Of a DNA stretch of 64,000 nucleotides, positions 1 to 64,000 are shown piece after piece (positions within the stretch are counted from its first letter, which is position 1; every line of letters begins with the position of its first letter). Source of the DNA: Butyrivibrio hungatei NK4A153. Lineage in GTDB: Bacteria; Bacillota; Clostridia; Lachnospirales; Lachnospiraceae. The notes under the pieces were generated by a model that had not been told where the DNA came from, ran no database searches, and was given only the letters and a program-made list of their open reading frames with translations. The position numbers were made by a program, and so were the translations under genes. The stretch spans positions 165,588-229,587 of the forward strand of contig NZ_AUJY01000001.1 in assembly GCF_000424465.1 (NCBI RefSeq), given 5' to 3'.

Positions 1-1
1 T

Positions 2-619
2 GAGGGAAAAGAGCATATTAAGGCGGTCACTATAGCAGAGGTGGGACCTGACAGAAAACCGATTCCCGGAACGGAAGAGAGATATACATGCGATACACTT
101 CTTTTATCATGCGGACTTATACCCGAAAATGAGCTGTCTGTTTCTGCGGGAATAGAGATGAGTTCCGTGACCGGAGGGCCTATAGTTAATGAATCACTTG
201 AGACAAATATTTCCGGAATATTTGCGTGTGGCAATGTACTCCACGTACATGATCTTGTAGACTATGTTTCGGAAGAAGCGATGAGAGCGGGGCAGAATGC
301 GGTGAAATTCATAAAAAACGGCTGCAGGGAAGGAAGTACAGCGGGAGCGGTTGAAATTGTCGCAGAAAGCGGAGCGAGATATACCGTGCCAAAGACAATA
401 GATCCGGGTAGAATGGAAGATCTTTTGACCGTAAGATTCAGAGTGGGAGATGTATACAAAGATTCTTATGTGTCGGTATATTTTGACGGTGAAAGAGTTG
501 TTCACACCAAGAAGCGTATAATGTCTCCGGGTGAGATGGAGCAGATTGTTCTAAAAAAGGATGAGCTGATTAAAAGAAGTAATCTTAAGATAATAACGGT
601 AAAGATTGAACATGAATAA
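2..619 (+). CDS. NAD(P)/FAD-dependent oxidoreductase, C-terminal part (truncated by window edge)
   Basis: Only the last 205 residues are present; the frame is open to the left edge, so the start lies outside the window. The segment LLLSCGLIPENELS followed by GIFACGNVLHVHDLVD is the end of a pyridine-nucleotide-disulfide-type FAD/NAD(P) fold, in which the GxFACGx motif contacts the FAD. About 95 residues after this fold form a C-terminal extension seen in the oxidoreductase that accompanies glycerol-3-phosphate-dehydrogenase-like (GlpA/LhgO) proteins in Clostridia. Its usual downstream partner, a DUF1667 protein, is found in this window only at 6335, so the pair is separated here. Family call is firm; substrate is inferred only. 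Confidence 0.85.
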   Translation, partial: EGKEHIKAVTIAEVGPDRKPIPGTEERYTCDTLLLSCGLIPENELSVSAGIEMSSVTGGPIVNESLETNISGIFACGNVLHVHDLVDYVSEEAMRAGQNAVKFIKNGCREGSTAGAVEIVAESGARYTVPKTIDPGRMEDLLTVRFRVGDVYKDSYVSVYFDGERVVHTKKRIMSPGEMEQIVLKKDELIKRSNLKIITVKIEHE

Positions 620-630
620 GAGTATTGGCT

Positions 631-673
631 AAAAAGAAACAAGCGGATTATTGTACTGCTTGTTTCTTTTTTT
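631..673 (+). terminator. Rho-independent terminator after the oxidoreductase
   Basis: AAGAAACAAGC and GCTTGTTTCTT form an 11-bp stem around a 13-nt loop and run directly into seven or more T residues. It begins 12 bp after the stop codon, closing the oxidoreductase transcript. Confidence 0.85.
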
Positions 674-719
674 AAGGATTTTTTAAAAAATGCACAGCTA
701 TAATCTTAGCAACATTTAT

Positions 720-748
720 TTGACATGTGGTTATGTTGGTGGTATGGT
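720..748 (+). promoter_or_regulatory. Sigma-A-type promoter for the CPBP/ABC operon
   Basis: TTGACA (720-725), a 17-bp spacer and TATGGT (743-748). It is the only good promoter between the upstream terminator and the genes at 794-4689, so it probably drives them. Confidence 0.6.
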
Positions 749-772
749 TAGTTGCATGAGTGATTAACCATA
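743..772 (+). promoter_or_regulatory. Inverted repeat overlapping the -10 box, candidate operator
   Basis: TATGGTTA (743-750) and TAACCATA (765-772) are perfect 8-bp inverted repeats separated by 14 bp. The left arm contains the whole -10 hexamer and the right arm lies in the early transcribed region, a position suited to repressor binding. No regulator gene is adjacent, so the binding protein is unknown. Confidence 0.4.
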
Positions 773-793
773 TAAGTGATAAGAGGGTTAGTT

Positions 794-937
794 ATGAAGA
801 AGATAGTTAGAAATATGGTAATTACTTTATTGATCTTACATGCAATTATAGTGCAGTCTGTTATCAGTATGTGTGTTTCGCGTTATGTAACGGATAGGCA
901 TGAGATTGATTATGTAATAATATGTATCAAAAAATAA
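794..937 (+). CDS. Small hydrophobic protein, 47 aa, function unknown
   Basis: ATG at 794 preceded by AGAGGG; the reading frame of 47 codons ends at TAA 935-937. The sequence begins MKKIVRNMVITLLILHAIIV, a short basic start followed by one hydrophobic segment of about 20 residues, then a polar tail rich in basic and acidic residues. It could be a single-pass membrane peptide or a cleaved signal-like peptide. It lies between the promoter at 720 and the CPBP protease gene, 28 bp before the latter, so would be co-transcribed with the exporter operon. It matches no family I recognise and could be a chance frame. Confidence 0.4.
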   Translation: MKKIVRNMVITLLILHAIIVQSVISMCVSRYVTDRHEIDYVIICIKK

Positions 938-965
938 AGAAATGTTGGGTGAAAGGGGATATAAA

Positions 966-1832
966 ATGACAAACAAAACCGTTAACAAGAAAGATGCGCT
1001 TAAGTTGATGGGGGTATTGATCGTTATGATGATCGTAGGATACGGCCTGGATATAGGTGTTGGGGTAGTTGCGGCAATTGCAGGTATATCTGCTCCGTTT
1101 ATAGTTTATTCGTTGGCACTTTACATTCCGATGATCGCGATCGCATTCTTATATTTGCGCGAGAAGGGCGATAATTTATGGAAGGAATGCGGATTTAATA
1201 AGATTAAGGCAAGTACTTTTTTTCTTACAATTCTTCTTACAGTAGTTACTTATCCTATGGTTATGTTTACCAATGTTCTTTCCCAGCTTTTTGTTAAGAA
1301 TACGATGGCGCAGGCTACTGATGCTATGATTGGTGATACACCGGTGCTTTACATGATCGCGTTGGCAATACTGGCTCCTGTCTGTGAAGAAATTTTGCTT
1401 AGAGGATTTTTCCATAACAGATTAAAGAAGTTTATTCCTTTTACAGCTGCGGCAATTTTGTCAGGTTTTTGGTTTGGAGTGTTTCATCTTAATATCAACC
1501 AGTTCTGCTATGCGTGGGTATTGGGAATAATTTTTGCTTATGTTAACAGGGCAAGCGGAAGTATCCTGACATCAATGATCATGCATGTTGTTGTTAATTC
1601 TTTTGGAGGCGTTATGCTGTATATTACAAACGCTTTTTACAAGAGTCAGGGAAAAGAATTTGCAGAGGTTGCTGAGAGTTCGAGGTCTGACATTAAGCAG
1701 ATGATCACGCTCATTGTTGTGACAGGTATTTTGTCTGTCGGATCTTTTTTCCTTACAAGAATTATTATCAAAGCAATTGCAAAGCGTGAAGGTAATAATG
1801 TTGAAGCGGTTAAAGACAGTGCTGTTGCTTAA
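966..1832 (+). CDS. CPBP family intramembrane metalloprotease
   Basis: A 288-residue polytopic membrane protein. The three CPBP (CAAX protease and bacteriocin-processing; Rce1/Abi) motifs are visible: EExxxRG as EEILLRG near residue 140, FHLN near 172, and HVVVN near 205; in the family the glutamates and histidines form the active site within the membrane. The start at 966 was chosen over an in-frame ATG at 942 because GAAAGGGG lies at the right distance before it. It is the first large gene of an operon with an ABC exporter whose permease also carries a CPBP domain. Family members include bacteriocin self-immunity proteins and prenyl-protein proteases; the substrate here is unknown. Confidence 0.85.
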   Translation: MTNKTVNKKDALKLMGVLIVMMIVGYGLDIGVGVVAAIAGISAPFIVYSLALYIPMIAIAFLYLREKGDNLWKECGFNKIKASTFFLTILLTVVTYPMVMFTNVLSQLFVKNTMAQATDAMIGDTPVLYMIALAILAPVCEEILLRGFFHNRLKKFIPFTAAAILSGFWFGVFHLNINQFCYAWVLGIIFAYVNRASGSILTSMIMHVVVNSFGGVMLYITNAFYKSQGKEFAEVAESSRSDIKQMITLIVVTGILSVGSFFLTRIIIKAIAKREGNNVEAVKDSAVA

Positions 1833-1868
1833 GAATACTTTACTTAAAAGAAGACAGAAGGGGCAAAT

Positions 1869-2639
1869 ATGATCAGAGCAAAAAATCTTGTAAAAACATT
1901 TACCAAAACGGTTCAGAAGAATAAAAAGGTTGAGTTTAATGCGGTTGACGGTATTTCCTTCGAGGCGGAAAAAGGAGAAATAGTGGGACTTCTAGGGCCG
2001 AACGGTGCAGGAAAGACTACGCTTCTTAGGATGCTTGCGGGGCTTATGACGCCGACGGGCGGAGAAGTATCAGTTACGGCAGGAAGCGGCGAGATAACAG
2101 GAAATGAAGATCTTAAAAGGCATATCGGTTATATGTCAGCAAATACAAAACTCTACGGAAGGTTTTCTGCAAGAGAGATCCTTAAGTTTTACGGTCAGGT
2201 ATACGGAATGGAAGATTCGGATATAGAAAGACGAACGGATGAGATAATAAAAGTTTTGAATATGGATAAGTTTGCCGACAACAGGATTGACAGGCTCTCA
2301 ACAGGTCAGGTTCAGAGAACTTCCATTTCCAGGTGCCTAATACATGACCCTGAAATATATATATTCGATGAGCCTACGCTTGGTCTTGATATACTCAGTT
2401 CATCCGCAATCATAGATTTTATGCTGGCGGAAAAAGAAAAGGGCAAGACGGTAATTTATTCGACACATTACATGGAAGAAGCGGAATATCTGTGCGACAG
2501 GATAGTCATGATACATGAGGGAAAGGTTGTATGTAATGATTCGCCCGATAATCTAAAGAAAGAAACAGGATCACAGAATTTAAGAGAAGTGTTTAGAAAG
2601 CTGATAGAAAACAAGATGGAGAGTGCGGCAAATGAATAG
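1869..2639 (+). CDS. ABC transporter ATP-binding protein (NatA-like)
   Basis: A 256-residue ABC ATPase. Walker A is GPNGAGKTT (about residues 43-51), the signature is LSTGQ (about 144-148, a T in place of the usual second G), Walker B is IYIFDEPT (about 163-170) followed by a conserved STHYMEEAE switch histidine. The overall form resembles the NatA/CcmA group that powers ABC-2 exporters. Its stop overlaps the start of the permease gene by 8 bp, indicating translational coupling. It should supply ATP hydrolysis to the membrane protein encoded next. NatAB exports sodium in Bacillus; whether this pair moves ions, peptides or something else cannot be told from sequence. Confidence 0.9.
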   Translation: MIRAKNLVKTFTKTVQKNKKVEFNAVDGISFEAEKGEIVGLLGPNGAGKTTLLRMLAGLMTPTGGEVSVTAGSGEITGNEDLKRHIGYMSANTKLYGRFSAREILKFYGQVYGMEDSDIERRTDEIIKVLNMDKFADNRIDRLSTGQVQRTSISRCLIHDPEIYIFDEPTLGLDILSSSAIIDFMLAEKEKGKTVIYSTHYMEEAEYLCDRIVMIHEGKVVCNDSPDNLKKETGSQNLREVFRKLIENKMESAANE

Positions 2640-4689
2640 TAAACTGAAGATTTTTAAAACACTGTTTTTAAAAGAATTACGTGATGTTCTAAGAGATAAA
2701 AAGGCGATAATGATGATGGTTCTGGTTCCCGTGATCGTATATCCTCTTATTATGATGGTATCGCTTATGGTATCGAGTATGCTTGCGAATGACAAAGATA
2801 CAACATATGATATTGCCGTATATAATGAGAGCACCGGATTTGATGTTGGGAATCTTGAAAATGCCTTAAAAGAAAATGCTGTTGAAACGGATGAAGAAGA
2901 CGGTAGCAAAGAGCAGTTATATAATGTGATCTGTACCGTGTCCGATAAGAAGATAAGCGAAGATCAATGTAAAAGCATGATAAGTGATAAAGATCTTGAT
3001 GCATATCTTGAAATTGCCGATAATGGCGAAAAAGTAGAGGTTAAAGCTTTTTACATGGAATCCGTAAATGAGTCTTCAGAGGCAATGGACAAAGTCAGGA
3101 GAGCCGTTGATAACCTCTCTGACGGCATTGTTGAAGAGAATGTAGAGAAAGCCGGGCTTGATAAAGATAGCTTTTTGTATCCTATCTCTTTTGAGAAAAA
3201 GGGACTTTCCAGCAGTGAACAGATTGCAGGACAAATACTTGGAATGATATTGCCGATGATGATAGTTTTATCAATACTTATAAGTGTTATGCATCCGAGT
3301 ATAGATCTGACTGCCGGGGAAAAAGAGAGGGGAACTCTTGAGACACTTTTGATGCTTCCTGTTTCGGGCAAATATATTGTTATGGCAAAAACTCTCACAG
3401 CGGCATTGTGCGGAGTGGTTACGGCAATCCTTAATATATTGTCGATGTCTGTTGTCTTCGGCGTTTTGTTTGAACAGAATAAGGCGGCAGGATTGATTGA
3501 CGGTATTAATATAGATTTTTCATCTTTTATTTCGGCAATGTTACTTACGTTTCCCGTTATAATCGTAACTGCATTGTTTATGAGCGCAATCTTCATGTGC
3601 TTTACATGTTTTGCAAAATCATACAAAGAAGCAAACAGCTATATGTCACCTGTAATGATGGTGCTCATGTTCCTTGCTTACGGTTCTATGATACCGACAG
3701 TTGAACTCAACCAATACGTTGCGGTTGTTCCGGTACTTAACGTATCTATCCTTTTGAGGGATGCACTGAATTTTAAGCTTGATTATACGATGCTTCTTTT
3801 GGTTTTGTGCAGCATGGTACTTTATTCGGTGTTGTCGATATTGTTTCTTTCCAAAGCTTATAACAGTGAGAATCTTTTGTTTGGTGACGGTAAAAACGCA
3901 ATTTCTCTTTTTGAAAAGAGAAGCAATATAAAGAAAGGCATGTCTGTAACAATAGGTGATGCATGCTTTATTTATCCCTTTGTTATATTGGTCTATCTTT
4001 TGTTCGGGACACTGATTCAGGCGAAATATGAATTGGCGGGACTTCCTATAAGCCAGTTTTTGATACTGGTAGGTATACCTCTTGCATTTTTTATATATGC
4101 AAAGAAAGATATAAAGAAGGTGTACAGCTTTAATAATTGCAAGCCGCTTAGTTTGGTTGGCGGTGTAATTACAGGAATCGGCGCGTTTTTTGTGGCGGCA
4201 ATTCTTGGAGATATTATTATGAAGGTGACCGGAATAACGATTGGTGAAGGATTGTCAGATGCATTTAAGGAGTTCTTTTCACACAATGCGGTCATGGCCA
4301 CCCTGTGCATAGCGCTTACTCCCGCAATAGCGGAAGAGATGTTGTTTAGAGGAGTATTATTAAGTGCATTAAAAGACAAAGTAAAACCTGTTTATACAGT
4401 GCTTATTGTATCTGTATTGTTCGGACTGTTTCATATGGATCTGCTTAAGTTCTTTACAACAGGATTTATTGGGGCAATTTTTGGCCTCATAGTATACTAT
4501 GGCGGAAGCATATTTCCTTCAATGTTTGCACACTTTACGGTGAATTTTATTTCGGTAATTTTGGCAAAATATGTATCTGAGCAGACAGCGAATATGCTCA
4601 CTAATCCTATATTCGGAATTATCGGATTGGTGCTTGTGATCGTCGGATTATTTATTGTGAAAAATTCAAACAAGGAACAATCTTTTTAA
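2632..4689 (+). CDS. ABC-2 permease fused to a CPBP intramembrane protease domain
   Basis: A 685-residue membrane protein in two parts. Residues 1 to about 420 are an ABC-2 (NatB-like) permease: a first membrane helix near residues 23-45, a large extracytoplasmic acidic domain of about 150 residues, then a cluster of helices containing the conserved AGEKERGTLETLL segment. The C-terminal half carries a CPBP protease domain with AEEMLFRG (about residue 566), FGLFHMD (about 596) and HFTVNF (about 633). The start ATG at 2632 overlaps the ATPase stop and has GGAG upstream; the alternative GTG at 2623 is poorer. This fusion is a known architecture. A fused protease suggests coupling of export to cleavage of a peptide or to immunity, but that is inference. 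Confidence 0.88.
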   Translation: MNSKLKIFKTLFLKELRDVLRDKKAIMMMVLVPVIVYPLIMMVSLMVSSMLANDKDTTYDIAVYNESTGFDVGNLENALKENAVETDEEDGSKEQLYNVICTVSDKKISEDQCKSMISDKDLDAYLEIADNGEKVEVKAFYMESVNESSEAMDKVRRAVDNLSDGIVEENVEKAGLDKDSFLYPISFEKKGLSSSEQIAGQILGMILPMMIVLSILISVMHPSIDLTAGEKERGTLETLLMLPVSGKYIVMAKTLTAALCGVVTAILNILSMSVVFGVLFEQNKAAGLIDGINIDFSSFISAMLLTFPVIIVTALFMSAIFMCFTCFAKSYKEANSYMSPVMMVLMFLAYGSMIPTVELNQYVAVVPVLNVSILLRDALNFKLDYTMLLLVLCSMVLYSVLSILFLSKAYNSENLLFGDGKNAISLFEKRSNIKKGMSVTIGDACFIYPFVILVYLLFGTLIQAKYELAGLPISQFLILVGIPLAFFIYAKKDIKKVYSFNNCKPLSLVGGVITGIGAFFVAAILGDIIMKVTGITIGEGLSDAFKEFFSHNAVMATLCIALTPAIAEEMLFRGVLLSALKDKVKPVYTVLIVSVLFGLFHMDLLKFFTTGFIGAIFGLIVYYGGSIFPSMFAHFTVNFISVILAKYVSEQTANMLTNPIFGIIGLVLVIVGLFIVKNSNKEQSF

Positions 4690-4722
4690 TAATAATTTAA
4701 TATTCGAAAAAACGTTATTCAA

Positions 4723-4785
4723 ATCCCTTTCATGTTACAATTTTAGTGTGTCGACTAAAACAATGAGATTGTATGTGAAAGGGAT
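4723..4785 (+). promoter_or_regulatory. Long hairpin enclosing the ribosome binding site of the chemoreceptor gene
   Basis: ATCCCTTTCA (4723-4732) pairs with TGAAAGGGAT (4776-4785), and TACAAT (4736-4741) with ATTGTA (4768-4773). Inside, TTTTAGT and ACTAAAA form a further stem. The 3' arm contains the whole GAAAGGGA ribosome binding site of the gene starting at 4791, so the folded RNA would block initiation. Confidence 0.5.
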
Positions 4786-4790
4786 ATTTT

Positions 4791-6254
4791 ATGAATTCTG
4801 AACAGTATAAGAGAGCTAATAATAACAGTTTTTACGTAACAATCATCATCATATTGAGCGGTCTTTTACTCACAGTTTTTTCTTTATTCCAATACGGTGC
4901 GACCGTAGGCAGAATATCAATTATCATCGACGCTTTCTTCTGTGCGGGAATATGTGCTTTTGGAAATTACAAGTATCCGTATGAAAAGAAGGGTTCCATC
5001 ATGATAATGGGCGGAGCAACCATATTCTATTTTGTGATTCTTATTGCGGAGGAGTCACTGATATACTTTGCGTTCGGACTTCCGATACTTATCTGCAGTA
5101 TTATTTATCTTAATGTTCGCCTTTGTAAATTCGGAATAAGTGCAATAATAATTTCTTTTATTATCACCTGTATAAAAAATACCGTGTTAACAGGAAAGTT
5201 CAATCTTGAGTTGATTCCGGCCGGTATCACGCTGGGACTTGCGTTTATTGCGAGCTTGTGCACGGTTACACTCCTTACTTTATTTAATGAAGAGAATAAT
5301 GCCAAGATTACCGAGAATGCCGAAAAGACGCTTGAGACGGGTAATGCAATGGCAGACATTGCAAATGCGATCACGGATCTTTTTAATAAATCTCAGGGAG
5401 ATATGGTTGATCTTCAGAATATCATGGATGCCCAGCATTCGGGAATGCAGGATATCGCAAGCAGCATGGAGAGTACGGCACAGTCCGTGACCAAGCAGGC
5501 GCAGAAGGTTCAGCAGATTCAGGAAGAGACTGAGGCAACAGAGACTCACAGAAAAGAGATGACCGAGGCTTCCGAGAGCACACAGAAGACTGTCAAAGAA
5601 GGTGTACAGGTCATTTCCGAGTTGAAAGAAAAATCGGCCAATGTTGAAAAAGCAAGTAAAGTTACTGTTGAAGCTACTCAGGCCGTTATCAACAAGGTTC
5701 AGGAAGTGCAGAAAATTGTCGGATCGATCATGTCTATTTCAAAGCAGACAAACTTACTTGCACTTAACGCGAGCATAGAGGCGGCAAGAGCGGGAGACGC
5801 CGGTAAAGGATTTGCGGTTGTTGCAAATGATGTTCGTGAACTTGCGGAAGAAACAAATACGGCTTCAAATGAGATAAAAGGCATTATTACCGAGCTTGTC
5901 GAGGATGTTCAGAAAGCGATGGCAAGCATTGATGATACGGTAAACAGCGTATCGGAGCAGAATGAGATGATCCGCACAGTGGGCGAAAATTTCGACAGCA
6001 TCAATGTAAACGTAACCGAAATGCTTTCGAGATTTGAGGAGATCGGCGAGGGAATGAAGTCAATCGCGGCTTCTACCACAGAGATTAATGATTCCATCTC
6101 AAATCTGTCCGCAACAAGTGAAGAAGTTGCCTCGCTTTCTAACCAGGGAGTTAAATCTTCGGATGATGCGGTAGAGAAATTTGACGAGTTTAAGGGAATT
6201 CTGGGCGAAATATTCATGCAGGCAAATAAGCTCAAAGATATGCAAACTGAATAA
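4791..6254 (+). CDS. Methyl-accepting chemotaxis protein with a multi-helix membrane sensor
   Basis: A 487-residue chemoreceptor. Residues about 15-165 form five or six membrane helices joined by short loops, with no large extracytoplasmic ligand domain; the input is therefore probably sensed in or near the membrane or relayed by another protein. Residues about 170-487 are a long cytoplasmic coiled coil with the highly conserved signalling hairpin ([20 protein letters not shown], about residues 315-334) that contacts CheW and CheA, followed by [17 protein letters not shown]. Methylation-type Glu/Gln pairs occur on both arms. It stands alone between terminators and its translation start lies in a hairpin. 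No chemotaxis or flagellar genes occur in the window. Confidence 0.9.
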
Positions 6255-6270
6255 AAAGATCAAAATATTG

Positions 6271-6307
6271 ACGTCTCTCTGTATAATAAGTACAGGGAGA
6301 CGTTTTT
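6271..6307 (+). terminator. Rho-independent terminator after the chemoreceptor gene
   Basis: ACGTCTCTCTGTA (6271-6283) and TACAGGGAGACGT (6291-6303) form a 13-bp stem with one G-T pair, a 7-nt loop and a T run. It separates the chemoreceptor from the DUF1667 gene. Confidence 0.9.
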
Positions 6308-6334
6308 CATTAAAATAATACGGAGGCTATGACT

Positions 6335-6700
6335 ATGGAGAAAAGGGAACTTACATGTATAGGTTGTCCGATGGGATGTTTTCTGACTGTAGAGCTTGAG
6401 AACGACGAAGTAGTTTCGGTGTCCGGAAACACCTGTCAAAAAGGCGATATTTATGCGAGAAAAGAAGTTGTAAATCCCACGAGGATAGTTACAAGTACCG
6501 TGAAAGTTACGGGAGGAGACAGGAGCAGGGTTTCTGTTAAGACAAACAGCGATGTTCCGAAGGATAAGATTTTTGCCGTTATGGATGAGATCAATAAAAG
6601 CCATGCGAATGCCCCTGTTTCGATCGGAGATGTTATAATAAAAAATGTTGCGGATACGGGGAGTGATATTGTCGCGACCTCAAATGCCGGGACTATATAG
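6335..6700 (+). CDS. DUF1667 domain protein, probable Fe-S partner of the FAD oxidoreductase
   Basis: A 121-residue protein with the DUF1667 pattern: TCIGCPMGC at residues 7-15 (Cys 8, 11 and 15) followed by GNTCQKGDIYARKE containing a fourth conserved Cys. The spacing suggests an iron-sulfur or metal site. The start at 6335 is preferred to ATG 6329 because GGAGG at 6322-6326 would be only 2 nt from the latter. In many Clostridia this gene directly follows an FAD/NAD(P) oxidoreductase gene and a glycerol-3-phosphate-dehydrogenase-like gene, implying a redox complex. Here the oxidoreductase ends at 619 and the two are separated by 5.7 kb. It may now be transcribed with the hydrolase gene at 6728, 27 bp downstream. 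Confidence 0.85.
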   Translation: MEKRELTCIGCPMGCFLTVELENDEVVSVSGNTCQKGDIYARKEVVNPTRIVTSTVKVTGGDRSRVSVKTNSDVPKDKIFAVMDEINKSHANAPVSIGDVIIKNVADTGSDIVATSNAGTI

Positions 6701-6727
6701 TGTTTTAAAGGAAAAGAGGAAATTGAT

Positions 6728-7246
6728 ATGAGAAAAATACTTGTTGTTGTTGACATGCAAAAGGATTTTGTCGATGGGGCGCTCGGAACAAAGGAAGCGG
6801 TAGCAATAGTTCCCGCCGTTGTTGAGAAGATAAGGAAATACGACAAAAAGGATATTTTTGTCACAAGAGATACTCATCAGGAGAACTACATGGACACTCA
6901 GGAAGGAAAGAATCTTCCGGTAGTTCACTGTATTGAAAATACCGAAGGATGGGAGCTTGATAAGACCGTTGCCGCAGAAGTTGAGGGCGCTACATTTATC
7001 AACAAGCCTACATTCGGTTCCGTCGATCTTGTAAAAGCTATTAAGGATATATATGAAAAAGAAGAGATCGAAGTAGAGCTTATCGGCCTTTGCACAGATA
7101 TTTGTGTTGTTTCAAATGCTCTTTTACTCAAAGCAAATATGCCTGAGCTTAAGATCAGCGTAGATAAGGACTGCTGCGCGGGTGTAACGGTCCAAAAGCA
7201 CCTTGCGGCGCTTGAGACTATGCGTTCTTGCCAGATATATTGCTAA
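6728..7246 (+). CDS. Isochorismatase/nicotinamidase-family cysteine hydrolase
   Basis: A 172-residue alpha/beta hydrolase of the isochorismatase superfamily. The catalytic triad can be placed at Asp9 (VDMQKDF), Lys93 (INKPTFGS) and a Cys near residue 122 in GLCTDICVVSNAL. TRDTH and the later PVVHC supply the Asp-His-His metal set typical of nicotinamidases, which turn nicotinamide into nicotinate for NAD recycling. Nicotinamidase (PncA-like) is therefore a good guess, though the protein is short and other amidases share these features. It has a GAGGAAATTG ribosome binding site and follows the DUF1667 gene closely. An NAD kinase gene is elsewhere in the window (52269). Confidence 0.82.
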   Translation: MRKILVVVDMQKDFVDGALGTKEAVAIVPAVVEKIRKYDKKDIFVTRDTHQENYMDTQEGKNLPVVHCIENTEGWELDKTVAAEVEGATFINKPTFGSVDLVKAIKDIYEKEEIEVELIGLCTDICVVSNALLLKANMPELKISVDKDCCAGVTVQKHLAALETMRSCQIYC

Positions 7247-7279
7247 TAAAAATGACATAATAATAAGGCGGATAAAATA

Positions 7280-8215
7280 TTGGGAAAAGTATATTTCGTA
7301 AACGGATTTCTGGATGCAGGAAAAACAACCTTTATACAAGATCTTATTGAGGAAGATTATTTTGAGATAAAAGGAAAAACACTTCTTATTCAATGCGAAG
7401 AAGGCGAAGTTGAATATGATGATTATCTTTTGAATCATCTGAAAGTTACCGTAAAGAAGATTGAGAATGAGAAAGACTTTGATACCTGGCATATCGTTGA
7501 ATTTGAAAAAGAAGTCATGCCCGAAAGAATAATCGTTGAGTTTAACGGAATGTGGGATCGCAAGAACCTTGTATTTCCGGAACACTGGGACGATATCATG
7601 GAAATTGTAATAATAGATGCTTCTACGTTTGAAATCTTTGCGGCAAACATGAAATCTTTTATGTCTGAGCACGTTAGAAAAGCGTATCTTACTATCTTTA
7701 ATAACTGCGATGACGTTATGGATAAGATGGCATCTTACAGACGAAGTGTTAAGGCTGTAAATCCCAGTCTTAATATAGTCTGCAAGGATAAGCACGGAGA
7801 GGACATCCTTCAGAAATTCGAAGACGATCTTCCTTATTCGCTTGATGATGCGGTAATTGATGTAAGGGACGACAAATTTTCTGTATTTTATCTGGACAGT
7901 CTGGACAATCTCGACAGATACCTCGGTAAAAAGATAGTATTTACGGCTCAGATAATGAAGGCAAAAGAAGCGGGAAAAGACATATTCCTTGCCGGCAGAT
8001 TTGCAATGACATGCTGCGAGCAGGATATTTCATTGTTTGGTATAATCTGCCACTACAGCGGCAGCGTTTCAATTGAAAACTATGACTGGGTGGAAATAAC
8101 CGGAACCGTTGATAAAGAGTATGTCAAACAGTATGATGTGGAATTCCCTGTATGCATTGTCGAAAACATACGTCCATGTGACAAACCAAAGAGAGAAGTT
8201 ATTTCTGTCATATAA
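7280..8215 (+). CDS. CobW/P47K-like GTPase fused to a TIGR03943/DUF1980-like domain
   Basis: A 311-residue protein starting at TTG 7280 (AAGGCGG lies 8 nt upstream; no nearby ATG fits). The N-terminus FVNGFLDAGKTTFIQDLI contains a P-loop of the CobW/P47K G3E GTPase family, whose members insert or traffic metals or cofactors. The usual CxCC metal motif of CobW chaperones is not seen; QCEEGEVEYDD sits at the corresponding place. About residues 215-311 (IFLAGRFAMTCCEQDISLFG) resemble the C-terminal domain of TIGR03943/DUF1980 proteins, which normally partner with a permease. The gene may be the last of the DUF1667-hydrolase transcript. A metal or cofactor role is inferred from families only. Confidence 0.7.
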   Translation: MGKVYFVNGFLDAGKTTFIQDLIEEDYFEIKGKTLLIQCEEGEVEYDDYLLNHLKVTVKKIENEKDFDTWHIVEFEKEVMPERIIVEFNGMWDRKNLVFPEHWDDIMEIVIIDASTFEIFAANMKSFMSEHVRKAYLTIFNNCDDVMDKMASYRRSVKAVNPSLNIVCKDKHGEDILQKFEDDLPYSLDDAVIDVRDDKFSVFYLDSLDNLDRYLGKKIVFTAQIMKAKEAGKDIFLAGRFAMTCCEQDISLFGIICHYSGSVSIENYDWVEITGTVDKEYVKQYDVEFPVCIVENIRPCDKPKREVISVI

Positions 8216-8270
8216 GATTATTGATGAAAAAACATCAACCGGAATGAAAAAATCTGCTTAAATACGCGCC

Positions 8271-8299
8271 TTGACACTCCTCGTATGATTGTATACAAT
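8271..8299 (+). promoter_or_regulatory. Strong sigma-A-type promoter of the citrate synthase-like operon
   Basis: TTGACA (8271-8276, exact consensus), 17-bp spacer, TACAAT (8294-8299). It lies about 50 bp before the start codon at 8346. Confidence 0.85.
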
Positions 8300-8308
8300 T
8301 ATACGAGG
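8279..8308 (+). promoter_or_regulatory. Palindromic operator over the -10 box, probable GntR/FCD site
   Basis: A 30-bp palindrome: outer arms CCTCGTAT (8279-8286) and ATACGAGG (8301-8308) surround the perfect 12-bp palindrome ATTGTATACAAT (8288-8299), whose right half is the -10 box. TTGTATACAA-like cores are characteristic of operators bound by FadR-type (FCD) GntR proteins, and such a regulator is encoded in the same operon at 9794. Autoregulation is the simplest reading. Confidence 0.65.
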
Positions 8309-8345
8309 TTAGCTATTTGTTTATATGAGAGAGGTTTACTTTACT

Positions 8346-9782
8346 ATGAACGATACAAGTGCATTTCAGAACAGACCGGTTACTATGAATGACAAGAATA
8401 ATCTGCTCCAGATTGAAGAGCATATGTACATTCTTGACGACGTGGAAAAGCCAAATGTTTTCAGAAATATGTTTCCTTATGAGGAGATTCCCAAGATTCC
8501 ATTCAATGACAGGATCGTTCCTCATAATATGCCAAAGGATATATGGATAACGGATACTACTTTCCGTGACGGGCAGCAGTCAAGGGCGCCGTATACCACA
8601 GAGCAGATTGTTACCATATATGACAAGCTTCACGAACTTGGCGGTCCGAACGGAATGATCAGGCAGAGTGAGTTCTTTTTATACAGTAAGAGCGACCGTG
8701 ATGCGGTTTATAAGTGTATGGAGAGAGGCTACAAATTCCCTGAAGTTACAAGCTGGATCAGAGCAAGCGAAGAAGATTTTAAGCTTGTAAAAGAGATAGG
8801 AATGAAGGAAACGGGAATTCTCGTTTCTTGCTCGGATTATCACATTTTCTTAAAGCTTAAGATGACAAGGAGACAGGCACTCGATCATTATCTCAGTGTG
8901 GTAAGATCGTGTCTTGAGGCGGGAATCAGCCCCAGATGCCATCTCGAAGATATTACAAGAGCAGATATTTACGGATTTGTTGTTCCGTTCTGCGTAGAGC
9001 TTATGAAGCTCAAGGATGAGTACGGAATTCCCGTTAAGATCCGCGCCTGCGATACAATGGGATACGGAGTTAACTTCTCCGGTGCGGTTATTCCCAGAAG
9101 TGTACAGGGAATCATTTATGCGATAAATACAAATGCCGGAGTTCCCTGCGAACTCATTGAGTGGCACGGACACAACGATTTCTATAAGGCTGTTACCAAT
9201 TCGACAACAGCATGGCTCTACGGATGTTCATCCGTTAATACATCTCTTTTCGGAATCGGTGAGAGAACAGGTAATACACCTCTTGAAGCTATGGTATTTG
9301 AGTATGCGCAGCTTAAGGGCACACTCAACGGCATGAATACTCAGGTAATAACAGAACTTGCCGAGTATTATGAAAAAGAGATTGGATTTACGGTTCCTGC
9401 AAATACACCTTTTGTAGGAAAGAACTTTAATGTTACAAGAGCAGGTATCCATGCGGACGGTCTTTTGAAAAACGAGGAGATCTACAACATTTTTGATACG
9501 GATAAGTTCCTGGGTAGACCGCCTGTAAGTGCGGTTTCCAATACATCGGGACTTGCGGGAATTGCTCACTGGATCAATATACATTACAAGCTTAAAGAAG
9601 AGCATGCTCTTTCTAAGACTTCACCCATCGTTACAAAGATCAAAGAGTGGGTTGACAGCGAGTATGCGGGCGGCAGAGTTACAGTTATGACCGATGATGA
9701 GCTTGTAAGAGAAATTGGCAAAGTAAGTGATGAGCTTGGCGTTGTTGTCAAGGATGGAGAAATTACCGAAATCTCCAAATAA
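8346..9782 (+). CDS. Citrate/homocitrate synthase-like enzyme (candidate Re-citrate synthase)
   Basis: A 478-residue enzyme of the DRE-TIM metallolyase (isopropylmalate/homocitrate synthase) superfamily. WITDTTFRDGQQSRAPYT is the first conserved motif, with the metal-binding Asp and catalytic Arg; ELIEWHGHNDFYKAV supplies the HxH metal site; GERTGNTPLEAMVF closes the barrel. The C-terminal region is short and lacks the LeuA regulatory domain. Its operon contains NADP isocitrate dehydrogenase, so the product is most likely citrate (Re-type citrate synthase, as in Clostridium kluyveri) feeding 2-oxoglutarate synthesis; homocitrate synthase is the alternative. ATG 8346 was preferred to ATG 8325 because AGAGAGG precedes it. 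No aconitase gene is in the window. Confidence 0.75.
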   Translation: MNDTSAFQNRPVTMNDKNNLLQIEEHMYILDDVEKPNVFRNMFPYEEIPKIPFNDRIVPHNMPKDIWITDTTFRDGQQSRAPYTTEQIVTIYDKLHELGGPNGMIRQSEFFLYSKSDRDAVYKCMERGYKFPEVTSWIRASEEDFKLVKEIGMKETGILVSCSDYHIFLKLKMTRRQALDHYLSVVRSCLEAGISPRCHLEDITRADIYGFVVPFCVELMKLKDEYGIPVKIRACDTMGYGVNFSGAVIPRSVQGIIYAINTNAGVPCELIEWHGHNDFYKAVTNSTTAWLYGCSSVNTSLFGIGERTGNTPLEAMVFEYAQLKGTLNGMNTQVITELAEYYEKEIGFTVPANTPFVGKNFNVTRAGIHADGLLKNEEIYNIFDTDKFLGRPPVSAVSNTSGLAGIAHWINIHYKLKEEHALSKTSPIVTKIKEWVDSEYAGGRVTVMTDDELVREIGKVSDELGVVVKDGEITEISK

Positions 9783-9793
9783 TGAGGGAAAAT

Positions 9794-10474
9794 ATGGAAA
9801 AGCAAGACTTAAAACATGAAGTTACGGACAAGTATTCCCTGAGAGGAAGAGTGTTTCACAGAATTCGTGAGGACATTCTGAACGGAAAGTATAAGGACCA
9901 TGAGGAACTTAAGGAAGTTGCAATCGGTCAGGAACTTGGCGTCAGCAGAACCCCCGTAAGAGAGGCTTTCAGGCAGCTTGAACTTGAGGGTCTTATTCAG
10001 ATAATTCCCAACAGGGGCGCTTATGTTACGGGAATCAAAGTCAAGGATATAGAAGATATCTACATGATAAGATCAAAGCTCGAAGGACTCTGCGCCAGAT
10101 GGGCTTGTGAGAATATCACAAAAGAACAGCTTGAGGAAATGGAAGAGAACATATATCTTGCGGAGTTCCATGCTGCAAGAGGTCATATGGAGCAGATGGC
10201 TGAACTCGACAACCGTTTCCACAATATTTTGTATGAAGCATGCAATTCAAAGATGCTTGAGCATCTTCTTAAGGATTATCACCAGTATGTATGGAGAGTA
10301 AGACAGAAGACTCTTTCAAGCAGCAGAGGTGCGGTTTCCAATGTTGAGCACAAATATATAATGGAAGCCATTAAGGAGAATAATCCTGATAAAGCGGAGG
10401 AACTTGCAAACCAGCATATGATCAATGCATATGAGAATATGGTGGACAAGGGACTTCTTGAAATGTTTGAATAA
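9794..10474 (+). CDS. GntR family transcriptional regulator, FCD type
   Basis: A 226-residue regulator. Residues about 14-80 are a GntR winged helix-turn-helix (EVAIGQELGVSRTPVREAFR, then LEGLIQIIPNRGAYV), followed by an all-helical FCD ligand domain with metal-site-like residues (ELDNRFHNIL; conserved His residues near 125-130 and 190). The gene is nested between the synthase and isocitrate dehydrogenase genes with almost no gaps. ATG 9794 has GAGGG 5 nt upstream and is preferred over ATG 9782, which overlaps the previous stop. FCD effectors are often carboxylic acids, so a tricarboxylic or keto acid signal is plausible. It probably binds the palindrome at 8279-8308. Confidence 0.88.
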   Translation: MEKQDLKHEVTDKYSLRGRVFHRIREDILNGKYKDHEELKEVAIGQELGVSRTPVREAFRQLELEGLIQIIPNRGAYVTGIKVKDIEDIYMIRSKLEGLCARWACENITKEQLEEMEENIYLAEFHAARGHMEQMAELDNRFHNILYEACNSKMLEHLLKDYHQYVWRVRQKTLSSSRGAVSNVEHKYIMEAIKENNPDKAEELANQHMINAYENMVDKGLLEMFE

Positions 10475-10501
10475 TTAAATTGATTGAAAGGAAAGGCGAA
10501 C

Positions 10502-11707
10502 ATGGCAAAAATTCAGATGACTACCCCCATCGTTGAGATGGATGGCGATGAGATGACCAGAGTTTTATGGAAGATGATCAAGGATAAGCTTATTCTTCCA
10601 TATATCGATCTTAAGAGCGAATATTATGATCTTGGACTTGAATATAGAGATGAGACTGACGATCAGGTTACTGTAGACAGTGCAAATGCTACACTTAAAT
10701 ACGGTGTTGCCGTTAAGTGTGCTACAATAACTCCCAATAACGAGAGAATGACTGAGTATAAGCTCAAGAAGATGTGGAAGAGCCCTAACGGAACAATCAG
10801 AGCGATCCTCGACGGAACAGTTTTCCGTACACCTATCATGGTTAAGGGAATCGAGCCCAACGTAAGAACATGGGAGCAGCCCATTACACTTGCAAGACAC
10901 GCTTACGGCGATGTTTATAAGAACGTTGAGATAAGAGTTCCCGGTGCAGGTAAGGCAGAGCTTGTATTTACAGGTGCCGACGGAAAAGAGATCAGAGAGA
11001 CAATTCACGAGTTTAACGAGCCCGGAATCATCCAGGGTATTCACAATAAAGATGCTTCTATCAGAAGCTTTGCAAGAGCCTGCTTTAAGTATGCACTTGC
11101 CGAGAAGAAAGAACTTTGGCTCGGTACAAAGGATACTATCAGCAAGACTTACGACAGAAGATTCAGAGAAATCTTTGATGAGATATTTGAAAATGAGTTC
11201 AAGGCTGATTTCGAAAAAGCCGGTATCACATATTTCTACACACTTATCGATGATGCGGTTGCACGTGTTATGAAGTCTAAGGGTGGATTCATCTGGGCAT
11301 GTAAGAACTATGACGGAGACGTTATGAGTGATATGGTATCATCTGCGTTCGGTTCACTTGCAATGATGACATCTGTTCTCGTATCACCTACAGGTGTATA
11401 TGAGTATGAGGCTGCTCACGGAACTGTACAGAGACATTACTACAAGTACTTAAAGGGTGAGCCTACATCAACAAATCCTGTTGCTACGATTTTTGCATGG
11501 ACAGGTGCTCTTCGTAAGAGAGGAGAACTTGATGGAATCGCTGAGCTTATGGCATGGGCTGACAAGATGGAGAAGGCAACACTTTCAGTTATCGAGTCCG
11601 GCCGCATGACAGGCGATCTGGCGCTTATAACATCACTTCCCAATCCTGTAAAACTTGGAAGCGAAGAATTCCTCGACGCGATCGCGGAAGAATTCAATAA
11701 AATATGA
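10502..11707 (+). CDS. icd: NADP-dependent isocitrate dehydrogenase, homodimeric type
   Basis: A 401-residue enzyme of the eukaryote-like dimeric NADP-IDH subfamily. Recognisable segments are [16 protein letters not shown] at the start, the substrate-binding arginines in [16 protein letters not shown] and in [37 protein letters not shown] with the catalytic Tyr and Lys, metal-binding Asp in [11 protein letters not shown], and [17 protein letters not shown] in the cofactor site. It oxidises isocitrate to 2-oxoglutarate with release of CO2 and NADPH, which feeds glutamate synthesis. It starts 28 bp after the GntR gene with a GAAAGGAAAGG ribosome binding site, and a terminator follows. Confidence 0.96.
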
Positions 11708-11712
11708 TAACA

Positions 11713-11750
11713 AAGAGCCTTTCATTTATTGGGAGGCTCTTATTTTTTCT
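11713..11750 (+). terminator. Rho-independent terminator after icd
   Basis: AAGAGCCT (11713-11720) pairs with AGGCTCTT (11734-11741), followed by a T-rich run. It closes the synthase-GntR-icd transcript. Confidence 0.85.
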
Positions 11751-11823
11751 CTTTTTGCGGCGGCGTTTATATGCTATACTATTCACTGGTTATACATTTA
11801 CGGTATGAAAGAGACACACACGG

Positions 11824-12777
11824 ATGTTGGATAGGAGTCGTAAGAAGAAAGTATATAGTAAAAAGATAAAACGTCTTCGCAGGGGGATTGTGATAACCGT
11901 TGTAGCGGCGTGTCTGATTCCCACGTGTATCTGTGTTATTCTTTCAGTAAGGTATGACAGGTTAAATGCCAAGTATAAACAGAGCACTGCAGATCTTGAA
12001 TGGTACAGACAGAGGTATGGAAGCGAGCTTTCAATACTTTCGGCCGTGCAACCGGATGTTAATGAAGATAATGTTCCGGATGCCGAGACGGGAGGCTTTG
12101 AGCAGGATTATGCCGATGTAGATACCAGCGGAGCTCTTAATCCCGAGGATATCGAGGGTACAAGATATGTATATCTTACTTTCGATGACGGTCCCAGTAT
12201 TTATACCGAAGAGATATTGGATATTTTAAAAGAGAATGATGTAAAGGCCACTTTTTTTGTGTGCGGAAAACCCGATGCCAAGTATGTTGATGCCTATAAG
12301 AGGATAGTCGATGAAGGGCATACGCTGGGAATGCATTCTTACAGCCACAAATACGGTGAGATTTACTCATCCTTGGATTCATTTAAAGAGGATTTTGACA
12401 AACTAAGAATATTTTTATATGAGACCACGGGGGTCTGGGCTAAGTATTACAGATTTCCCGGAGGAAGTTCCAATGCTGTCAGTAAGGTTGATATCAAGGA
12501 GCTTGAGAATTTTTTGGAAGGAACCGATGCCACTTTCTATGATTGGAATATTTCTGCGAAAGATGACAAAGCGGGCAACACCAAAGAGTCGATTTATGCT
12601 AATATAGTAGATAATGTCCCAAAATTCAAACACTGCATCGTGTTAATGCATGACGCTGCAGACAAGCGTAGTACCGTTGACGCTTTGCCTGATATCATAA
12701 GAGATATCAAGGCTATGGATGATACCGTGATAGTTCCGATAACAGATAATACGTTACCGGTTCAACATATCAAATAA
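11824..12777 (+). CDS. Membrane-anchored polysaccharide (peptidoglycan) deacetylase
   Basis: A 317-residue protein with a very basic cytoplasmic start (RSRKKKVYSKKIKRLRR), one membrane helix at about 23-42, a linker to about 115 and a NodB-homology domain. Carbohydrate esterase 4 motifs are visible: motif 1 TFDDGPS (about residues 120-126, with metal and base Asp), motif 2 HSYSHKY (about 168-174, metal His pair), motif 3 RFPGGSSN (about 213-220), and a late HD motif LMHDAADK. Such enzymes de-N-acetylate cell-wall amino sugars and can protect against lysozyme. It begins a stretch of envelope genes and lies 36 bp before the bactofilin gene. Confidence 0.9.
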   Translation: MLDRSRKKKVYSKKIKRLRRGIVITVVAACLIPTCICVILSVRYDRLNAKYKQSTADLEWYRQRYGSELSILSAVQPDVNEDNVPDAETGGFEQDYADVDTSGALNPEDIEGTRYVYLTFDDGPSIYTEEILDILKENDVKATFFVCGKPDAKYVDAYKRIVDEGHTLGMHSYSHKYGEIYSSLDSFKEDFDKLRIFLYETTGVWAKYYRFPGGSSNAVSKVDIKELENFLEGTDATFYDWNISAKDDKAGNTKESIYANIVDNVPKFKHCIVLMHDAADKRSTVDALPDIIRDIKAMDDTVIVPITDNTLPVQHIK

Positions 12778-12813
12778 AAGTATTAACAAGAAAAAGTGAA
12801 CGGAGGAGAAACA

Positions 12814-13806
12814 ATGGGATTTTTTTCTGAGCTAAAGAGCGATTTATCCCAAGCAGTTAACACACTCATGCCTGATGATAAGGCTGACGAAACAAGGGTT
12901 CTTGATAAGGAAAGTGTTGATGGGGGAACTGTAAGACCGGAAGATGTCGATCTTGACAGTATGCTTGATCGTCTTGATGAAATCAAGCTTGATGATGTGG
13001 TGAACAAGGAAGAGGGTTTATCTGAAGAGTCGGAGCAGACTCTTGATAATTCTGAAGAAACGGGAGCAGGCGCAGAGGAAGAAAATACCGATGCGGAAAC
13101 TTCCGACAATGAAAATTTAAATGAAGGGGCTTCTGAGGAACAGACTGAAGAGATAAGTGAAGAGCGTGCGCTTGAACAGCTTATCGAAGCACAGACGGCG
13201 TCAGAGGTAAAAGAGGGTGAGCCGATGAGCGCGCTTGAGGCAATCAATAATTCTAATATCGACGAGTACATTGCAGAGAGCAATGCTACAGATAAAAATA
13301 CTAATAACGGGGGAGAAGAAACTATGGAATTTGATCAGCAGACACCTACAGATGAAACTGCCAGCATTACAGAAGGAATGATACTTACGGGAGATTTGCA
13401 GACAACAGGTTCTCTTGATCTTATCGGTAAGATCAACGGTAATGTAAAGTGCCTTGGAAAGCTTAATGTTACAGGTGAGATCACAGGTGATTCAGATGCA
13501 GCTGAGATCTATGCAGAGTCAGCAAGAATTACAGGTGAGGTTAAGAGTAAGGGCAGTGTAAAGGTTGGACAGAGTACCGTTATCGTTGGAAACATCTTCG
13601 GTTCAAGTGCTGTTATCGCAGGTGCCGTTAAGGGCGATATCGACGTTCACGGACCGGTTGTACTTGATACAACTGCAATTGTTATGGGTAACATCAAGTC
13701 TCAGTCAGTGCAGATCAATAACGGAGCGGTTATTGAAGGTATGTGCTCACAGGCATATGCTGATGTTAATCCTTCAGAGTTCTTCGAGGGACTTAAAAAC
13801 AGATAA
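12814..13806 (+). CDS. Bactofilin (polymer-forming cytoskeletal protein) with long acidic N-terminal extension
   Basis: A 330-residue protein. The C-terminal part, from about residue 187, is a bactofilin (DUF583) beta-helix: repeated blocks such as GDLQTTGSLDLIGKINGNVK and GNIFGSSAVIAGAVKGDIDV give the short beta-strand ladder that polymerises into filaments. Residues 1-180 are an acidic, Glu/Asp/Ser-rich and probably disordered region with almost no hydrophobic content, far longer than the tail of typical bactofilins of 120-180 residues. Start ATG 12814 follows GGAGGAG at good spacing, and MGFFSELKSDL resembles the short amphipathic start used for membrane attachment in some bactofilins. It may organise wall enzymes such as the deacetylase next door. 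Confidence 0.85.
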   Translation: MGFFSELKSDLSQAVNTLMPDDKADETRVLDKESVDGGTVRPEDVDLDSMLDRLDEIKLDDVVNKEEGLSEESEQTLDNSEETGAGAEEENTDAETSDNENLNEGASEEQTEEISEERALEQLIEAQTASEVKEGEPMSALEAINNSNIDEYIAESNATDKNTNNGGEETMEFDQQTPTDETASITEGMILTGDLQTTGSLDLIGKINGNVKCLGKLNVTGEITGDSDAAEIYAESARITGEVKSKGSVKVGQSTVIVGNIFGSSAVIAGAVKGDIDVHGPVVLDTTAIVMGNIKSQSVQINNGAVIEGMCSQAYADVNPSEFFEGLKNR

Positions 13807-13830
13807 GTAATAAAAGCATATGGAGAGATT

Positions 13831-14523
13831 ATGAGAATATTATTAAAACTTAGTGGTGAAGCACTCGCAGGCGACAAGAAGACAGGATTTGATGAGGAAA
13901 CTGTCAGAAAGGTTGCTCTTCAGGTCAAAGAACTTACCGAGAAAGGAACAGAGGTTGGAATCGTTATCGGAGGCGGTAATTTCTGGAGAGGAAGAACCAG
14001 CGAAAATATCGACCGTGTAAAAGCGGATCAGATCGGTATGCTTGCAACCATAATGAACTGCATCTATGTTTCTGAGATTTTCAGAAGTGAAGGAATGATG
14101 ACAAATATACTGACTCCTTTTGAATGTGGCTCATTTACCAAGCTCTTTTCCAAAGACAGAGCAAACAAATATTTCGCAAAGGGAATGGTGGTATTCTTTG
14201 CCGGCGGTACGGGACATCCCTATTTCTCAACGGATACGGGTGTTGCGCTTCGTGCGATCGAGGTAGAAGCGGATTATATATTACTTGCCAAGGCTATTGA
14301 CGGTGTATATGACAGCGATCCTGCCAAGAATCCGGATGCAAAGAGATATACCGAGATTTCTATCGATGAAGTTATTGCCCGGAATCTGCAGGTTGTTGAT
14401 ATGACAGCTTCGATAATGGTAAGAGATAACAAGATTCCTATGAGAGTATTTGCTCTTCAGGAGGAAAAAAGTATTGTAAACGCCGCCAGCGGCAACTTTA
14501 ACGGTACAACAGTTACTGTTTGA
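13831..14523 (+). CDS. pyrH: UMP kinase
   Basis: A 230-residue amino-acid-kinase-fold enzyme that phosphorylates UMP to UDP with ATP for pyrimidine nucleotide synthesis. Visible features are ILLKLSGEALAGDK at the N-terminus, the glycine-rich GIVIGGGNFWRGR, FAGGTGHPYFSTDTGVALRA and the nucleotide-binding segment ADYILLAKAIDGVYDSDP. Length matches the bacterial hexameric enzyme. GGAGAG precedes the ATG. It opens the conserved pyrH-frr-uppS-cdsA-dxr-rseP-ispG-polC order and is followed 33 bp later by frr. Confidence 0.97.
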   Translation: MRILLKLSGEALAGDKKTGFDEETVRKVALQVKELTEKGTEVGIVIGGGNFWRGRTSENIDRVKADQIGMLATIMNCIYVSEIFRSEGMMTNILTPFECGSFTKLFSKDRANKYFAKGMVVFFAGGTGHPYFSTDTGVALRAIEVEADYILLAKAIDGVYDSDPAKNPDAKRYTEISIDEVIARNLQVVDMTASIMVRDNKIPMRVFALQEEKSIVNAASGNFNGTTVTV

Positions 14524-14556
14524 CGTTTTGGTCTAATGAAATAACGGAGGCATAAT

Positions 14557-15108
14557 ATGAACGAAAGAATTAAAGAATACAGTGATAAGATGCAGAAGTC
14601 TTATGATTTTCTCAAGGAGGAGCTGGCTTCTATCCGTGCCGGAAGAGCCAATCCCCACGTGCTTGATAAGATAAAGGTTGATTATTACGGAACACCTACA
14701 CCTCTTCAGCAGGTTGGTAACGTATCAGTTCCCGAAGCGCGTATCATTCAGATCGCACCTTGGGATAAGACACTTATTAAGGATATCGAGAAAGCAATCA
14801 TGACATCTGATCTTGGAATTACTCCAAGCAACGATGGTGCTGTTATCAGACTTGTTTTCCCTGAGCTTACAGAGGAGAGAAGAAAACAGCTTGCAAAGGA
14901 TATACGCAAGAAGGGTGAAGATGCCAAGGTTGCAGTCAGAAACGTAAGACGTGACGGCAACGATGCTCTTAAGAAGCTTAAGGGCTCAGATGTATCCGAG
15001 GATGAGATCAACGATCTTAATGATGAACTTCAGAAAGTAACAGATAAGTTTATCAAGGATATTGATGCTGCTGTAGAAGATAAGAACAAGGAAGTCATGA
15101 CAGTGTGA
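14557..15108 (+). CDS. frr: Ribosome recycling factor
   Basis: A 183-residue protein of the RRF family, which with EF-G splits post-termination ribosomes. Typical segments are LASIRAGRANPHVLDKI, VDYYGTPTPLQQVGNVS and PELTEERRKQLAKDIRKKGE; the last is the long helical bundle arm that mimics tRNA. Length is that of the family (about 185). It has a CGGAGG ribosome binding site and lies between pyrH and uppS, as in most Firmicutes. Confidence 0.97.
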   Translation: MNERIKEYSDKMQKSYDFLKEELASIRAGRANPHVLDKIKVDYYGTPTPLQQVGNVSVPEARIIQIAPWDKTLIKDIEKAIMTSDLGITPSNDGAVIRLVFPELTEERRKQLAKDIRKKGEDAKVAVRNVRRDGNDALKKLKGSDVSEDEINDLNDELQKVTDKFIKDIDAAVEDKNKEVMTV

Positions 15109-15133
15109 TTTCCCGTAAATAGGAAATTTAGTT

Positions 15134-15859
15134 ATGGAAGAAAATAAAAATATACCTGCACATGTTGCGATAATTCTGGACGGAAACGGAAGATGGGCCA
15201 AGGCAAAGGGTCTTCCCAGAAATGCCGGACATTTGCAGGGGGCAAAGGCCGTTGAGGATATTTTGTATGATGCCAAGGATATGGGCATCAAATATCTTAC
15301 GGTTTATGCTTTTTCAACAGAAAACTGGAGTCGTCCTGAGGCAGAGGTTTCTGCTCTCATGATGCTCCTTCGTAATTACCTTAAGACAAGTATAAAGAAG
15401 TCAATGAAAAACAATGTGAGATGCCGTGTTATCGGCGACAGAAGTCTTCTCGCAAAGGATATCATCGAGGCAATCGAGAATCTTGAGAAGACAACCGCAG
15501 AAAATACCGGACTTACATTTACAATTGCTATCAATTACGGAAGCAGAGACGAGATCAGAAGATCCTTTATCAAACTTGCAGACAAGGTAAAAAATGGAGA
15601 ACTTGATCCCTCTGATATTACAGAAGAAATGATAGCTTCCAATCTTGATACCGAATATATGCCCGATCCGGATCTTTTGATAAGGACCTGCAACGAGCAG
15701 AGAGTATCAAACTTCTTATTGTGGCAGCTCGCTTACACGGAGTTCTATTTTACTCCTGTGGCATGGCCTGATTTTAATAAGGCCGAGCTTGAAAAAGCAG
15801 TGGAAGCATATGGAAACAGAAACCGTAAATTCGGAGGTCTCAAGCAGGATCAGATTTAG
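15134..15859 (+). CDS. uppS: Isoprenyl transferase (undecaprenyl diphosphate synthase)
   Basis: A 241-residue cis-prenyltransferase. HVAIILDGNGRWAKAKGLPR carries the catalytic Asp and the diphosphate-binding loop; YAFSTENWSRP, then RTCNEQRVSNFLLWQLAY and the final FYFTPVAWPDF are the other signature blocks. Note NEQRVSNFLLWQ, where the family usually has GExRxSNFLLWQ. The enzyme condenses isopentenyl diphosphate onto farnesyl diphosphate to make the C55 lipid carrier for wall synthesis. The needed precursors come from Dxr, IspG, Dxs and IspA encoded in this same window. Confidence 0.96.
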   Translation: MEENKNIPAHVAIILDGNGRWAKAKGLPRNAGHLQGAKAVEDILYDAKDMGIKYLTVYAFSTENWSRPEAEVSALMMLLRNYLKTSIKKSMKNNVRCRVIGDRSLLAKDIIEAIENLEKTTAENTGLTFTIAINYGSRDEIRRSFIKLADKVKNGELDPSDITEEMIASNLDTEYMPDPDLLIRTCNEQRVSNFLLWQLAYTEFYFTPVAWPDFNKAELEKAVEAYGNRNRKFGGLKQDQI

Positions 15860-15911
15860 TACAGTGTACTGTGATCCCAATGGAATTGAATGAATAGGCG
15901 GGGTTAGTGTA

Positions 15912-16739
15912 TTGAAAACGAGAGTGATTAGCGGAATCGTTATTGCCGTTGTGCTGGCAGCGGTTCTGATTTCCGGGGGGTATTTTCTGGCAGCAGTTTT
16001 GTTTGCTGTTTCACTTATCAGTTATAACGAACTTACAAAAGCTACCGGAGTCCATGACTGCGGAACCAAATATAATCCGCTTGAAATATGCGGATACATA
16101 TCGATAGTAGTGCATTATCTTCAAATGATAATGATAAGAGATTACAGGTATTATATTTTTTCTTTGATGTTTGCTTTTTTCTTAATAATGGCATGTTATG
16201 TTCTGACATTCCCAAGGTTTACATCAACGCAGGCAATGTCGGCATTTTTTAGCTTTGTTTATGCTCCTGTAAATATGTCTTTTGTATTTCTTTTGAGAAT
16301 TCGTCCCGATTATGGATGGATTTTTGCCTGGGCTCCTTTTATTGCCTGGGTGTGCGATACATGTGCATATTTTTCCGGAAGAGCATTTGGTAAGCACAAG
16401 CTTGCACCCGAGCTTTCACCTAAGAAGACGATTGAAGGCGCTATAGGTGGCGTTATCGGCTCGGTTGTTGTCGGATTCGTTATTGGTTTTGTAATTTATC
16501 TTAGAAAGATATATAGTATCGAATTCCTTTTGGTGATGATAATCATCACTTTTGTCGGAAGTATAATCGGGCAGTTGGGCGACCTTCTTGCATCCGGAAT
16601 AAAGAGAGATCATAAGATCAAGGATTATGGAAATGTTATTCCGGGACACGGCGGTATTATGGATCGTTTTGACAGTGTAATATTCGTAATACCTTGTGTA
16701 TATTTTTTGGCCGCAGTATTAGTGCCGCTTATTGAATAA
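15912..16739 (+). CDS. cdsA: Phosphatidate cytidylyltransferase
   Basis: A 275-residue membrane protein with about eight helices that makes CDP-diacylglycerol from phosphatidate and CTP, the branch point of phospholipid synthesis. The C-terminal CDS signature is present: [16 protein letters not shown], then [18 protein letters not shown] and [12 protein letters not shown], including the metal-binding Asp. The chosen start is TTG 15912 ([17 protein letters not shown] follows) with GGCGGGG upstream; no better ATG is available. It lies 52 bp after uppS. Confidence 0.95.
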
Positions 16740-16750
16740 GAAGACATCAG

Positions 16751-16782
16751 AGAGTCGCAGGATATCAAAGCGGCTCTTTGTT
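16751..16782 (+). terminator. Weak hairpin between cdsA and dxr
   Basis: AGAGTCGC (16751-16758) and GCGGCTCT (16770-16777) pair with one G-T, followed by a poor T stretch (TTGTT). It may partially terminate or process the transcript before dxr; a full terminator is not certain. Confidence 0.4.
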
Positions 16783-16843
16783 CGTTGATAGAAAATATTT
16801 GATTTAATGCGATAAAATCCATTCGTTTATTATAGGAGAAAAA

Positions 16844-17995
16844 ATGCGTAGTATAGTATTACTTGGATCCACAGGGTCTATAGGAACACAGACTCTTGAT
16901 GTTGTAAGAAATAATAAAGATGAACTTAAAGTTGTGGGACTTGCGGCAAATAAGAGAGTTAATGAAGTAGAACAGCAGGTGAGGGAATTTAATCCCAAGT
17001 ACGTTTGCATGTTTGATCCCGAAGCGGCCAAAGAGCTAGCTGAGAAGATCGCGGATACCGGAATTAAGGTTATGTCGGGAATGGACGGACTTCTTGAGAT
17101 GGTTTCCGTTCCCGAAGCGGATACTGTTCTTACGGCAGTTGTAGGAATGATTGGAATAAGACCCACTATAAAGGCGATTGAGTGTGGCAAGGACATTGCA
17201 CTTGCAAACAAGGAGACTTTGGTATGCGCAGGACATATCATTATGCCACTTGCCAAGGAGAAGAATGTACAGATTCTTCCCGTAGACAGCGAGCACAGCG
17301 CTATATTCCAGTCTCTTGTGGGACAGCCGAAAGATAAGGTTGAGAAGATTCTTCTTACCGCAAGCGGAGGGCCTTTCAGAGGAAAGAAGAGAGAAAAACT
17401 TGCAGCAATGACTGCAGCGGATGCCTTGAAACATCCCAACTGGGATATGGGACCCAAGGTAACAATAGATTCATCGTCTCTTGTAAATAAGGGGCTTGAA
17501 GTTATGGAAGCAAGATGGCTTTTTGATGTGAGTCTTGATAATATCGAAGTTCTGGTTCATCCTCAGAGTATAGTTCACAGTGCTGTTCAGTATGTAGACG
17601 GCGCTGTTATCGCGCAGCTCGGAGTTCCTGATATGAAACTCCCGATTCAGTATGCGCTTTTTTACCCGGACAGACGTCCTATGGCGGAAAAGAGGCTTGA
17701 TCTATTTGAACTTGGTAGCCTTACTTTTGAAAAGCCCGATACGGATACTTTCAGGGGGCTTAAGCTTGCGTTTGATTCCGCATATGCGGGAGGTAGCATG
17801 CCGACTGTATTTAATGCGGCAAATGAGATGGCAGTTCGCAGATTTTTAAAGGGTGATATCAGATACCTTGAAATATACGATATGATAGAAGAAGCCATGA
17901 CACATCACAATAAGATCGAGAATCCCGATGTGGCGGCAATACTTGATGCCGAGAAAGAAACATATGACTTCCTCGGTACAAAATACGGAATTTGA
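16844..17995 (+). CDS. dxr: 1-deoxy-D-xylulose 5-phosphate reductoisomerase
   Basis: A 383-residue enzyme of the methylerythritol phosphate pathway that converts DXP to MEP with NADPH. LLGSTGSIGTQTLDVVRN is the NADPH-binding Rossmann motif; ALANKETLVCAGHIIM, then PVDSEHSAIFQSL and LTASGGPFRG carry the metal and substrate residues; HPNWDMGPKVTIDSSSLVNK is the conserved central block. Full length. The preceding step enzyme, Dxs, is encoded separately at 49481. It starts with a TAGGAG ribosome binding site. Confidence 0.97.
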   Translation: MRSIVLLGSTGSIGTQTLDVVRNNKDELKVVGLAANKRVNEVEQQVREFNPKYVCMFDPEAAKELAEKIADTGIKVMSGMDGLLEMVSVPEADTVLTAVVGMIGIRPTIKAIECGKDIALANKETLVCAGHIIMPLAKEKNVQILPVDSEHSAIFQSLVGQPKDKVEKILLTASGGPFRGKKREKLAAMTAADALKHPNWDMGPKVTIDSSSLVNKGLEVMEARWLFDVSLDNIEVLVHPQSIVHSAVQYVDGAVIAQLGVPDMKLPIQYALFYPDRRPMAEKRLDLFELGSLTFEKPDTDTFRGLKLAFDSAYAGGSMPTVFNAANEMAVRRFLKGDIRYLEIYDMIEEAMTHHNKIENPDVAAILDAEKETYDFLGTKYGI

Positions 17996-18004
17996 GGATA
18001 GATA

Positions 18005-19057
18005 ATGATAGCAAGTATAATAATATTTTTTATAATATTCGGAGTTTTGGTAGCATCTCACGAGTTCGGACATTTTATAATCGCTAAGTCCGGAGGAATT
18101 CGTGTAAATGAATTCTTTATCGGGATGGGGCCGACAATTTGGAAGAAACAAAAAGGAGAAACTCTATACAGTATAAAGCTTCTTCCTATAGGCGGGGCGT
18201 GCGTTTTTGACGGTATGGATCCCGTTGAAGAAGAAAAAGAAGGATATGACGAACATTCTTTTTTACATGCACCTGTGTGGCGCAGGATTGCAACTTTGTT
18301 CGGGGGACCTGTTGCAAACTTTGTAATTGCATATATTCTGGCGGTTGTTCTGGTTAACTTATCTCCGTGGGATCTGCCTACGGTAAAGGCACTTACTGAA
18401 GATTCTGCTGCTCAGGAAGCCGGAATGGAAGCGGGTGACAGGATTATAAGCATTGATGGCGAGAAAGTTTATATGTCATCTGAAGTAATGCTTATCTCCC
18501 AGTTTGCCGAAGGTTCACCGATGGACATTGTATATGACAGAAACGGTGAAGTTAAGAAGACCGTGCTCACTCCTAAGTACAGCGATGAAAATAAGCGCTA
18601 TTATATGGGCGTGTATCTCGGTGATTATAAAGACGTTAAGGGGCCTGAGTCGCTTAAGTATGCATGGTACACGGTAAGATATAATTTTAAGGCGACTTAC
18701 AGAAGTCTTGCACTTTTGATTAGGGGCAAGCTTTCAAAGGACGATGTTTCGGGACCTGTCGGAATGGTCAAGATAGTCGACGAAACTTATGAAGAAGTTA
18801 AGCCATACGGCGTTTCGGCCGTTTTTGTCGTGATGCTGTCGCTTACGGTACTTCTTTCCGTAAACCTCGGAGTAATGAATCTTCTTCCTTTCCCTGCACT
18901 TGACGGCGGAAGACTTGTATTCCAGTTTATCGAGGTTATATTCGGAAAGCCCGTTCCGCCCGAGAAAGAAGGTATTGTTCACATGGTGGGAATGATGCTT
19001 CTTATTGCACTTATGGTATTTGTGTTATTTAACGATATAGCTAAGTTCACCAGATAA
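18005..19057 (+). CDS. rseP: Site-2 protease RseP
   Basis: A 350-residue intramembrane zinc metalloprotease. HEFGH at about residues 20-24 is the zinc-binding motif in the first membrane helix; a PDZ domain follows at about 130-210 (SAAQEAGMEAGDRIISIDG); the second zinc ligand is in NLLPFPALDGGRL near residue 295. The family cleaves anti-sigma factors and remnant signal peptides within the membrane. It starts 9 bp after dxr and its stop overlaps an ATG of the ispG frame by 1 bp. The neighbour order dxr-rseP-ispG is conserved across Firmicutes. Confidence 0.96.
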   Translation: MIASIIIFFIIFGVLVASHEFGHFIIAKSGGIRVNEFFIGMGPTIWKKQKGETLYSIKLLPIGGACVFDGMDPVEEEKEGYDEHSFLHAPVWRRIATLFGGPVANFVIAYILAVVLVNLSPWDLPTVKALTEDSAAQEAGMEAGDRIISIDGEKVYMSSEVMLISQFAEGSPMDIVYDRNGEVKKTVLTPKYSDENKRYYMGVYLGDYKDVKGPESLKYAWYTVRYNFKATYRSLALLIRGKLSKDDVSGPVGMVKIVDETYEEVKPYGVSAVFVVMLSLTVLLSVNLGVMNLLPFPALDGGRLVFQFIEVIFGKPVPPEKEGIVHMVGMMLLIALMVFVLFNDIAKFTR

Positions 19058-19077
19058 TGATTGTTAGGAGACTTATT

Positions 19078-20136
19078 ATGGCATACAGAGATAATACTAA
19101 AGTAATAAAAATAGGCGACAGAGTAATAGGAGGAGGAAATCCTATTCTCATTCAGTCAATGACAAATACAAGAACAGAGGATGTAAAGGCGACCGTTGCC
19201 CAGATTCATGAGCTTGAAGCTGCGGGATGCGACATCATAAGATGTACCGTTCCCACACAGGAAGCCGCAGATGCTGTAAAAGAGATCAAGAAGCAGATAA
19301 GCATTCCTCTTGTCGCAGATATTCATTTTGACTACAAGATGGCTATTGCGGCCATGGAAAACGGAGCTGACAAGATAAGGATCAATCCCGGAAATATCGG
19401 CTCAAAAGACCGTATCGCTGCAGTCGTTTCCTGTGCAAAAGAGAGAAATATTCCCATAAGAGTAGGTGTTAACAGCGGTTCTTTGGAAAAAGATCTTGTG
19501 GAAAAATATCATGGTGTAACAGCAGAAGGCCTTGTAGAGAGCGCTCTTGATAAGATCGGTATAATCGAAGAACTTGGTTATGACAACATGGTTGTAAGTA
19601 TCAAGTCATCAAACGTCATGCTGTGTGCAAAGGCACATGAGCTCCTTGCTGAAAGATGCAGATATCCTCTTCATGTGGGAATTACTGAAGCCGGAACTTT
19701 GTGGGGCGGAAATATCAAGTCTTCAGTGGGACTTGGAATAATCCTTAATCAGGGAATCGGAGATACCATAAGAGTATCTCTTTCGGGTAATCCCGTGGAA
19801 GAGATCAAGACGGCAAAGGCAATTCTCAGAACGCTCGGCATAAGAGAGGGCGGAATAGAAGTTATTTCATGCCCTACATGCGGAAGAACAAAGATTGATC
19901 TTATTTCTCTTGCAAATCAGACAGAGACTCTTGTTCAGAACTATCCCAACCTTAATATCAAGGTTGCTGTTATGGGATGCCCTGTAAACGGCCCCGGAGA
20001 AGCTAAAGAAGCCGATCTTGGAATTGCCGGCGGAATAGGAGAGGGACTCCTTATAAAGAAGGGCGAGATCATTAAGAAAGTCAAAGAAGATGAACTTCTT
20101 GCCGTTCTCAAGGAAGAACTTGATAACTGGAAGTAA
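19078..20136 (+). CDS. ispG: 4-hydroxy-3-methylbut-2-en-1-yl diphosphate synthase
   Basis: A 352-residue enzyme that reduces MEcPP to HMBPP late in the MEP pathway and needs a [4Fe-4S] cluster. An N-terminal TIM barrel (IQSMTNTRTEDVKATVAQI; PLVADIHFDYKMA) is followed by the cluster domain with Cys residues in ISCPTCGRTKIDL and in VMGCPVNGPGEAKEADLGI. ATG 19078 with AGGAG 8 nt upstream is preferred to ATG 19057. It forms one unit with dxr and rseP, and polC follows after 53 bp. Confidence 0.97.
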   Translation: MAYRDNTKVIKIGDRVIGGGNPILIQSMTNTRTEDVKATVAQIHELEAAGCDIIRCTVPTQEAADAVKEIKKQISIPLVADIHFDYKMAIAAMENGADKIRINPGNIGSKDRIAAVVSCAKERNIPIRVGVNSGSLEKDLVEKYHGVTAEGLVESALDKIGIIEELGYDNMVVSIKSSNVMLCAKAHELLAERCRYPLHVGITEAGTLWGGNIKSSVGLGIILNQGIGDTIRVSLSGNPVEEIKTAKAILRTLGIREGGIEVISCPTCGRTKIDLISLANQTETLVQNYPNLNIKVAVMGCPVNGPGEAKEADLGIAGGIGEGLLIKKGEIIKKVKEDELLAVLKEELDNWK

Positions 20137-20189
20137 TCCGAAGTAAAAGAAGTTTTTGGGGAACCGGTAATAACCGTGTGAGGGAGTAG

Positions 20190-23100
20190 ATGTCAAAAAG
20201 TTTTTTTGAGGTTTTTCCTACGCTTAAACTTGATGCCAAGACCAAAGAGATCATGGAACAGACCGTGGTCGATAAGGTCTCGACAACAAGGAAGCAGGAT
20301 TTTATAAGAGTATATATATCAAGCAAAAATCTGATAGATAAGGCGGATATTTTAAAGGCCGAGACCGGAATTAAGAAGCAGTTTTTCGGAAATCAGGATC
20401 TTACGGTCAAGATTTACGAGAAGTTTTCTCTTTCGGCGCAGTATACGCCAAAGAATCTTATCGATATTTACAAAGACAGTATCGAGCTTGAGTTAAAAGA
20501 CTATGACCATATGGAATATAGTCTTTTTCGTTCTGCGCAGTTTCTTTATCCTGAGGACGGAAATATCGTTATTCAGCTTGAAGACAGCGTCGTTGGACAG
20601 AAGAAAGCGCCCGATCTTGTAAGAGTTCTTTCTAAGATCATCAATGAAAGATGCGGACTTTCTGCGTCCATAACTCCCGAATTCATAGAGGTTGTAAAAG
20701 AAACCGAGGAACCGGATTACTCTGCGGAATCTGCTAAGATGGCCAAGAAACTTGAGGCGGCTGAGCAAAAATCTGAGGAAAAGAAAAAGCAGAGAGAAGA
20801 GCAGGAGGCGGCAAAAGAGGCTGCGGCTTCTGCAAAGAAGGGTGCCGCCGAAAAGCCCGCAGGAAAGCCTGCCGGAAAAGAAGGCGGATTCTCCAAAGGC
20901 AAATGGAGCGGAAAAAGAGATTTTGGCGGAAGCTTCAAGAGGTCGGATAATCCTGATGTTATTTTCGGAAGAGACTTTGACGATGAGACGATGAAACTTT
21001 CGGATCTTGTCGGAGAACTTGGAGAAGTCTGTGTTCACGGTAAGGTAATTCTTTTTGATAAGAGAGATATCAGAAACGAGAAGAGTATTCTTATCTTTGA
21101 TATAACCGACTTTACTGATTCGATCACTGTAAAGATGTTCGTAAGGACGGAGGATGTTCCCGAGATAACCAAAGATATCAAGATGGGCGCATTCCTTAAA
21201 CTTAAGGGAATCGCGGCGGTCGATAAGTTTGACCATGAACTTTCTATCCAGTCTGTTGCGGGAGTTAAGAAGATTCCCGATTTTACAAGTAAACGTGTCG
21301 ACAGAGCGGATGTAAAGAGAGTTGAACTTCATTGCCATACCAAGATGAGTGATATGGACGGTGTTTCCGAAGTTAAAGATATAGTTAAACAGGCCTATAA
21401 ATGGGGAATGCCCGGAATTGCCATCACAGACCACGGCGTTGTTCAGGCGCTTACGGATGCAAATCATGTCTGGGAAGATCTTTATTCTGCCGAGAAAAAG
21501 AGAAGAAAAGAGGCAGGAGAGCCTCCTATCGAGAGACAAGATTTCTTTAAACTGATCCTTGGCGTTGAGGCTTATGTTGTTGATGACCTTAAGGAGATAG
21601 TTGTAAATGATAAGGGACAGCCTATCGAGGATACAACCTTTGTTGTATTTGATATTGAGACGACAGGTTTTTCACCCATTAAGAATAAGATAATCGAGAT
21701 CGGTGCCGTAAAGGTAAGAAACGGCGAGATACTTGAGAGATTCTCTGAGTTTATAAATCCGGAGGTTCCGATTCCGTACAGGATCACCAAGCTTACAAGT
21801 ATCACAGATGACATGGTCATCGATGCCCCTACAAGAGAGGTCATAATACCGCGATTCGTTGAATTTTGTAAGGATGCGGTACTTGTAGGACATAATGTAG
21901 GGTTTGATATAAGCTTCATCAATCAGAATTGCAAAGAGCTGGGAATAGACGTAGATTACACGACAGTCGATACTTTGTGGCTTTCAAGATATTTTTTCCC
22001 GCTTCAGGCAAAGCATACGCTTGATGCTGTCGCAAAGACTCTGGGAGTTGTTCTTGAACATCACCATAGAGCGGTCGATGATGCGGAGTGTACGGCGCTT
22101 ATATTCAATAAATTTGTGCCCATGCTAAAAGAACAGAAGGCAGAGACACTTACGGATGTAAACATACTCGGAAAGCCCACAAAGGAGATGATCAGGCACC
22201 TTCGCCCGAATCATTGTATTATCCTTGCGAAGAATACGCTTGGAAGGGTTAATCTTTATACACTTGTAAGTGAGTCGCATGTAGACTATTTCAGAAGATT
22301 TCCGCTTGTGCCAAAGAGCGAACTTATAAAGCACAGGGAGGGTCTTATCATCGGAAGTGCCTGCTGTGCGGGAGAACTTTATGGCGCGGTTGTAGAAGGA
22401 AGACCTCCCGAAGAGATCGCAAGACTTGTTGATTTCTATGACTATCTTGAGATTCAGCCTGTCGCAAACAACCGCTTTATGATTGACTCCGAGAGATATG
22501 AAGATATAAACAGTGAAGATGATATCAAGAATATAAATAAAGAGATAGTAAGACTCGGAGAACAGTTTAATAAGCCTGTTGTCGCTACTTGTGATGCGCA
22601 CTTTCTTAATCCCGAGGATGAGATATACAGAACCATCATCATGGCCGGAAAGGGAATGAATGACGAGGAAGAATCGCCTCTTTTCCTAAGAACGACAGAT
22701 GAGATGATGGCTGAGTTTGATTATCTTGGCGGTGACAAGGCAAAAGAGATAGTAATAGACAATACCAGGATGATCCTTGATATGTGTGACAGCATATCGC
22801 CGGTACGACCCGATAAGTGCGCGCCTGTTATTGAAAACAGTGATGAGATACTTACCAAGATCTGTTATGACAAGGCTCATGAGATTTATGGAGACGATCT
22901 TCCCGAGATAGTTCAGGAGCGTCTTGAAAGAGAGCTTAATTCCATTATCAAGAATGGTTTCGCGGTTATGTATATTATCGCGCAGAAGCTCGTTTGGAAG
23001 TCAAATGAGGACGGATATCTCGTTGGATCGCGTGGATCTGTAGGATCTTCTTTCGTTGCCTTTACTTCGGGAATTACGGAAGTTAATTCGCTTAGCCCGC

Positions 23101-24716
23101 ACTATGTGTGCCCTAAGTGCAAATATAGCGATTTTGACTCGGAAGAAGTGCTTAAGTACGGCGGTAATTCGGGATGTGATATGCCTGATAAAAGGTGTCC
23201 CAAGTGCGGAGCTCTTTTGTACAAAGATGGATTTGACATCCCGTTTGAGACATTCCTTGGATTCAAGGGAGACAAGGAGCCCGATATCGACCTTAACTTC
23301 TCAGGTGAGTATCAGTCAAAGGCCCACAAGTACACAGAGGTTATCTTTGGCTACGGACAGACTTTCAGAGCCGGAACAATCGCGTCTCTTGCGGATAAGA
23401 CGGCTTACGGTTTCGTAAAGAAATATTACGACGGTATCGGTTCAAGCAAGAGAAAATGCGAGATTAACAGAATTGTCCAGGGATGTACGGGTATCAGAAG
23501 AGGTACAGGTCAGCACCCCGGCGGAATCATAGTTTTGCCGGTGGGAGAGGATATTAACTCATTCTGTCCTGTTCAGCATCCCGCGAACGATATGACAACC
23601 GCAACGATAACGACACATTACGACTATCACTCGATCGACCACAACCTGCTTAAGCTCGATATTCTGGGACACGATGATCCTACGATGATAAGGTTCTTGC
23701 AGGATTGTACGGGACTTGATCCTAAGCTGGTTCCTTTGGATGATAAAAATGTAATGAGTCTGTTTATGAATACGACCGCTCTTGGCGTTACTCCTGAGCA
23801 GCTCGGAGGAACAAAGCTGGGATGCCTTGGACTTCCCGAGTTCGGTACAGACTTTGCCATGCAGATGGTTATCGATGCCAAACCTACGTCATTATCCCAT
23901 CTTATAAGGATTTCGGGACTTTCACACGGTACGGACGTTTGGCTCGGAAATGCGCAGACGCTTATTCAGGAAGGCAAGGCGACAATCGATACATGTATCT
24001 GCTGTCGAGACGATATCATGATCTATCTCATTCAGAAGGGCATGGATAAGTCTCTTTCCTTCAAAACCATGGAGTCCGTACGTAAGGGAAAAGGCCTTAA
24101 GCCTGAGATGGAAGAAGCGATGATAGCGGCGGGAGTGCCCGATTGGTATATTTGGTCCTGTAAAAAGATCAAGTACATGTTCCCTAAGGCTCACGCGGCC
24201 GCATACGTTATGATGGCGTGGAGAATCGCGTATTTTAAAGTTTATGTTCCACAGGCATTCTATGCTGCGTGGTTCAGTATAAGAGCGAAAGCCTTTAACT
24301 ACGAGCATATGTGCCAGGGAGAGAATCACCTTCATGCCATTATGAATGATTACAAAAACAGGAAGGATGAGCTTTCAAATGCCCAGCAGGCTGAGTACGG
24401 CGATATGAGACTTGTTGAGGAGATGTATGAGAGAGGAATTGAATTTCTTCCCATCGACATCTTTAAGGCTAAGTCCAGAGAATTTCAGGTTATAGGCGAC
24501 AAGATTATGCCTGCCCTTAACAGTATAGACGGAATGGGTGAAAAAGCCGCAGATCAGATTGTTGAAGCGGCCAAAGACGGTCCGTTCCTTTCAAAGGACG
24601 ATTTTAAACAAAGAACAAAGTGCCCTCAGGCAGTTATCGACAAGATGGCAGACATGGGGCTCCTTGGCGATATTCCCGACTCCAATCAGATCAGTATTTT
24701 CGATCTGATGAAATGA
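20190..24716 (+). CDS. polC: DNA polymerase III PolC-type alpha subunit with proofreading exonuclease
   Basis: A 1508-residue replicative polymerase of the Gram-positive PolC class. In order: N-terminal domain (about 1-165), a Lys/Ala/Glu-rich linker (about 180-255), an OB-fold (about 265-370), a PHP domain beginning VELHCHTKMSDMDGVSE (about 377), into which the 3'-5' exonuclease is inserted (FDIETTGFSP, about 487; HHRAVDDAECTA, about 629), then a zinc-binding CPKC...CPKC segment (about 974-1010), the palm with PDIDLNFSGEYQ (about 1030) and a C-terminal helix-hairpin-helix region (SIDGMGEKAADQIVEAAKDG). The catalytic aspartates of the palm are present. It is somewhat longer than the 1430-1450 typical of Bacillus because of the linker. 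Confidence 0.97.
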   Translation: MSKSFFEVFPTLKLDAKTKEIMEQTVVDKVSTTRKQDFIRVYISSKNLIDKADILKAETGIKKQFFGNQDLTVKIYEKFSLSAQYTPKNLIDIYKDSIELELKDYDHMEYSLFRSAQFLYPEDGNIVIQLEDSVVGQKKAPDLVRVLSKIINERCGLSASITPEFIEVVKETEEPDYSAESAKMAKKLEAAEQKSEEKKKQREEQEAAKEAAASAKKGAAEKPAGKPAGKEGGFSKGKWSGKRDFGGSFKRSDNPDVIFGRDFDDETMKLSDLVGELGEVCVHGKVILFDKRDIRNEKSILIFDITDFTDSITVKMFVRTEDVPEITKDIKMGAFLKLKGIAAVDKFDHELSIQSVAGVKKIPDFTSKRVDRADVKRVELHCHTKMSDMDGVSEVKDIVKQAYKWGMPGIAITDHGVVQALTDANHVWEDLYSAEKKRRKEAGEPPIERQDFFKLILGVEAYVVDDLKEIVVNDKGQPIEDTTFVVFDIETTGFSPIKNKIIEIGAVKVRNGEILERFSEFINPEVPIPYRITKLTSITDDMVIDAPTREVIIPRFVEFCKDAVLVGHNVGFDISFINQNCKELGIDVDYTTVDTLWLSRYFFPLQAKHTLDAVAKTLGVVLEHHHRAVDDAECTALIFNKFVPMLKEQKAETLTDVNILGKPTKEMIRHLRPNHCIILAKNTLGRVNLYTLVSESHVDYFRRFPLVPKSELIKHREGLIIGSACCAGELYGAVVEGRPPEEIARLVDFYDYLEIQPVANNRFMIDSERYEDINSEDDIKNINKEIVRLGEQFNKPVVATCDAHFLNPEDEIYRTIIMAGKGMNDEEESPLFLRTTDEMMAEFDYLGGDKAKEIVIDNTRMILDMCDSISPVRPDKCAPVIENSDEILTKICYDKAHEIYGDDLPEIVQERLERELNSIIKNGFAVMYIIAQKLVWKSNEDGYLVGSRGSVGSSFVAFTSGITEVNSLSPHYVCPKCKYSDFDSEEVLKYGGNSGCDMPDKRCPKCGALLYKDGFDIPFETFLGFKGDKEPDIDLNFSGEYQSKAHKYTEVIFGYGQTFRAGTIASLADKTAYGFVKKYYDGIGSSKRKCEINRIVQGCTGIRRGTGQHPGGIIVLPVGEDINSFCPVQHPANDMTTATITTHYDYHSIDHNLLKLDILGHDDPTMIRFLQDCTGLDPKLVPLDDKNVMSLFMNTTALGVTPEQLGGTKLGCLGLPEFGTDFAMQMVIDAKPTSLSHLIRISGLSHGTDVWLGNAQTLIQEGKATIDTCICCRDDIMIYLIQKGMDKSLSFKTMESVRKGKGLKPEMEEAMIAAGVPDWYIWSCKKIKYMFPKAHAAAYVMMAWRIAYFKVYVPQAFYAAWFSIRAKAFNYEHMCQGENHLHAIMNDYKNRKDELSNAQQAEYGDMRLVEEMYERGIEFLPIDIFKAKSREFQVIGDKIMPALNSIDGMGEKAADQIVEAAKDGPFLSKDDFKQRTKCPQAVIDKMADMGLLGDIPDSNQISIFDLMK

Positions 24717-24720
24717 TAGA

Positions 24721-24781
24721 AAAAAGCTCGAAAATGCTGACTTCTATGAGCAACGTCGAAGGAAGCATTTTCGGGCTTTTT
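24721..24781 (+). terminator. Terminator after polC
   Basis: AAAAAGCTCGAAAATGCT and AGCATTTTCGGGCTTTTT pair with one G-T across a loop of about 24 nt and end in a T run. Stem-loop begins 4 bp after the polC stop. Confidence 0.85.
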
Positions 24782-24940
24782 GAAATTAATAAAATCCGCG
24801 CACAGCCGAACACCAGCAGATACAGCTGTATGCCGTCAGCCTGGCGCCGGTGCAAACTACACAAACATTTCACAGTTCAAATGCCTGCACCTATGTATAA
24901 TATGCTTTGGGTTAGGTAATGGGCAACGAAAGGACAATCA

Positions 24941-26611
24941 ATGAAGAAAAAAATATTTGCGTTAGCTGCGCTGGCATTTCTGCTTGCAGGATGTGCCAAG
25001 TCATCGAACGGTGATGCGCAGTCTACAGCTGCGGTGGAAAGCGGATCTGAAGCTGATTCGGCATCCGAAGCCCAAAGCGAGGTTGTGGAAAACGCTTTGA
25101 CAAATGAAGAACTGGCTGAATTTGCTCAGTTGTTCTGGACTTGTGAATATAGCGGTTTTTTAGATGACGGATTTAACAGCCCCAAGGATATTGAGTGGGA
25201 AGATGTTTTTCAAAACGGTGCAGGAATAAATGTAGAAAATATAAGTGAGGACGAGAAAGAAGCCTATCTGGAGGCAACACATCAAGATTGTCTTTACGAT
25301 ATTGACACTTTTATAGTTATTAGAAAGACTGATATGATGAATTTCACGAAAAAACATGCAGGATATGAGTATGCTCCCGATAAAGATGATCTGGATACAT
25401 GGGGAGACGATTATAATCATTGGATCTATCTGGAGAAGTATGATTCATATTATTTTATGAATGTATGTTGGAAGGAACTAAAATACTGCAGTTGTGTTTC
25501 AGGAGAAAAAGAAGGAAACGTATATACTATCAGATTCAAGATGGCTACAGATGATCATTATGGAAAAGACGCCGACAGAGTTTTGAAATTCACTAAAGAA
25601 AATGATGAACTTGTAATGATATCAAATGAGATTCAGTGGGACGATCTTTGCGTCAAAGACAAAACATTCGATGCGAATTTGACACAGTTTGACAGTCCTC
25701 TGCGTTTTTATACATATAATGTTGATCCTGAAGAGACGGAATTAGAAATCGTAAAAGATGGGAAATATCTTACAACCATTCGGTATTATGTCAAAGCATC
25801 TGATGATGCACAATATCCGGTAATTATTGACGATATAGGCTTTTTTGATTTTAACGCAGACGGCTATCAGGATATTGCTGTTTTGTGTATTTCATATTGC
25901 GGAAAAAAGATTATTTTGCATGAATATGATTATGAATCAAATGGTTTCTGTGGAATTGCAGAGCTGGATGAAGAAAATGTACCTGAGCTAAAAGGCAATC
26001 TAACAATAGCAGGAGCAAAAAAATATCTTCTTGGTGACAATGAAAACGGAGTGTATAACAACTATAAAGAGGTATATGCTCAAATGGCAAAGATCTATCA
26101 TGTGGCAGATGACGGCTATAAGTTTGATCTTGCATATACTGATGATGACGATATTCCTGAATTTGTAATCGGACGGCCCGGATATTGGGTGTCGCTTTTT
26201 GCATATGAAGACGGCCATATTCACAGGCTTATTGATGGTTGGGCATATGGAGCAGGCGCTAATTCCGGATATTACTATGCCGAAAGAAAAAATGTTTTCA
26301 TCAATGATAATTCCGATTATAACGTTCATTACACTTCATTTATGTCAAAGCGCGATAAAGGTGAGATTGCGACGGATTATTATATAAAATATATCTATTT
26401 CAAAGATCTTGACGGTGACGGAAATCCCTCTGAAGAAGAACTTGCTGCGTCCGATGGAGATGATTGCTTTGTCGAATATCATAACAATACTGACAAGAAA
26501 ATGTCCGAAAAAGAAATTAAAAAAATAACCACAAAATACAGCAAGTATGATTACAAAGAGCTGTGCGGCGATATGGATTATGAGACGCTGCTTGCAGAAC
26601 TCAGTAAATAA
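24941..26611 (+). CDS. Secreted lipoprotein, 556 aa, function unknown
   Basis: A signal peptide with lipobox (LAALAFLLAGC, lipidated Cys18) and a Ser/Ala/Glu-rich tether (about 19-50) show a protein anchored to the outer face of the membrane. The mature part is acidic and rich in aromatic residues. FDFNADGYQDIAVL (about residues 303-316) and DLDGDGNPSEEEL (about 490-502) look like Asp-rich calcium-binding loops of the FG-GAP/EF-hand kind. No enzyme motif is visible. A TATAAT at 24896-24901 may be its -10 box, but no good -35 box is present. It stands alone between two terminators and converges on the Rpn-like gene. No function is proposed. Confidence 0.75.
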   Translation: MKKKIFALAALAFLLAGCAKSSNGDAQSTAAVESGSEADSASEAQSEVVENALTNEELAEFAQLFWTCEYSGFLDDGFNSPKDIEWEDVFQNGAGINVENISEDEKEAYLEATHQDCLYDIDTFIVIRKTDMMNFTKKHAGYEYAPDKDDLDTWGDDYNHWIYLEKYDSYYFMNVCWKELKYCSCVSGEKEGNVYTIRFKMATDDHYGKDADRVLKFTKENDELVMISNEIQWDDLCVKDKTFDANLTQFDSPLRFYTYNVDPEETELEIVKDGKYLTTIRYYVKASDDAQYPVIIDDIGFFDFNADGYQDIAVLCISYCGKKIILHEYDYESNGFCGIAELDEENVPELKGNLTIAGAKKYLLGDNENGVYNNYKEVYAQMAKIYHVADDGYKFDLAYTDDDDIPEFVIGRPGYWVSLFAYEDGHIHRLIDGWAYGAGANSGYYYAERKNVFINDNSDYNVHYTSFMSKRDKGEIATDYYIKYIYFKDLDGDGNPSEEELAASDGDDCFVEYHNNTDKKMSEKEIKKITTKYSKYDYKELCGDMDYETLLAELSK

Positions 26612-26620
26612 GCAGAAAAC

Positions 26621-26650
26621 AGGCACCATCCACAATTAGGGATGGTGCCT
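26621..26650. terminator. Bidirectional terminator between convergent genes
   Basis: AGGCACCATCC and GGATGGTGCCT form an 11-bp stem with a short loop. A-rich sequence on the left and T-rich on the right lets it act for the lipoprotein gene and, on the other strand, for the Rpn-like gene. Confidence 0.8.
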
Positions 26651-26654
26651 GAAA

Positions 26655-27518
26655 TTATTTGGCTTCATTTTGGGTGATGCTATCAAAAATCTTTTGAATT
26701 TCATCTTTTGGAAGATCCGGAATTGAAGCAATGATTGTATCTAAAGAAACTCCGTTTTTTATAAGATTGATTGCTGTTTGACGGTTGGCTTCATTTTTTC
26801 CTTCAAGCAGACCTTTGTTTATTGCATCATCAAGTAAGTAATTCATTGTAGTACCTCCTTTTGGAAAGCGTTCTCGTAATATTTCAAAATGGTTATTACC
26901 TGTTAAGACAGATATTATTTTTAGTAGTGGATCAGGAAACTCGATTTGTTCATTATAATCAGCTGTGTCGGTAATCCCACTCATGTATTTGGCAAGTATT
27001 TTAAAATCGCTATGAAACAAAGTGTTGATTTCGTTATTGGTCATGTGAGAGATATCAAATACATTGATATGATAATCACTTACATATTTATCAAGACATT
27101 TTGGAATGTCTAATCTTTCTTTGAGATTTCTGGGAGCATTCCATGCCTCTTTTCCATAGTATAACACAATAGTTATAACCGGATATCGCTTGGATTGATT
27201 TTTTTCCAGAAGCTGGCTTCTGTATGATGCTCCGTCATAACCGATCACGCGTAAGACCATGTCTTTATCTATTGTGGTCTGATTTTCAATTCCTATTATG
27301 GAAAATATGACATTTTCTTTTGACCATCGTTTTACAATATCACGTTCTTGTTCGTGTAACTTGCCGTCATCAGCTTTATACTGTGATTTATGTGGGAGGT
27401 CGATTAGTTCGTCCTCTTTGATGGTTTGATTTCCTCCAAATAATGTTCCGTTTACAATGTCTGCGAAGATTTTATTGATTTCTTCAAAATGCTTTTCTGC
27501 AATATCTTTCTTTCCCAT
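26655..27518 (-). CDS. Rpn family recombination-promoting nuclease / PD-(D/E)XK putative transposase
   Basis: A 287-residue protein on the minus strand. FSIIGIENQTTIDKDMVLRV contains the GIENQT block of the PD-(D/E)XK nuclease fold found in Rpn and transposase_31-like proteins, followed by VITIVLYYGKEAWNAPRNL, also typical. The C-terminus carries the short repeat-like segments often seen in the family (GLLEGKNEANRQTAINLIKN, SLDTIIASIPDLPKDEI). ATG 27518 has AAAGG 5 nt upstream and is preferred to GTG 27524. Rpn proteins are linked to recombination and, in recent work, to phage defence. It is the only minus-strand gene before 63 kb and sits next to tRNA-Glu, so it was probably acquired. Confidence 0.75.
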   Translation of the reverse strand: MGKKDIAEKHFEEINKIFADIVNGTLFGGNQTIKEDELIDLPHKSQYKADDGKLHEQERDIVKRWSKENVIFSIIGIENQTTIDKDMVLRVIGYDGASYRSQLLEKNQSKRYPVITIVLYYGKEAWNAPRNLKERLDIPKCLDKYVSDYHINVFDISHMTNNEINTLFHSDFKILAKYMSGITDTADYNEQIEFPDPLLKIISVLTGNNHFEILRERFPKGGTTMNYLLDDAINKGLLEGKNEANRQTAINLIKNGVSLDTIIASIPDLPKDEIQKIFDSITQNEAK

Positions 27519-27540
27519 ATGCACCTTTCAATTGTATAGA

Positions 27541-27816
27541 TTTGGCGATAAGCCATGAATTCAGCAAAGAATGGTTGTTGAAAAACCTGCTGACTTAGAT
27601 AGGATATCATATAAATCTTAAGAAATACCTACGAAAAATCTTAAGATTTCTTGTAGATTGTGATGTTATACAGCATCAATCGTTTTCACCATGATAGAGG
27701 ATGATGTGTTCAAGAGAAAACCGCTTTCCATGCGGCTTTTTCCATATATATACAGCGCAAAAAGGGCAGTGACGGCTACTTTTTTAAAATTTTTTGAAAA
27801 AAATTTAAAAAAGTGC
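27541..27816 (+). other. 276-bp intergenic stretch with inverted repeats and an orphan terminator-like hairpin
   Basis: No convincing gene. AAATCTTAAGA (27613-27623) and TCTTAAGATTT (27639-27649) form a perfect 11-bp inverted repeat. CCGC/GCGG (27721-27735) with flanking A and T runs forms a terminator-like hairpin to about 27741, with no plus-strand gene upstream to terminate. The last 40 bp are nearly pure A/T and form an UP-element-like block before the tRNA promoter. Confidence 0.5.
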
Positions 27817-27845
27817 TTGCATTATTTCAAACTATGAGATAATAT
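27817..27845 (+). promoter_or_regulatory. Promoter of tRNA-Glu
   Basis: TTGCAT (27817-27822), 17-bp spacer, TAATAT (27840-27845), preceded by an A/T-only tract resembling an UP element, as expected for a stable RNA gene. Confidence 0.8.
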
Positions 27846-27887
27846 AAACAAGTCGCCGCGATACAGCGGCTGACACAAAGCTACTAA

Positions 27888-27959
27888 GCCTCGTTGGTCA
27901 AGCGGTTAAGACGCTGCCCTCTCACGGCAGAATCAGCGGTTCGATTCCGCTACGAGGTA
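27888..27959 (+). tRNA. tRNA-Glu (anticodon CTC)
   Basis: Cloverleaf of 72 nt: acceptor arms GCCTCGT and ACGAGGT, D-arm with GGTCAAGCGGTTAAGAC, anticodon stem CTGCC/GGCAG around loop CTCTCAC giving anticodon CTC, and T-arm AGCGGTTCGATTCCGCT. The discriminator is A and CCA is not encoded. It reads GAG codons. It is a single gene with its own promoter and terminator. Confidence 0.96.
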
Positions 27960-27990
27960 CGCAAGACTGTTTTTAACAGCCCAACCCGAG

Positions 27991-28019
27991 ATCAAGTCCT
28001 TTGTGACTTGATTTTTTCT
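27991..28019 (+). terminator. Terminator after tRNA-Glu
   Basis: ATCAAGTC and GACTTGAT pair over a 6-nt loop and are followed by a T run. Confidence 0.88.
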
Positions 28020-28031
28020 TTGAAGTAGCTG

Positions 28032-28060
28032 TTTACAAACAGCGCGACGCAAGTTATAAT
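28032..28060 (+). promoter_or_regulatory. Promoter of the rimP-nusA-infB operon
   Basis: TTTACA (28032-28037), 17-bp spacer, TATAAT (28055-28060). Predicted transcription start about 28067, leaving a leader of about 118 nt before rimP. Confidence 0.85.
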
Positions 28061-28075
28061 GTAGTTGATTTTAGG

Positions 28076-28101
28076 AGTGGACTTTCGCGAGTCCACTTTT
28101 T
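28076..28101 (+). promoter_or_regulatory. Terminator-like hairpin in the rimP-nusA leader, candidate attenuator
   Basis: AGTGGACT (28076-28083), loop TTCGCG, AGTCCACT (28090-28097), then a T run to 28101. It begins only about 9 nt after the predicted transcription start and precedes the operon for NusA, a protein that promotes termination at hairpins, so feedback attenuation is plausible. The tRNA-Glu terminator lies upstream, so this hairpin is not needed for that gene. Confidence 0.55.
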
Positions 28102-28184
28102 GCATGTTTCGGATTTTTTTCATATTTCATTGACGGCAAAAATAAAGAAGTGAAATTTGAAATATCTGAATTTAAGGAGATTGA

Positions 28185-28649
28185 ATGTCCAGGAAAGAAG
28201 ATATCGAGAAGAAAACAGAAGAACTGCTCGCACCTATTGCGGAGGCAAACGGTGTAAGGATTTATGATGTCGAATATGTGAAGGAAGCCGGAGAGTGGTA
28301 CCTCAGAGCATATATTGACAAGGACGAAGGGGTTAATATCAACGATTGCGTCAATGTAAATCATGCTTTATCCGATGCCCTCGACGTGGATGACTTCATT
28401 GAGGATGCATATACACTTGAAGTCAGCAGTCCGGGACTGGGAAGGCAGCTTAAGAAGGACAGACATTTTGAGAACAGTCTCGGTAAGGAAGTTGAGCTTA
28501 AGCTATACAAGGCAATTGACGGAATAAAAGAGTTTGCCGGTACACTTAAGAGCTACGATAGCACTTCGGTTACCGTAACTATAAATGACAAAGACGAAAC
28601 TTTTTTGAGAAAAGAAATATCAGTTATTAAGCTTGCTCTGGATTTTTAA
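28185..28649 (+). CDS. rimP: Ribosome maturation factor RimP
   Basis: A 154-residue protein needed for maturation of the 30S subunit. It shows the RimP two-domain form: an N-terminal alpha/beta domain with VRIYDVEYVKEAGEWYLRAY and the block EDAYTLEVSSPGLGRQLKK, then a C-terminal SH3-like barrel from about residue 90. AAGGAGA precedes the ATG. It is the first gene of the rimP-nusA-rnpM-L7Ae-infB-rbfA-nrnA operon and is 26 bp before nusA, the conserved arrangement in bacteria. Confidence 0.95.
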   Translation: MSRKEDIEKKTEELLAPIAEANGVRIYDVEYVKEAGEWYLRAYIDKDEGVNINDCVNVNHALSDALDVDDFIEDAYTLEVSSPGLGRQLKKDRHFENSLGKEVELKLYKAIDGIKEFAGTLKSYDSTSVTVTINDKDETFLRKEISVIKLALDF

Positions 28650-28675
28650 TCCGGGCGAAAAAGAAGGAGACTACG

Positions 28676-29941
28676 ATGAGTAAAGAATTAATGGATGCCC
28701 TTGACCTCTTGGAGAAGGAGAAGAACATCAGCAAGGATTCTCTGTTTGATGCTATTGAGAATTCTCTTGTCACAGCCTGCAAGAATAATTTCGGAAAGGC
28801 TGAGAACATCAGGGTAGAAGTTGACAGAGAGAACTGTGATTTCAAGTGCTATGCTGAGAAAACAGTTGTTGAAACCGCAGATGATGTTATGGATCCTATG
28901 CTTGAAATCTCTCTTGATGATGCCAAGAAGATCAGCAAGAAGAGCAAGGTTGATGATATTGTCAATGTTCCCCTCAATTCCAAAGAGTTCGGCCGTATTG
29001 CTACTCAGAATGCCAAGAACGTAATTCTTCAGAAGATCCGTGAGGAAGAGCGCGGAGCTATATATAACGAGTATTACAAGAAAGAGCATGATATCGTTAC
29101 CGGTGTTATTCAGAGATATGTCGGAAAGAATATCAGCATCAACCTCGGTCGTGCAGATGCTATTCTCAATGAGAACGAGCAGGTTGAGAGCGAGGCAAAA
29201 TCAGGTTTCTACAAACCTACATCAAGAATCAGACTTTATGTCCTCGAAGTAAAGAACGGTTCGAAGGGACCCAGAATTCTTGTTTCAAGAACTCATCCCG
29301 ATCTTGTAAAGAGACTTTTTGAGCAGGAAGTTGCGGAGATTCAGGACGGAACAGTAGAGATCAAGAGTATCGCGAGAGAAGCAGGAAGCCGTACAAAGAT
29401 CGCCGTATACTCAAACAATCCGAATGTTGATGCTGTAGGTGCTTGCGTAGGTGTCAACGGAGCAAGAGTTAATCTTATTGTAGATGAGCTTAACGGTGAG
29501 AAGATCGATGTTATCAACTGGGATGAGAACCCCGGTAACCTCATTCAGAATGCTCTTTCACCCGCAAAGATCGTTGCCGTATTTGCTGATCCCGATGAGA
29601 AGAGTGCTAAGGTAGTCGTTCCCGATTATCAGCTTTCACTTGCAATCGGCAAGGAAGGTCAGAATGCAAGACTTGCAGCAAGACTTACAGGTTACAAGAT
29701 CGATATAAAGAGCGAAACACAGGCTAAGGATGCTCCCGGATTCCGTATGGAAGATTATCTTGATGATGAAGAAGATTACGATGAGGAGTATGAAGAAGGC
29801 GAGATCGAAGAAGTAGAAGAAGTTGAAGTAGACGACGCTGAGATCGAAGAAGTAGAAGAAGTTGAAGTAGACGACGCTGAGATCGAAGAAGCAGAAGATG
29901 TTGAAATTGAAGTGGAAGAGGACACTGACGCAGAGGAATAA
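28676..29941 (+). CDS. nusA: Transcription termination/antitermination protein NusA with long acidic tail
   Basis: A 421-residue protein. The N-terminal RNA-polymerase-binding domain (about 1-130), S1 domain (about 135-200, VTGVIQRYVGKNISINLGRA), and two KH domains (GACVGVNGARVNLIVDELNG; LAIGKEGQNARLAARLTGY) are all present and end near residue 350. A further 65-70 residues are almost wholly Glu/Asp/Val and contain a tandem 13-residue repeat. Clostridial NusA often has a shorter acidic end; this one is unusually long and regular. NusA pauses RNA polymerase and promotes hairpin termination. Confidence 0.96.
   Translation: MSKELMDALDLLEKEKNISKDSLFDAIENSLVTACKNNFGKAENIRVEVDRENCDFKCYAEKTVVETADDVMDPMLEISLDDAKKISKKSKVDDIVNVPLNSKEFGRIATQNAKNVILQKIREEERGAIYNEYYKKEHDIVTGVIQRYVGKNISINLGRADAILNENEQVESEAKSGFYKPTSRIRLYVLEVKNGSKGPRILVSRTHPDLVKRLFEQEVAEIQDGTVEIKSIAREAGSRTKIAVYSNNPNVDAVGACVGVNGARVNLIVDELNGEKIDVINWDENPGNLIQNALSPAKIVAVFADPDEKSAKVVVPDYQLSLAIGKEGQNARLAARLTGYKIDIKSETQAKDAPGFRMEDYLDDEEDYDEEYEEGEIEEVEEVEVDDAEIEEVEEVEVDDAEIEEAEDVEIEVEEDTDAEE
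29803..29880 (+). repeat. 39-bp tandem repeat in the 3' end of nusA
   Basis: Two identical 39-bp units (29803-29841 and 29842-29880), each encoding 13 residues (EIEEVEEVEVDDA in one register), followed by a third partial, diverged unit. Length is a multiple of 3, so copy-number change would lengthen or shorten the acidic tail without a frameshift. Confidence 0.9.
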
Positions 29942-29942
29942 G

Positions 29943-30203
29943 ATGCAGAAGAAAATTCCAACAAGAAAGTGTGTAGGCTGCGGAGAGATGCGTGACAAGA
30001 AGGACATGATAAGAGTTATCAAGACTCCCGAAGGTGAGATATGTCTTGATGTCACAGGCAGGGCGAATGGAAGAGGCGCATATATATGTAACAGTGCCGA
30101 ATGTCTAAAAAAAGCAGTTAAGAACAGGGGACTTGAGAAATCTTTGAAAGCTCAGATTCCCGGAGACATACTTGAGCAGATGAATAAGGAGCTCGGAGAG
30201 TAA
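29943..30203 (+). CDS. rnpM: RNase P modulator RnpM (YlxR family)
   Basis: An 86-residue YlxR-type protein. It has the expected TRKCVGCGEMRDKKDMIRV block with a CxxC pair and TGRANGRGAYIC, the family signature. YlxR was recently shown to bind and inhibit RNase P RNA in Bacillus. Start ATG 29943, 1 bp after the nusA stop, with GAGG upstream; the same frame is open farther upstream inside nusA but those starts overlap nusA and lack a binding site. Its stop lies 1 bp before the next start, so nusA, rnpM and the L7Ae gene are tightly coupled. Confidence 0.92.
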   Translation: MQKKIPTRKCVGCGEMRDKKDMIRVIKTPEGEICLDVTGRANGRGAYICNSAECLKKAVKNRGLEKSLKAQIPGDILEQMNKELGE

Positions 30204-30204
30204 A

Positions 30205-30516
30205 TTGGATAGTAAAAAGATTTATTCTTTGCTTGGCCTTAGTGCAAGGGCCGGGAAATTAAAGAGCGGAGAGTTTTCCGTATTGGATGCGATCCGCAGC
30301 GGCAAAGCATGTGTCGTGATAGTGAGTGAAGATGCTTCTGATAATACAAAGAAGCAGTTCAAAGATAAATGTAGTTATTATAATGTGCCTATTGCTTTTT
30401 TTGGAGACATGGAGAGCCTCGGGCATGCAGTTGGTAAAGGAGTTCGAACAAGCCTTGTCATCACCGACAAAGGGCTGGCGCAATCGCTTTTAAAGAACTT
30501 ACTACAAGAAGATTAG
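30205..30516 (+). CDS. L7Ae/YlxQ family ribosomal protein
   Basis: A 103-residue protein of the L7Ae/L30e/S12e/Gadd45 family (YlxQ, RplGA), which binds kink-turn RNA. LLGLSARAGKLKSGEFSVLD and the later ACVVIVSEDASDNTKKQFKD are characteristic. The start is TTG 30205 with GGAGAG just upstream, directly after rnpM. Known position between rnpM and infB supports the call. The exact RNA target in bacteria is uncertain. Confidence 0.9.
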   Translation: MDSKKIYSLLGLSARAGKLKSGEFSVLDAIRSGKACVVIVSEDASDNTKKQFKDKCSYYNVPIAFFGDMESLGHAVGKGVRTSLVITDKGLAQSLLKNLLQED

Positions 30517-30531
30517 TTGGAGGAAATGTGA

Positions 30532-33381
30532 ATGGCAAAAATTAAGATATCTGAACTTGCAACAGAGCTTGGGTGTGAAGGAAAAGCACTGCTTAGCTTT
30601 TTGCAGGAAAAGGGAATAGAGGCGAAGCGTTCGAACAGCTCGATTGATGACAATGAGGCGGAAATTGCAAGAAAGCATTTCGGCAAAAAGAGTGCAAATG
30701 ATGCACCCTCCAATGCCAATAAGGAAGCTAAGCCTGCTAAGACAGACGCATCTGCAAAAGGCGCGTCTGATCAGAGTGCTTCAGGTGATGCACCTAAGAA
30801 AAAGAAAAAGATCATAATGGTTACAAATGCCGGAAATTCCAAGATGGGCGGCTATCAGAACCAGAATAACAATAATGCGGGAAATAACAACCAGAGACGT
30901 GACAACAGAAATTCCGGTAATCAGAACAACAGAAGAGGAACTTTTGCTCAGTCACAGAATGTTTATCATCCCATTAAGCCTTTAACTGCACCTTCTCAGC
31001 TTGAGAGCTACGGAAACAGTTCTATTCCCAAGACTCCGGTTCAGAAGCAGGCACCTGCCAAGCAGGAAGCTCCCGCAAAACAGGAGACACAGGCTGTTAA
31101 GCCTAAGGAGACTGCTGTTGAGAATAAGCAGCCGGTAAAGGCACCCGTTAAGGAGAAAACAGAAAGACCCGCAGAGAGAAATGCGGCTCCTGCACAGAAC
31201 AATAACAGAAACGGTGCCGATAGAAGAGATAACAGAGGTCCTCGTCAGAACGGAGACAGAAATTCATTCCAGAACAGAAACGGTGCACAGGGCGGACCCA
31301 GAAACAACAATGCTCAGGGTAACGGTCCACGCAGGGACAACAATAACGGAAACAATGCTCAGAACGGTAAGTTCAGGGGCAAGGGCGACAACAATAAGTT
31401 TGCCGGAAATAAGTTTGATAAGGGCGCAAGAGGCGGATTTGCCGATGCACCTCAGAAAGAAAACTCAGGTCGCAGAGACGACGAGAGAAGAAGAATCGGT
31501 CAGGAAAAGGATAAGAGAAACAAGAAGGATCTTGCATACGAGCAGGAAGAGATGATGCCGAGAAGTAAGAGAGTCGGCAGATTCATCAAGCCTGAAGTTA
31601 AGAAGGTTGAAGAACCCGAAGAGCAGATCAAGGTTATCTCAATTCCTGAGAAGGTTTCCATCAAGGAACTTGCTGAGAAGATGAAGATGCAGCCTTCAGT
31701 AATCATCAAGAAGCTCTTTATGGCAGGTCAGATTTCTACCGTTAATACAGAGCTTACTTATGAAGAGGCCGAGAATATAGCTATCGAATATGACATCATC
31801 TGTGAGAAGGAGATTCCCGTTGATATTATCGAGGAGCTTCTTAAAGAGGATGAGGACGCAGAAGAGACACTTAAGAAGAGACCTCCTGTTGTCTGCGTAA
31901 TGGGTCACGTTGACCATGGTAAGACTTCACTTCTTGATGCTATTCGTAAGACAAGCGTTACAGACAGAGAGGCAGGCGGTATCACACAGAGAATCGGTGC
32001 TTACACTGTATCTGTAAATGACCAGAAGATCACATTCCTTGATACTCCCGGTCACGAAGCATTCACTGCAATGCGTATGAGAGGTGCTACATCAACAGAT
32101 ATCGCAGTTCTTGTTGTTGCTGCCGATGATGGTGTAATGCCACAGACTGTTGAGGCTATCAACCATGCCAAGGCAGCTGAAGTTGAGATTATCGTAGCAG
32201 TTAATAAGATAGATAAGCCTAATGCAAATATCGATAAGGTTAAGCAGGAAATGACTGAATATGGCCTTATTTCAACAGATTGGGGCGGAACAACAGAATT
32301 TGTTCCCGTTTCAGCTAAGTCCGGAGAGGGAATTGAGACGCTTCTTGAGACTATCATTCTTACAGCTGATATTCTCGAGCTCAAGGCTAATCCTGACAGA
32401 GAAGCAAGAGGTCTCGTACTTGAGGCAAGACTTGATAAGGGTCGCGGACCTGTTGCAAACGTACTTGTTCAGAAGGGTACACTTCACGTTGGTGACTTCA
32501 TTTCAGCCGGTGCAAGCTCAGGTAAGGTTAGAGCGATGGTTGACGATAAGGGCAACAAGCTCAAGGAAGCACTTCCTTCACAGCCTGTTGAGATTCTTGG
32601 CCTTTCAGATGTTCCAAACGCAGGTGAAGTATTCCTCGGACATGAGACTGACAAGCAGGCTAAGCAGTATGCCAACACATACCTTCAGCAGCATAAGAAA
32701 GACCTTATCGAAGAGACAAAGGCTAAGATGTCACTTGACGATCTGTACTCCAAGATTGAGGAAGGAAGACTTCAGGAACTCAATATTATTATCAAGGCAG
32801 ACGTTCAGGGTAGCGTAGAGGCACTTAAGCAGAGCCTCCTTAAGCTTTCAAACGAGGAAGTTGTTGTTAAGGTTATTCACGGCGGTGTTGGTGCCATCAA
32901 TGAGTCTGACGTAACTCTTGCCGCAGCTTCAAGTGCTATCATCATCGGATTTGACGTTCGTCCCGATGCGACAGCAAAGAGCATGGCAGAGCACGAAGGC
33001 GTAGAGATCAAGCTTTACAAGGTTATCTACCAGGCAATCGAAGAAATCGAATTTGCCATGAAGGGTATGCTTGCTCCTATCTTCGAAGAGAGAGTTACCG
33101 GACATGCCGAAGTCAGACAGATATTCAAGGCTTCTAAGGTCGGAAATATCGCAGGTTCCTTCGTTAAGGACGGTATCATTAAGAAAAATTGCAAGGTTCG
33201 TATTTCCAGAGATGGTGAGCAAATCTTCGAAGGTGATCTTGCATCCCTTAAGAGATTCAAGGACGATGTCAAGGAAGTTAAGGAAGGCTTCGAGTGCGGT
33301 CTTGTATTTGACGGCTTTGATCAGATTCACGAAGGTGATCTTGTAGAAGCTTACGAGATGGTGGAAGTACCCAGAACCTAA
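30532..33381 (+). CDS. infB: Translation initiation factor IF-2
   Basis: A 949-residue GTPase that brings fMet-tRNA to the 30S subunit and promotes subunit joining. An IF2N domain (ISELATELGCEGKALLSFL) begins the protein; residues about 60-350 are a low-complexity Asn/Arg/Gln/Gly and Ala/Pro/Lys-rich linker; a second IF2N domain (SIKELAEKMKMQPSVIIKKL) lies near 370. The G domain has GHVDHGKTSLLDAIR (G1, about 460), DTPGHEAF (G3), NKIDKPNA (G4) and SAKSGEG (G5). Domains II-IV complete the family length. The Asn-rich linker is longer than in many relatives. Confidence 0.97.
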   Translation: MAKIKISELATELGCEGKALLSFLQEKGIEAKRSNSSIDDNEAEIARKHFGKKSANDAPSNANKEAKPAKTDASAKGASDQSASGDAPKKKKKIIMVTNAGNSKMGGYQNQNNNNAGNNNQRRDNRNSGNQNNRRGTFAQSQNVYHPIKPLTAPSQLESYGNSSIPKTPVQKQAPAKQEAPAKQETQAVKPKETAVENKQPVKAPVKEKTERPAERNAAPAQNNNRNGADRRDNRGPRQNGDRNSFQNRNGAQGGPRNNNAQGNGPRRDNNNGNNAQNGKFRGKGDNNKFAGNKFDKGARGGFADAPQKENSGRRDDERRRIGQEKDKRNKKDLAYEQEEMMPRSKRVGRFIKPEVKKVEEPEEQIKVISIPEKVSIKELAEKMKMQPSVIIKKLFMAGQISTVNTELTYEEAENIAIEYDIICEKEIPVDIIEELLKEDEDAEETLKKRPPVVCVMGHVDHGKTSLLDAIRKTSVTDREAGGITQRIGAYTVSVNDQKITFLDTPGHEAFTAMRMRGATSTDIAVLVVAADDGVMPQTVEAINHAKAAEVEIIVAVNKIDKPNANIDKVKQEMTEYGLISTDWGGTTEFVPVSAKSGEGIETLLETIILTADILELKANPDREARGLVLEARLDKGRGPVANVLVQKGTLHVGDFISAGASSGKVRAMVDDKGNKLKEALPSQPVEILGLSDVPNAGEVFLGHETDKQAKQYANTYLQQHKKDLIEETKAKMSLDDLYSKIEEGRLQELNIIIKADVQGSVEALKQSLLKLSNEEVVVKVIHGGVGAINESDVTLAAASSAIIIGFDVRPDATAKSMAEHEGVEIKLYKVIYQAIEEIEFAMKGMLAPIFEERVTGHAEVRQIFKASKVGNIAGSFVKDGIIKKNCKVRISRDGEQIFEGDLASLKRFKDDVKEVKEGFECGLVFDGFDQIHEGDLVEAYEMVEVPRT

Positions 33382-33392
33382 GAAAGGTAAAA

Positions 33393-33788
33393 ATGCGAAA
33401 GAACAGCAATAAAAATAAAAGAATAAACGGTGAGGTTCAGAAAGTTATATCCGAAGCTATCAGATATAGCAAAGATCCCAGAATCAGTCCCATGACATCC
33501 GTAATGGATGTTGAACTTGCTCCGGACCTTAAGACATGTAAGGTCTGGGTCACTGTAATGGGAAATGATGAGGATAGGGAGAGAACCGAAGCCGGACTTA
33601 AGAGCGCAGCGGGATATATCAGAAGTACTCTGGCAAAAGAGCTCAATATGAGATATACGCCCGAGCTTCGCTTTATCATGGATGACTCCATTGAATATGC
33701 AATCAATATGTCCAAGAAGATTGATGAAGTAACAGCAAAGGATAATGAAGCAAAGATTGCTCGCGGAGAGGAAATCGATGAGGATTGA
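33393..33788 (+). CDS. rbfA: 30S ribosome-binding factor A
   Basis: A 131-residue KH-like-fold protein that helps mature the 16S rRNA 5' end at low temperature. The signature region RISPMTSVMDVELAPDLKTC and YIRSTLAKELNMRYTPELRF match the family. It lies 12 bp after infB with AAGAAAGG upstream, and its last 11 bp overlap the nrnA start, indicating translational coupling. Confidence 0.95.
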   Translation: MRKNSNKNKRINGEVQKVISEAIRYSKDPRISPMTSVMDVELAPDLKTCKVWVTVMGNDEDRERTEAGLKSAAGYIRSTLAKELNMRYTPELRFIMDDSIEYAINMSKKIDEVTAKDNEAKIARGEEIDED

Positions 33789-34728
33789 TGATTATTTGAC
33801 TAATGTCGGTACAGTTGGAATCAGCGGACATGTGAGACCTGACGGAGACTGTGTTGGGTCATGTATGAGTATGTATCTTTACCTCAGAAAGAATTATCCG
33901 AATATCAAGGTGGATGTTTTTCTTGAAAAAATACCTCAGGAGCTTACATTTATCAAAGATTCCGACAAGATAAACAATGATTTTGTTTCGGAAGTTGAAA
34001 GCTACGATCTGTTTATTGCGCTTGATTGCGGAAAAGAGCGCACAGGCGGCGCGGAGAAGTTTTTTGATTATGCAAAAAAGACGGTAAATATAGATCATCA
34101 CATCAGTAATCCCGGAACAGGTGATGCAAATTACGTTGTTCCTACAGCAAGTTCTGCTTGTGAGCTTGTTTATGACGTTCTTGATAAAGAGCGCATGGAT
34201 GTTGAGATAGCTAAGGCTATTTATACCGGAATGGTTACTGACACTGGAGTCTTCAAATATTCAAACACATCTCCGAAGACAATGGAGATTGCGGCAAAAC
34301 TCATAGCTTACGGTTTTGATTTCGGAAGTCTTATCGACCATGTTTTTTATGAAAAGACTTATCTTCAGAACCAGATACTTGGAAGAGCGCTTTTAGAGAG
34401 CATTCGTCTTCTTGACGGAAGATGTATCGTATCTGTTATCTCTAAGCAGACAATGGATTTCTACGGCGCTGAATCAAGCGATCTTGATGGTATAGTAAGT
34501 CAGATGCTTCTCACCATCGGAGTTGATTGTTCGATTTTTGCTTATGAGCTGGCTCCTTTGGAATATAAGGTCAGCCTTCGCAGTAACGGCGCTGTCGATG
34601 TAGCCAAGGTTGCAGCGATATTTGGTGGCGGTGGTCATCAGAGAGCGGCAGGATGCAGCGTAAACGGAACTTATCATGATGTAATAAACAATATAATGAA
34701 ATATGTTCAGCATCAGCTTGAAGAGTGA
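33778..34728 (+). CDS. nrnA: DHH/DHHA1 phosphoesterase NrnA (nanoRNase / pAp phosphatase)
   Basis: A 316-residue two-domain phosphoesterase that degrades 2-5 nt RNAs and 3'-phosphoadenosine 5'-phosphate. Metal motifs: GHVRPDGDCVGS (about residues 17-28), ALDCGKE (about 80), NIDHHISN (about 105, the DHH), VTDTGVF (about 153). The C-terminal DHHA1 domain has GGGGHQRAAG. ATG 33778 overlaps the end of rbfA, with GGAGAGG at good spacing. It ends the rimP-led operon before a terminator. Confidence 0.94.
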   Translation: MRIDDYLTNVGTVGISGHVRPDGDCVGSCMSMYLYLRKNYPNIKVDVFLEKIPQELTFIKDSDKINNDFVSEVESYDLFIALDCGKERTGGAEKFFDYAKKTVNIDHHISNPGTGDANYVVPTASSACELVYDVLDKERMDVEIAKAIYTGMVTDTGVFKYSNTSPKTMEIAAKLIAYGFDFGSLIDHVFYEKTYLQNQILGRALLESIRLLDGRCIVSVISKQTMDFYGAESSDLDGIVSQMLLTIGVDCSIFAYELAPLEYKVSLRSNGAVDVAKVAAIFGGGGHQRAAGCSVNGTYHDVINNIMKYVQHQLEE

Positions 34729-34747
34729 GAACATATTGTATTAAACG

Positions 34748-34788
34748 AAAAAGGTACCCATAAAGATTACATTTAGGGGTACCTTTTT
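34748..34788 (+). terminator. Terminator between nrnA and truB
   Basis: AAAAAGGTACCC pairs with GGGGTACCTTTTT over a 16-nt loop, with a T run on the 3' side. truB starts only 16 bp later and no clear promoter separates them, so it may act as a partial terminator or attenuator within a longer operon. Confidence 0.75.
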
Positions 34789-34804
34789 GAGAGCACGGGA
34801 GAAT

Positions 34805-35764
34805 ATGAAAAGTAATTACAACGGACTTATAAATATCTATAAAGAACCCGGATTTACTTCAAATGACGTGGTTGCAAAGTTAAGAGGAATACTTAAGCAA
34901 AAAAAGATCGGCCATACGGGGACTCTTGATCCTGATGCGGTGGGCGTTCTTGTTGTATGCCTCGGAACGGGCACCAAGCTTGTCGAGATGCTTACAGATC
35001 ATGACAAGGAGTACATTGCCGTCTGCAGGCTCGGAGTAACCACTGATACCCAGGATATGTCAGGGAACATCTTGGAGACATTGGACGTCAAAGTTACAAA
35101 AGAAAAGGTACACGAAGCGGTGCAAGCATTTATCGGCGATTACGATCAGATTCCCCCCATGTATTCCGCTATCAAGAAAGACGGAAGAAAGCTTTATGAG
35201 CTTGCGAGAGAAGGCATTGAGGTTGAACGTAAACCTAGAAAAGTCCACATATCCGCGATATCGGTTCTTGATGATTCGCATATTGATTCGGACGGCCTTT
35301 TCACAATAGAAGTTAAGTGCAGCAAGGGAACATATATAAGGACTCTTTGCCATGACATCGGCCTCAGACTCGGATGCGGTGCGGCAATGCAGCATCTTAC
35401 AAGAACGAGAGTAGGAGCATTTACTCTTGATACCGCTGTGACCCTTTCTCAGATTGAGAATATGAGGGATGCGGGAACGCTTCCCGAGATCATACAGTCG
35501 CCTGAATATATTTTCAGGGATCTTGATAAAATACATGTGAAAAACGCCGCCAGAACGCTTTTAGAGAACGGAAACAGCTTCAGGAGGAATAATATCGTAA
35601 ATGAAGATCCCGAGGGCGTAAATGACAAGGAATTTGAAAAAGAGATGTTTTCCGAGGGCAATAAGTTCAGAGTATATTCGGAGGATGATGTTTTCTTTGG
35701 GATATATACATTCAGTGCCAAGACGGGTATGTTTAACGTAGATAAATTCTTTTTTGAAAAATAA
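34805..35764 (+). CDS. truB: tRNA pseudouridine(55) synthase
   Basis: A 319-residue enzyme that makes pseudouridine 55 in the T-loop of tRNA. GLINIYKEPGFTSNDVV begins the protein and KKIGHTGTLDPDAVGVLVV carries the catalytic Asp (about residue 43). DQIPPMYSAIKKDGRKLYELAREG and CSKGTYIRTLCHDIG are further family blocks; the C-terminus is PUA-like. ATG 34805 with GGGAGA upstream is preferred over a GTG-type extension at 34787, which would start within the terminator. Confidence 0.96.
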   Translation: MKSNYNGLINIYKEPGFTSNDVVAKLRGILKQKKIGHTGTLDPDAVGVLVVCLGTGTKLVEMLTDHDKEYIAVCRLGVTTDTQDMSGNILETLDVKVTKEKVHEAVQAFIGDYDQIPPMYSAIKKDGRKLYELAREGIEVERKPRKVHISAISVLDDSHIDSDGLFTIEVKCSKGTYIRTLCHDIGLRLGCGAAMQHLTRTRVGAFTLDTAVTLSQIENMRDAGTLPEIIQSPEYIFRDLDKIHVKNAARTLLENGNSFRRNNIVNEDPEGVNDKEFEKEMFSEGNKFRVYSEDDVFFGIYTFSAKTGMFNVDKFFFEK

Positions 35765-35786
35765 TCGGAACGGATATCGGATCGAA

Positions 35787-36701
35787 ATGAAGATAATAAC
35801 TGAACTTGATAAATTGAATATCCGCGAAAAAACTGCGGTAGCAATAGGAAAATTTGACGGTATACATGTGGGACATAAGGAACTTCTTTCCAGGATTCTT
35901 GAAAAGAAGAAGGATGGACTTAAGGCAACTGTGTTTACGTTCGATCCTTCTCCTGAGGAGTTTTTTGTAGGACACTCCGTACCGCAGCTTTTTACACGTG
36001 AAGAAAAGCTTAAGGCGTTTCAGGAGCTTGGAGTGGACATCCTTGTGATGTTTCCGCTAAATGATGCGACTGCTGCGACGGATCCTGAGGAGTTTGTCAG
36101 AAGAATACTTGTGGATGAACTTAATGCCGGTTTTATCGCGGCGGGAAGTGATGTTTCTTTTGGCAATAAGGGAAAAGGCGACAGTAAGCTCCTTGAGCGA
36201 CTTGGAAAAGAGCTTTCGTATGAACTTTGCATTATCGATAAGGTGAAGGTCGACGGCGAAGAAGTGAGCTCTACAAGAGTCAGAAATGCCGTATCTGACG
36301 GGGATATGGATCTCACCGAAAGGCTTCTTGGAACGAAGTATTCGATTTCCGGAATCGTTGAACACGGAAATCATCTGGGACATACGATTGGCGTGCCTAC
36401 GGTGAATATCCTTCCTCCTTCAATGAAACTTCTTCCTCCCTACGGAGTGTATTCAAGTACGGTCAAGATAGGGAAGAATGAGTTCAAAGGAATGACAAAT
36501 ATAGGGCGCAAGCCAACGGTTTCGGAAAAAGAAAAGGTTGGCGTCGAGACATATATATATGATTTTGACCGCGATGTGTACGGGGAATATATAGAAGTTG
36601 TGCTCCACAGCTTTGTAAGACCCGAGATAAAGTTTGAAAATATGGAGCAGCTGAAATTACAGATTCAGCAAGATATAAAAAATGCAGTGAGGAGTTTTTA
36701 A
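35787..36701 (+). CDS. ribF: Bifunctional riboflavin kinase / FAD synthetase
   Basis: A 304-residue enzyme that turns riboflavin into FMN then FAD. The N-terminal FMN adenylyltransferase has GKFDGIHVGHKELL (HxGH-type nucleotidyltransferase motif, about residues 20-33) and VSSTRVRNAVSDGDM (about 160-174, the ISSTxI-like motif). The C-terminal kinase has GHTIGVPTVNI and GMTNIGRKPT. Start ATG 35787 follows truB by 22 bp. The truB-ribF pair is conserved in Firmicutes. Confidence 0.95.
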   Translation: MKIITELDKLNIREKTAVAIGKFDGIHVGHKELLSRILEKKKDGLKATVFTFDPSPEEFFVGHSVPQLFTREEKLKAFQELGVDILVMFPLNDATAATDPEEFVRRILVDELNAGFIAAGSDVSFGNKGKGDSKLLERLGKELSYELCIIDKVKVDGEEVSSTRVRNAVSDGDMDLTERLLGTKYSISGIVEHGNHLGHTIGVPTVNILPPSMKLLPPYGVYSSTVKIGKNEFKGMTNIGRKPTVSEKEKVGVETYIYDFDRDVYGEYIEVVLHSFVRPEIKFENMEQLKLQIQQDIKNAVRSF

Positions 36702-38261
36702 GTGAGTATTTTAAATGTTGAGCATCTCACACATGGCTTCGGAGACAGAGCCATTTTTGATGATGTGTCTTTCAGATTGTTAAAGGGTGAGCACATTGGA
36801 CTTGTCGGAGCAAACGGCGAGGGAAAGTCCACCTTTATGAATATTATTATCGGAAAACTTATGCCTGATGCCGGAAAGATAGATTGGGCAAAAAATGTGA
36901 AAGTAGGTTATCTTGACCAGCACGCGGAGCTAAAGCAGGGAATGACCATACGCGACGTTCTCGCTTCCGCATATGAGCCGCTTTATGAGATGGAGCGCAG
37001 AATGAATGAGATCTGCGATGCAATGGCTGAAGCGGATGAAAAGACACTTGAAGAGTATATGGAAGAGCTTGGAACAATTCAGGATCTTCTTACAAATCAT
37101 GATTTTTACCTGATAGATTCCAAGATAGAAGAGGTATCAAGGGCACTGGGCTTTCTTGACCTTGGCCTTGACAGGGATGTAACGGAACTTTCGGGAGGAC
37201 AGAGGACAAAGATTCTTCTTGCCAAGCTCCTTCTTGAAAAGCCCGATATTCTTCTTCTTGACGAGCCTACGAACTATCTTGATGCGGAGCACATCGTATG
37301 GCTTACAAGATATCTTCAGGATTATGAGAACGCTTTTATCCTCATATCCCATGACATACCGTTCCTTAACAGCGTGGTAAACATCATTTACCACATGGAC
37401 GGTCAGACACATTCTCTTGACAGATACGTGGGCGATTACGACAAGTTCATGGAAGTCTATGAGATGAAAAAAGCTCAGAGAGAAGCTGCATATAACAGAC
37501 AGCAGCAGGAGATTGCCGACCTCAAGGACTTTGTTGCGAGAAACAAAGCAAGAGTCGCTACCAGAAATATGGCGATGGCAAGGCAGAAGAAGCTCGATAA
37601 TATGGATATAATCGAGATGGTAAAAGAAAAGCCGAAGCCTGAGTTTAATTTCAAGGTTGCAAGGACTCCGGGTAAAGTTATATTTGAGACAAAAGACCTT
37701 GTTATAGGCTATGACGATCCTCTTTCATCGCCTCTTAACATAACTATGGAGCGCAATTCAAAGATTGTTCTTACGGGTGCAAACGGAATCGGAAAGACAA
37801 CTCTTTTAAAGAGTATTCTCGGTCTTATTCCTGCGCTTGAAGGCTCCGTAGAACTTGGAGAAAACGTTGAGATAGGCTATTTTGAGCAGGAGATGTCACC
37901 TGATATCGAAACTACATGTATGCAGGAAATCTGGAACGAATTTCCGGGATTTTCGCAGTATGAGGTTCGCTCGGCTCTTGCAAAATGCGGACTTACGACC
38001 AAGCACATAGAAAGCAAGTGTAAGGTGCTTTCCGGAGGAGAGCAGGCGAAAGTAAGACTTTGTAAGCTCATAAACAGGGAATCAAATCTTCTTGTTCTTG
38101 ATGAGCCTACGAACCATCTTGACGTTGATGCAAAGACAGAGCTTAAGAGAGCACTTTCGGAGTACAAGGGCAGCATTCTGATGGTATGCCATGAGCCTGA
38201 TTTTTACGATGGGCTTGCCACGGAGGTTTTAGACTGTTCAAAGTGGACAACTCGTCTGTAA
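36702..38261 (+). CDS. ABC-F family ATPase (ribosome-associated)
   Basis: A 519-residue protein with two ABC domains and no membrane segment. Domain 1: Walker A GANGEGKST (about residue 36), signature LSGGQRTK, Walker B ILLLDEPTNYLD. A linker of about 80 residues, Lys/Gln/Arg-rich (YNRQQQEIADLKDFVARNKA), is the P-site tRNA interaction motif region. Domain 2: GANGIGKTT, LSGGEQAKVRL, LLVLDEPTNHLD. ABC-F proteins act on the ribosome in translation control or drug resistance; the short linker and YbiT-like form favour a housekeeping role. Start is GTG 36702, 1 bp beyond the ribF stop, with GAGGAG upstream. Confidence 0.93.
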   Translation: MSILNVEHLTHGFGDRAIFDDVSFRLLKGEHIGLVGANGEGKSTFMNIIIGKLMPDAGKIDWAKNVKVGYLDQHAELKQGMTIRDVLASAYEPLYEMERRMNEICDAMAEADEKTLEEYMEELGTIQDLLTNHDFYLIDSKIEEVSRALGFLDLGLDRDVTELSGGQRTKILLAKLLLEKPDILLLDEPTNYLDAEHIVWLTRYLQDYENAFILISHDIPFLNSVVNIIYHMDGQTHSLDRYVGDYDKFMEVYEMKKAQREAAYNRQQQEIADLKDFVARNKARVATRNMAMARQKKLDNMDIIEMVKEKPKPEFNFKVARTPGKVIFETKDLVIGYDDPLSSPLNITMERNSKIVLTGANGIGKTTLLKSILGLIPALEGSVELGENVEIGYFEQEMSPDIETTCMQEIWNEFPGFSQYEVRSALAKCGLTTKHIESKCKVLSGGEQAKVRLCKLINRESNLLVLDEPTNHLDVDAKTELKRALSEYKGSILMVCHEPDFYDGLATEVLDCSKWTTRL

Positions 38262-38273
38262 TCCGATAATGAC

Positions 38274-38302
38274 TTTACATAAAAGAATATATATGCTAAT
38301 AT
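38274..38302 (+). promoter_or_regulatory. Promoter of rpsO
   Basis: TTTACA (38274-38279), 17-bp spacer, TAATAT (38297-38302). Predicted start about 38309. Confidence 0.82.
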
Positions 38303-38421
38303 AACTTAGTTGCCTACCAATCTTAGGCACATCAACAGAACTACCTATACTCGGATATGGGATACTCCAACCCTTGTCTGTGTATCGGGCGGATTCATAA
38401 AATATTTTAAGGAGTGAAAAA
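38303..38421 (+). promoter_or_regulatory. Structured 5' leader of rpsO, candidate S15 autoregulatory element
   Basis: About 113 nt of untranslated RNA with TGCCTA/TAGGCA (38311-38316, 38324-38329) and CCTATA/TATGGG (separated by a 6-nt loop) stems, and AAGGAG before the ATG. S15 represses its own synthesis through leader structures in several phyla, but the structure differs between lineages; I cannot match this one to a described type. Confidence 0.45.
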
Positions 38422-38688
38422 ATGATCACAAAAGAGAAGAAAACAGAAGTTATCAACAAGTTTGCGAGAAAAGCCGGAGATACAGGTTCACCGGAAGTTC
38501 AGGTTGCAATTCTTACAGAGAGAATTCAGGAGCTCAACGCTCACCTTCAGAAGAACCCTAAGGATCACCACTCAAGAAGAGGTCTTCTTAAGATGGTTGG
38601 TCAGAGACGTAGCCTTCTTGGATACCTTAAGAAGAAGGACATCGAAGCTTACCGTAAGCTTATCGCAGATCTTGGTTTGAGAAAGTAA
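38422..38688 (+). CDS. rpsO: 30S ribosomal protein S15
   Basis: An 88-residue primary 16S rRNA-binding protein. [20 protein letters not shown], then [21 protein letters not shown] and [20 protein letters not shown] are the invariant S15 blocks, including the His-His-Ser-Arg-Arg rRNA contact. Full length. It has its own promoter and terminator and lies before pnp, the standard order. Confidence 0.98.
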
Positions 38689-38701
38689 TCTGTAAAACAG
38701 A

Positions 38702-38745
38702 AAGGCGGGATGAGGCTGATGCAAATCGGCTTATTCCGTCTTTAT
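38702..38745 (+). terminator. Terminator after rpsO
   Basis: AAGGCGGGATGAGGCTGAT and ATCGGCTTATTCCGTCTT form a long stem with a 4-nt loop and G-T pairs, followed by a short T-rich run. It may allow some read-through into pnp. Confidence 0.8.
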
Positions 38746-38766
38746 TAATGTTTGGTACATGCGTTG

Positions 38767-38855
38767 TAATATGATCTAGGGCTTTCAAAGTTATAATATA
38801 CGGTTCGATTCTTGCGAGGCGCATATTATGACCTTGAAACCCACGTATCATATTA
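38767..38855 (+). promoter_or_regulatory. Long stem-loop in the pnp leader
   Basis: Nested arms: TAATATGAT (38767) with ATCATATTA (38847), GGG-TTTCAA with TTGAAA-CCC, ATAATAT (38793) with ATATTAT (38823), then a 6-7 bp inner stem. The result is an 89-nt, mostly paired hairpin ending 28 bp before the pnp start. In E. coli a long leader hairpin is cut by RNase III and mediates PNPase autocontrol; a similar function is inferred here. Confidence 0.55.
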
Positions 38856-38883
38856 TTATTTAATGTGAGTGAAGGAGATTAAA

Positions 38884-40971
38884 ATGGTTAAGACTTACAC
38901 AATGGATCTTGCCGGACGTACTCTTAAAGTAGAGATCGGCAAAGTAGGTAAACAAGCTAATGGATGCGCATTTATGCAGTATGGTGACACAACAGTTCTT
39001 TGTACAGCTACAGCATCTGCAAAGCCCAGAGAAGGAATCGATTTCTTCCCTCTGAGTGTTGAATACAGTGAGAAATTCTATGCAGTGGGCAAGTTCCCCG
39101 GCGGATATAACAAGAGAGAGGGTAAGCCTTCTGAGAATGCTATCCTTACAAGCCGTGTTATCGACCGTCCTATGCGTCCTCTTTTCCCTAAGGATTACAG
39201 AAACGACGTTACGATCGAGACTATGGTAATGGCAGTTGACAATCAGTGCAGACCTGAGCTTGTAGCTATGCTCGGTGCATCTGTATCTGTATCAATTTCG
39301 GATATTCCTTTCGACGGCCCTTGTGCTATGACGCAGGTTGGTATGGTTGACGGTGAGCTTATCATCAACCCTACACAGGAGCAGTGGAATACAGGTGATC
39401 TTAAGCTTACTGTTGCATCAGTAGGACAGAAGGTTATCATGATCGAGGCCGGAGCAAACGAGATTCCTGAAGAGAAGATGAAGGAAGCCATCTACAAGGC
39501 TCATGATGTAAACCTTCAGATTATCGAATTCTTCAAGGGAATCGTAGCAGAGATCGGTAAGCCCAAGCATGAGTATACAAGCTGTGCTGTTCCCGAAGAG
39601 CTCTTTGCCGCAATCAAAGAGGTTGTTCCTCCCGAGGAGATGGAAAAGGCTGTATTTACAGACGATAAGCAGACAAGAGAGAACAATATCGCAGAGATTA
39701 CAGATAAGCTTACAGAGAAGTTTGCAGAGAACGAAGAATGGCTTGCAATTCTCGGTGAGGCTATTTACCAGTATGAGAAGAAGACAGTTCGTAAGATGAT
39801 CCTTAAGGATCACAAGAGACCTGACGGACGTGATATCAAGCAGATCAGACCTCTTGCAGCTGAGGTTGACATCATTCCCAGGGTACACGGAAGTGCTATG
39901 TTCACTCGTGGACAGACACAGATCTGTGACGTTACAACACTTGCACCTCTTTCAGAGGCACAGAAGGTTGAGGGACTTGATGAGTTCGCTTCAGATAAGA
40001 GATATGTACACCAGTACAATTTCCCTGCTTATTCAGTAGGTGAGACAAAGGTTTCAAGAGGACCCGGACGTAGAGAGATCGGACACGGTGCACTTGCAGA
40101 GAGAGCACTTCTTCCCGTTCTTCCAAGTCCTGAAGAGTTCCCTTATGCAATCCGTTGCGTATCAGAGACATTTGAGTCAAACGGATCTACATCAATGGCT
40201 TCAACTTGCGCATCATGTATGTCACTTATGGCTGCAGGTGTTCCCATCAAGAAGATGGTTGCAGGTATCAGTTGCGGTCTTGTAACAGGCGATACAGACG
40301 ATGATTTCATCGTACTTACAGATATCCAGGGACTTGAAGACTTCTTCGGAGATATGGACTTCAAGGTAACAGGTACAAAAGACGGTATCACAGCTATCCA
40401 GATGGATATCAAGATTCACGGTCTTACAAAGCCTATCGTTGAGACAGCTATCGAGCAGTGCCGCGAGGCAAGATTCTTCATCATGGACGAGTGCATGAGC
40501 AAGGCTATTGCTGAGCCTCGTAAGGAAGTATCAAAGTATGCTCCCAAGATCGTATCTATTCAGATCGATCCCGAGAAGATCGGTGATGTTGTCGGACAGA
40601 GAGGAAAGACAATCAACGAGATCATCGCTCGTACAGGCGTTAAGATCGATATTACCGATGACGGTAAGGTTTCTGTATGCGGAGAGGATCAGGAGAAGCT
40701 TCAGCAGGCAATCGATATGGTAAATATCATTGTTACTGACTTCGAGAAAGGCCAGACCTTTACAGGAAAGGTAATCAGCATTAAAGAGTTTGGTGCATTC
40801 GTTGAGTTCGCTCCCGGAAAAGAGGGTATGGTCCATATCAGCAAGATTTCAAAGGAGAGAATCGACCGCGTAGAGGATGTTCTTACACTTGGTGATACAG
40901 TTAAGGTTGTATGCCTTGGCAAGGATAAGATGGGAAGAATCAGCTTCTCGATCAAGGACGCTAAAGACTGA
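38884..40971 (+). CDS. pnp: Polyribonucleotide nucleotidyltransferase (PNPase)
   Basis: A 695-residue phosphorolytic 3'-5' exoribonuclease. Two RNase PH domains (first with GGYNKREGKPSENAILTSRV; second with HGSAMFTRGQTQICDVTTLA and KVSRGPGRREIGHGALAERA), a KH domain (GDVVGQRGKTINEIIARTGV, about 565) and a C-terminal S1 domain (TFTGKVISIKEFGAFVEFAP, about 625) are present in order. ATG 38884, with GAAGGAGA at ideal spacing, is preferred to an in-frame start at 38869. It degrades mRNA and may join a degradosome. Confidence 0.97.
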   Translation: MVKTYTMDLAGRTLKVEIGKVGKQANGCAFMQYGDTTVLCTATASAKPREGIDFFPLSVEYSEKFYAVGKFPGGYNKREGKPSENAILTSRVIDRPMRPLFPKDYRNDVTIETMVMAVDNQCRPELVAMLGASVSVSISDIPFDGPCAMTQVGMVDGELIINPTQEQWNTGDLKLTVASVGQKVIMIEAGANEIPEEKMKEAIYKAHDVNLQIIEFFKGIVAEIGKPKHEYTSCAVPEELFAAIKEVVPPEEMEKAVFTDDKQTRENNIAEITDKLTEKFAENEEWLAILGEAIYQYEKKTVRKMILKDHKRPDGRDIKQIRPLAAEVDIIPRVHGSAMFTRGQTQICDVTTLAPLSEAQKVEGLDEFASDKRYVHQYNFPAYSVGETKVSRGPGRREIGHGALAERALLPVLPSPEEFPYAIRCVSETFESNGSTSMASTCASCMSLMAAGVPIKKMVAGISCGLVTGDTDDDFIVLTDIQGLEDFFGDMDFKVTGTKDGITAIQMDIKIHGLTKPIVETAIEQCREARFFIMDECMSKAIAEPRKEVSKYAPKIVSIQIDPEKIGDVVGQRGKTINEIIARTGVKIDITDDGKVSVCGEDQEKLQQAIDMVNIIVTDFEKGQTFTGKVISIKEFGAFVEFAPGKEGMVHISKISKERIDRVEDVLTLGDTVKVVCLGKDKMGRISFSIKDAKD

Positions 40972-40975
40972 ACAC

Positions 40976-41118
40976 TTGACAAGGTATTATCGAGTCTAGT
41001 GTGAAGCTTGTTCTGGCGAGCACTTCGTGCGAGAGCAGAACCTCCTTATGTCCTTGTAAAAAGAAACTATAGAATAAACAGATTTATGAGGTCGGGATGT
41101 TAATTCATGCCGACCTCA
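40976..41118 (+). other. Structured intergenic element between pnp and prfC
   Basis: ACAAGG (40979-40984) and CCTTGT (41052-41057) could enclose an inner hairpin GTTCT...AGAAC (41010-41041) with a GAGCAC-TTC-GTGC-type tip. A separate perfect hairpin, TGAGGTCGG (41087-41095) with CCGACCTCA (41110-41118), follows. None ends in a T run, so these do not look like plain terminators; they may regulate or stabilise the prfC transcript. Confidence 0.4.
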
Positions 41119-41136
41119 TGTTGAGTAGAGGAAAAG

Positions 41137-42741
41137 ATGAGCAATACAAAAGAAACAATCAATGAGATAAACAAGAGACGTACATTTGCGATTATTTCTC
41201 ACCCTGACGCAGGTAAGACAACACTTACGGAGAAATTCCTTCTCTACGGTGGTGCGATCAATATGGCGGGAAGCGTTAAGGGAAAAGCAACTGCCAGACA
41301 TGCCGTATCTGACTGGATGGAAATCGAGAAACAGCGTGGTATTTCTGTTACTTCTTCCGTACTTCAGTTTAATTATGAGGGATGTTGCATAAACATTCTT
41401 GATACACCGGGCCACCAGGATTTCTCTGAGGATACATACAGAACACTTATGGCTGCGGATTCTGCTGTCATGGTAATTGATGCAAGTAAGGGCGTTGAGG
41501 CACAGACAAGAAAACTCTTCAAAGTCTGCGCTATGAGCCATATTCCGATCTTTACTTTTATCAACAAGCTTGACCGTGATGCAATGGATACATTCGATCT
41601 TCTCGATGATATCGAGAATAACCTTGGAATCGCAACTTGCCCTATGAACTGGCCAATCGGTTCAGGTAAGAACTTCAAGGGAATATATGACAGAAGAGAA
41701 GGACATATCGTTACTTTCTCAGATACCCAGAAGGGTACCAAAGAAGGCAAGGAGACAATTATAGATCTTACCGATAAGGCAGGAATAGAATCACTTGTCG
41801 GAAACGATGCATTTGAGAAACTTCAGGGTGAGATTGAGCTTTTGGATGGGGCAGGAGCTGAATATGACCTTGAGAGAGTCAGAAAGGGAGAACTTACCCC
41901 CGTATTCTTCGGATCTGCTCTTCAGAACTTCGGTGTTGAACTCTTTTTGCATCATTTCCTTAAGATGGCTACTCCTCCTATGGGACGTTCGTCTGCAGAC
42001 GGCGAAATGATCGATCCGCTTGAAAGAGACTTTACTGCATTTGTATTTAAGATTCAGGCCAATATGAATAAAGCTCACAGAGACAGAGTGGCATTTATGA
42101 GAATCTGTTCGGGAAGATATGATGCAAATAAGGAAGTTAAGCATGTCCAGAGTGGAAAGGTTATGCGCCTTTCACAGCCTCAGCAGCTTATGGCTGACGA
42201 GAGAAAAATTCTTAGCGAGGCATATGCCGGAGATATCATGGGCGTATTCGATCCGGGTATATTTGCTATCGGAGATACTGTTTGCATGCCTAAGGATAAT
42301 GTTGTTTATCAGGGTATCCCAACATTCGCTCCGGAACATTTTGCACGAGTTCGTCAGGTCGACACAATGAAACGTAAACAATTTGTTAAAGGAATTTCAC
42401 AAATTGCTCAAGAGGGTGCAATCCAGATATTTCAAGAGTTTAACACGGGTTTGGAAGAAATAATTGTTGGAGTTGTAGGAATTCTTCAATTTGATGTCTT
42501 GAAATTTAGGTTACAAAGCGAGTACAATGTAGATATCATTCTAGAAAATCTTCCATACGAACACATCAGATGGGTGGACAACGATAACATAGATATGGCC
42601 TCTATTATCGGCACTTCTGACATGAAAAAGATAAAAGATATGCATGACAGACCACTCCTTTTATTTGTTAACGAATGGAGTGTTGGAATGACAATGGAAA
42701 GAAATGAGGGATTAAAACTTTCAGAATTTAAGAGAAACTAA
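41137..42741 (+). CDS. prfC: Peptide chain release factor 3
   Basis: A 534-residue translational GTPase that recycles RF1 and RF2 after peptide release. G domain: SHPDAGKTTLTEKFLLYGGA (G1, about residue 19), DTPGHQDFSEDTYRTL (G3), FINKLDRD (G4). The family-specific region ITFxNKxDR-WPIGSGKNFKGIYDRR and C-terminal VVGILQFDVLKFRLQSEY are present. Full length. Glutamine codons are almost only CAG up to about 42360 and mostly CAA after that, an abrupt change within the gene (see findings). Confidence 0.95.
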   Translation: MSNTKETINEINKRRTFAIISHPDAGKTTLTEKFLLYGGAINMAGSVKGKATARHAVSDWMEIEKQRGISVTSSVLQFNYEGCCINILDTPGHQDFSEDTYRTLMAADSAVMVIDASKGVEAQTRKLFKVCAMSHIPIFTFINKLDRDAMDTFDLLDDIENNLGIATCPMNWPIGSGKNFKGIYDRREGHIVTFSDTQKGTKEGKETIIDLTDKAGIESLVGNDAFEKLQGEIELLDGAGAEYDLERVRKGELTPVFFGSALQNFGVELFLHHFLKMATPPMGRSSADGEMIDPLERDFTAFVFKIQANMNKAHRDRVAFMRICSGRYDANKEVKHVQSGKVMRLSQPQQLMADERKILSEAYAGDIMGVFDPGIFAIGDTVCMPKDNVVYQGIPTFAPEHFARVRQVDTMKRKQFVKGISQIAQEGAIQIFQEFNTGLEEIIVGVVGILQFDVLKFRLQSEYNVDIILENLPYEHIRWVDNDNIDMASIIGTSDMKKIKDMHDRPLLLFVNEWSVGMTMERNEGLKLSEFKRN

Positions 42742-42772
42742 GTAGTACAAGCAACGCAACGGGGGTAATTTA

Positions 42773-44668
42773 TTGAGGATACGCTTAAGAGGAAAGAGAA
42801 AAAATGAGGAAAATTATGATTTAATAGTTAAGAAAAACTTAATATGGACGAAAGAAATAAGTTGCAAATTATTAAGATACGCAACAGTGTTCGGAATTGT
42901 AGTAGCAACATCAATGTCTTTATGTGGATGTGATTACAGTGATATGGAAGCATATTATGACCTGCTTGAAGATATCGACACAGATAAAGACATTGATATT
43001 TCAAAGATTCTTGACGAGAATGATATATCTACGGATGATCTGGAAGATATAAGTGATCTCCTGAATCAGCTCGATGATTCATCTAAAGATAATTCTGACG
43101 AGGGGAAGAAAGATGATTCTGATGATGATAAGTTTTCCGATTTAGATCTTAATTTTGACTGCAACAAAGACAAAGATTGCAATAACAATGATTGCAATGA
43201 CGGCAGTACCTGTGATAAAGACAGCGACTGTAACAAAGACAAAGATTGTAACAAAGACAAAGATTGTAACAAGGATGATGCCGGTGATCAGAGCACAGAA
43301 TGTGACAAAGACAAAGAAAAAGATACCGGTGACGATAGGAAGAAAGATACCGATAAAAATAAGGATTGCGATCCGAACAAAGATTCTACAGAAAACACTG
43401 ACAGTGAACAAGACACTGATAATAATGATGAGGCCAATAAAGAAGACACTGACAGTGCAAACAATGAGCATAGCTCAGATAAGCCTGACGATTCCAAGGG
43501 CAATGTCAGCGACCAGAATGGTGGCGAACCGCTTCCGGATGACGGAAGACCTAAGATGGATGCAGCGTATGAAGCTTCATACAGAGGCTTTGACGATGAT
43601 TATACAAGAAAGAATCGTGAAGCTGCAGGAATTACCGATGCAAGCATTGACGAGCTTAAGAAGCAGCAGGAAGGTTATTACGCATACAGCAGATTAAGTG
43701 ATGCGGGAAAGACTCTTTATGTTGAACTTCTTCAGATTATCAATAAAGAGGCAAATGAAATATTTGTTTCTACAAGAGATCCAAATGCAATACAGCTCGC
43801 TTTTGATTATCTAATGATGGATCATCCGGAGATATTCTGGGTGAACGGCTACCGTTATGTAAAACATTTTACAAATAACGGAGGAATTGATAAGCTTGCT
43901 TTTACAGGAGTTTATACATATGATTTAAATGAAGTTGCAAATAGGCAGGCAAAGATGCAGGGATATATCGATACATGTCTTGCAGGTGCACCTTCAACTG
44001 AAGATGAATATTTTGTCGTAAAATATATTTATGACTATCTAATAGCTAATACTGAGTATGATCTCAGAGCTCCTGACAATCAGAATATTTGCTCTGTATT
44101 CCTTAACGGAAAGACAGTTTGTAGCGGATATGCAAGAGCTTCGCAGTATTTGCTTAATAAACTTGGAATTAAGTGTACATACGTTACAGGAATGGCTGAT
44201 AACGGATCCGGAAGTTCTGGACTTCATGCGTGGAACCTTGTAAGATGTAACGGTGATTATTATTACATGGATACAACCTGGGGAGATACAGGAATAACTT
44301 CACGCGATGGAAAGCCCAGAATCAATTATGATTATCTGTGCGCTACAGAAGCAGCAATGAGTGTCAATCACAAGCTTTCTGACAGAATTGATTATCCTGA
44401 TTGTACAAGTACAAAGGATAGCTACTATGTAAGGGAAAACCGTTACATGGAAAGCCCGAATCTCACTCAGGTGGAAGAAATTTTCGCACAGGAATATGAA
44501 TCGGGAAGCGATAATGTTACAGTAAAATGTGAATCTAAGGATACATATAATTCACTGTATGAACAGCTTATAAAAGATGGAGCTGTATATGATTACCTTC
44601 AGGGTGATAAGAAGCTTTCATATACGCTTTTCGAAGATAGTAATACTATTGCCATCTGGCTTAATTAA
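42773..44668 (+). CDS. Transglutaminase-like lipoprotein with Cys/Asp-rich linker
   Basis: A 631-residue protein starting at TTG 42773 (GGGGG about 8 nt upstream). A basic start and hydrophobic stretch (TVFGIVVATSMSLCGC) look like a signal peptide with a lipobox-like LCGC. Residues about 90-260 form a highly acidic low-complexity region with repeated DCNKDK units and many cysteines. Residues about 270-631 hold a transglutaminase-like domain with a clear triad: Cys450 (VCSGYARASQYLL), His485 (LHAWNLV) and Asp500 (YYMDTTWGD). Such domains act as peptidases or crosslinkers on extracellular protein or wall. The 44702 gene is a paralogue. Substrate unknown. Confidence 0.82.
   Translation: MRIRLRGKRKNEENYDLIVKKNLIWTKEISCKLLRYATVFGIVVATSMSLCGCDYSDMEAYYDLLEDIDTDKDIDISKILDENDISTDDLEDISDLLNQLDDSSKDNSDEGKKDDSDDDKFSDLDLNFDCNKDKDCNNNDCNDGSTCDKDSDCNKDKDCNKDKDCNKDDAGDQSTECDKDKEKDTGDDRKKDTDKNKDCDPNKDSTENTDSEQDTDNNDEANKEDTDSANNEHSSDKPDDSKGNVSDQNGGEPLPDDGRPKMDAAYEASYRGFDDDYTRKNREAAGITDASIDELKKQQEGYYAYSRLSDAGKTLYVELLQIINKEANEIFVSTRDPNAIQLAFDYLMMDHPEIFWVNGYRYVKHFTNNGGIDKLAFTGVYTYDLNEVANRQAKMQGYIDTCLAGAPSTEDEYFVVKYIYDYLIANTEYDLRAPDNQNICSVFLNGKTVCSGYARASQYLLNKLGIKCTYVTGMADNGSGSSGLHAWNLVRCNGDYYYMDTTWGDTGITSRDGKPRINYDYLCATEAAMSVNHKLSDRIDYPDCTSTKDSYYVRENRYMESPNLTQVEEIFAQEYESGSDNVTVKCESKDTYNSLYEQLIKDGAVYDYLQGDKKLSYTLFEDSNTIAIWLN
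43226..43279 (+). repeat. 18-bp tandem repeat encoding (DCNKDK)n
   Basis: Three consecutive 18-bp units (43226, 43244, 43262; the third diverged) encode DCNKDK. Related half-units flank both sides from about 43158 to 43290. The unit is a multiple of 3, so the repeat number can change in frame. Confidence 0.85.
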
Positions 44669-44701
44669 AGCAGAATAATATGGCGTAGGTGAGGGGACAT
44701 T

Positions 44702-46144
44702 TTGAAAAATATCTTGGTTAATAAGATAAAGTTTAAAGGCATACATGCAAAAATGGTTGTGGTTATTGCCACGGTTGCTATAGCATCTACATTTTTGTGT
44801 GGTTGTGAGTATTTTGACATTGATGAATTACTGAAAACATTTGATCTGTCGGATTACGATTATGACGATTCGACATTTCTAGAGTCAGATGAAACTGCTT
44901 CAGAGGATAAAGAGGCCGCCGACGAAGCAGCGGAAGAAGGTAGTGATTCTTTGGATTCAGGGATATCCAGTAAGATAAAAGACCCTGAAAACTTCGACTT
45001 TTCATCATTCTACAAAAAGTTCTTTGATACGGACACGGACGGTGATGTAAAAAAAGTTCGTGAAGCAGCGGGACTTACCGATGAAAATTTAAAAAAGGTT
45101 ATGAAAGAGCAGGAAGGAAACTATGCTTATGACAAGCTTACCGAGGCGGGCAGAACTCTTTATGCCGAACTGTATCTGGTTCTTACAAAAGAGTCCGAAG
45201 AGGTATATGTTTCCACAACAAGTGAACAGGCAATAGATATAGTTTTTAATTATCTGATGATCGACCATCCTGAAATATTCTGGGTGGAAGGCTATTCTTT
45301 TAAAAGGTATACTGTTGGTGATGTCACTGAGAAAATGGCTTTTTCGGGTCAATATACCTATGACCTTAAGGAAGTTGCCCAAAGAAAGAAAAAGATTGAT
45401 AAATACGTGAATGAGTGCATTTCGGGTGCACCTTCATCCGACGATGATTATTTAAAGATCAAGTATATTTATGAGTATATTATCGCGAAAACGGACTATG
45501 TGTCCGGAGCGCCTGATAACCAGAATATTTGCTCTGTATTTATCGGAGGAGAGAGTGTATGTAGCGGATATGCCAAGGCTACGCAGTATTTGCTGAATAA
45601 GCTTGGTATTGAGTGCATAACTGTTTCCGGAACGGTAGATACAAGAACAACTTCAGATGCAAAACACTCGTGGAATCTGGTGCAATGTAATGGAAAATAT
45701 TATTATATTGACACTACATGGGGTGATTCTTCATATCAGACGGTAAGTAGCGATAGTGAAAATGTTACAAACCTTCCGAGAGTAAATTACGAATATCTTT
45801 GTGTTACAACAGAGAATATATTGAGCAATCATAAGTTTTCGGATGTTATTGCACTTCCTGAATGTAATAGCATGGAGGACAACTACTATGTGAGAGAAGG
45901 CGCCTATTTTAATAATGACGATCTTGAACATGTCAGAGAACTGTTTGACAGACGCTACAGTGAAGGAAGCGAAAATGTTACGATAAAATGCGCAACGGAA
46001 GATGTATATAATCTGTTATTGGATAAATTGGTATCTAAAGGAGCCGTATTTGATTATCTCAGAGGCGGTTACGACAAAGATAACAAGAAAAATGTTCGTT
46101 ATACGACATTTGAAGAAACCAAGACAATTATTTTCTGGTTGTGA
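44702..46144 (+). CDS. Transglutaminase-like lipoprotein, paralogue of the preceding gene
   Basis: A 480-residue protein starting at TTG 44702 with GAGGGG upstream. The hydrophobic leader ends in FLCGCEYFD, matching the lipobox-like LCGC of the upstream protein. A short acidic linker (about 50-105) replaces the long Cys-rich region. The transglutaminase-like domain has the triad Cys287 (VCSGYAKATQYLL), His322 (KHSWNLV) and Asp337 (YYIDTTWGD), and the blocks DHPEIFWV and APDNQNICSVF are identical or nearly so in both proteins. The two are tandem duplicates that have diverged in the linker. A terminator follows. Confidence 0.83.
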   Translation: MKNILVNKIKFKGIHAKMVVVIATVAIASTFLCGCEYFDIDELLKTFDLSDYDYDDSTFLESDETASEDKEAADEAAEEGSDSLDSGISSKIKDPENFDFSSFYKKFFDTDTDGDVKKVREAAGLTDENLKKVMKEQEGNYAYDKLTEAGRTLYAELYLVLTKESEEVYVSTTSEQAIDIVFNYLMIDHPEIFWVEGYSFKRYTVGDVTEKMAFSGQYTYDLKEVAQRKKKIDKYVNECISGAPSSDDDYLKIKYIYEYIIAKTDYVSGAPDNQNICSVFIGGESVCSGYAKATQYLLNKLGIECITVSGTVDTRTTSDAKHSWNLVQCNGKYYYIDTTWGDSSYQTVSSDSENVTNLPRVNYEYLCVTTENILSNHKFSDVIALPECNSMEDNYYVREGAYFNNDDLEHVRELFDRRYSEGSENVTIKCATEDVYNLLLDKLVSKGAVFDYLRGGYDKDNKKNVRYTTFEETKTIIFWL

Positions 46145-46156
46145 CAGGTAAACTAT

Positions 46157-46206
46157 AACATTGTTGGTATTAGCGGTAATATCGTTAATGCCAACAATGT
46201 TTTTCT
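46157..46206 (+). terminator. Terminator after the transglutaminase pair
   Basis: AACATTGTTGG and CCAACAATGTT pair with additional A/T pairs inside (TATTA-TTAAT), followed by TTTTTCT. Confidence 0.88.
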
Positions 46207-46247
46207 GTGCTTTAATATCGTAGGAAATTATTTATTTAACTGAGAAG

Positions 46248-46258
46248 TGTGGTATACT
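46248..46258 (+). promoter_or_regulatory. Extended -10 promoter before the Asp23 gene
   Basis: TGTGGTATACT contains TGG directly before TATACT, the extended -10 arrangement; a weak T-rich -35 region lies about 16 bp upstream. The same 11-mer recurs at 58436. Confidence 0.55.
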
Positions 46259-46291
46259 ATGTAGAAAGACTTAATATGAGGTGAAAGTAAT

Positions 46292-46645
46292 ATGGGAAAA
46301 GAACTTGCGGAAATCGGAGCAGTAAAGATTGCCGATGACGTTTTAGCCAGAATAGCAGCCCTTGCAGCTCTTGAAGTTGACGGTGTATCCGCCATGGCAG
46401 GTAATTATACAAGCGATGTACTTGAAAAGGTAAGTCGCAAAAATCTTGCGAAGGGAGCCAAGGTTGTAGTGGGACAGACTCAGGTGAAAGTTGATCTTTC
46501 CCTTATGATGTCTTACGGATACAATATTCCTGCTACATGTCAGCAGGCTCAGACTCGTGTTCAGACAGCTATTGAGAACATGACAGGTCTTGAAGTTACT
46601 GACGTAAATGTTAGGATTGCCGGCATTACAATGCCAAAAGCATAA
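46292..46645 (+). CDS. Asp23/Gls24 family envelope stress protein
   Basis: A 117-residue protein of the Asp23/Gls24 (YloU/YqhY) family. GAVKIADDVLARIAALAALE and VDGVSAMAGN, followed by VKVDLSLMMSYGYNIPATCQ and VTDVNVRIAGI, are the family blocks. Members next to nusB (YqhY) have been linked to fatty acid/acetyl-CoA carboxylase control in Bacillus; others to cell-envelope stress. The position directly before nusB is conserved and supports the YqhY-type assignment. Begins a long operon through recN or beyond. Confidence 0.9.
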   Translation: MGKELAEIGAVKIADDVLARIAALAALEVDGVSAMAGNYTSDVLEKVSRKNLAKGAKVVVGQTQVKVDLSLMMSYGYNIPATCQQAQTRVQTAIENMTGLEVTDVNVRIAGITMPKA

Positions 46646-46667
46646 AAAATATCAGAGTGAGAGAAGA

Positions 46668-47072
46668 ATGATGAACAGAAGCTTACTGAGAGAGCAGGTA
46701 TTTAAACTGCTCTTTCGTGTTGAATTTAACCCTATGGAAGAAATGCCTGAACAGGAGGAGCTTTTTACCTCAACAAGTGACGACGATTTTTCCAAACAAG
46801 ATGCTGATTATATCAGAGAAAAATATGAGAAGATAGCCGAGAAACTCGATGATATCGACAAGGCTATCAATGAGAAGACAAAGGGCTGGGACACAGATCG
46901 TATGGCCAAGGTTGAGCTTACAATAATAAGGCTTGCCGTATACGAGATTAAGCACGATGATTCTGTTCCTACCGGAGTTGCTATCAATGAGGCAGTTGAA
47001 CTTGCAAAGAAGTTTGGACAGGACGGTTCACCCGCCTTTGTGAATGGAGTGTTAGCTAAATTTGCGGAGTGA
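46668..47072 (+). CDS. nusB: Transcription antitermination factor NusB
   Basis: A 134-residue all-helical protein that, with NusE (S10), binds boxA of rRNA leaders. SLLREQVFKLLFRVEFNP, then WDTDRMAKVELTIIRLAVYE and VPTGVAINEAVELAKKFGQD are diagnostic, as is the ending SPAFVNGVLAKF. The start is one of two adjacent ATGs (46668 or 46671); the longer frame from 46608 overlaps the previous gene and is not used. Its end overlaps xseA by 11 bp. Confidence 0.95.
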   Translation: MMNRSLLREQVFKLLFRVEFNPMEEMPEQEELFTSTSDDDFSKQDADYIREKYEKIAEKLDDIDKAINEKTKGWDTDRMAKVELTIIRLAVYEIKHDDSVPTGVAINEAVELAKKFGQDGSPAFVNGVLAKFAE

Positions 47073-48282
47073 ATATACAGTCACACAAGTTAATGCCTAT
47101 ATAAAGAACATGTTTACTCAGGATTTCCTTTTGAGATCAATCACAGTCAAAGGGGAGATCAGTAATTGCAGGTACCACTCTTCGGGACACATCTATTTTA
47201 CGATGAAGGATTCGGGTGGTGCCATTTCTTGTGTAATGTTTCGCGGAGACAGAGACAGGGGCGGCCTTAAGTTTCAGATGAAGGAAGGGCAGCAGGTCAA
47301 AGTTTCCGGAACTGTTGATGTATATGAAAGAGATGGCAAATATCAGCTCTATGCCAGAAATATCGAACTTGACGGCGAAGGAGCTCTTTTTGAGAAATAT
47401 GAAGAGTTAAAGAAGAGATTGGCGGAATCCGGAATGTTTGCTGATGAATACAAGCAGCCCATTCCGACATATATAAAAACTCTTGGCGTAGTTACTGCTT
47501 CTACGGGAGCGGCTGTGCGGGATATTATCAATGTTGCCACCCGCAGAAATCCACATATTCAGATTATTCTTTATCCTGCCATCGTACAGGGAGATCAGGC
47601 TGCCGAGAGCATAGTCAGAGGAATCGAGACTTTATCGGAAATGCAGACTGATGTTATCATTGTCGGACGTGGCGGAGGTTCTATCGAAGATTTATGGGCT
47701 TTTAATGAGGAAATTGTTGCGGAAGCAATATTTAATTGCCCTGTTCCAATCATTTCAGCAGTCGGACATGAAACTGATACAACAATAGCCGATTACGTGG
47801 CGGACAGAAGAGCACCTACACCTTCAGCGGCAGCTGAGATTGCAGTGTTTGAGTATAGAAGATTTGTGCAGGATCTCGAAGACTATTCTTATACGCTGCA
47901 AAAGAGTATGAACAGGGTAATCGGTACACTTAAGCTAAAAGAGGCAAAGTACGCCGACAGTTTAAGGCACTTAAGTCCGATGGGCAGAATAAAGGAAAAG
48001 CTTCTCAGAATGGATAAGTTGCAGGATGCGATTCAGACTCTCATGGACAGAAAGATCATGGAAGCGCGTAACAGATTCATGGTCGATGCACAGAAATTAA
48101 AGGGTTTGTCGCCGCTTGAAAGGCTTATGGGAGGATATTCGTACACAGCGGATGAAAACGGTAAGAATGTTCGCAGCATTAATCAGGTAAAGAAAGGCGA
48201 TGAATTATCAATATATGTAACCGACGGAGTTATAAAGGCGGAGGCTACAGAAACTACCGCTATAGACAGAAGTAACATATAA
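47062..48282 (+). CDS. xseA: Exodeoxyribonuclease VII large subunit
   Basis: A 406-residue subunit of the single-strand-specific exonuclease. An N-terminal OB-fold (ITVKGEISNCRYHSSGHIYF), a catalytic region with GRGGGSIEDLWAFNEE and SAVGHETDTTIADYVADRRA, and a helical C-terminus that binds XseB are present. The start is TTG 47062, overlapping the nusB end, because no ATG or GTG fits. It partners with XseB encoded 14 bp later. Confidence 0.95.
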   Translation: MRSEYTVTQVNAYIKNMFTQDFLLRSITVKGEISNCRYHSSGHIYFTMKDSGGAISCVMFRGDRDRGGLKFQMKEGQQVKVSGTVDVYERDGKYQLYARNIELDGEGALFEKYEELKKRLAESGMFADEYKQPIPTYIKTLGVVTASTGAAVRDIINVATRRNPHIQIILYPAIVQGDQAAESIVRGIETLSEMQTDVIIVGRGGGSIEDLWAFNEEIVAEAIFNCPVPIISAVGHETDTTIADYVADRRAPTPSAAAEIAVFEYRRFVQDLEDYSYTLQKSMNRVIGTLKLKEAKYADSLRHLSPMGRIKEKLLRMDKLQDAIQTLMDRKIMEARNRFMVDAQKLKGLSPLERLMGGYSYTADENGKNVRSINQVKKGDELSIYVTDGVIKAEATETTAIDRSNI

Positions 48283-48296
48283 CAGGGAGATGTTTT

Positions 48297-48530
48297 ATGG
48301 CTGCCAAAAAGGAACAGAAAGAAAAAAACAACATATCTGTCGAGGAGGCTTTTTCCAAGATAGAAGAAAAGATACAGGCGCTTGAAAAAGATGATATATC
48401 TCTTGATGATTCTTTTAAAGAATATCAGGAAGGAATGACACTTATAAAGCAGTGCCATGAGATGATCGAGAGCGTAGAGAAAAAAGTACAGAAAATTGCA
48501 ACGGATGGCAGTCTGGAGGATTTTGATTAA
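48297..48530 (+). CDS. xseB: Exodeoxyribonuclease VII small subunit
   Basis: A 77-residue helical protein. NISVEEAFSKIEEKIQALEK and DDSFKEYQEGMTLIKQCHEM are the XseB pattern. Multiple small subunits coat the large subunit. Stop overlaps the next start (TAATG), so ispA is translationally coupled. Confidence 0.93.
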   Translation: MAAKKEQKEKNNISVEEAFSKIEEKIQALEKDDISLDDSFKEYQEGMTLIKQCHEMIESVEKKVQKIATDGSLEDFD

Positions 48531-49474
48531 TGTCACAAAATGATTTTAATGCCGAGCTTTCAAAGAGAGCTGAGCATGTGGAAGAGATATTAAAGAAGTT
48601 TCTTCCGAAAGAAGAAGGATATGCAAAGAAAGTAATCGAGGCTATGAATTACAGTCTTTTGGCAGGCGGAAAGAGACTCAGACCTGTCATGATGCTTGAA
48701 TCATATAAACTTTTTGCAGGTGAAGATGCCGATGAGGCGGTGGTAGAGCCTTTCATGGCGGCAATGGAGATGATACATACGTATTCTCTTGTACATGACG
48801 ATCTTCCTGCAATGGATAACGATGAATACAGAAGGGGAAGAAAGACAACACACGCCGTATATGGCGCGGGAATGGCAACGCTTGCGGGCGATGCGCTGCT
48901 CAACTTTGCTTTTGAGACAGCGATAAACGGCGCAGTTGCAGGGGAAAAGCTATCCTCTTATGACGGAGATACAGACAACAGATATTTTGCGGCGCTTAAA
49001 GTCTTGTCAAAAAAGGCCGGAATATATGGAATGGTCGGCGGTCAGTGTGCGGATATAATGGCTGAGAATGCGACCGGTGTTCCAAAAGACGAGATGAGTG
49101 ATATACTTTCATATATAGACGAAAATAAAACTGCAGCGCTTATTGAGAGCAGTCTTATGGTCGGCGCGATCCTGGGCGGAGCCTCAAAGGATTCCGTTGC
49201 AGCTATGGAGAAAGCCGGAAGCTGCGTCGGAATAGCATTCCAGATTCAGGATGATATTCTTGATATAATCGGAGATCAGGAAGAGATTGGAAAGCCTGTG
49301 GGCTCCGATGAGAAGAACAATAAGAGCACGTATGTAAGCCTTAACGGCATGGAGGCTGCATCGGCAAAGGTAAAAGAACTGTCTGAAATGGCAGAGGAGA
49401 TTTTGAAAAAACAGGGATTTGAGGATTCTTTTTTGGGTAATCTGTTTGATTCTCTGATCCACAGAAGGAAATGA
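48530..49474 (+). CDS. ispA: Polyprenyl synthetase (farnesyl diphosphate synthase)
   Basis: A 314-residue trans-prenyltransferase. The first aspartate-rich motif is DDLPAMDNDEYRRGR (about residues 86-100) and the second is QIQDDILDIIGD (about 238); GGKRLRPVMMLES binds IPP. The short-chain determinants before the first motif (SLVHDDLPAMD) fit farnesyl diphosphate synthase. It makes the allylic primer used by UppS. Gene order xseA-xseB-ispA-dxs is conserved. Confidence 0.94.
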   Translation: MSQNDFNAELSKRAEHVEEILKKFLPKEEGYAKKVIEAMNYSLLAGGKRLRPVMMLESYKLFAGEDADEAVVEPFMAAMEMIHTYSLVHDDLPAMDNDEYRRGRKTTHAVYGAGMATLAGDALLNFAFETAINGAVAGEKLSSYDGDTDNRYFAALKVLSKKAGIYGMVGGQCADIMAENATGVPKDEMSDILSYIDENKTAALIESSLMVGAILGGASKDSVAAMEKAGSCVGIAFQIQDDILDIIGDQEEIGKPVGSDEKNNKSTYVSLNGMEAASAKVKELSEMAEEILKKQGFEDSFLGNLFDSLIHRRK

Positions 49475-49480
49475 TATGTT

Positions 49481-51331
49481 ATGTTACTTGAACTAATAAA
49501 TAAAACCGGTGATATAAAGAAAATACCCCAGCAGAGATATCAGGAACTAGCAGGGGAAATACGCCATTTTTTGATCGAAAGCATCTCAAAAACAGGTGGA
49601 CATCTTGCGTCCAATCTGGGTGCGGTCGAACTTACAATGGCACTTCATTTGGCACTTGACCTTCCAAAGGACAAGATTATATGGGATGTAGGCCATCAGG
49701 CATATACACATAAGATTCTTACCGGTAGAAAAGATAAATTTGATACACTCAGGCAGTTTGGGGGACTCAGCGGATTTCCCAAAAGATGTGAGAGCAGCAC
49801 AGATTGTTTTGATACGGGACACAGTTCGACTTCCATATCGGCCGGACTTGGTATGGTAAAGGCAAGAGACCTTATGGGAGAGGATTATACCGTTGTGTCT
49901 GTTATCGGCGATGGATCGCTTACGGGCGGACTTGCCTATGAAGCGCTCAATAACGCATCAAAACTTGAGACAAACTTTATCATTATCTTAAATGACAATG
50001 AGATGTCCATTTCGGAGAGCGTCGGAGGAATGAAGAAATACCTCAACAGCGTTCGTACGGCAGACGGATATCTTAACCTCAAAGAGGATATTTATGCACA
50101 GCTTAGCAGTAATCACAAGGTTGTAAACGGTATCAGAAGGGCTAAGAACAGTTTCAAACAGCTCTTTGTACCGGGAATGGTATTTGAGAATCTTGGAATT
50201 ACTTATCTGGGCCCCGTAGACGGACATAACGTCGCAAGCCTTGAGAAGACCATAAAAGAGGCTAAAAAGGTCAAGAAAGCGGTTATGATACACGTTATGA
50301 CCAAGAAAGGTATGGGATACGGCCCTGCAGAGAGACATCCTGCAAGATTCCACGGAACCGAGCCGTTTATCGTTGAGAACGGACTTCCGAGAAATCCCAG
50401 AACCACAGCCAATTATCAGGACATTTTCAGCACTGTAATGTGTAAGCTCGGTGCGAGAAATGCCAAGGTTGCAGCGATCACTGCGGCAATGGCGGACGGA
50501 ACCGGACTTAAGAGATTCAGAAATATGTATCCCGACAGATTTATCGATGCGGGAATTGCAGAGGAACATGCGGTAACATTTGCGGCAGGAATGGCAGCAG
50601 GAGGATATAAGCCTGTATTTGCGGTTTATTCATCATTCCTTCAGAGAGCGTATGACCAGATACTTGAGGATGTATGTCTTCAGAAACTCCCGGTTGTCTT
50701 TGCAATTGACAGAGCGGGACTTGTCGGAAGCGACGGAGAGACCCACCAGGGTATTTTTGATGTCGCATTCCTTTCATCGATGCCGAATATGCACATAATG
50801 GCGCCCAAGAATAAATGGGAGCTTTCGGATATGCTTAAGTTTGCGGTAGATTTTGATATGCCGATCGCAGTCAGATATCCGAGAGGAAATGCTTACGACG
50901 GGCTCAAAGATTTCAGGGCACCCGTAAAGCTTGGTAAGTGCGAACCACTTTATGAAGAGAAAGACATCTGTCTTCTTGCACTCGGATCTATGGTAAAGAT
51001 AGGCGAGGAAGTGCGTAAGATCCTTAAAGACAGAGGGCTTAACTGCAGTCTTGTAAATGCACGCTTTTACAAGCCTATAGATACTGATTACATCAAGGCG
51101 GCTTCACACAGCCACAAGCTCTTTGTCACAATGGAGGAGAATGTCCTTACAGGCGGCTTTGGTGAGAAAGTCAGAGAATATGTCGATACAAACAGAATTG
51201 ATGCGAGTGTGCTTAATATTGCGATCCCCGATCAGTTCGTTACACACGGAAGTGTCGACAAGCTCAGAAGTGAGCTTAAGATAGATGCAGATTCTATCGC
51301 AGAAAGAATTATGAATGAATTGCACAGGTAA
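49481..51331 (+). CDS. dxs: 1-deoxy-D-xylulose 5-phosphate synthase
   Basis: A 616-residue thiamine-diphosphate enzyme that joins pyruvate and glyceraldehyde 3-phosphate, the first step of the MEP pathway. GHQAYTHKILTGR and FKRCESSTDCFDTGHSSTSI-like N-terminal blocks, the TPP motif VIGDGSLTGGLAYEALNNAS (about 145), the pyrimidine domain DAGIAEEHAVTFAAGMAAGG and DRAGLVGSDGETHQG, and a C-terminal transketolase domain are in order. Full length. ATG 49481 is 6 bp after the ispA stop, with AAGGAA upstream. Confidence 0.97.
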   Translation: MLLELINKTGDIKKIPQQRYQELAGEIRHFLIESISKTGGHLASNLGAVELTMALHLALDLPKDKIIWDVGHQAYTHKILTGRKDKFDTLRQFGGLSGFPKRCESSTDCFDTGHSSTSISAGLGMVKARDLMGEDYTVVSVIGDGSLTGGLAYEALNNASKLETNFIIILNDNEMSISESVGGMKKYLNSVRTADGYLNLKEDIYAQLSSNHKVVNGIRRAKNSFKQLFVPGMVFENLGITYLGPVDGHNVASLEKTIKEAKKVKKAVMIHVMTKKGMGYGPAERHPARFHGTEPFIVENGLPRNPRTTANYQDIFSTVMCKLGARNAKVAAITAAMADGTGLKRFRNMYPDRFIDAGIAEEHAVTFAAGMAAGGYKPVFAVYSSFLQRAYDQILEDVCLQKLPVVFAIDRAGLVGSDGETHQGIFDVAFLSSMPNMHIMAPKNKWELSDMLKFAVDFDMPIAVRYPRGNAYDGLKDFRAPVKLGKCEPLYEEKDICLLALGSMVKIGEEVRKILKDRGLNCSLVNARFYKPIDTDYIKAASHSHKLFVTMEENVLTGGFGEKVREYVDTNRIDASVLNIAIPDQFVTHGSVDKLRSELKIDADSIAERIMNELHR

Positions 51332-51337
51332 TGATAT

Positions 51338-52240
51338 ATGGCAAAAGAAAAGGAAAGACTGGATGTCCTTCTTGTAAACAGAGGACTTGCAGTTTCCAGA
51401 GAAAAAGCAAAAACACTTATAATGGCAGGTGACGTTTTTGTAAACGGACAGAGGGAGGATAAGCCCGGAACCACCTTTGAGGAGAGCAAGATAAAGACTC
51501 TTGAAGTAAAGGGTGATACTCTTCCTTACGTCAGCAGAGGTGGACTGAAGCTTGAGAAAGCAGTCAATAATTTCGGATTTTCTTTGGAAAAGAAGATCTG
51601 CATGGATATAGGTGCTTCTACAGGCGGCTTTACGGATTGTATGCTCCAGAACGGCGCCAGCAAGGTGTATTCCGTAGATGTCGGACACGGACAGCTTGAC
51701 TGGAAGCTTAGAAGCGATGACAGAGTCGTTTGCATGGAGAAGACCAATTTCAGATATATGGTAAGAAACGATATTGATGACGATCTTGATTTTGCGTCAT
51801 GTGATGTTTCTTTTATCTCACTTACGAAAATACTTCTTCCTGCCAGAAAGCTTCTGAAAGACGGGGGCGAAATGGTATGCCTTATTAAGCCCCAGTTTGA
51901 AGCAGGCAAGGAAAAAGTCGGTAAAAAAGGTGTTGTAAGAGAGCCTAAGGTACACGAAGAAGTGGTTCACAGGATCACGGATTTTGTGGATATAGCGGGA
52001 TTTGAAGTTTTGCATCTTGATTTTTCCCCTATAAAGGGACCTGAGGGAAATATTGAGTATCTTATACATATAAGAAAAAATCCCGATGCCGATGAGAGAG
52101 TTATGGAACTTACGGAGGCAGAGGGTGAAAAAATCTTAAAAGAGACAGAAGTAAGAGGAGATGGATTCTCACATACTCCTGAGATGGAGAAGCTTATTTC
52201 CGAGACTGTCATGAGGGCGCATGGCAAATTAGACAATTAA
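51338..52240 (+). CDS. tlyA: TlyA family rRNA (cytidine-2'-O)-methyltransferase / S4-FtsJ protein
   Basis: A 300-residue protein with an N-terminal S4 RNA-binding domain (ERLDVLLVNRGLAVSREKAK, about residues 5-65) and an FtsJ/RrmJ-type methyltransferase domain with SAM motif MDIGASTGGFTDCMLQNGA (about 88-106). The family 2'-O-methylates rRNA in mycobacteria and is also called a haemolysin in older literature; the methyltransferase role is more likely. Lies 7 bp after dxs and before nadK, as in many Clostridia. Confidence 0.93.
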   Translation: MAKEKERLDVLLVNRGLAVSREKAKTLIMAGDVFVNGQREDKPGTTFEESKIKTLEVKGDTLPYVSRGGLKLEKAVNNFGFSLEKKICMDIGASTGGFTDCMLQNGASKVYSVDVGHGQLDWKLRSDDRVVCMEKTNFRYMVRNDIDDDLDFASCDVSFISLTKILLPARKLLKDGGEMVCLIKPQFEAGKEKVGKKGVVREPKVHEEVVHRITDFVDIAGFEVLHLDFSPIKGPEGNIEYLIHIRKNPDADERVMELTEAEGEKILKETEVRGDGFSHTPEMEKLISETVMRAHGKLDN

Positions 52241-52268
52241 GTCATCAAGTTATGCGGCGGGAGAAGAT

Positions 52269-53120
52269 ATGGAACGGTTTTGTATTGTTACGAATAAGAG
52301 TAAAGACCTGAACCTTGAAGTTACCGGTCATATCAAGGACTATCTTATTAGTCACGGTAAACAGTGCGTTGTAGCGGATTGTGCCACCGGGCTTTCAAAA
52401 GAATCAAATGCCATCGGCAGAGAATTTATGAGTTATATTCCTGAAGATACGGATTGCTGTATTGTTCTCGGAGGAGACGGAACCATGCTCCAGGCGGCAA
52501 GAAGCGTTGCGTTTCAGGATATACCGCTTCTGGGTGTCAATCTCGGAACTTTGGGATATCTTGCCGAAGTTGAAAAGAGCGGCATTGACGAGGCTATGTC
52601 ACGTTTTTTGGCAGGCGATTATTATGTTGAAGACAGGATGATGCTTCGTGGTGTCATAGGAGACAGAAAAGATTATGCTCTGAATGACATTGTAATAAGC
52701 AGGGCTTCGGATATACAGGCCATAGATTACAATATTTATGTAAATGACCTTTTGCTTTACAGCTACCATGCCGATGGAATTATCATCTCGACTCCGACCG
52801 GTTCTACAGGATATAATATGTCAGCAGGAGGCCCTATTGTGGAGCCCTCGGCTAATATGATTCTTTTAACACCAATATGTCCGCATACGCTCAATTCGAG
52901 AAGTATGGTGCTTTCGGCAGATGCAAAGATTGAAGTTGAACTCCTTCCGGGACGCGGCAAACGCAATCCCAAGGTGGTCGCTGCTTATGACGGCAGCGGA
53001 GCAATCGAGCTTAATGCCGGAGATAAGATGGTGATCAATAAATCAAAGAAGATAACCAAGATTGTTAAATTTAACAGAGTAAGCTTTTTGGAAGTTCTGG
53101 GTAAAAAATTCAGTATGTAA
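52269..53120 (+). CDS. nadK: NAD kinase
   Basis: A 283-residue enzyme that phosphorylates NAD to NADP. GGDGTMLQAAR (about 68-78) is the invariant GGDGT motif; LGVNLGTLGYLAEVE and LNDIVISR, then HADGIIISTPTGSTGYNMSA are the other family blocks. Full length. It stands between tlyA and argR, the common order in Firmicutes. Confidence 0.96.
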   Translation: MERFCIVTNKSKDLNLEVTGHIKDYLISHGKQCVVADCATGLSKESNAIGREFMSYIPEDTDCCIVLGGDGTMLQAARSVAFQDIPLLGVNLGTLGYLAEVEKSGIDEAMSRFLAGDYYVEDRMMLRGVIGDRKDYALNDIVISRASDIQAIDYNIYVNDLLLYSYHADGIIISTPTGSTGYNMSAGGPIVEPSANMILLTPICPHTLNSRSMVLSADAKIEVELLPGRGKRNPKVVAAYDGSGAIELNAGDKMVINKSKKITKIVKFNRVSFLEVLGKKFSM

Positions 53121-53152
53121 TAAAAAAGAGATTGGGGGATGATTGTCCGACG

Positions 53153-53605
53153 ATGAAAAAGAACAGACAAGATAAGATTATCGAAGTCATTGCTAAAAAC
53201 GTGGTAGAGACGCAGGAACAGCTGGTATCTCTTTTAAATCAGGAGGGATACAAGGTTACGCAGGCTACTGTCTCAAGAGATATCAGGAAACTTAAGCTTA
53301 CCAAGCAGGTAAACGAAGAAGGTATTTCCAAATATGTATATACGACTGCCGGACCTGAAGTTATGCAGAGCAAGTATGTCAGCGTTTTGAGAGCCGGATT
53401 TTTGAGCATGGATGTTGCGGAGAATCTCCTTGTTGTAAAGACTGTTTCCGGAATGGCTATGGCACTTGCTACGGCTATAGATTCATTGGAGTTTAAGGAG
53501 ATAGTCGGATGTATCGCGGGCGATGATACCATTATGATCGCAATAAAGAGCAAAGCGGAAGCAATGAATGTCATGGAAAGACTTCATGAAATGATGCAGC
53601 AATAA
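53153..53605 (+). CDS. argR: Arginine repressor ArgR/AhrC
   Basis: A 150-residue hexameric regulator of arginine metabolism. N-terminal winged helix (LVSLLNQEGYKVTQATVSRD, then IRKLKLTKQV) and C-terminal arginine-binding oligomerisation domain (VGCIAGDDTIMIAIKSKAEA, with the Gly-Asp-Asp loop). ATG 53153 gives the usual length; TTG 53132 would add seven residues. The nadK-argR-recN order is conserved. No arginine genes are in the window. Confidence 0.95.
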   Translation: MKKNRQDKIIEVIAKNVVETQEQLVSLLNQEGYKVTQATVSRDIRKLKLTKQVNEEGISKYVYTTAGPEVMQSKYVSVLRAGFLSMDVAENLLVVKTVSGMAMALATAIDSLEFKEIVGCIAGDDTIMIAIKSKAEAMNVMERLHEMMQQ

Positions 53606-53621
53606 CACAGAGTGGGGAAAT

Positions 53622-55322
53622 ATGTTATATAGTTTACATGTAAAGAACCTTGCCCTTATCAAAGAACAGGAAATTGAGTTTTCCAAAGGGCTTAATATTT
53701 TGACCGGAGAAACAGGTGCGGGTAAGTCTGTTGTCATCGGATCTGTCAATCTTGCTCTTGGCGCAAAGGCGGATCCTTCACTTATAAGAACAGGCGAAGA
53801 ATATGCACTTGTTGAGCTTGTGTTTGGCGTAGAGAACGATCTTCAGAGGAAACTCCTGGAAGAACTTGAGATTCCCGTGGAGGAAGACGGGACACTTGTT
53901 ATTCAGAGAAAGATCATGCAGGGCAGGAGTACTTCAAAAGTATCCGGCGAAACTGTCACAGCCAAGCAGCTCAAAGACATTTCAAATATTCTTATAAACA
54001 TTCACGGGCAAAACGACCATCAGGAACTACTTCACAAGAAAAAGCATATAGAGATACTTGATAATTATTGCTTGGACGATCTGAACGGACTTTTTGAGCT
54101 TCTTTCAGAAGAATATTCCAAAATGAAGGAGCTTGAGAAGAAACTTTCGGAGACCGATATTGATGAAAATACCAGACTTCGTGAGACCGAACTTCTTGAG
54201 TATGAGGTAAAAGAGATATCAGAGGCCGAGCCGGTTATCGGCGAGGATGAGAAGCTTGAGACTGCCTATAGGAAAATGGTAAACGGGCGTAAGATATCAG
54301 AGGCTGCGAATATTGCTCTTAATCTTACGGGATCGGGAGAAATGGAAGAGAGTGCTTCGGATGCTGTCGGAAGGGCTGTAAGAGAACTTACATCCGTTGT
54401 TTCGTATGACAGCGAGCTGGAAGGTCTTTTATCCCAACTTTCGGATGTGGAGAGTCTTTTGACCGACTTTAATCATGCTCTTTCAGGCTATCTTGACGGG
54501 CTTGAGTTCGACGACGAAGAGTTCAGGACTACGGAAGACAGATTAAACATAATAAATCATCTTAAGGATAAATACGGCGGAAGCATTGAGCAGGTCTTAA
54601 AGAGCCTTGAAGAAAAAGAGGAGAGGCTTAAGGCGATATCAGATCTTGATGCGCACAGAGACAGACTTAAGAAGGATTATGAAGAGAGTTTTGACAAGGT
54701 AAAAGAGCTTTGCGAAAAGATATCAAAGGTAAGAAGGGAAGGCGCAAAGAGTCTTCAGGAGAAACTGAAGGAAGCGCTTATCGACCTGAATTTCCTTGAT
54801 GTCAGATTCGAGATAGATATAGAGAGCAGCGACGACAAGATTTCTTCAAGGGGATATGATGAGGCGCAGTTTATGATCTCAACAAATCCCGGCGAGGCGC
54901 TCAGACCGCTTGATCAGATAGCGAGCGGCGGTGAGCTTTCTAGGATCATGCTTGCGCTTAAGACTGTTGTTGCGGACAGAGATGATATCAGCACGCTCAT
55001 CTTTGATGAGATTGACGCGGGTATAAGCGGAAGAACGGCATGGAAGGTGTCACAAAAGCTCGGAGAACTTTCAGCAAATCATCAGATAATCTGTATCACG
55101 CATCTTCCGCAGATTGCGGCAATGGCGGATACACATTATATGATTGAAAAGGGACTTGACGGTGGAAGGACGGTCACATCCATTTACGCTCTTTCCGAAA
55201 AGCTGTCGGAGAAGGAACTTGGAAGGCTTCTCGGAGGCGATGAACTCACCGAGGCGACTCTTTTAAATGCACGTGAAATGAAACAGATGGCTCTTGAGAA
55301 AAAAGCTTTATTAAAGGCATGA
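53622..55322 (+). CDS. recN: DNA repair protein RecN
   Basis: A 566-residue SMC-like ATPase of double-strand-break repair. Walker A GETGAGKSVVIGS (about 27-39), central coiled coil (about 155-360), signature SGGELSRIMLALK (about 435) and Walker B LIFDEIDAGISGRTA (about 462). It starts 16 bp after argR. The first residues LYSLHVKNLALIKEQEIEFS are characteristic. Confidence 0.96.
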   Translation: MLYSLHVKNLALIKEQEIEFSKGLNILTGETGAGKSVVIGSVNLALGAKADPSLIRTGEEYALVELVFGVENDLQRKLLEELEIPVEEDGTLVIQRKIMQGRSTSKVSGETVTAKQLKDISNILINIHGQNDHQELLHKKKHIEILDNYCLDDLNGLFELLSEEYSKMKELEKKLSETDIDENTRLRETELLEYEVKEISEAEPVIGEDEKLETAYRKMVNGRKISEAANIALNLTGSGEMEESASDAVGRAVRELTSVVSYDSELEGLLSQLSDVESLLTDFNHALSGYLDGLEFDDEEFRTTEDRLNIINHLKDKYGGSIEQVLKSLEEKEERLKAISDLDAHRDRLKKDYEESFDKVKELCEKISKVRREGAKSLQEKLKEALIDLNFLDVRFEIDIESSDDKISSRGYDEAQFMISTNPGEALRPLDQIASGGELSRIMLALKTVVADRDDISTLIFDEIDAGISGRTAWKVSQKLGELSANHQIICITHLPQIAAMADTHYMIEKGLDGGRTVTSIYALSEKLSEKELGRLLGGDELTEATLLNAREMKQMALEKKALLKA

Positions 55323-55332
55323 GGAACAAATA

Positions 55333-55977
55333 ATGACTATAGATAATGACGACCTTATCAACAGTGTGATAGCGTCACTTGGCAGAATAAATGCTATTTC
55401 GCTGGATGACATCCCAAATATTGACCTGTATATGGATCAGCTCACCACATTTATGGATGAGCGTCTTAAGAGGTCAACACGTCATCCCGACACGGATAAG
55501 ATACTTACTAAGACAATGATAAATAACTATGCAAAGAACGATCTTTTGCCGCCTCCCATTAGGAAGAAGTATTCAAAAGATCATATCATTTTGCTTATTT
55601 TTATTTATTATCTTAAAAATATCTTGTCGATAAACGACATACAGACTTTGCTTGAACCTTTAAAAGAAAGATTTCATGTAAGCGATGATGAGCTTAATCT
55701 CGGAAGTATCTATGAGCGTGCTTTTGCGCTTCAGGAAGAGGAACTTGAACCTGTTATAGAAGATCTTAAGAAAAAGTACGAGAGATCGCTTGAGACATTT
55801 GATGATGCAGGACTTTCCGAAGAAGAAGAGAAAAGGATGCAGATGTTTTCTTTTATTATTCTTCTTTCATACGATGTATATGTAAAAAAGCTTCTGATCG
55901 AGAAGATAATAGACAACACCATGGACAAAGAATCCAAGGATAAAGAGAAAACTCCAAAGGAAAAGAAAAAGAAGTAA
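55333..55977 (+). CDS. DUF1836 family protein
   Basis: A 214-residue soluble protein of the DUF1836 family, common in Clostridia and Lactobacillales. TKTMINNYAKNDLLPPPIRK followed by YSKDHIILLIFIYYLKNIL resembles a MerR-like helix-turn-helix with an effector region, so a DNA-binding role is possible. The C-terminus is Lys/Glu-rich (ESKDKEKTPKEKKKK). Position after recN and 14 bp before pcrA. Function of the family is not established. Confidence 0.82.
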   Translation: MTIDNDDLINSVIASLGRINAISLDDIPNIDLYMDQLTTFMDERLKRSTRHPDTDKILTKTMINNYAKNDLLPPPIRKKYSKDHIILLIFIYYLKNILSINDIQTLLEPLKERFHVSDDELNLGSIYERAFALQEEELEPVIEDLKKKYERSLETFDDAGLSEEEEKRMQMFSFIILLSYDVYVKKLLIEKIIDNTMDKESKDKEKTPKEKKKK

Positions 55978-55991
55978 GGATTTATTTATAG

Positions 55992-58421
55992 ATGGGAATA
56001 TACGATACACTTAATTCACAGCAGAAAAAGGCTGTTCTTCAGACAGACGGCCCTGTGCTTATTCTTGCGGGAGCAGGATCGGGTAAGACCAGGGTTTTGA
56101 CTCACAGGGTTGCTTATCTTATTGATGAGTGCGGAGTAAATCCCTGGAATATCATGGCAATCACATTTACAAATAAGGCAGCGGGAGAGATGAGAGAAAG
56201 GGTCGATAAGATTGTCGGCTTTGGCGCAGAGAGTATCTGGGTTTCAACTTTCCATTCAAGCTGCGTTAAGATACTCAGAAGATACGCTGACAGGATCGGC
56301 TTCGGGAACAATTTTACAATCTATGATACGGATGATTCCAAGAGCCTTATGAAGGATATCTGCAAAAAGTATCAGCTCGAGACCACTCAGCTTAAGCTTA
56401 AGAGAATCATGGGAAGCATATCCACATGCAAGGACAATCTTGTTACGCCTGAGGAATATGCTCTCAATACGCAGAATGACTTTATTAAAGTCAGGATATC
56501 CAAGGCATACACTGAGTATCAAAACGCTCTTAAAAAGAACAATGCGATGGATTTTGACGATCTTATCATGAAGACGGTCGAACTCTTTAAGACAAATCCG
56601 GATGTTCTTGACAGTTATCAGGAGCGCTTTAAGTACATAATGGTCGATGAGTATCAGGATACAAACAATGCACAGTTTGAGCTTATCCGTGTACTTGCCG
56701 ATAAGTACAGAAACCTTTGCGTTGTAGGTGACGACGATCAGAGTATCTATCGCTTCAGAGGCGCTAATATCAGGAATATTCTTGATTTTGAGAAGGTTTA
56801 TAAAGACGCCGTTGTCATTAAATTAGAGCAGAACTACAGGTCGACGCAGCAGATCCTTGATGCGGCAAATGCGGTTATCAGCAATAACGGAGGTCGCAAG
56901 GAGAAAGCTCTTTGGACTGAAATTAAAGACGGCGATATCGTTAAATTAAAGCAGTTTGATACAGCTTATGATGAAGCTGAATTTATTGCGAGCGACATTG
57001 GTAAGCTTAAGAGAAACGGGAAGCTTAACTACAGTGATACGGCAATCCTGTATAGGACAAATGCCCAGTCACGACTTATAGAAGAGCGTTTTGTCGTTGA
57101 AGGAATTCCTTATGATATAGTAGGCGGAACGAATTTCTATGCAAGACGCGAGATAAAAGATCTTTTGGCATACCTTAAAACGATTGATAACGGTCTTGAT
57201 GATGTTGCGGTAAGAAGAATCATCAATGTTCCCAAGAGGGGCATCGGTCAGACCACTGTGGATTATGTTCAGGCTTATGCCGATGAGAGGCAGATAAGCT
57301 TTTATGATGCTCTTTGCGAAGCGGACCAGATAATGGCTGTTTCGAGGAGCGTAAGTAAGCTTAGTGACTTTGTTACAATGATAAGAGCGTTCAGAACCAA
57401 GATGAAGACTTATTCGCTTGAGGAGCTCTTAAAGGATGTTATCGATGTCATAGGGTATATGGATTATCTTAAGACTTTGGATGACGATGAGAATGAAGAC
57501 AATGACAGGGCGCAGAACGTGGACGAGCTTATTTCCAAGATAGCTGCGTATGAGGAAAATATGGAGGAAGAGGAACCTACTCTTTCGGGATTCCTTGAAG
57601 AGGTTGCTCTTGTTGCGGATATAGACAGGATTGGTGAGGACAATGAGAAAGTTCTTCTTATGACTCTTCACAGTGCCAAGGGACTTGAGTTTGAGCACGT
57701 ATATCTTGCCGGAATGGAAGAGGGAGTTTTCCCTTCATATATGGCACTTGCTACCGAGGATGCGGATCCTGAGGGTATCGAGGAAGAGAGAAGACTTTGC
57801 TATGTTGGAATTACAAGAGCCAAGAGGCATTTGACACTCACTGCAGCAAAGAGAAGGATGGTTCGCGGAGAGACGCAGTTTAATCGTCTCAGCAGATTTA
57901 TTTCCGAGATTCCTTATACGATGATCGAAAGATCGGGTGCCGAGAGTAAGCCGGAATTTCTTTTCGATGACGGTGATACGATCGATGATTATGAGAGTGT
58001 TGAAGATACTTTCGGAAGTTCAAATTCCGGGATCAAGGCGTCTTATGCCAAGGAATTTGGCGCAGGTTCTTCGGGCAAGCATGTTGTCGGAAGGTCGGAG
58101 CTTGCAAATACATACAGGATAAAGGCAGTGCCTAAGCCGCCTAAGAAGGAGAAAAGGGCTGTTCCGTCAGAAAAGCCTTATATCGCATCTGCGGCGAAGA
58201 CTTATGCAAGAGGTTCTCTTGCAGGTCTTTCCAAGGGAATGCCTACAACGGGCGGAAAGCCTGAGTACGGCGTGGGAGATAAGGTCAGTCATATAAAGTA
58301 TGGCGTCGGCGTTGTTACTTCGCTTGAACAGGGACCAAGAGATTACAAGGTTACCGTTAATTTTGATGAATGCGGACAGAAGATTATGTACGCTGCATTC
58401 GCCAAGCTGAAGAAAATCTGA
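55992..58421 (+). CDS. pcrA: ATP-dependent DNA helicase PcrA/UvrD
   Basis: An 809-residue superfamily 1A 3'-5' helicase for repair and replication restart. Motifs: LNSQQKKAVLQTDGPVLILA (Q motif), AGAGSGKTRVL (Walker A), VDEYQDTNNAQF (Walker B), GDDDQSIYRFRGA (III), LEQNYRST (IV), TLHSAKGLEFEHVYLAGMEE (V) and VGITRAKRHL (VI). The last 50 residues (VGDKVSHIKYGVGVVTSL) form the Tudor-like PcrA tail that binds RNA polymerase. Full length for the Gram-positive enzyme; most likely the end of the Asp23-to-pcrA run. Confidence 0.96.
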   Translation: MGIYDTLNSQQKKAVLQTDGPVLILAGAGSGKTRVLTHRVAYLIDECGVNPWNIMAITFTNKAAGEMRERVDKIVGFGAESIWVSTFHSSCVKILRRYADRIGFGNNFTIYDTDDSKSLMKDICKKYQLETTQLKLKRIMGSISTCKDNLVTPEEYALNTQNDFIKVRISKAYTEYQNALKKNNAMDFDDLIMKTVELFKTNPDVLDSYQERFKYIMVDEYQDTNNAQFELIRVLADKYRNLCVVGDDDQSIYRFRGANIRNILDFEKVYKDAVVIKLEQNYRSTQQILDAANAVISNNGGRKEKALWTEIKDGDIVKLKQFDTAYDEAEFIASDIGKLKRNGKLNYSDTAILYRTNAQSRLIEERFVVEGIPYDIVGGTNFYARREIKDLLAYLKTIDNGLDDVAVRRIINVPKRGIGQTTVDYVQAYADERQISFYDALCEADQIMAVSRSVSKLSDFVTMIRAFRTKMKTYSLEELLKDVIDVIGYMDYLKTLDDDENEDNDRAQNVDELISKIAAYEENMEEEEPTLSGFLEEVALVADIDRIGEDNEKVLLMTLHSAKGLEFEHVYLAGMEEGVFPSYMALATEDADPEGIEEERRLCYVGITRAKRHLTLTAAKRRMVRGETQFNRLSRFISEIPYTMIERSGAESKPEFLFDDGDTIDDYESVEDTFGSSNSGIKASYAKEFGAGSSGKHVVGRSELANTYRIKAVPKPPKKEKRAVPSEKPYIASAAKTYARGSLAGLSKGMPTTGGKPEYGVGDKVSHIKYGVGVVTSLEQGPRDYKVTVNFDECGQKIMYAAFAKLKKI

Positions 58422-58435
58422 ATAAGGTTTGGTAT

Positions 58436-58446
58436 TGTGGTATACT
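58436..58446 (+). promoter_or_regulatory. Extended -10 promoter before the 58.6-kb leader
   Basis: TGTGGTATACT, identical to the 11-mer at 46248. TGG precedes TATACT; the -35 region is poor (CTGAAT 17 bp upstream). Predicted start about 58453, just before the hairpin series. Confidence 0.55.
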
Positions 58447-58459
58447 GAATGATATAGGG

Positions 58460-58610
58460 TATCAAAGTCAATAATACGTACATGCTTGCATGTTAAGTAT
58501 TATGACTTTGATAGCCGAACAAACATGAGAAAATAGCAATTTGCTATGCAAATTAGCGTTTTTCGAATGTTTGTAGAATTGCGAGAATGACGTATGTCAT
58601 GGAGCAATTC
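58460..58610 (+). promoter_or_regulatory. Three successive hairpins in the leader of the small membrane protein gene
   Basis: Hairpin 1 (58460-58513): TATCAAAGTCA with TGACTTTGATA, TAATAC with GTATTA, ACATGC with GCATGT. Hairpin 2 (58519-58574): ACAAACAT with ATGTTTGT, AAAA with TTTT, ATTTGC with GCAAAT. Hairpin 3 (58576-58610): GAATTGC with GCAATTC, ATGAC with GTCAT. None ends in a T run. They fill nearly all of the predicted 5' leader, 40 bp before the start at 58651, with a good AAAGGGG binding site in between. I match no known riboswitch. Confidence 0.6.
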
Positions 58611-58650
58611 GTATATATATACTAATTTTCCTATGAGAAAGGGGTCACTT

Positions 58651-58917
58651 ATGGAAGTGAAATCTAAGATTGACGATATTATTGAAATGACACGAATTAA
58701 CGAACTTCTCGATAAGAGAGCGGCTGCAAATGCAAAGAAGCCTTCCAACGTGATTCTGTGGGTGCTTGCGGTTATCGGCTCTGTATCGGCAGTTGCCATC
58801 ATTGCTTATATGGTATACCGCTACATGACACCGGCTTACGAAGATGATTTCTACGATGATGATTTTGATGACTTCGACGATGATTTCGATGACGAAGAAT
58901 TTATGAGAGAAAGCTAA
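58651..58917 (+). CDS. Small single-pass membrane protein with acidic tail, 88 aa
   Basis: Start ATG 58651 follows AAAGGGG at 6 nt; longer upstream frames run through the hairpins. MEVKSKIDDIIEMTRINELL is a short amphipathic start, residues about 35-57 a membrane helix, and the last 25 residues are nearly all Asp, Phe, Tyr and Glu (DDFDDDFDDEEF). The topology with a positive N-terminal side suggests the acidic tail is outside. It is 9 bp before rlmD, so the two are co-transcribed. Similar small proteins are common in Lachnospiraceae but I know no function. Confidence 0.7.
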   Translation: MEVKSKIDDIIEMTRINELLDKRAAANAKKPSNVILWVLAVIGSVSAVAIIAYMVYRYMTPAYEDDFYDDDFDDFDDDFDDEEFMRES

Positions 58918-58926
58918 GAACAGGCC

Positions 58927-60330
58927 GTGAAGAAAAAAGAAGTTATATCAGGAACAGTTAAAAGAGTGGAATTTCCCAATAAGGGAATAATTGAGACCCC
59001 GGAGGGAAAGGTCGTCGTTAAGGGCGTCCTTCCCGATCAGAAGGTCTCTGTACAAATTCAAAAAGTGAGAAAAGACAGAGCTGAGGGAAGACTTCTCGAA
59101 GTTTTGGAAGAATCTCCGGACTACGTTGAAAGCCCCTGCATCCATTTCGGGAAATGCGGAGGCTGTAGTTATCTTACCATGCCTTACGTAAAGCAGCTCG
59201 GACTCAAGGAACAGCAGGTAAGAAGTATACTTAAGCCTGCCATTGAGAGACAGAGCTCAAAAGTTACCTGGGAAGGCATAAAGACCAGCCCCGTAAAATT
59301 TGCATACAGAAATAAGATGGAGTTCAGCTTCGGTGATGAAGTCGTAGGCGGACCTCTTTGTCTTGGTATGCACAAAAAAGGAAGTTTTTATGACATCGTG
59401 ACTGTCTCGGGATGCCGTATTGTTGACGATGATTACAAGGCAATTCTGAGCGCTACGCTTGATTATTTCACTCCCATGTATGAGAGGAAGGAAATATCTT
59501 TTTATCACAGAATGAAGCAGGAGGGCTATTTGAGGCACCTGCTTGTAAGACGTGCCGTAAAGACGGGAGATATTCTTGTTGATCTTATCACTACGACAAA
59601 GGAAGAACACAATCTTGAGGGATTTAAGGACGCACTTCTTAATCTTAGCTTAAACGGCAGGATTGTGGGCATTCTTCATACTAAGAATGACAGTCTTGCG
59701 GATGCGGTCATAGACGAGGGTACCGAGATTCTTTTCGGTCAGGATTATTTCTATGAATACCTTTTGGGACTTAAATTTAAGATCAGTCCGTTTTCGTTCT
59801 TTCAGACGAACAGCCTGAGCGCGGAAGTCCTGTACAAGACCGTCCGCGGATATATCAAGAGCCTGTACGATCAGGGCAAGATCGGAAACGATGGGGTTAT
59901 CTTTGACCTGTACTCCGGAACCGGCACAATTGCCCAGCTTCTTGCACCCGTTGCCAACAAGGTTATCGGTGTCGAGATTGTCGAGGAAGCTGTTGAGGCT
60001 GCCAAAGAGAACGCGCGGCTCAACCATCTGGACAATTGCCACTTCATCGCAGGTGATGTGCTCAAAGTCCTTGATGAGATCGAAGAAAAGCCCGATCTTA
60101 TTATTCTCGATCCGCCCCGCGACGGAATCAATCCTAAGGCACTCACCAAGATTATCGGCTACGGCGTGCCATATATTATTTACGTTTCGTGCAAGCCTAC
60201 AAGCCTTGCACGAGACCTTGAGATACTTCAGGAGAATGGATACGTCATGACCAGGGCTGTCGCTCACGATCAATTCCCCTGGACGAGCCATGTTGAGACG
60301 GTCGTATTGCTGACAAAGACAACCGCATAA
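58927..60330 (+). CDS. rlmD: 23S rRNA (uracil-5-)-methyltransferase RlmD/RumA
   Basis: A 467-residue SAM-dependent methyltransferase. A TRAM domain (about 1-60) is followed by the iron-sulfur segment CIHFGKCGGC (Cys spacing x5, x2) with a fourth Cys in TVSGCRIVDD, and the catalytic domain with DLYSGTGTIAQLL (SAM motif), LDPPRDGI and the catalytic Cys in YVSCKPTSLARDL. It ends HVETVVLLTKTTA. Start is GTG 58927. The last codons overlap the direct repeat copied at 63044, so the 3' end may be derived from an inserted element. RlmD-family genes are known integration sites for mobile elements. Confidence 0.94.
   Translation: MKKKEVISGTVKRVEFPNKGIIETPEGKVVVKGVLPDQKVSVQIQKVRKDRAEGRLLEVLEESPDYVESPCIHFGKCGGCSYLTMPYVKQLGLKEQQVRSILKPAIERQSSKVTWEGIKTSPVKFAYRNKMEFSFGDEVVGGPLCLGMHKKGSFYDIVTVSGCRIVDDDYKAILSATLDYFTPMYERKEISFYHRMKQEGYLRHLLVRRAVKTGDILVDLITTTKEEHNLEGFKDALLNLSLNGRIVGILHTKNDSLADAVIDEGTEILFGQDYFYEYLLGLKFKISPFSFFQTNSLSAEVLYKTVRGYIKSLYDQGKIGNDGVIFDLYSGTGTIAQLLAPVANKVIGVEIVEEAVEAAKENARLNHLDNCHFIAGDVLKVLDEIEEKPDLIILDPPRDGINPKALTKIIGYGVPYIIYVSCKPTSLARDLEILQENGYVMTRAVAHDQFPWTSHVETVVLLTKTTA
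60289..60302 (+). repeat. Left direct repeat (candidate attL) inside the 3' end of rlmD
   Basis: CATGTTGAGACGGT, encoding HVETV of the RlmD C-terminus, is repeated exactly at 63044-63057. Weaker identity continues for about 19 bp (TTGCT and ACAAA shared). Confidence 0.6.
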
Positions 60331-60363
60331 CCATGCGGGTTTGAGGCGATTTTAGAAGGAAAC

Positions 60364-60556
60364 ATGTCGACTAAAATCGAAGTAAAAATTATGTACTTTT
60401 AGCGGACAATGAACTTTGGGGGATAGGCAAAAAGACCTATCTGCGGACAATGTTGTTGTACGCAGATATATAAGGATTTTACATCGTACGCCAAGATGTA
60501 TCTTGATGGCTTTTGAGGAAGATAACTCCGCGGAGAGGTATCGAGAAGAGGCATAG
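60364..60556 (+). pseudogene. Decayed reading frame after rlmD
   Basis: GAAGGAAAC and ATG 60364 start a frame (MSTKIEVK) that stops after 12 codons. Coding-like sequence then continues in successive frames: VLLADNELWGIGKK-TYLRTMLLYADI (ends TAA about 60472), YKDFTSYAKMYLDGF (ends TGA), FEEDNSAERYREEA (ends TAG 60556). Each piece joins the next if one base is shifted, so this looks like a frameshifted remnant of a gene of about 65 codons. I do not recognise the family, and chance cannot be excluded. Confidence 0.35.
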
Positions 60557-60585
60557 ATATTGGCGGACATGAAAAAAGGATTGAG

Positions 60586-60618
60586 AGCTCACCATATTGT
60601 GGTGGGCTTTATTTTTTT
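60586..60618 (+). terminator. Rho-independent terminator
   Basis: AGCTCACCA pairs with TGGTGGGCT (one G-T), followed by TTTATTTTTTT. It now terminates the rlmD transcript. Confidence 0.85.
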
Positions 60619-60775
60619 GGACGGAGCTAGAATACAAGTAGTACGGTTCATCTGAAAAAATAAATAGATCTTAATAGTATTTTAATAGAAATAGAATTGT
60701 ATACAAATGTACTAGGTATTTTGCCAGGGCCCTATTGTTCATTTATCCCATATATGAGTAATAATGCTTTTTGCA

Positions 60776-60934
60776 ATGGTAGTTACACCACGTGATGTCA
60801 CACCAAATTCTGCAATGAAAGTTTATTGGACGTGTCCTATTTGCAATAATGTTTGGAGTGCGAAAATATTAAATAGGAATCATGGAAGTGGTTGTCCTGA
60901 ATGTTATAAAAACTCACGGAAAAAGAGAGACTAA
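60776..60934 (+). pseudogene. Zinc-ribbon (DUF4379-like) fragment, 52 aa
   Basis: ATG 60776 opens 52 codons ending at TAA 60932-60934. It contains DVTPNSAMKVYWTCPICNNV and GSGCPECYKNSRKK: two CxxC pairs 16 residues apart and a Trp-rich core like the probable zinc-ribbon DUF4379 repeat, in which DVTPNSxKKVxWxC normally follows an upstream half that is missing here. A stop codon lies 19 bp upstream and no good ribosome binding site is seen, so it is probably a truncated remnant of a longer, possibly endonuclease-associated protein. It is short and easily missed. Confidence 0.55.
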
Positions 60935-61123
60935 GACTCTGATAGAACTATAAAAATTATCCTGTATATTTGCATGTTTTTTGTTTCGCTTTATGCTATT
61001 TTCATTTCAGTCAAAGCGTTTAAGCTTTTGAAGGTTGGTGAAAGAAAATAAGTTTACGATGGCAATGTTTAGTGAGCGTTGAAAATGAGTATTAAATATC
61101 TCGATTATATTGTAATAATATAC

Positions 61124-61163
61124 TCAAAATCAACTTGACAGTATGATTTTGATGAGTTAAGTT
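61124..61163 (+). promoter_or_regulatory. abiE promoter with flanking perfect inverted repeat
   Basis: TTGACA (61135-61140), 17-bp spacer, TAAGTT (61158-61163). TCAAAATCA (61124-61132) and TGATTTTGA (61144-61152) are a perfect 9-bp inverted repeat with an 11-bp centre that covers the -35 box. AbiEi antitoxins repress their own promoter through inverted repeats, so this is a likely operator. Confidence 0.6.
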
Positions 61164-61233
61164 TAGAATAGGTACGATAATACAGGAAATACAAGAAGAA
61201 ATATACTGAAATTAAACTTGGAGTAGCCATATC

Positions 61234-62001
61234 ATGGACATTTATTTTGAATTACTAAAGCATCCAGTGTTTTCAATTGAAGATGTTTGCACGTATATAG
61301 AAAATGCGCGCACCGCCCGCGTTTCTCTTGAAAAGATGATGGGAAGTGGCAAGGTGCTTAAAATACGCAATGGCTTGTATACATGCGTAAGTGGAGAAAA
61401 TGGTGGACCAGTAGCTGATCGATTTCAGATTGCAAGTGCTATAACATCTACATCCTATGTATCGCATCATTCAGCGTTTGAGTACTATGGAGTATCAGAT
61501 CAGGTCTTTAATGAAGTATATGTTAGTTCACAGACACGATTTCAAGATTTCTATTTTGATGGATATAACTATCATTTTATCCGCGCTAAAATCACTGATG
61601 GCGTTTACACTCCCGAATATAGTGGTGGTATCAAGATAACAGATAAAGAGCAGACAATGCTTGATTCAATTAAAGACATGAATCGTATTGCAGGACTGGA
61701 AGAGGTTATTTCTTGCATGACTTCTTTTAAACTTCTTGATGAAGAAAAAATATTGAAATATCTTAGAAAATACGACAGCATATTTTTGTGTCAGAAGGTA
61801 GGTTTTCTAACTGAATTATTTCAGGAGGAGCTTGGCATAAGCACTGATTTCTTAAATGCATGCGAAGATATGATTGGAAATTCAAAACGTTATTTGACTG
61901 AAGATGCAATAGAAGTAGCATATTCAAGAAGATGGAAACTCGTTTATCCGGAAAATATTAAATACATAAAGAATGGGGAATTTTTAGATGCCGACATTTA
62001 A
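61234..62001 (+). CDS. abiEi: Type IV toxin-antitoxin system antitoxin AbiEi
   Basis: A 255-residue protein of the AbiEi family. The N-terminal winged helix (FSIEDVCTYIENARTARVSL, then VLKIRNGLYTCVSG) is the DNA-binding domain that autorepresses the operon; the middle has the typical SYVSHHSAFEYYGVSDQVF block; the C-terminal domain counteracts the toxin. ATG 61234 has TTGGAG about 10 nt upstream. Its last 14 bp overlap the toxin gene. The pair blocks phage spread by abortive infection in Lactococcus and Streptococcus. It lies in an accessory interval at the 3' end of rlmD. Confidence 0.88.
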   Translation: MDIYFELLKHPVFSIEDVCTYIENARTARVSLEKMMGSGKVLKIRNGLYTCVSGENGGPVADRFQIASAITSTSYVSHHSAFEYYGVSDQVFNEVYVSSQTRFQDFYFDGYNYHFIRAKITDGVYTPEYSGGIKITDKEQTMLDSIKDMNRIAGLEEVISCMTSFKLLDEEKILKYLRKYDSIFLCQKVGFLTELFQEELGISTDFLNACEDMIGNSKRYLTEDAIEVAYSRRWKLVYPENIKYIKNGEFLDADI

Positions 62002-62932
62002 TAGACAAGAGCTTGATAATAAAGCAAGGGGATACGGCTTTAACAGGGATACTTTTGAGAAAGTGGTCAGGCTTAAACAAATACTTACATTTATTAACAC
62101 AGATGAGTACCTAAAGGAGCATTTGCTCTTGAAAGGCGGTACAGCAATCAATCTTACTGTGTTTGATTTGCCAAGGCTGTCAGTGGATATTGATCTTGAT
62201 TTTGTTCCCAATATGTCTCGTGAGGGGACCGCTGATTCGAGAGAAATTGTTACTGGTATTATTAAGCGGTACATGGACGAAGAAGGGTATACGCTTTCCG
62301 CTGATTCACGTTTTAGCCATAGTCTTGATGCTTTTCACTACAACTATATAAATGCAGCAGGGAATAAAGATATGATTAAGATAGAAATAAACTATTCCCT
62401 TAGAGCGCATGTACTTGAGCCTGAGAATCGTGTGATAATAACGGATGCGTTTGGAGACAGGATTTTTATTAAGACAGTTGCTGCTATGGAAATATTTGCA
62501 GCTAAAACCAATGCCCTTATGAGCAGAGCTGCAGCGCGAGATTTATATGATTTTTGCAACATGATAGATTATGATACTTTTGCTGATAGAGAGGAACTTT
62601 TTAGGAAATGTATCATATTTTATGCAACTATCTCTGCTAAAAATGTAAATAAGACTTTTGATACAAAAGCAATTGATGGCTTGAAATTCATGAGAATACG
62701 AGCAGATCTTTTCCCTGTGATTGCTGAGAAATCAAATTTCGATTTGGAAGGCAAGAAGAAACAGGCAAAAGAGTATATCGCAAAACTCATGATTCCGACT
62801 GAAAAAGAAACAGAGTATATGGAAAGATTTATACAGAAAGAGTATAGGCCAGAACTACTCTTTGATGATGAAAACATAGTAAGCAGAATCGCCGAGCATC
62901 CGATGGCATTATGGAAATGCAGAAAAAGCTAG
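61988..62932 (+). CDS. abiEii: Type IV toxin-antitoxin system toxin AbiEii, nucleotidyltransferase
   Basis: A 314-residue nucleotidyltransferase (DUF1814). Motif I LLLKGGTAINL (about residues 45-55) and the metal motif LSVDIDLDFVP (about 65-75) are intact; the conserved lysine-containing MIKIEINYSLR and the RAAARDLYDFCNMIDY block (about 180-195) complete the active site. AbiEii-type toxins transfer nucleotides, for example CMP onto tRNA acceptor ends in the mycobacterial relatives, halting translation. All key residues appear present, so the toxin is probably active. Overlap with abiEi enforces coupled translation. Confidence 0.88.
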   Translation: MPTFNRQELDNKARGYGFNRDTFEKVVRLKQILTFINTDEYLKEHLLLKGGTAINLTVFDLPRLSVDIDLDFVPNMSREGTADSREIVTGIIKRYMDEEGYTLSADSRFSHSLDAFHYNYINAAGNKDMIKIEINYSLRAHVLEPENRVIITDAFGDRIFIKTVAAMEIFAAKTNALMSRAAARDLYDFCNMIDYDTFADREELFRKCIIFYATISAKNVNKTFDTKAIDGLKFMRIRADLFPVIAEKSNFDLEGKKKQAKEYIAKLMIPTEKETEYMERFIQKEYRPELLFDDENIVSRIAEHPMALWKCRKS

Positions 62933-63043
62933 TAGTCTTGTTCGCTATTTTTTTCCCCCTCATACCAAACTATGTAAAAAGGGGGTAAACATACCAAGAG
63001 CCTTATTCTCCGCAGTATGTTTAGATTTTATGCAGTAGTACCG

Positions 63044-63079
63044 CATGTTGAGACGGTATGCTTGCTTACAAAAATATAG
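63044..63079 (+). repeat. Right direct repeat (candidate attR): displaced 3' end of rlmD
   Basis: CATGTTGAGACGGT at 63044-63057 repeats the rlmD 3' end exactly; the frame continues to give HVETVCLLTKI and then TAG (63077-63079), almost the same residues as the present rlmD terminus. VCLL is as good a family ending as VVLL. The copy has no gene upstream in frame. Confidence 0.6.
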
Positions 63080-63142
63080 TTGACTAGAATATATACCGCA
63101 GGTCATGTAACATGGAGCGGGTTGCTCGTTCTTTTTCTTTTT

Positions 63143-63175
63143 AAAGTGTTCGGATATGAACACTTTATTTTTTTT
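63143..63175. terminator. Terminator at the end of the XRE gene
   Basis: AAAGTGTTC (63143-63151) and GAACACTTT (63158-63166) form a 9-bp stem with a 6-nt loop. Plus-strand side ends in a T run (63168-63175). The minus strand also has a T-rich side (AAAAAGAAAAAG on plus), so it can act in both directions. Confidence 0.8.
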
Positions 63176-63518
63176 GTTTGGAATTAAGCTTTTGAGCATA
63201 AGCCAATAAATGTTTCTGTGTTGCAGAATTGTAAGTTGAAAGGGTTTTTATTAGTTCAAATAATTCAGGAGCTTCTTTTTTACTAATCATGATAAAATCA
63301 GGTTTCATGTCTTCAGATTCACCTGTTAAATAAGCTACGGAAGTACCTAAAACTCTGGCTATTACTTCGACAGTCTGAGGCGAAGGTGTTCTGTCACCAT
63401 ATTCGTATCTGCAATATCCAATCTTAGAAAGATTCAGTCTTCTGGCAGCTTCTGCCATAGATATTCCAAGGCTTTCTCTTGCTGATTTTAATCGTTCAGG
63501 TATAAGTTGATTTGTCAT
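63165..63518 (-). CDS. XRE family (Cro/CI-like) transcriptional regulator
   Basis: A 117-residue minus-strand protein. Residues about 6-62 are an HTH_3 domain: LKSARESLGISMAEAARRLN, LSKIGYCRYEYGDRTPSPQT and VEVIARVLGTSVAYLTGES. The remaining 45 residues are a helical tail (APELFELIKTLSTYNSATQK) that could dimerise. AAGAGGAT precedes ATG 63518. It is divergent from a small plus-strand ORF, with a palindrome between them, the pattern of a phage- or toxin-antitoxin-type self-regulator. Confidence 0.87.
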   Translation of the reverse strand: MTNQLIPERLKSARESLGISMAEAARRLNLSKIGYCRYEYGDRTPSPQTVEVIARVLGTSVAYLTGESEDMKPDFIMISKKEAPELFELIKTLSTYNSATQKHLLAYAQKLNSKQKK

Positions 63519-63537
63519 ATTTGTATCCTCTTAGTTA

Positions 63538-63581
63538 TTGACGGTAACCGATGGATAATATACAATAGTATCCATTGGATA
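63538..63581 (+). promoter_or_regulatory. Rightward promoter and palindromic operator between the divergent genes
   Basis: TTGACG (63538-63543), 17-bp spacer, TACAAT (63561-63566). A perfect palindrome TATCCA-T-TGGATA (63569-63581) directly follows, and a further TGGATA half-site is in the spacer (63552-63557). The XRE protein is the obvious candidate to bind. Confidence 0.65.
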
Positions 63582-63642
63582 GTATAACGTATCTTGTTAT
63601 GTTAGGCAAATTTTCTGTGTCCCATAGAGCTGGGAGGAACTG

Positions 63643-63834
63643 ATGCGAAAAATAGAGCTTTTTAAGACTAGAGTAGTATTGTGCTGTCATGTACCAGGAA
63701 TTGATTTTTATATATCACAAACAGAAGTAATAAAGCTTCTTAATCTAAATATGTATAGAGATGTGATTTTGATTGAGGGTGACATACCTTTTGATAGCAT
63801 AAAACATGTTACTGATAGTGAATTTGATAACTAA
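63643..63834 (+). CDS. Small protein, 63 aa, function unknown
   Basis: ATG 63643 follows GGGAGGA, a strong binding site at good spacing, and lies behind the promoter at 63538. The protein is MRKIELFKTRVVLCCHVPGI onward, mixed polar and hydrophobic, with a possible short beta-rich fold and an acidic end. Nothing is recognised. Its position opposite the XRE gene suggests an operon of a small accessory module such as a toxin, inhibitor or phage-related factor. Confidence 0.55.
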   Translation: MRKIELFKTRVVLCCHVPGIDFYISQTEVIKLLNLNMYRDVILIEGDIPFDSIKHVTDSEFDN

Positions 63835-63900
63835 AGAAGCTGCTTAATATTTTTATTATAATTTTAAAACATGGTCTTAATAGAGTATATGTGCATTTAA

Positions 63901-63928
63901 TTGACTTTTGAGATGCTGATGCTATAAT
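63901..63928 (+). promoter_or_regulatory. Promoter directly before the tandem repeats
   Basis: TTGACT (63901-63906), 16-bp spacer, TATAAT (63923-63928, exact consensus). Predicted start about 63935, that is 4 nt before the first repeat. Confidence 0.8.
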
Positions 63929-63938
63929 ACAATTAATC

Positions 63939-64000
63939 GGGAGAGCTCCTGCCATATAAGTGGAGAAGTTTAAACTCGGGTGAGTCCCTACCATATAAGT
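63939..64000 (+). ncRNA. 39-nt tandem repeat, candidate ToxI-type antitoxin RNA (type III toxin-antitoxin)
   Basis: The first unit starts GGGAGAGCTCCTGCC (63939) and the second GGGTGAGTCCCTACC (63978), each followed by ATATAAGT; 19 of 23 aligned bases agree and the period is 39 nt. The window ends inside the second unit. Strong promoter plus short tandem repeats and no open frame is the layout of ToxI/AntiQ antitoxin RNAs; the GGTGA, CTACC and AAGTG elements resemble, from memory, the ToxI repeat of Pectobacterium. The RNA folds into pseudoknots that bind the endoRNase ToxN, whose gene would be expected just beyond the edge. Neither the repeat number nor the toxin can be seen here. Confidence 0.6.

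Follow-up and report, generated by a model that had tools for sequence, protein, structure and literature searches.

A predicted ToxIN-family locus of Butyrivibrio hungatei and toxin-free relatives of its antitoxin repeats in bacteria and phages

Organization of the locus at the right edge of the window

The window, a 64,000-nucleotide stretch of Butyrivibrio hungatei NK4A153 DNA, ends within an array of tandem repeats. Beyond this edge, the same contig was read as locus L002 (L002 position + 60412 = window position). The features are as follows.

61234..62001, + strand: AbiEi-like antitoxin of a neighbouring type IV system (PADLOC AbiEi, E 5.1e-107)
61988..62932, + strand: AbiEii-like nucleotidyltransferase of the same neighbouring system (PF08843, E 4.7e-24; PADLOC, E 1.3e-125)
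63901..63928, + strand: sigma-70 type promoter of the antitoxin array, TTGACT-16-TATAAT (11 of 12 consensus positions)
63937..63975, + strand: ToxI-type repeat unit 1 (stem 2 CUCC/GGAG; A.G at the third position of stem 1)
63976..64000, + strand, cut by the window edge: ToxI-type repeat unit 2 (stem 2 UCCC/GGGA; third pair of stem 1 U-A)
L002 3605-3632, between array and toxin gene: terminator hairpin of 12 bp
L002 3648-4187, past the window edge: ToxN/AbiQ-family toxin gene, 179 aa (GAGG four bases before ATG)
L002 4726-6323, past the window edge: second AbiE-like pair (DUF6088/AbiEi + AbiEii)

Along the locus, the promoter, two 39-nt repeats, the terminator hairpin and the 179-aa ORF follow one another. 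The promoter, called by consensus and with TG before its -10 element, lies where the sequence-only reading had placed it. That reading had also described a tandem 39-nt unit without a coding explanation. The second repeat is completed past position 64000 (63976-64014, L002:3564-3602; its last 14 nt lie beyond the edge), and 32 of 39 positions are identical to unit 1; when the 248-nt stretch was dinucleotide-shuffled 2000 times, the best 39-nt self match was 26. The copy number of the array is 2.1. No protein frame accounts for the repeats; the sole listed ORF of at least 50 aa over them is a 61-aa minus-strand frame (L002 3397-3582). The motifs GGTGA, CTACC and AAGTG, which had been reported in this order for the repeat, are exact in unit 2, and unit 1 departs from them by reading GGAGA, CTGCC and AAGTG.

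As in ToxIN systems, tandem repeats of about 34-40 nt with their own promoter lie directly 5′ of the toxin gene, and a terminator hairpin separates the two. A terminator and an ORF of about 160-200 aa from the ToxN/AbiQ/CptN/TenpN family had been expected downstream, and both were found there. The ORF is intact and its protein belongs to the ToxN/AbiQ family. The catalytic positions were mapped via alignment to 2xd0; R36, S55, S56 and K58 are invariant in 42 rows. A search of NCBIfam gave no match at the locus. In Rfam, the window array, its relatives and the phage units described below had no match to the ToxI family, and the published pseudo-ToxI locus of phage PhiTE was likewise unmatched. 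Therefore, the absence of a ToxI match in Rfam says nothing. One Rfam candidate, CsrB (16.2 bits against a gathering threshold of 71), was rejected; its match falls mostly on the terminator hairpin.

Among the 43 loci where ToxN was matched, 26 carry a tandem repeat of 34-41 nt 5′ of the toxin. Before this count, L001 and L006-L008 (duplicates) and L018, L022, L049 and L051 (no BLAST match at the cut-off) were dropped, and L034, a partial match, was counted as a miss. In ten ToxN loci (L035, L037-L041, L045, L046, L048 and L017), one ToxI-like pseudoknot and then a hairpin were observed 5′ of ToxN, with no second repeat. In these, 5 of 10 predicted pairs show both-sided changes, and single pairs are broken in at most 3 of 10 sequences. 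Such loci possibly encode a non-repetitive type III antitoxin.

The AbiE neighbours named in the sequence-only reading were confirmed, and AbiE-type pairs stand on both sides of ToxIN. The gene order is AbiEi/AbiEii, an HTH gene, a 63-aa ORF, ToxIN, two short ORFs without a family match and the DUF6088/AbiEii pair; 5′ of the first pair are recN-, NAD-kinase- and pcrA-like genes, which we take to be housekeeping genes. The block of HTH gene, 63-aa ORF and ToxIN is common to two B. hungatei genomes with differing flanks, and the 5′ AbiE pair was not found in the 3-kb flanks of these two genomes. Judged from these sequences, the site looks like a small exchangeable defence spot.

Pseudoknot fold and stem covariation

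In the passages of PMC8860590 on the ToxI core, stem 1 has two conserved G-C pairs, and the core bases are G5, A6, U12, A19, A20, G21 and U22, with a non-canonical U12-U22 contact. All seven bases are present in both window units. From its sequence and the covariation described below, each repeat is predicted to fold as an H-type pseudoknot that carries the ToxI core. The two units differ at seven positions: six fall in three paired positions and the seventh lies in the tail. The pair changes from unit 1 to unit 2 are as follows.

8-26: C-G to U-A
9-25: U-A to C-G
X4-X13 (third pair of stem 1): A.G to U-A

When seven differences were placed randomly, at least three pairs were struck twice with P of about 0.0001, the pair list having been set after the units were seen. 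In all of the seven closest arrays (L002, L003, L004, L005, L009, L059 and L060), CUCC/GGAG comes first and UCCC/GGGA second, so that the distinction between units 1 and 2 is conserved in its own right.

Stem 2 was fully paired in 18 of 18 full units of eight arrays defined by Tandem Repeats Finder, which ignores pairing (L002, L005, L009 and L024-L028; L003 and L004 repeat the units of L002). Covariation was measured in 17 of 39 distinct cores, with other ToxI types left out. Stem 2 was paired in 100% of cells, a rate that is partly selected, as the scan behind the 39 cores required at least three stem-2 pairs; both-sided changes occurred in three of the four pairs. The covariation value was 0.298, against 0.159 in shuffled cores and at most 0.147 when slid; 0 of 500 shuffles reached it, a comparison that is not a probability because the 17 cores share ancestry. 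On the count of further pair types, there was no excess (5 against 6.1 shuffled). The third pair of stem 1 was standard in 5 of 17 cores and non-standard, mostly A.G, in 12. By eye, the array units 5′ of ToxN in L033 and L029 diverge strongly and their stems seem to be kept in each unit. A compact ToxIN with such paired stem changes is a naturally occurring case for testing whether ToxN recognizes the shape of its RNA and not the sequence.

Toxin-free units in other bacteria and in viruses

The repeat type of the window is not confined to its species; of 334 genera of the family that were sampled, 6 have it. The pattern GGNGAGNNCCTNCCANANAAGTGG matched 6 of 79 genomes of the genus and 7 of 397 of the family, which together are 11 distinct genomes, and its reversed control matched none. 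The cognate toxin gene follows the array in six genomes (G000, which holds the window, G003, G004, G050, G407 and G339) and is broken in G339. Ten loci combine a window-type array with a toxin gene; the toxin frame is intact in seven of them and broken in the other three, by in-frame stops (L024), a frame break (L027) or a truncated match (L028). The array stems of these three are still paired despite the broken toxins.

Two Butyrivibrio genomes (G016 and G017; 99 and 100% complete) possess a two-unit array (L059 and L060) without an adjoining toxin, and ToxN was not found genome-wide in either by protein or HMM search. Read by eye, both cassettes have a promoter-like sequence and a terminator-like hairpin. 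They lie at different genomic sites and share a 252-bp block at 94% identity with differing flanks. In Lachnospiraceae, a single unit was present in G240, where no ToxN was found, and in G082, where ToxN lies elsewhere in the genome. In G445 (L066/L036 1500-1700), a second, different ToxIN array with its toxin is immediately preceded by two units of the window type. The three broken toxin genes fit an origin of orphan arrays by decay of the toxin, and the shared 252-bp block fits an origin by movement. Matches in plasmids were short (best E 8e-6, Sutcliffiella horikoshii). We also observed by eye a single ToxI unit shortly 5′ of an ATPase-like protein gene in a Lachnospiraceae sequence (L068 1500-1525, minus strand).

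A search of viral sequences with the toxin protein found nothing, and GGNGAGNNCCTNCCANANAAGTGG matched 0 viral stretches. A form shorter by one base matched four (L052-L055). L055, in a 298-codon coding frame, was taken as chance. L052 carries three units in a 37-nt register with three different stem-2 pairs and scanner scores of 10, 12 and 10; 1.44 Mb of shuffled control gave 4 scores of 10 or more and 0 of 12. Units 1 and 3 of L052 deviate from the ToxI core at G5, A6 or G21. The units are followed by a hairpin with a T run (by eye) and then tRNA-Thr. L053 and L054 carry one unit each, and their tail TTTAAACTC, which lies outside the pattern, equals that of the units of L024, L025 and L027. 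A two-unit spacing scan yielded 20 stretches; the 19 other than L052 were rejected, with open frames of at least 236 codons. A neighbour search with a protein of the L052 terminase region found only itself.

A second pattern, GGTGNTTYGCYACCN{2,4}AARTGCR, matched 22 viral stretches, which form 18 groups by downstream flank. None lies in a stop-to-stop frame longer than 94 codons (L085 is at a contig end). The stem pair left free (Y, R) by the pattern is Watson-Crick in 22 of 22 (9 T-A, 13 C-G), and CTAGAAA, outside the pattern, continues 10 of them. With the 3′ stem letters swapped, a control pattern matched four stretches, each of which lies in the same homologous coding gene (frames of 291-608 codons). 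ToxN was found in 1 of 21 records with second-pattern stretches (L096) and in 0 of the 3 records of L052-L054, a search in which no control genome matched. It was not found in Geobacillus virus E3, and some of the records searched are fragments. In the ToxN searches, 14 control genomes never matched, and ToxN was recovered in L096, the genome of L003, G445 and G082. ToxI units are thus present, as in pseudo-ToxI, in phage genomes without detected ToxN.

Other units were noticed in these contigs. L052 (7440-7600, minus strand) and L089 (3937-4230) share unusual ToxI-like units near tRNA genes, of the forms GGAAACCCCUUGCC..AGUAGGG and GGUGUUUCGCUACC..AAUGCGA; no ToxN was found in either. Beside ToxI units in L074 (2540-2630), L091 (about 4050) and L053 (about 7630), a second recurrent pseudoknot-like unit was seen by eye, with a GUCGC..GCGAC-type stem and a second stem that closes after UAAUAAA-like letters; it had no Rfam match. 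In L053 (6792-7013), 5′ of the ToxI unit, Rfam identified two 6A RNAs and a skipping-rope RNA, a phage non-coding RNA cluster.

PhiTE (L079, 142,349 bp), with its published pseudo-ToxI, was among the 22 stretches and served as a positive control. Against named phages, the window array gave matches only at E of about 9, and one of these, Cyanophage NATL1A-7, was rejected after the site was read. The unit of Salmonella phage 7-11 (about 39 nt) matched differently flanked phages, namely Escherichia XT18, XT32 and XT73, Klebsiella PWKp9S and Erwinia IT22. As a 43-nt query, it matched 235 of 50,697 phage records at E<=0.1, 66 of them over at least 80% of the query. Klebsiella phages account for 160 of these records, and many of them are probably one T4-like lineage; therefore, the 235 records are not independent. 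Among 60 of these matches that were listed, PhiTE alone carries a pseudo-ToxI annotation; in several others the site is annotated as a hypothetical protein, and in phiR1-RT a partial match lies under an rIII-like gene. Sites of the unit in four phages are as follows.

T4-like VR20: between rIII and 30.9
KP1: after an rIII-like gene
Erwinia IT22: between tRNA-Ser and tRNA-Glu
Klebsiella PWKp9S: two tandem units after tRNA-Ile

Interpretation and comparison with known systems

The sequence shows a promoter followed by two repeat units, a terminator and an intact gene whose product matches the toxin fold and keeps the active-site positions, together with covariation in the stems. We propose that the window very probably ends at the start of a ToxIN-family type III locus, in which two 39-nt repeats give predicted pseudoknots that would bind and silence a predicted ToxN/AbiQ-type endoribonuclease past the edge. 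The suggestion of a ToxIN/AbiQ-like locus at this position is thereby supported. The assignment of the locus to this known kind of system is well supported. By analogy with characterised ToxIN systems, the array would be transcribed from its own promoter, and the terminator would pass only part of transcription to toxN, so that the RNA stays in excess. Cleavage by ToxN would fall between the units of the precursor, probably within the A-rich tail UUAAAC, and the toxin would be trapped in a ring with the RNA monomers. Once a phage stops transcription in its host, the RNA, being unstable, would disappear first, and the freed ToxN would cut mRNA and abort the infection. The locus is thus predicted to be a suicide switch against phages.

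Several points stand against this reading. The array has two units only, where PMC5086642, in its passages on repeat number, gives 2.5 repeats needed for P. atrosepticum ToxI and 1.8 for antiQ, and most cores lack a standard third pair in stem 1. The stem-2 pairing rate of the cores is partly selected, and neither NCBIfam nor Rfam gave a match. The broken toxin genes in three of ten loci show that such loci decay, though not the window locus. The locus might be a ToxIN relic, homologous but without function and kept beside other defence fragments: the ORFs between toxN and the next AbiE pair are short and without family match, flanks vary between B. hungatei genomes and related toxins are broken. 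We consider this improbable, as the 179-aa ORF, the promoter and the terminator are intact, and a copy in DSM 14810 has an identical array and a toxin with 8 synonymous and 10 non-synonymous differences (dN/dS of about 0.29, on few sites).

Two repeats would also suit a CptIN-like system, a ring of two toxins and two RNAs, and CptIN is known from Eubacterium rectale according to the part of PMC5086642 on this system. The window toxin is not closest to CptN, and we give this alternative very little weight. That the repeat arose by chance or codes for protein has only the low copy number in its favour and is already refuted by the shuffles, none of 2000 reaching the real match, by the paired changes between units and by the lack of an ORF beyond the 61-aa frame; its probability is negligible.

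According to passages of PMC3475682, the PhiTE pseudo-ToxI RNA is made in infection and suppresses ToxN, and the spread of such phage escape mechanisms is named as open. In the parts consulted of the PMC open-licence literature, among them passages of PMC3475682, PMC5449768, PMC9391042 and PMC10853763, pseudo-ToxI is described in no phage beyond PhiTE. From the 22 viral stretches and the 235 matching records, putative ToxI decoys look widespread in phages. Sequence, structure and this one published case make it likely that toxin-free units in other bacteria and phages act as decoys. We lean slightly towards the wider proposal that ToxI is also a free-living RNA family, whose lone units in phages and ToxN-free Butyrivibrio would be trans-acting decoys, serving as phage counter-defence and bacterial vaccine. 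If so, stand-alone units would sequester the ToxN of ToxIN systems that are already resident or newly arriving; phages would come equipped with a counter-defence, and bacteria would be vaccinated against mobile elements that carry ToxIN. The lineage of the window array would then include stand-alone promoter-array-terminator cassettes and single or stem-diverse phage units, located in tRNA clusters or beside rIII of T4-like phages. Toxin-free units occur in many phages that are not related to one another, and existing phage collections would allow the spread of such escape to be tested directly.

Type III systems have reportedly been surveyed by Blower et al. 2012. CptIN of Eubacterium rectale, presumably of the same bacterial family as the window host, belongs to the same class of system; the window toxin is clearly nearer ToxN. 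AbiQ/antiQ of Lactococcus lactis and ToxIN of Bacillus thuringiensis have the same toxin fold (30% identity to the window toxin), the same order of repeats, terminator and toxin, and, in the accounts consulted, a repeat length near 35 nt, close to that of the window. In contrast to both, the window repeat has its own sequence, a length of 39 nt and two copies that differ by paired stem changes. The toxins of Pectobacterium atrosepticum and E. coli ToxIN show 26% identity to the window toxin, and loop 2 of the window units is presumably one nucleotide longer than in P. atrosepticum. Their seven core bases from G5 to U22, as given in passages of PMC8860590, recur in both window units; unlike these systems, window unit 1 has A.G as its third stem-1 pair. 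The pseudo-ToxI of PhiTE (PMC3475682) is a toxin-free ToxI unit in a phage, like the other viral units found here. Unlike PhiTE, the other phage units among the matches listed carry no ToxI annotation, some are stem-diverse arrays (L052 and L089), and some lie in tRNA clusters.
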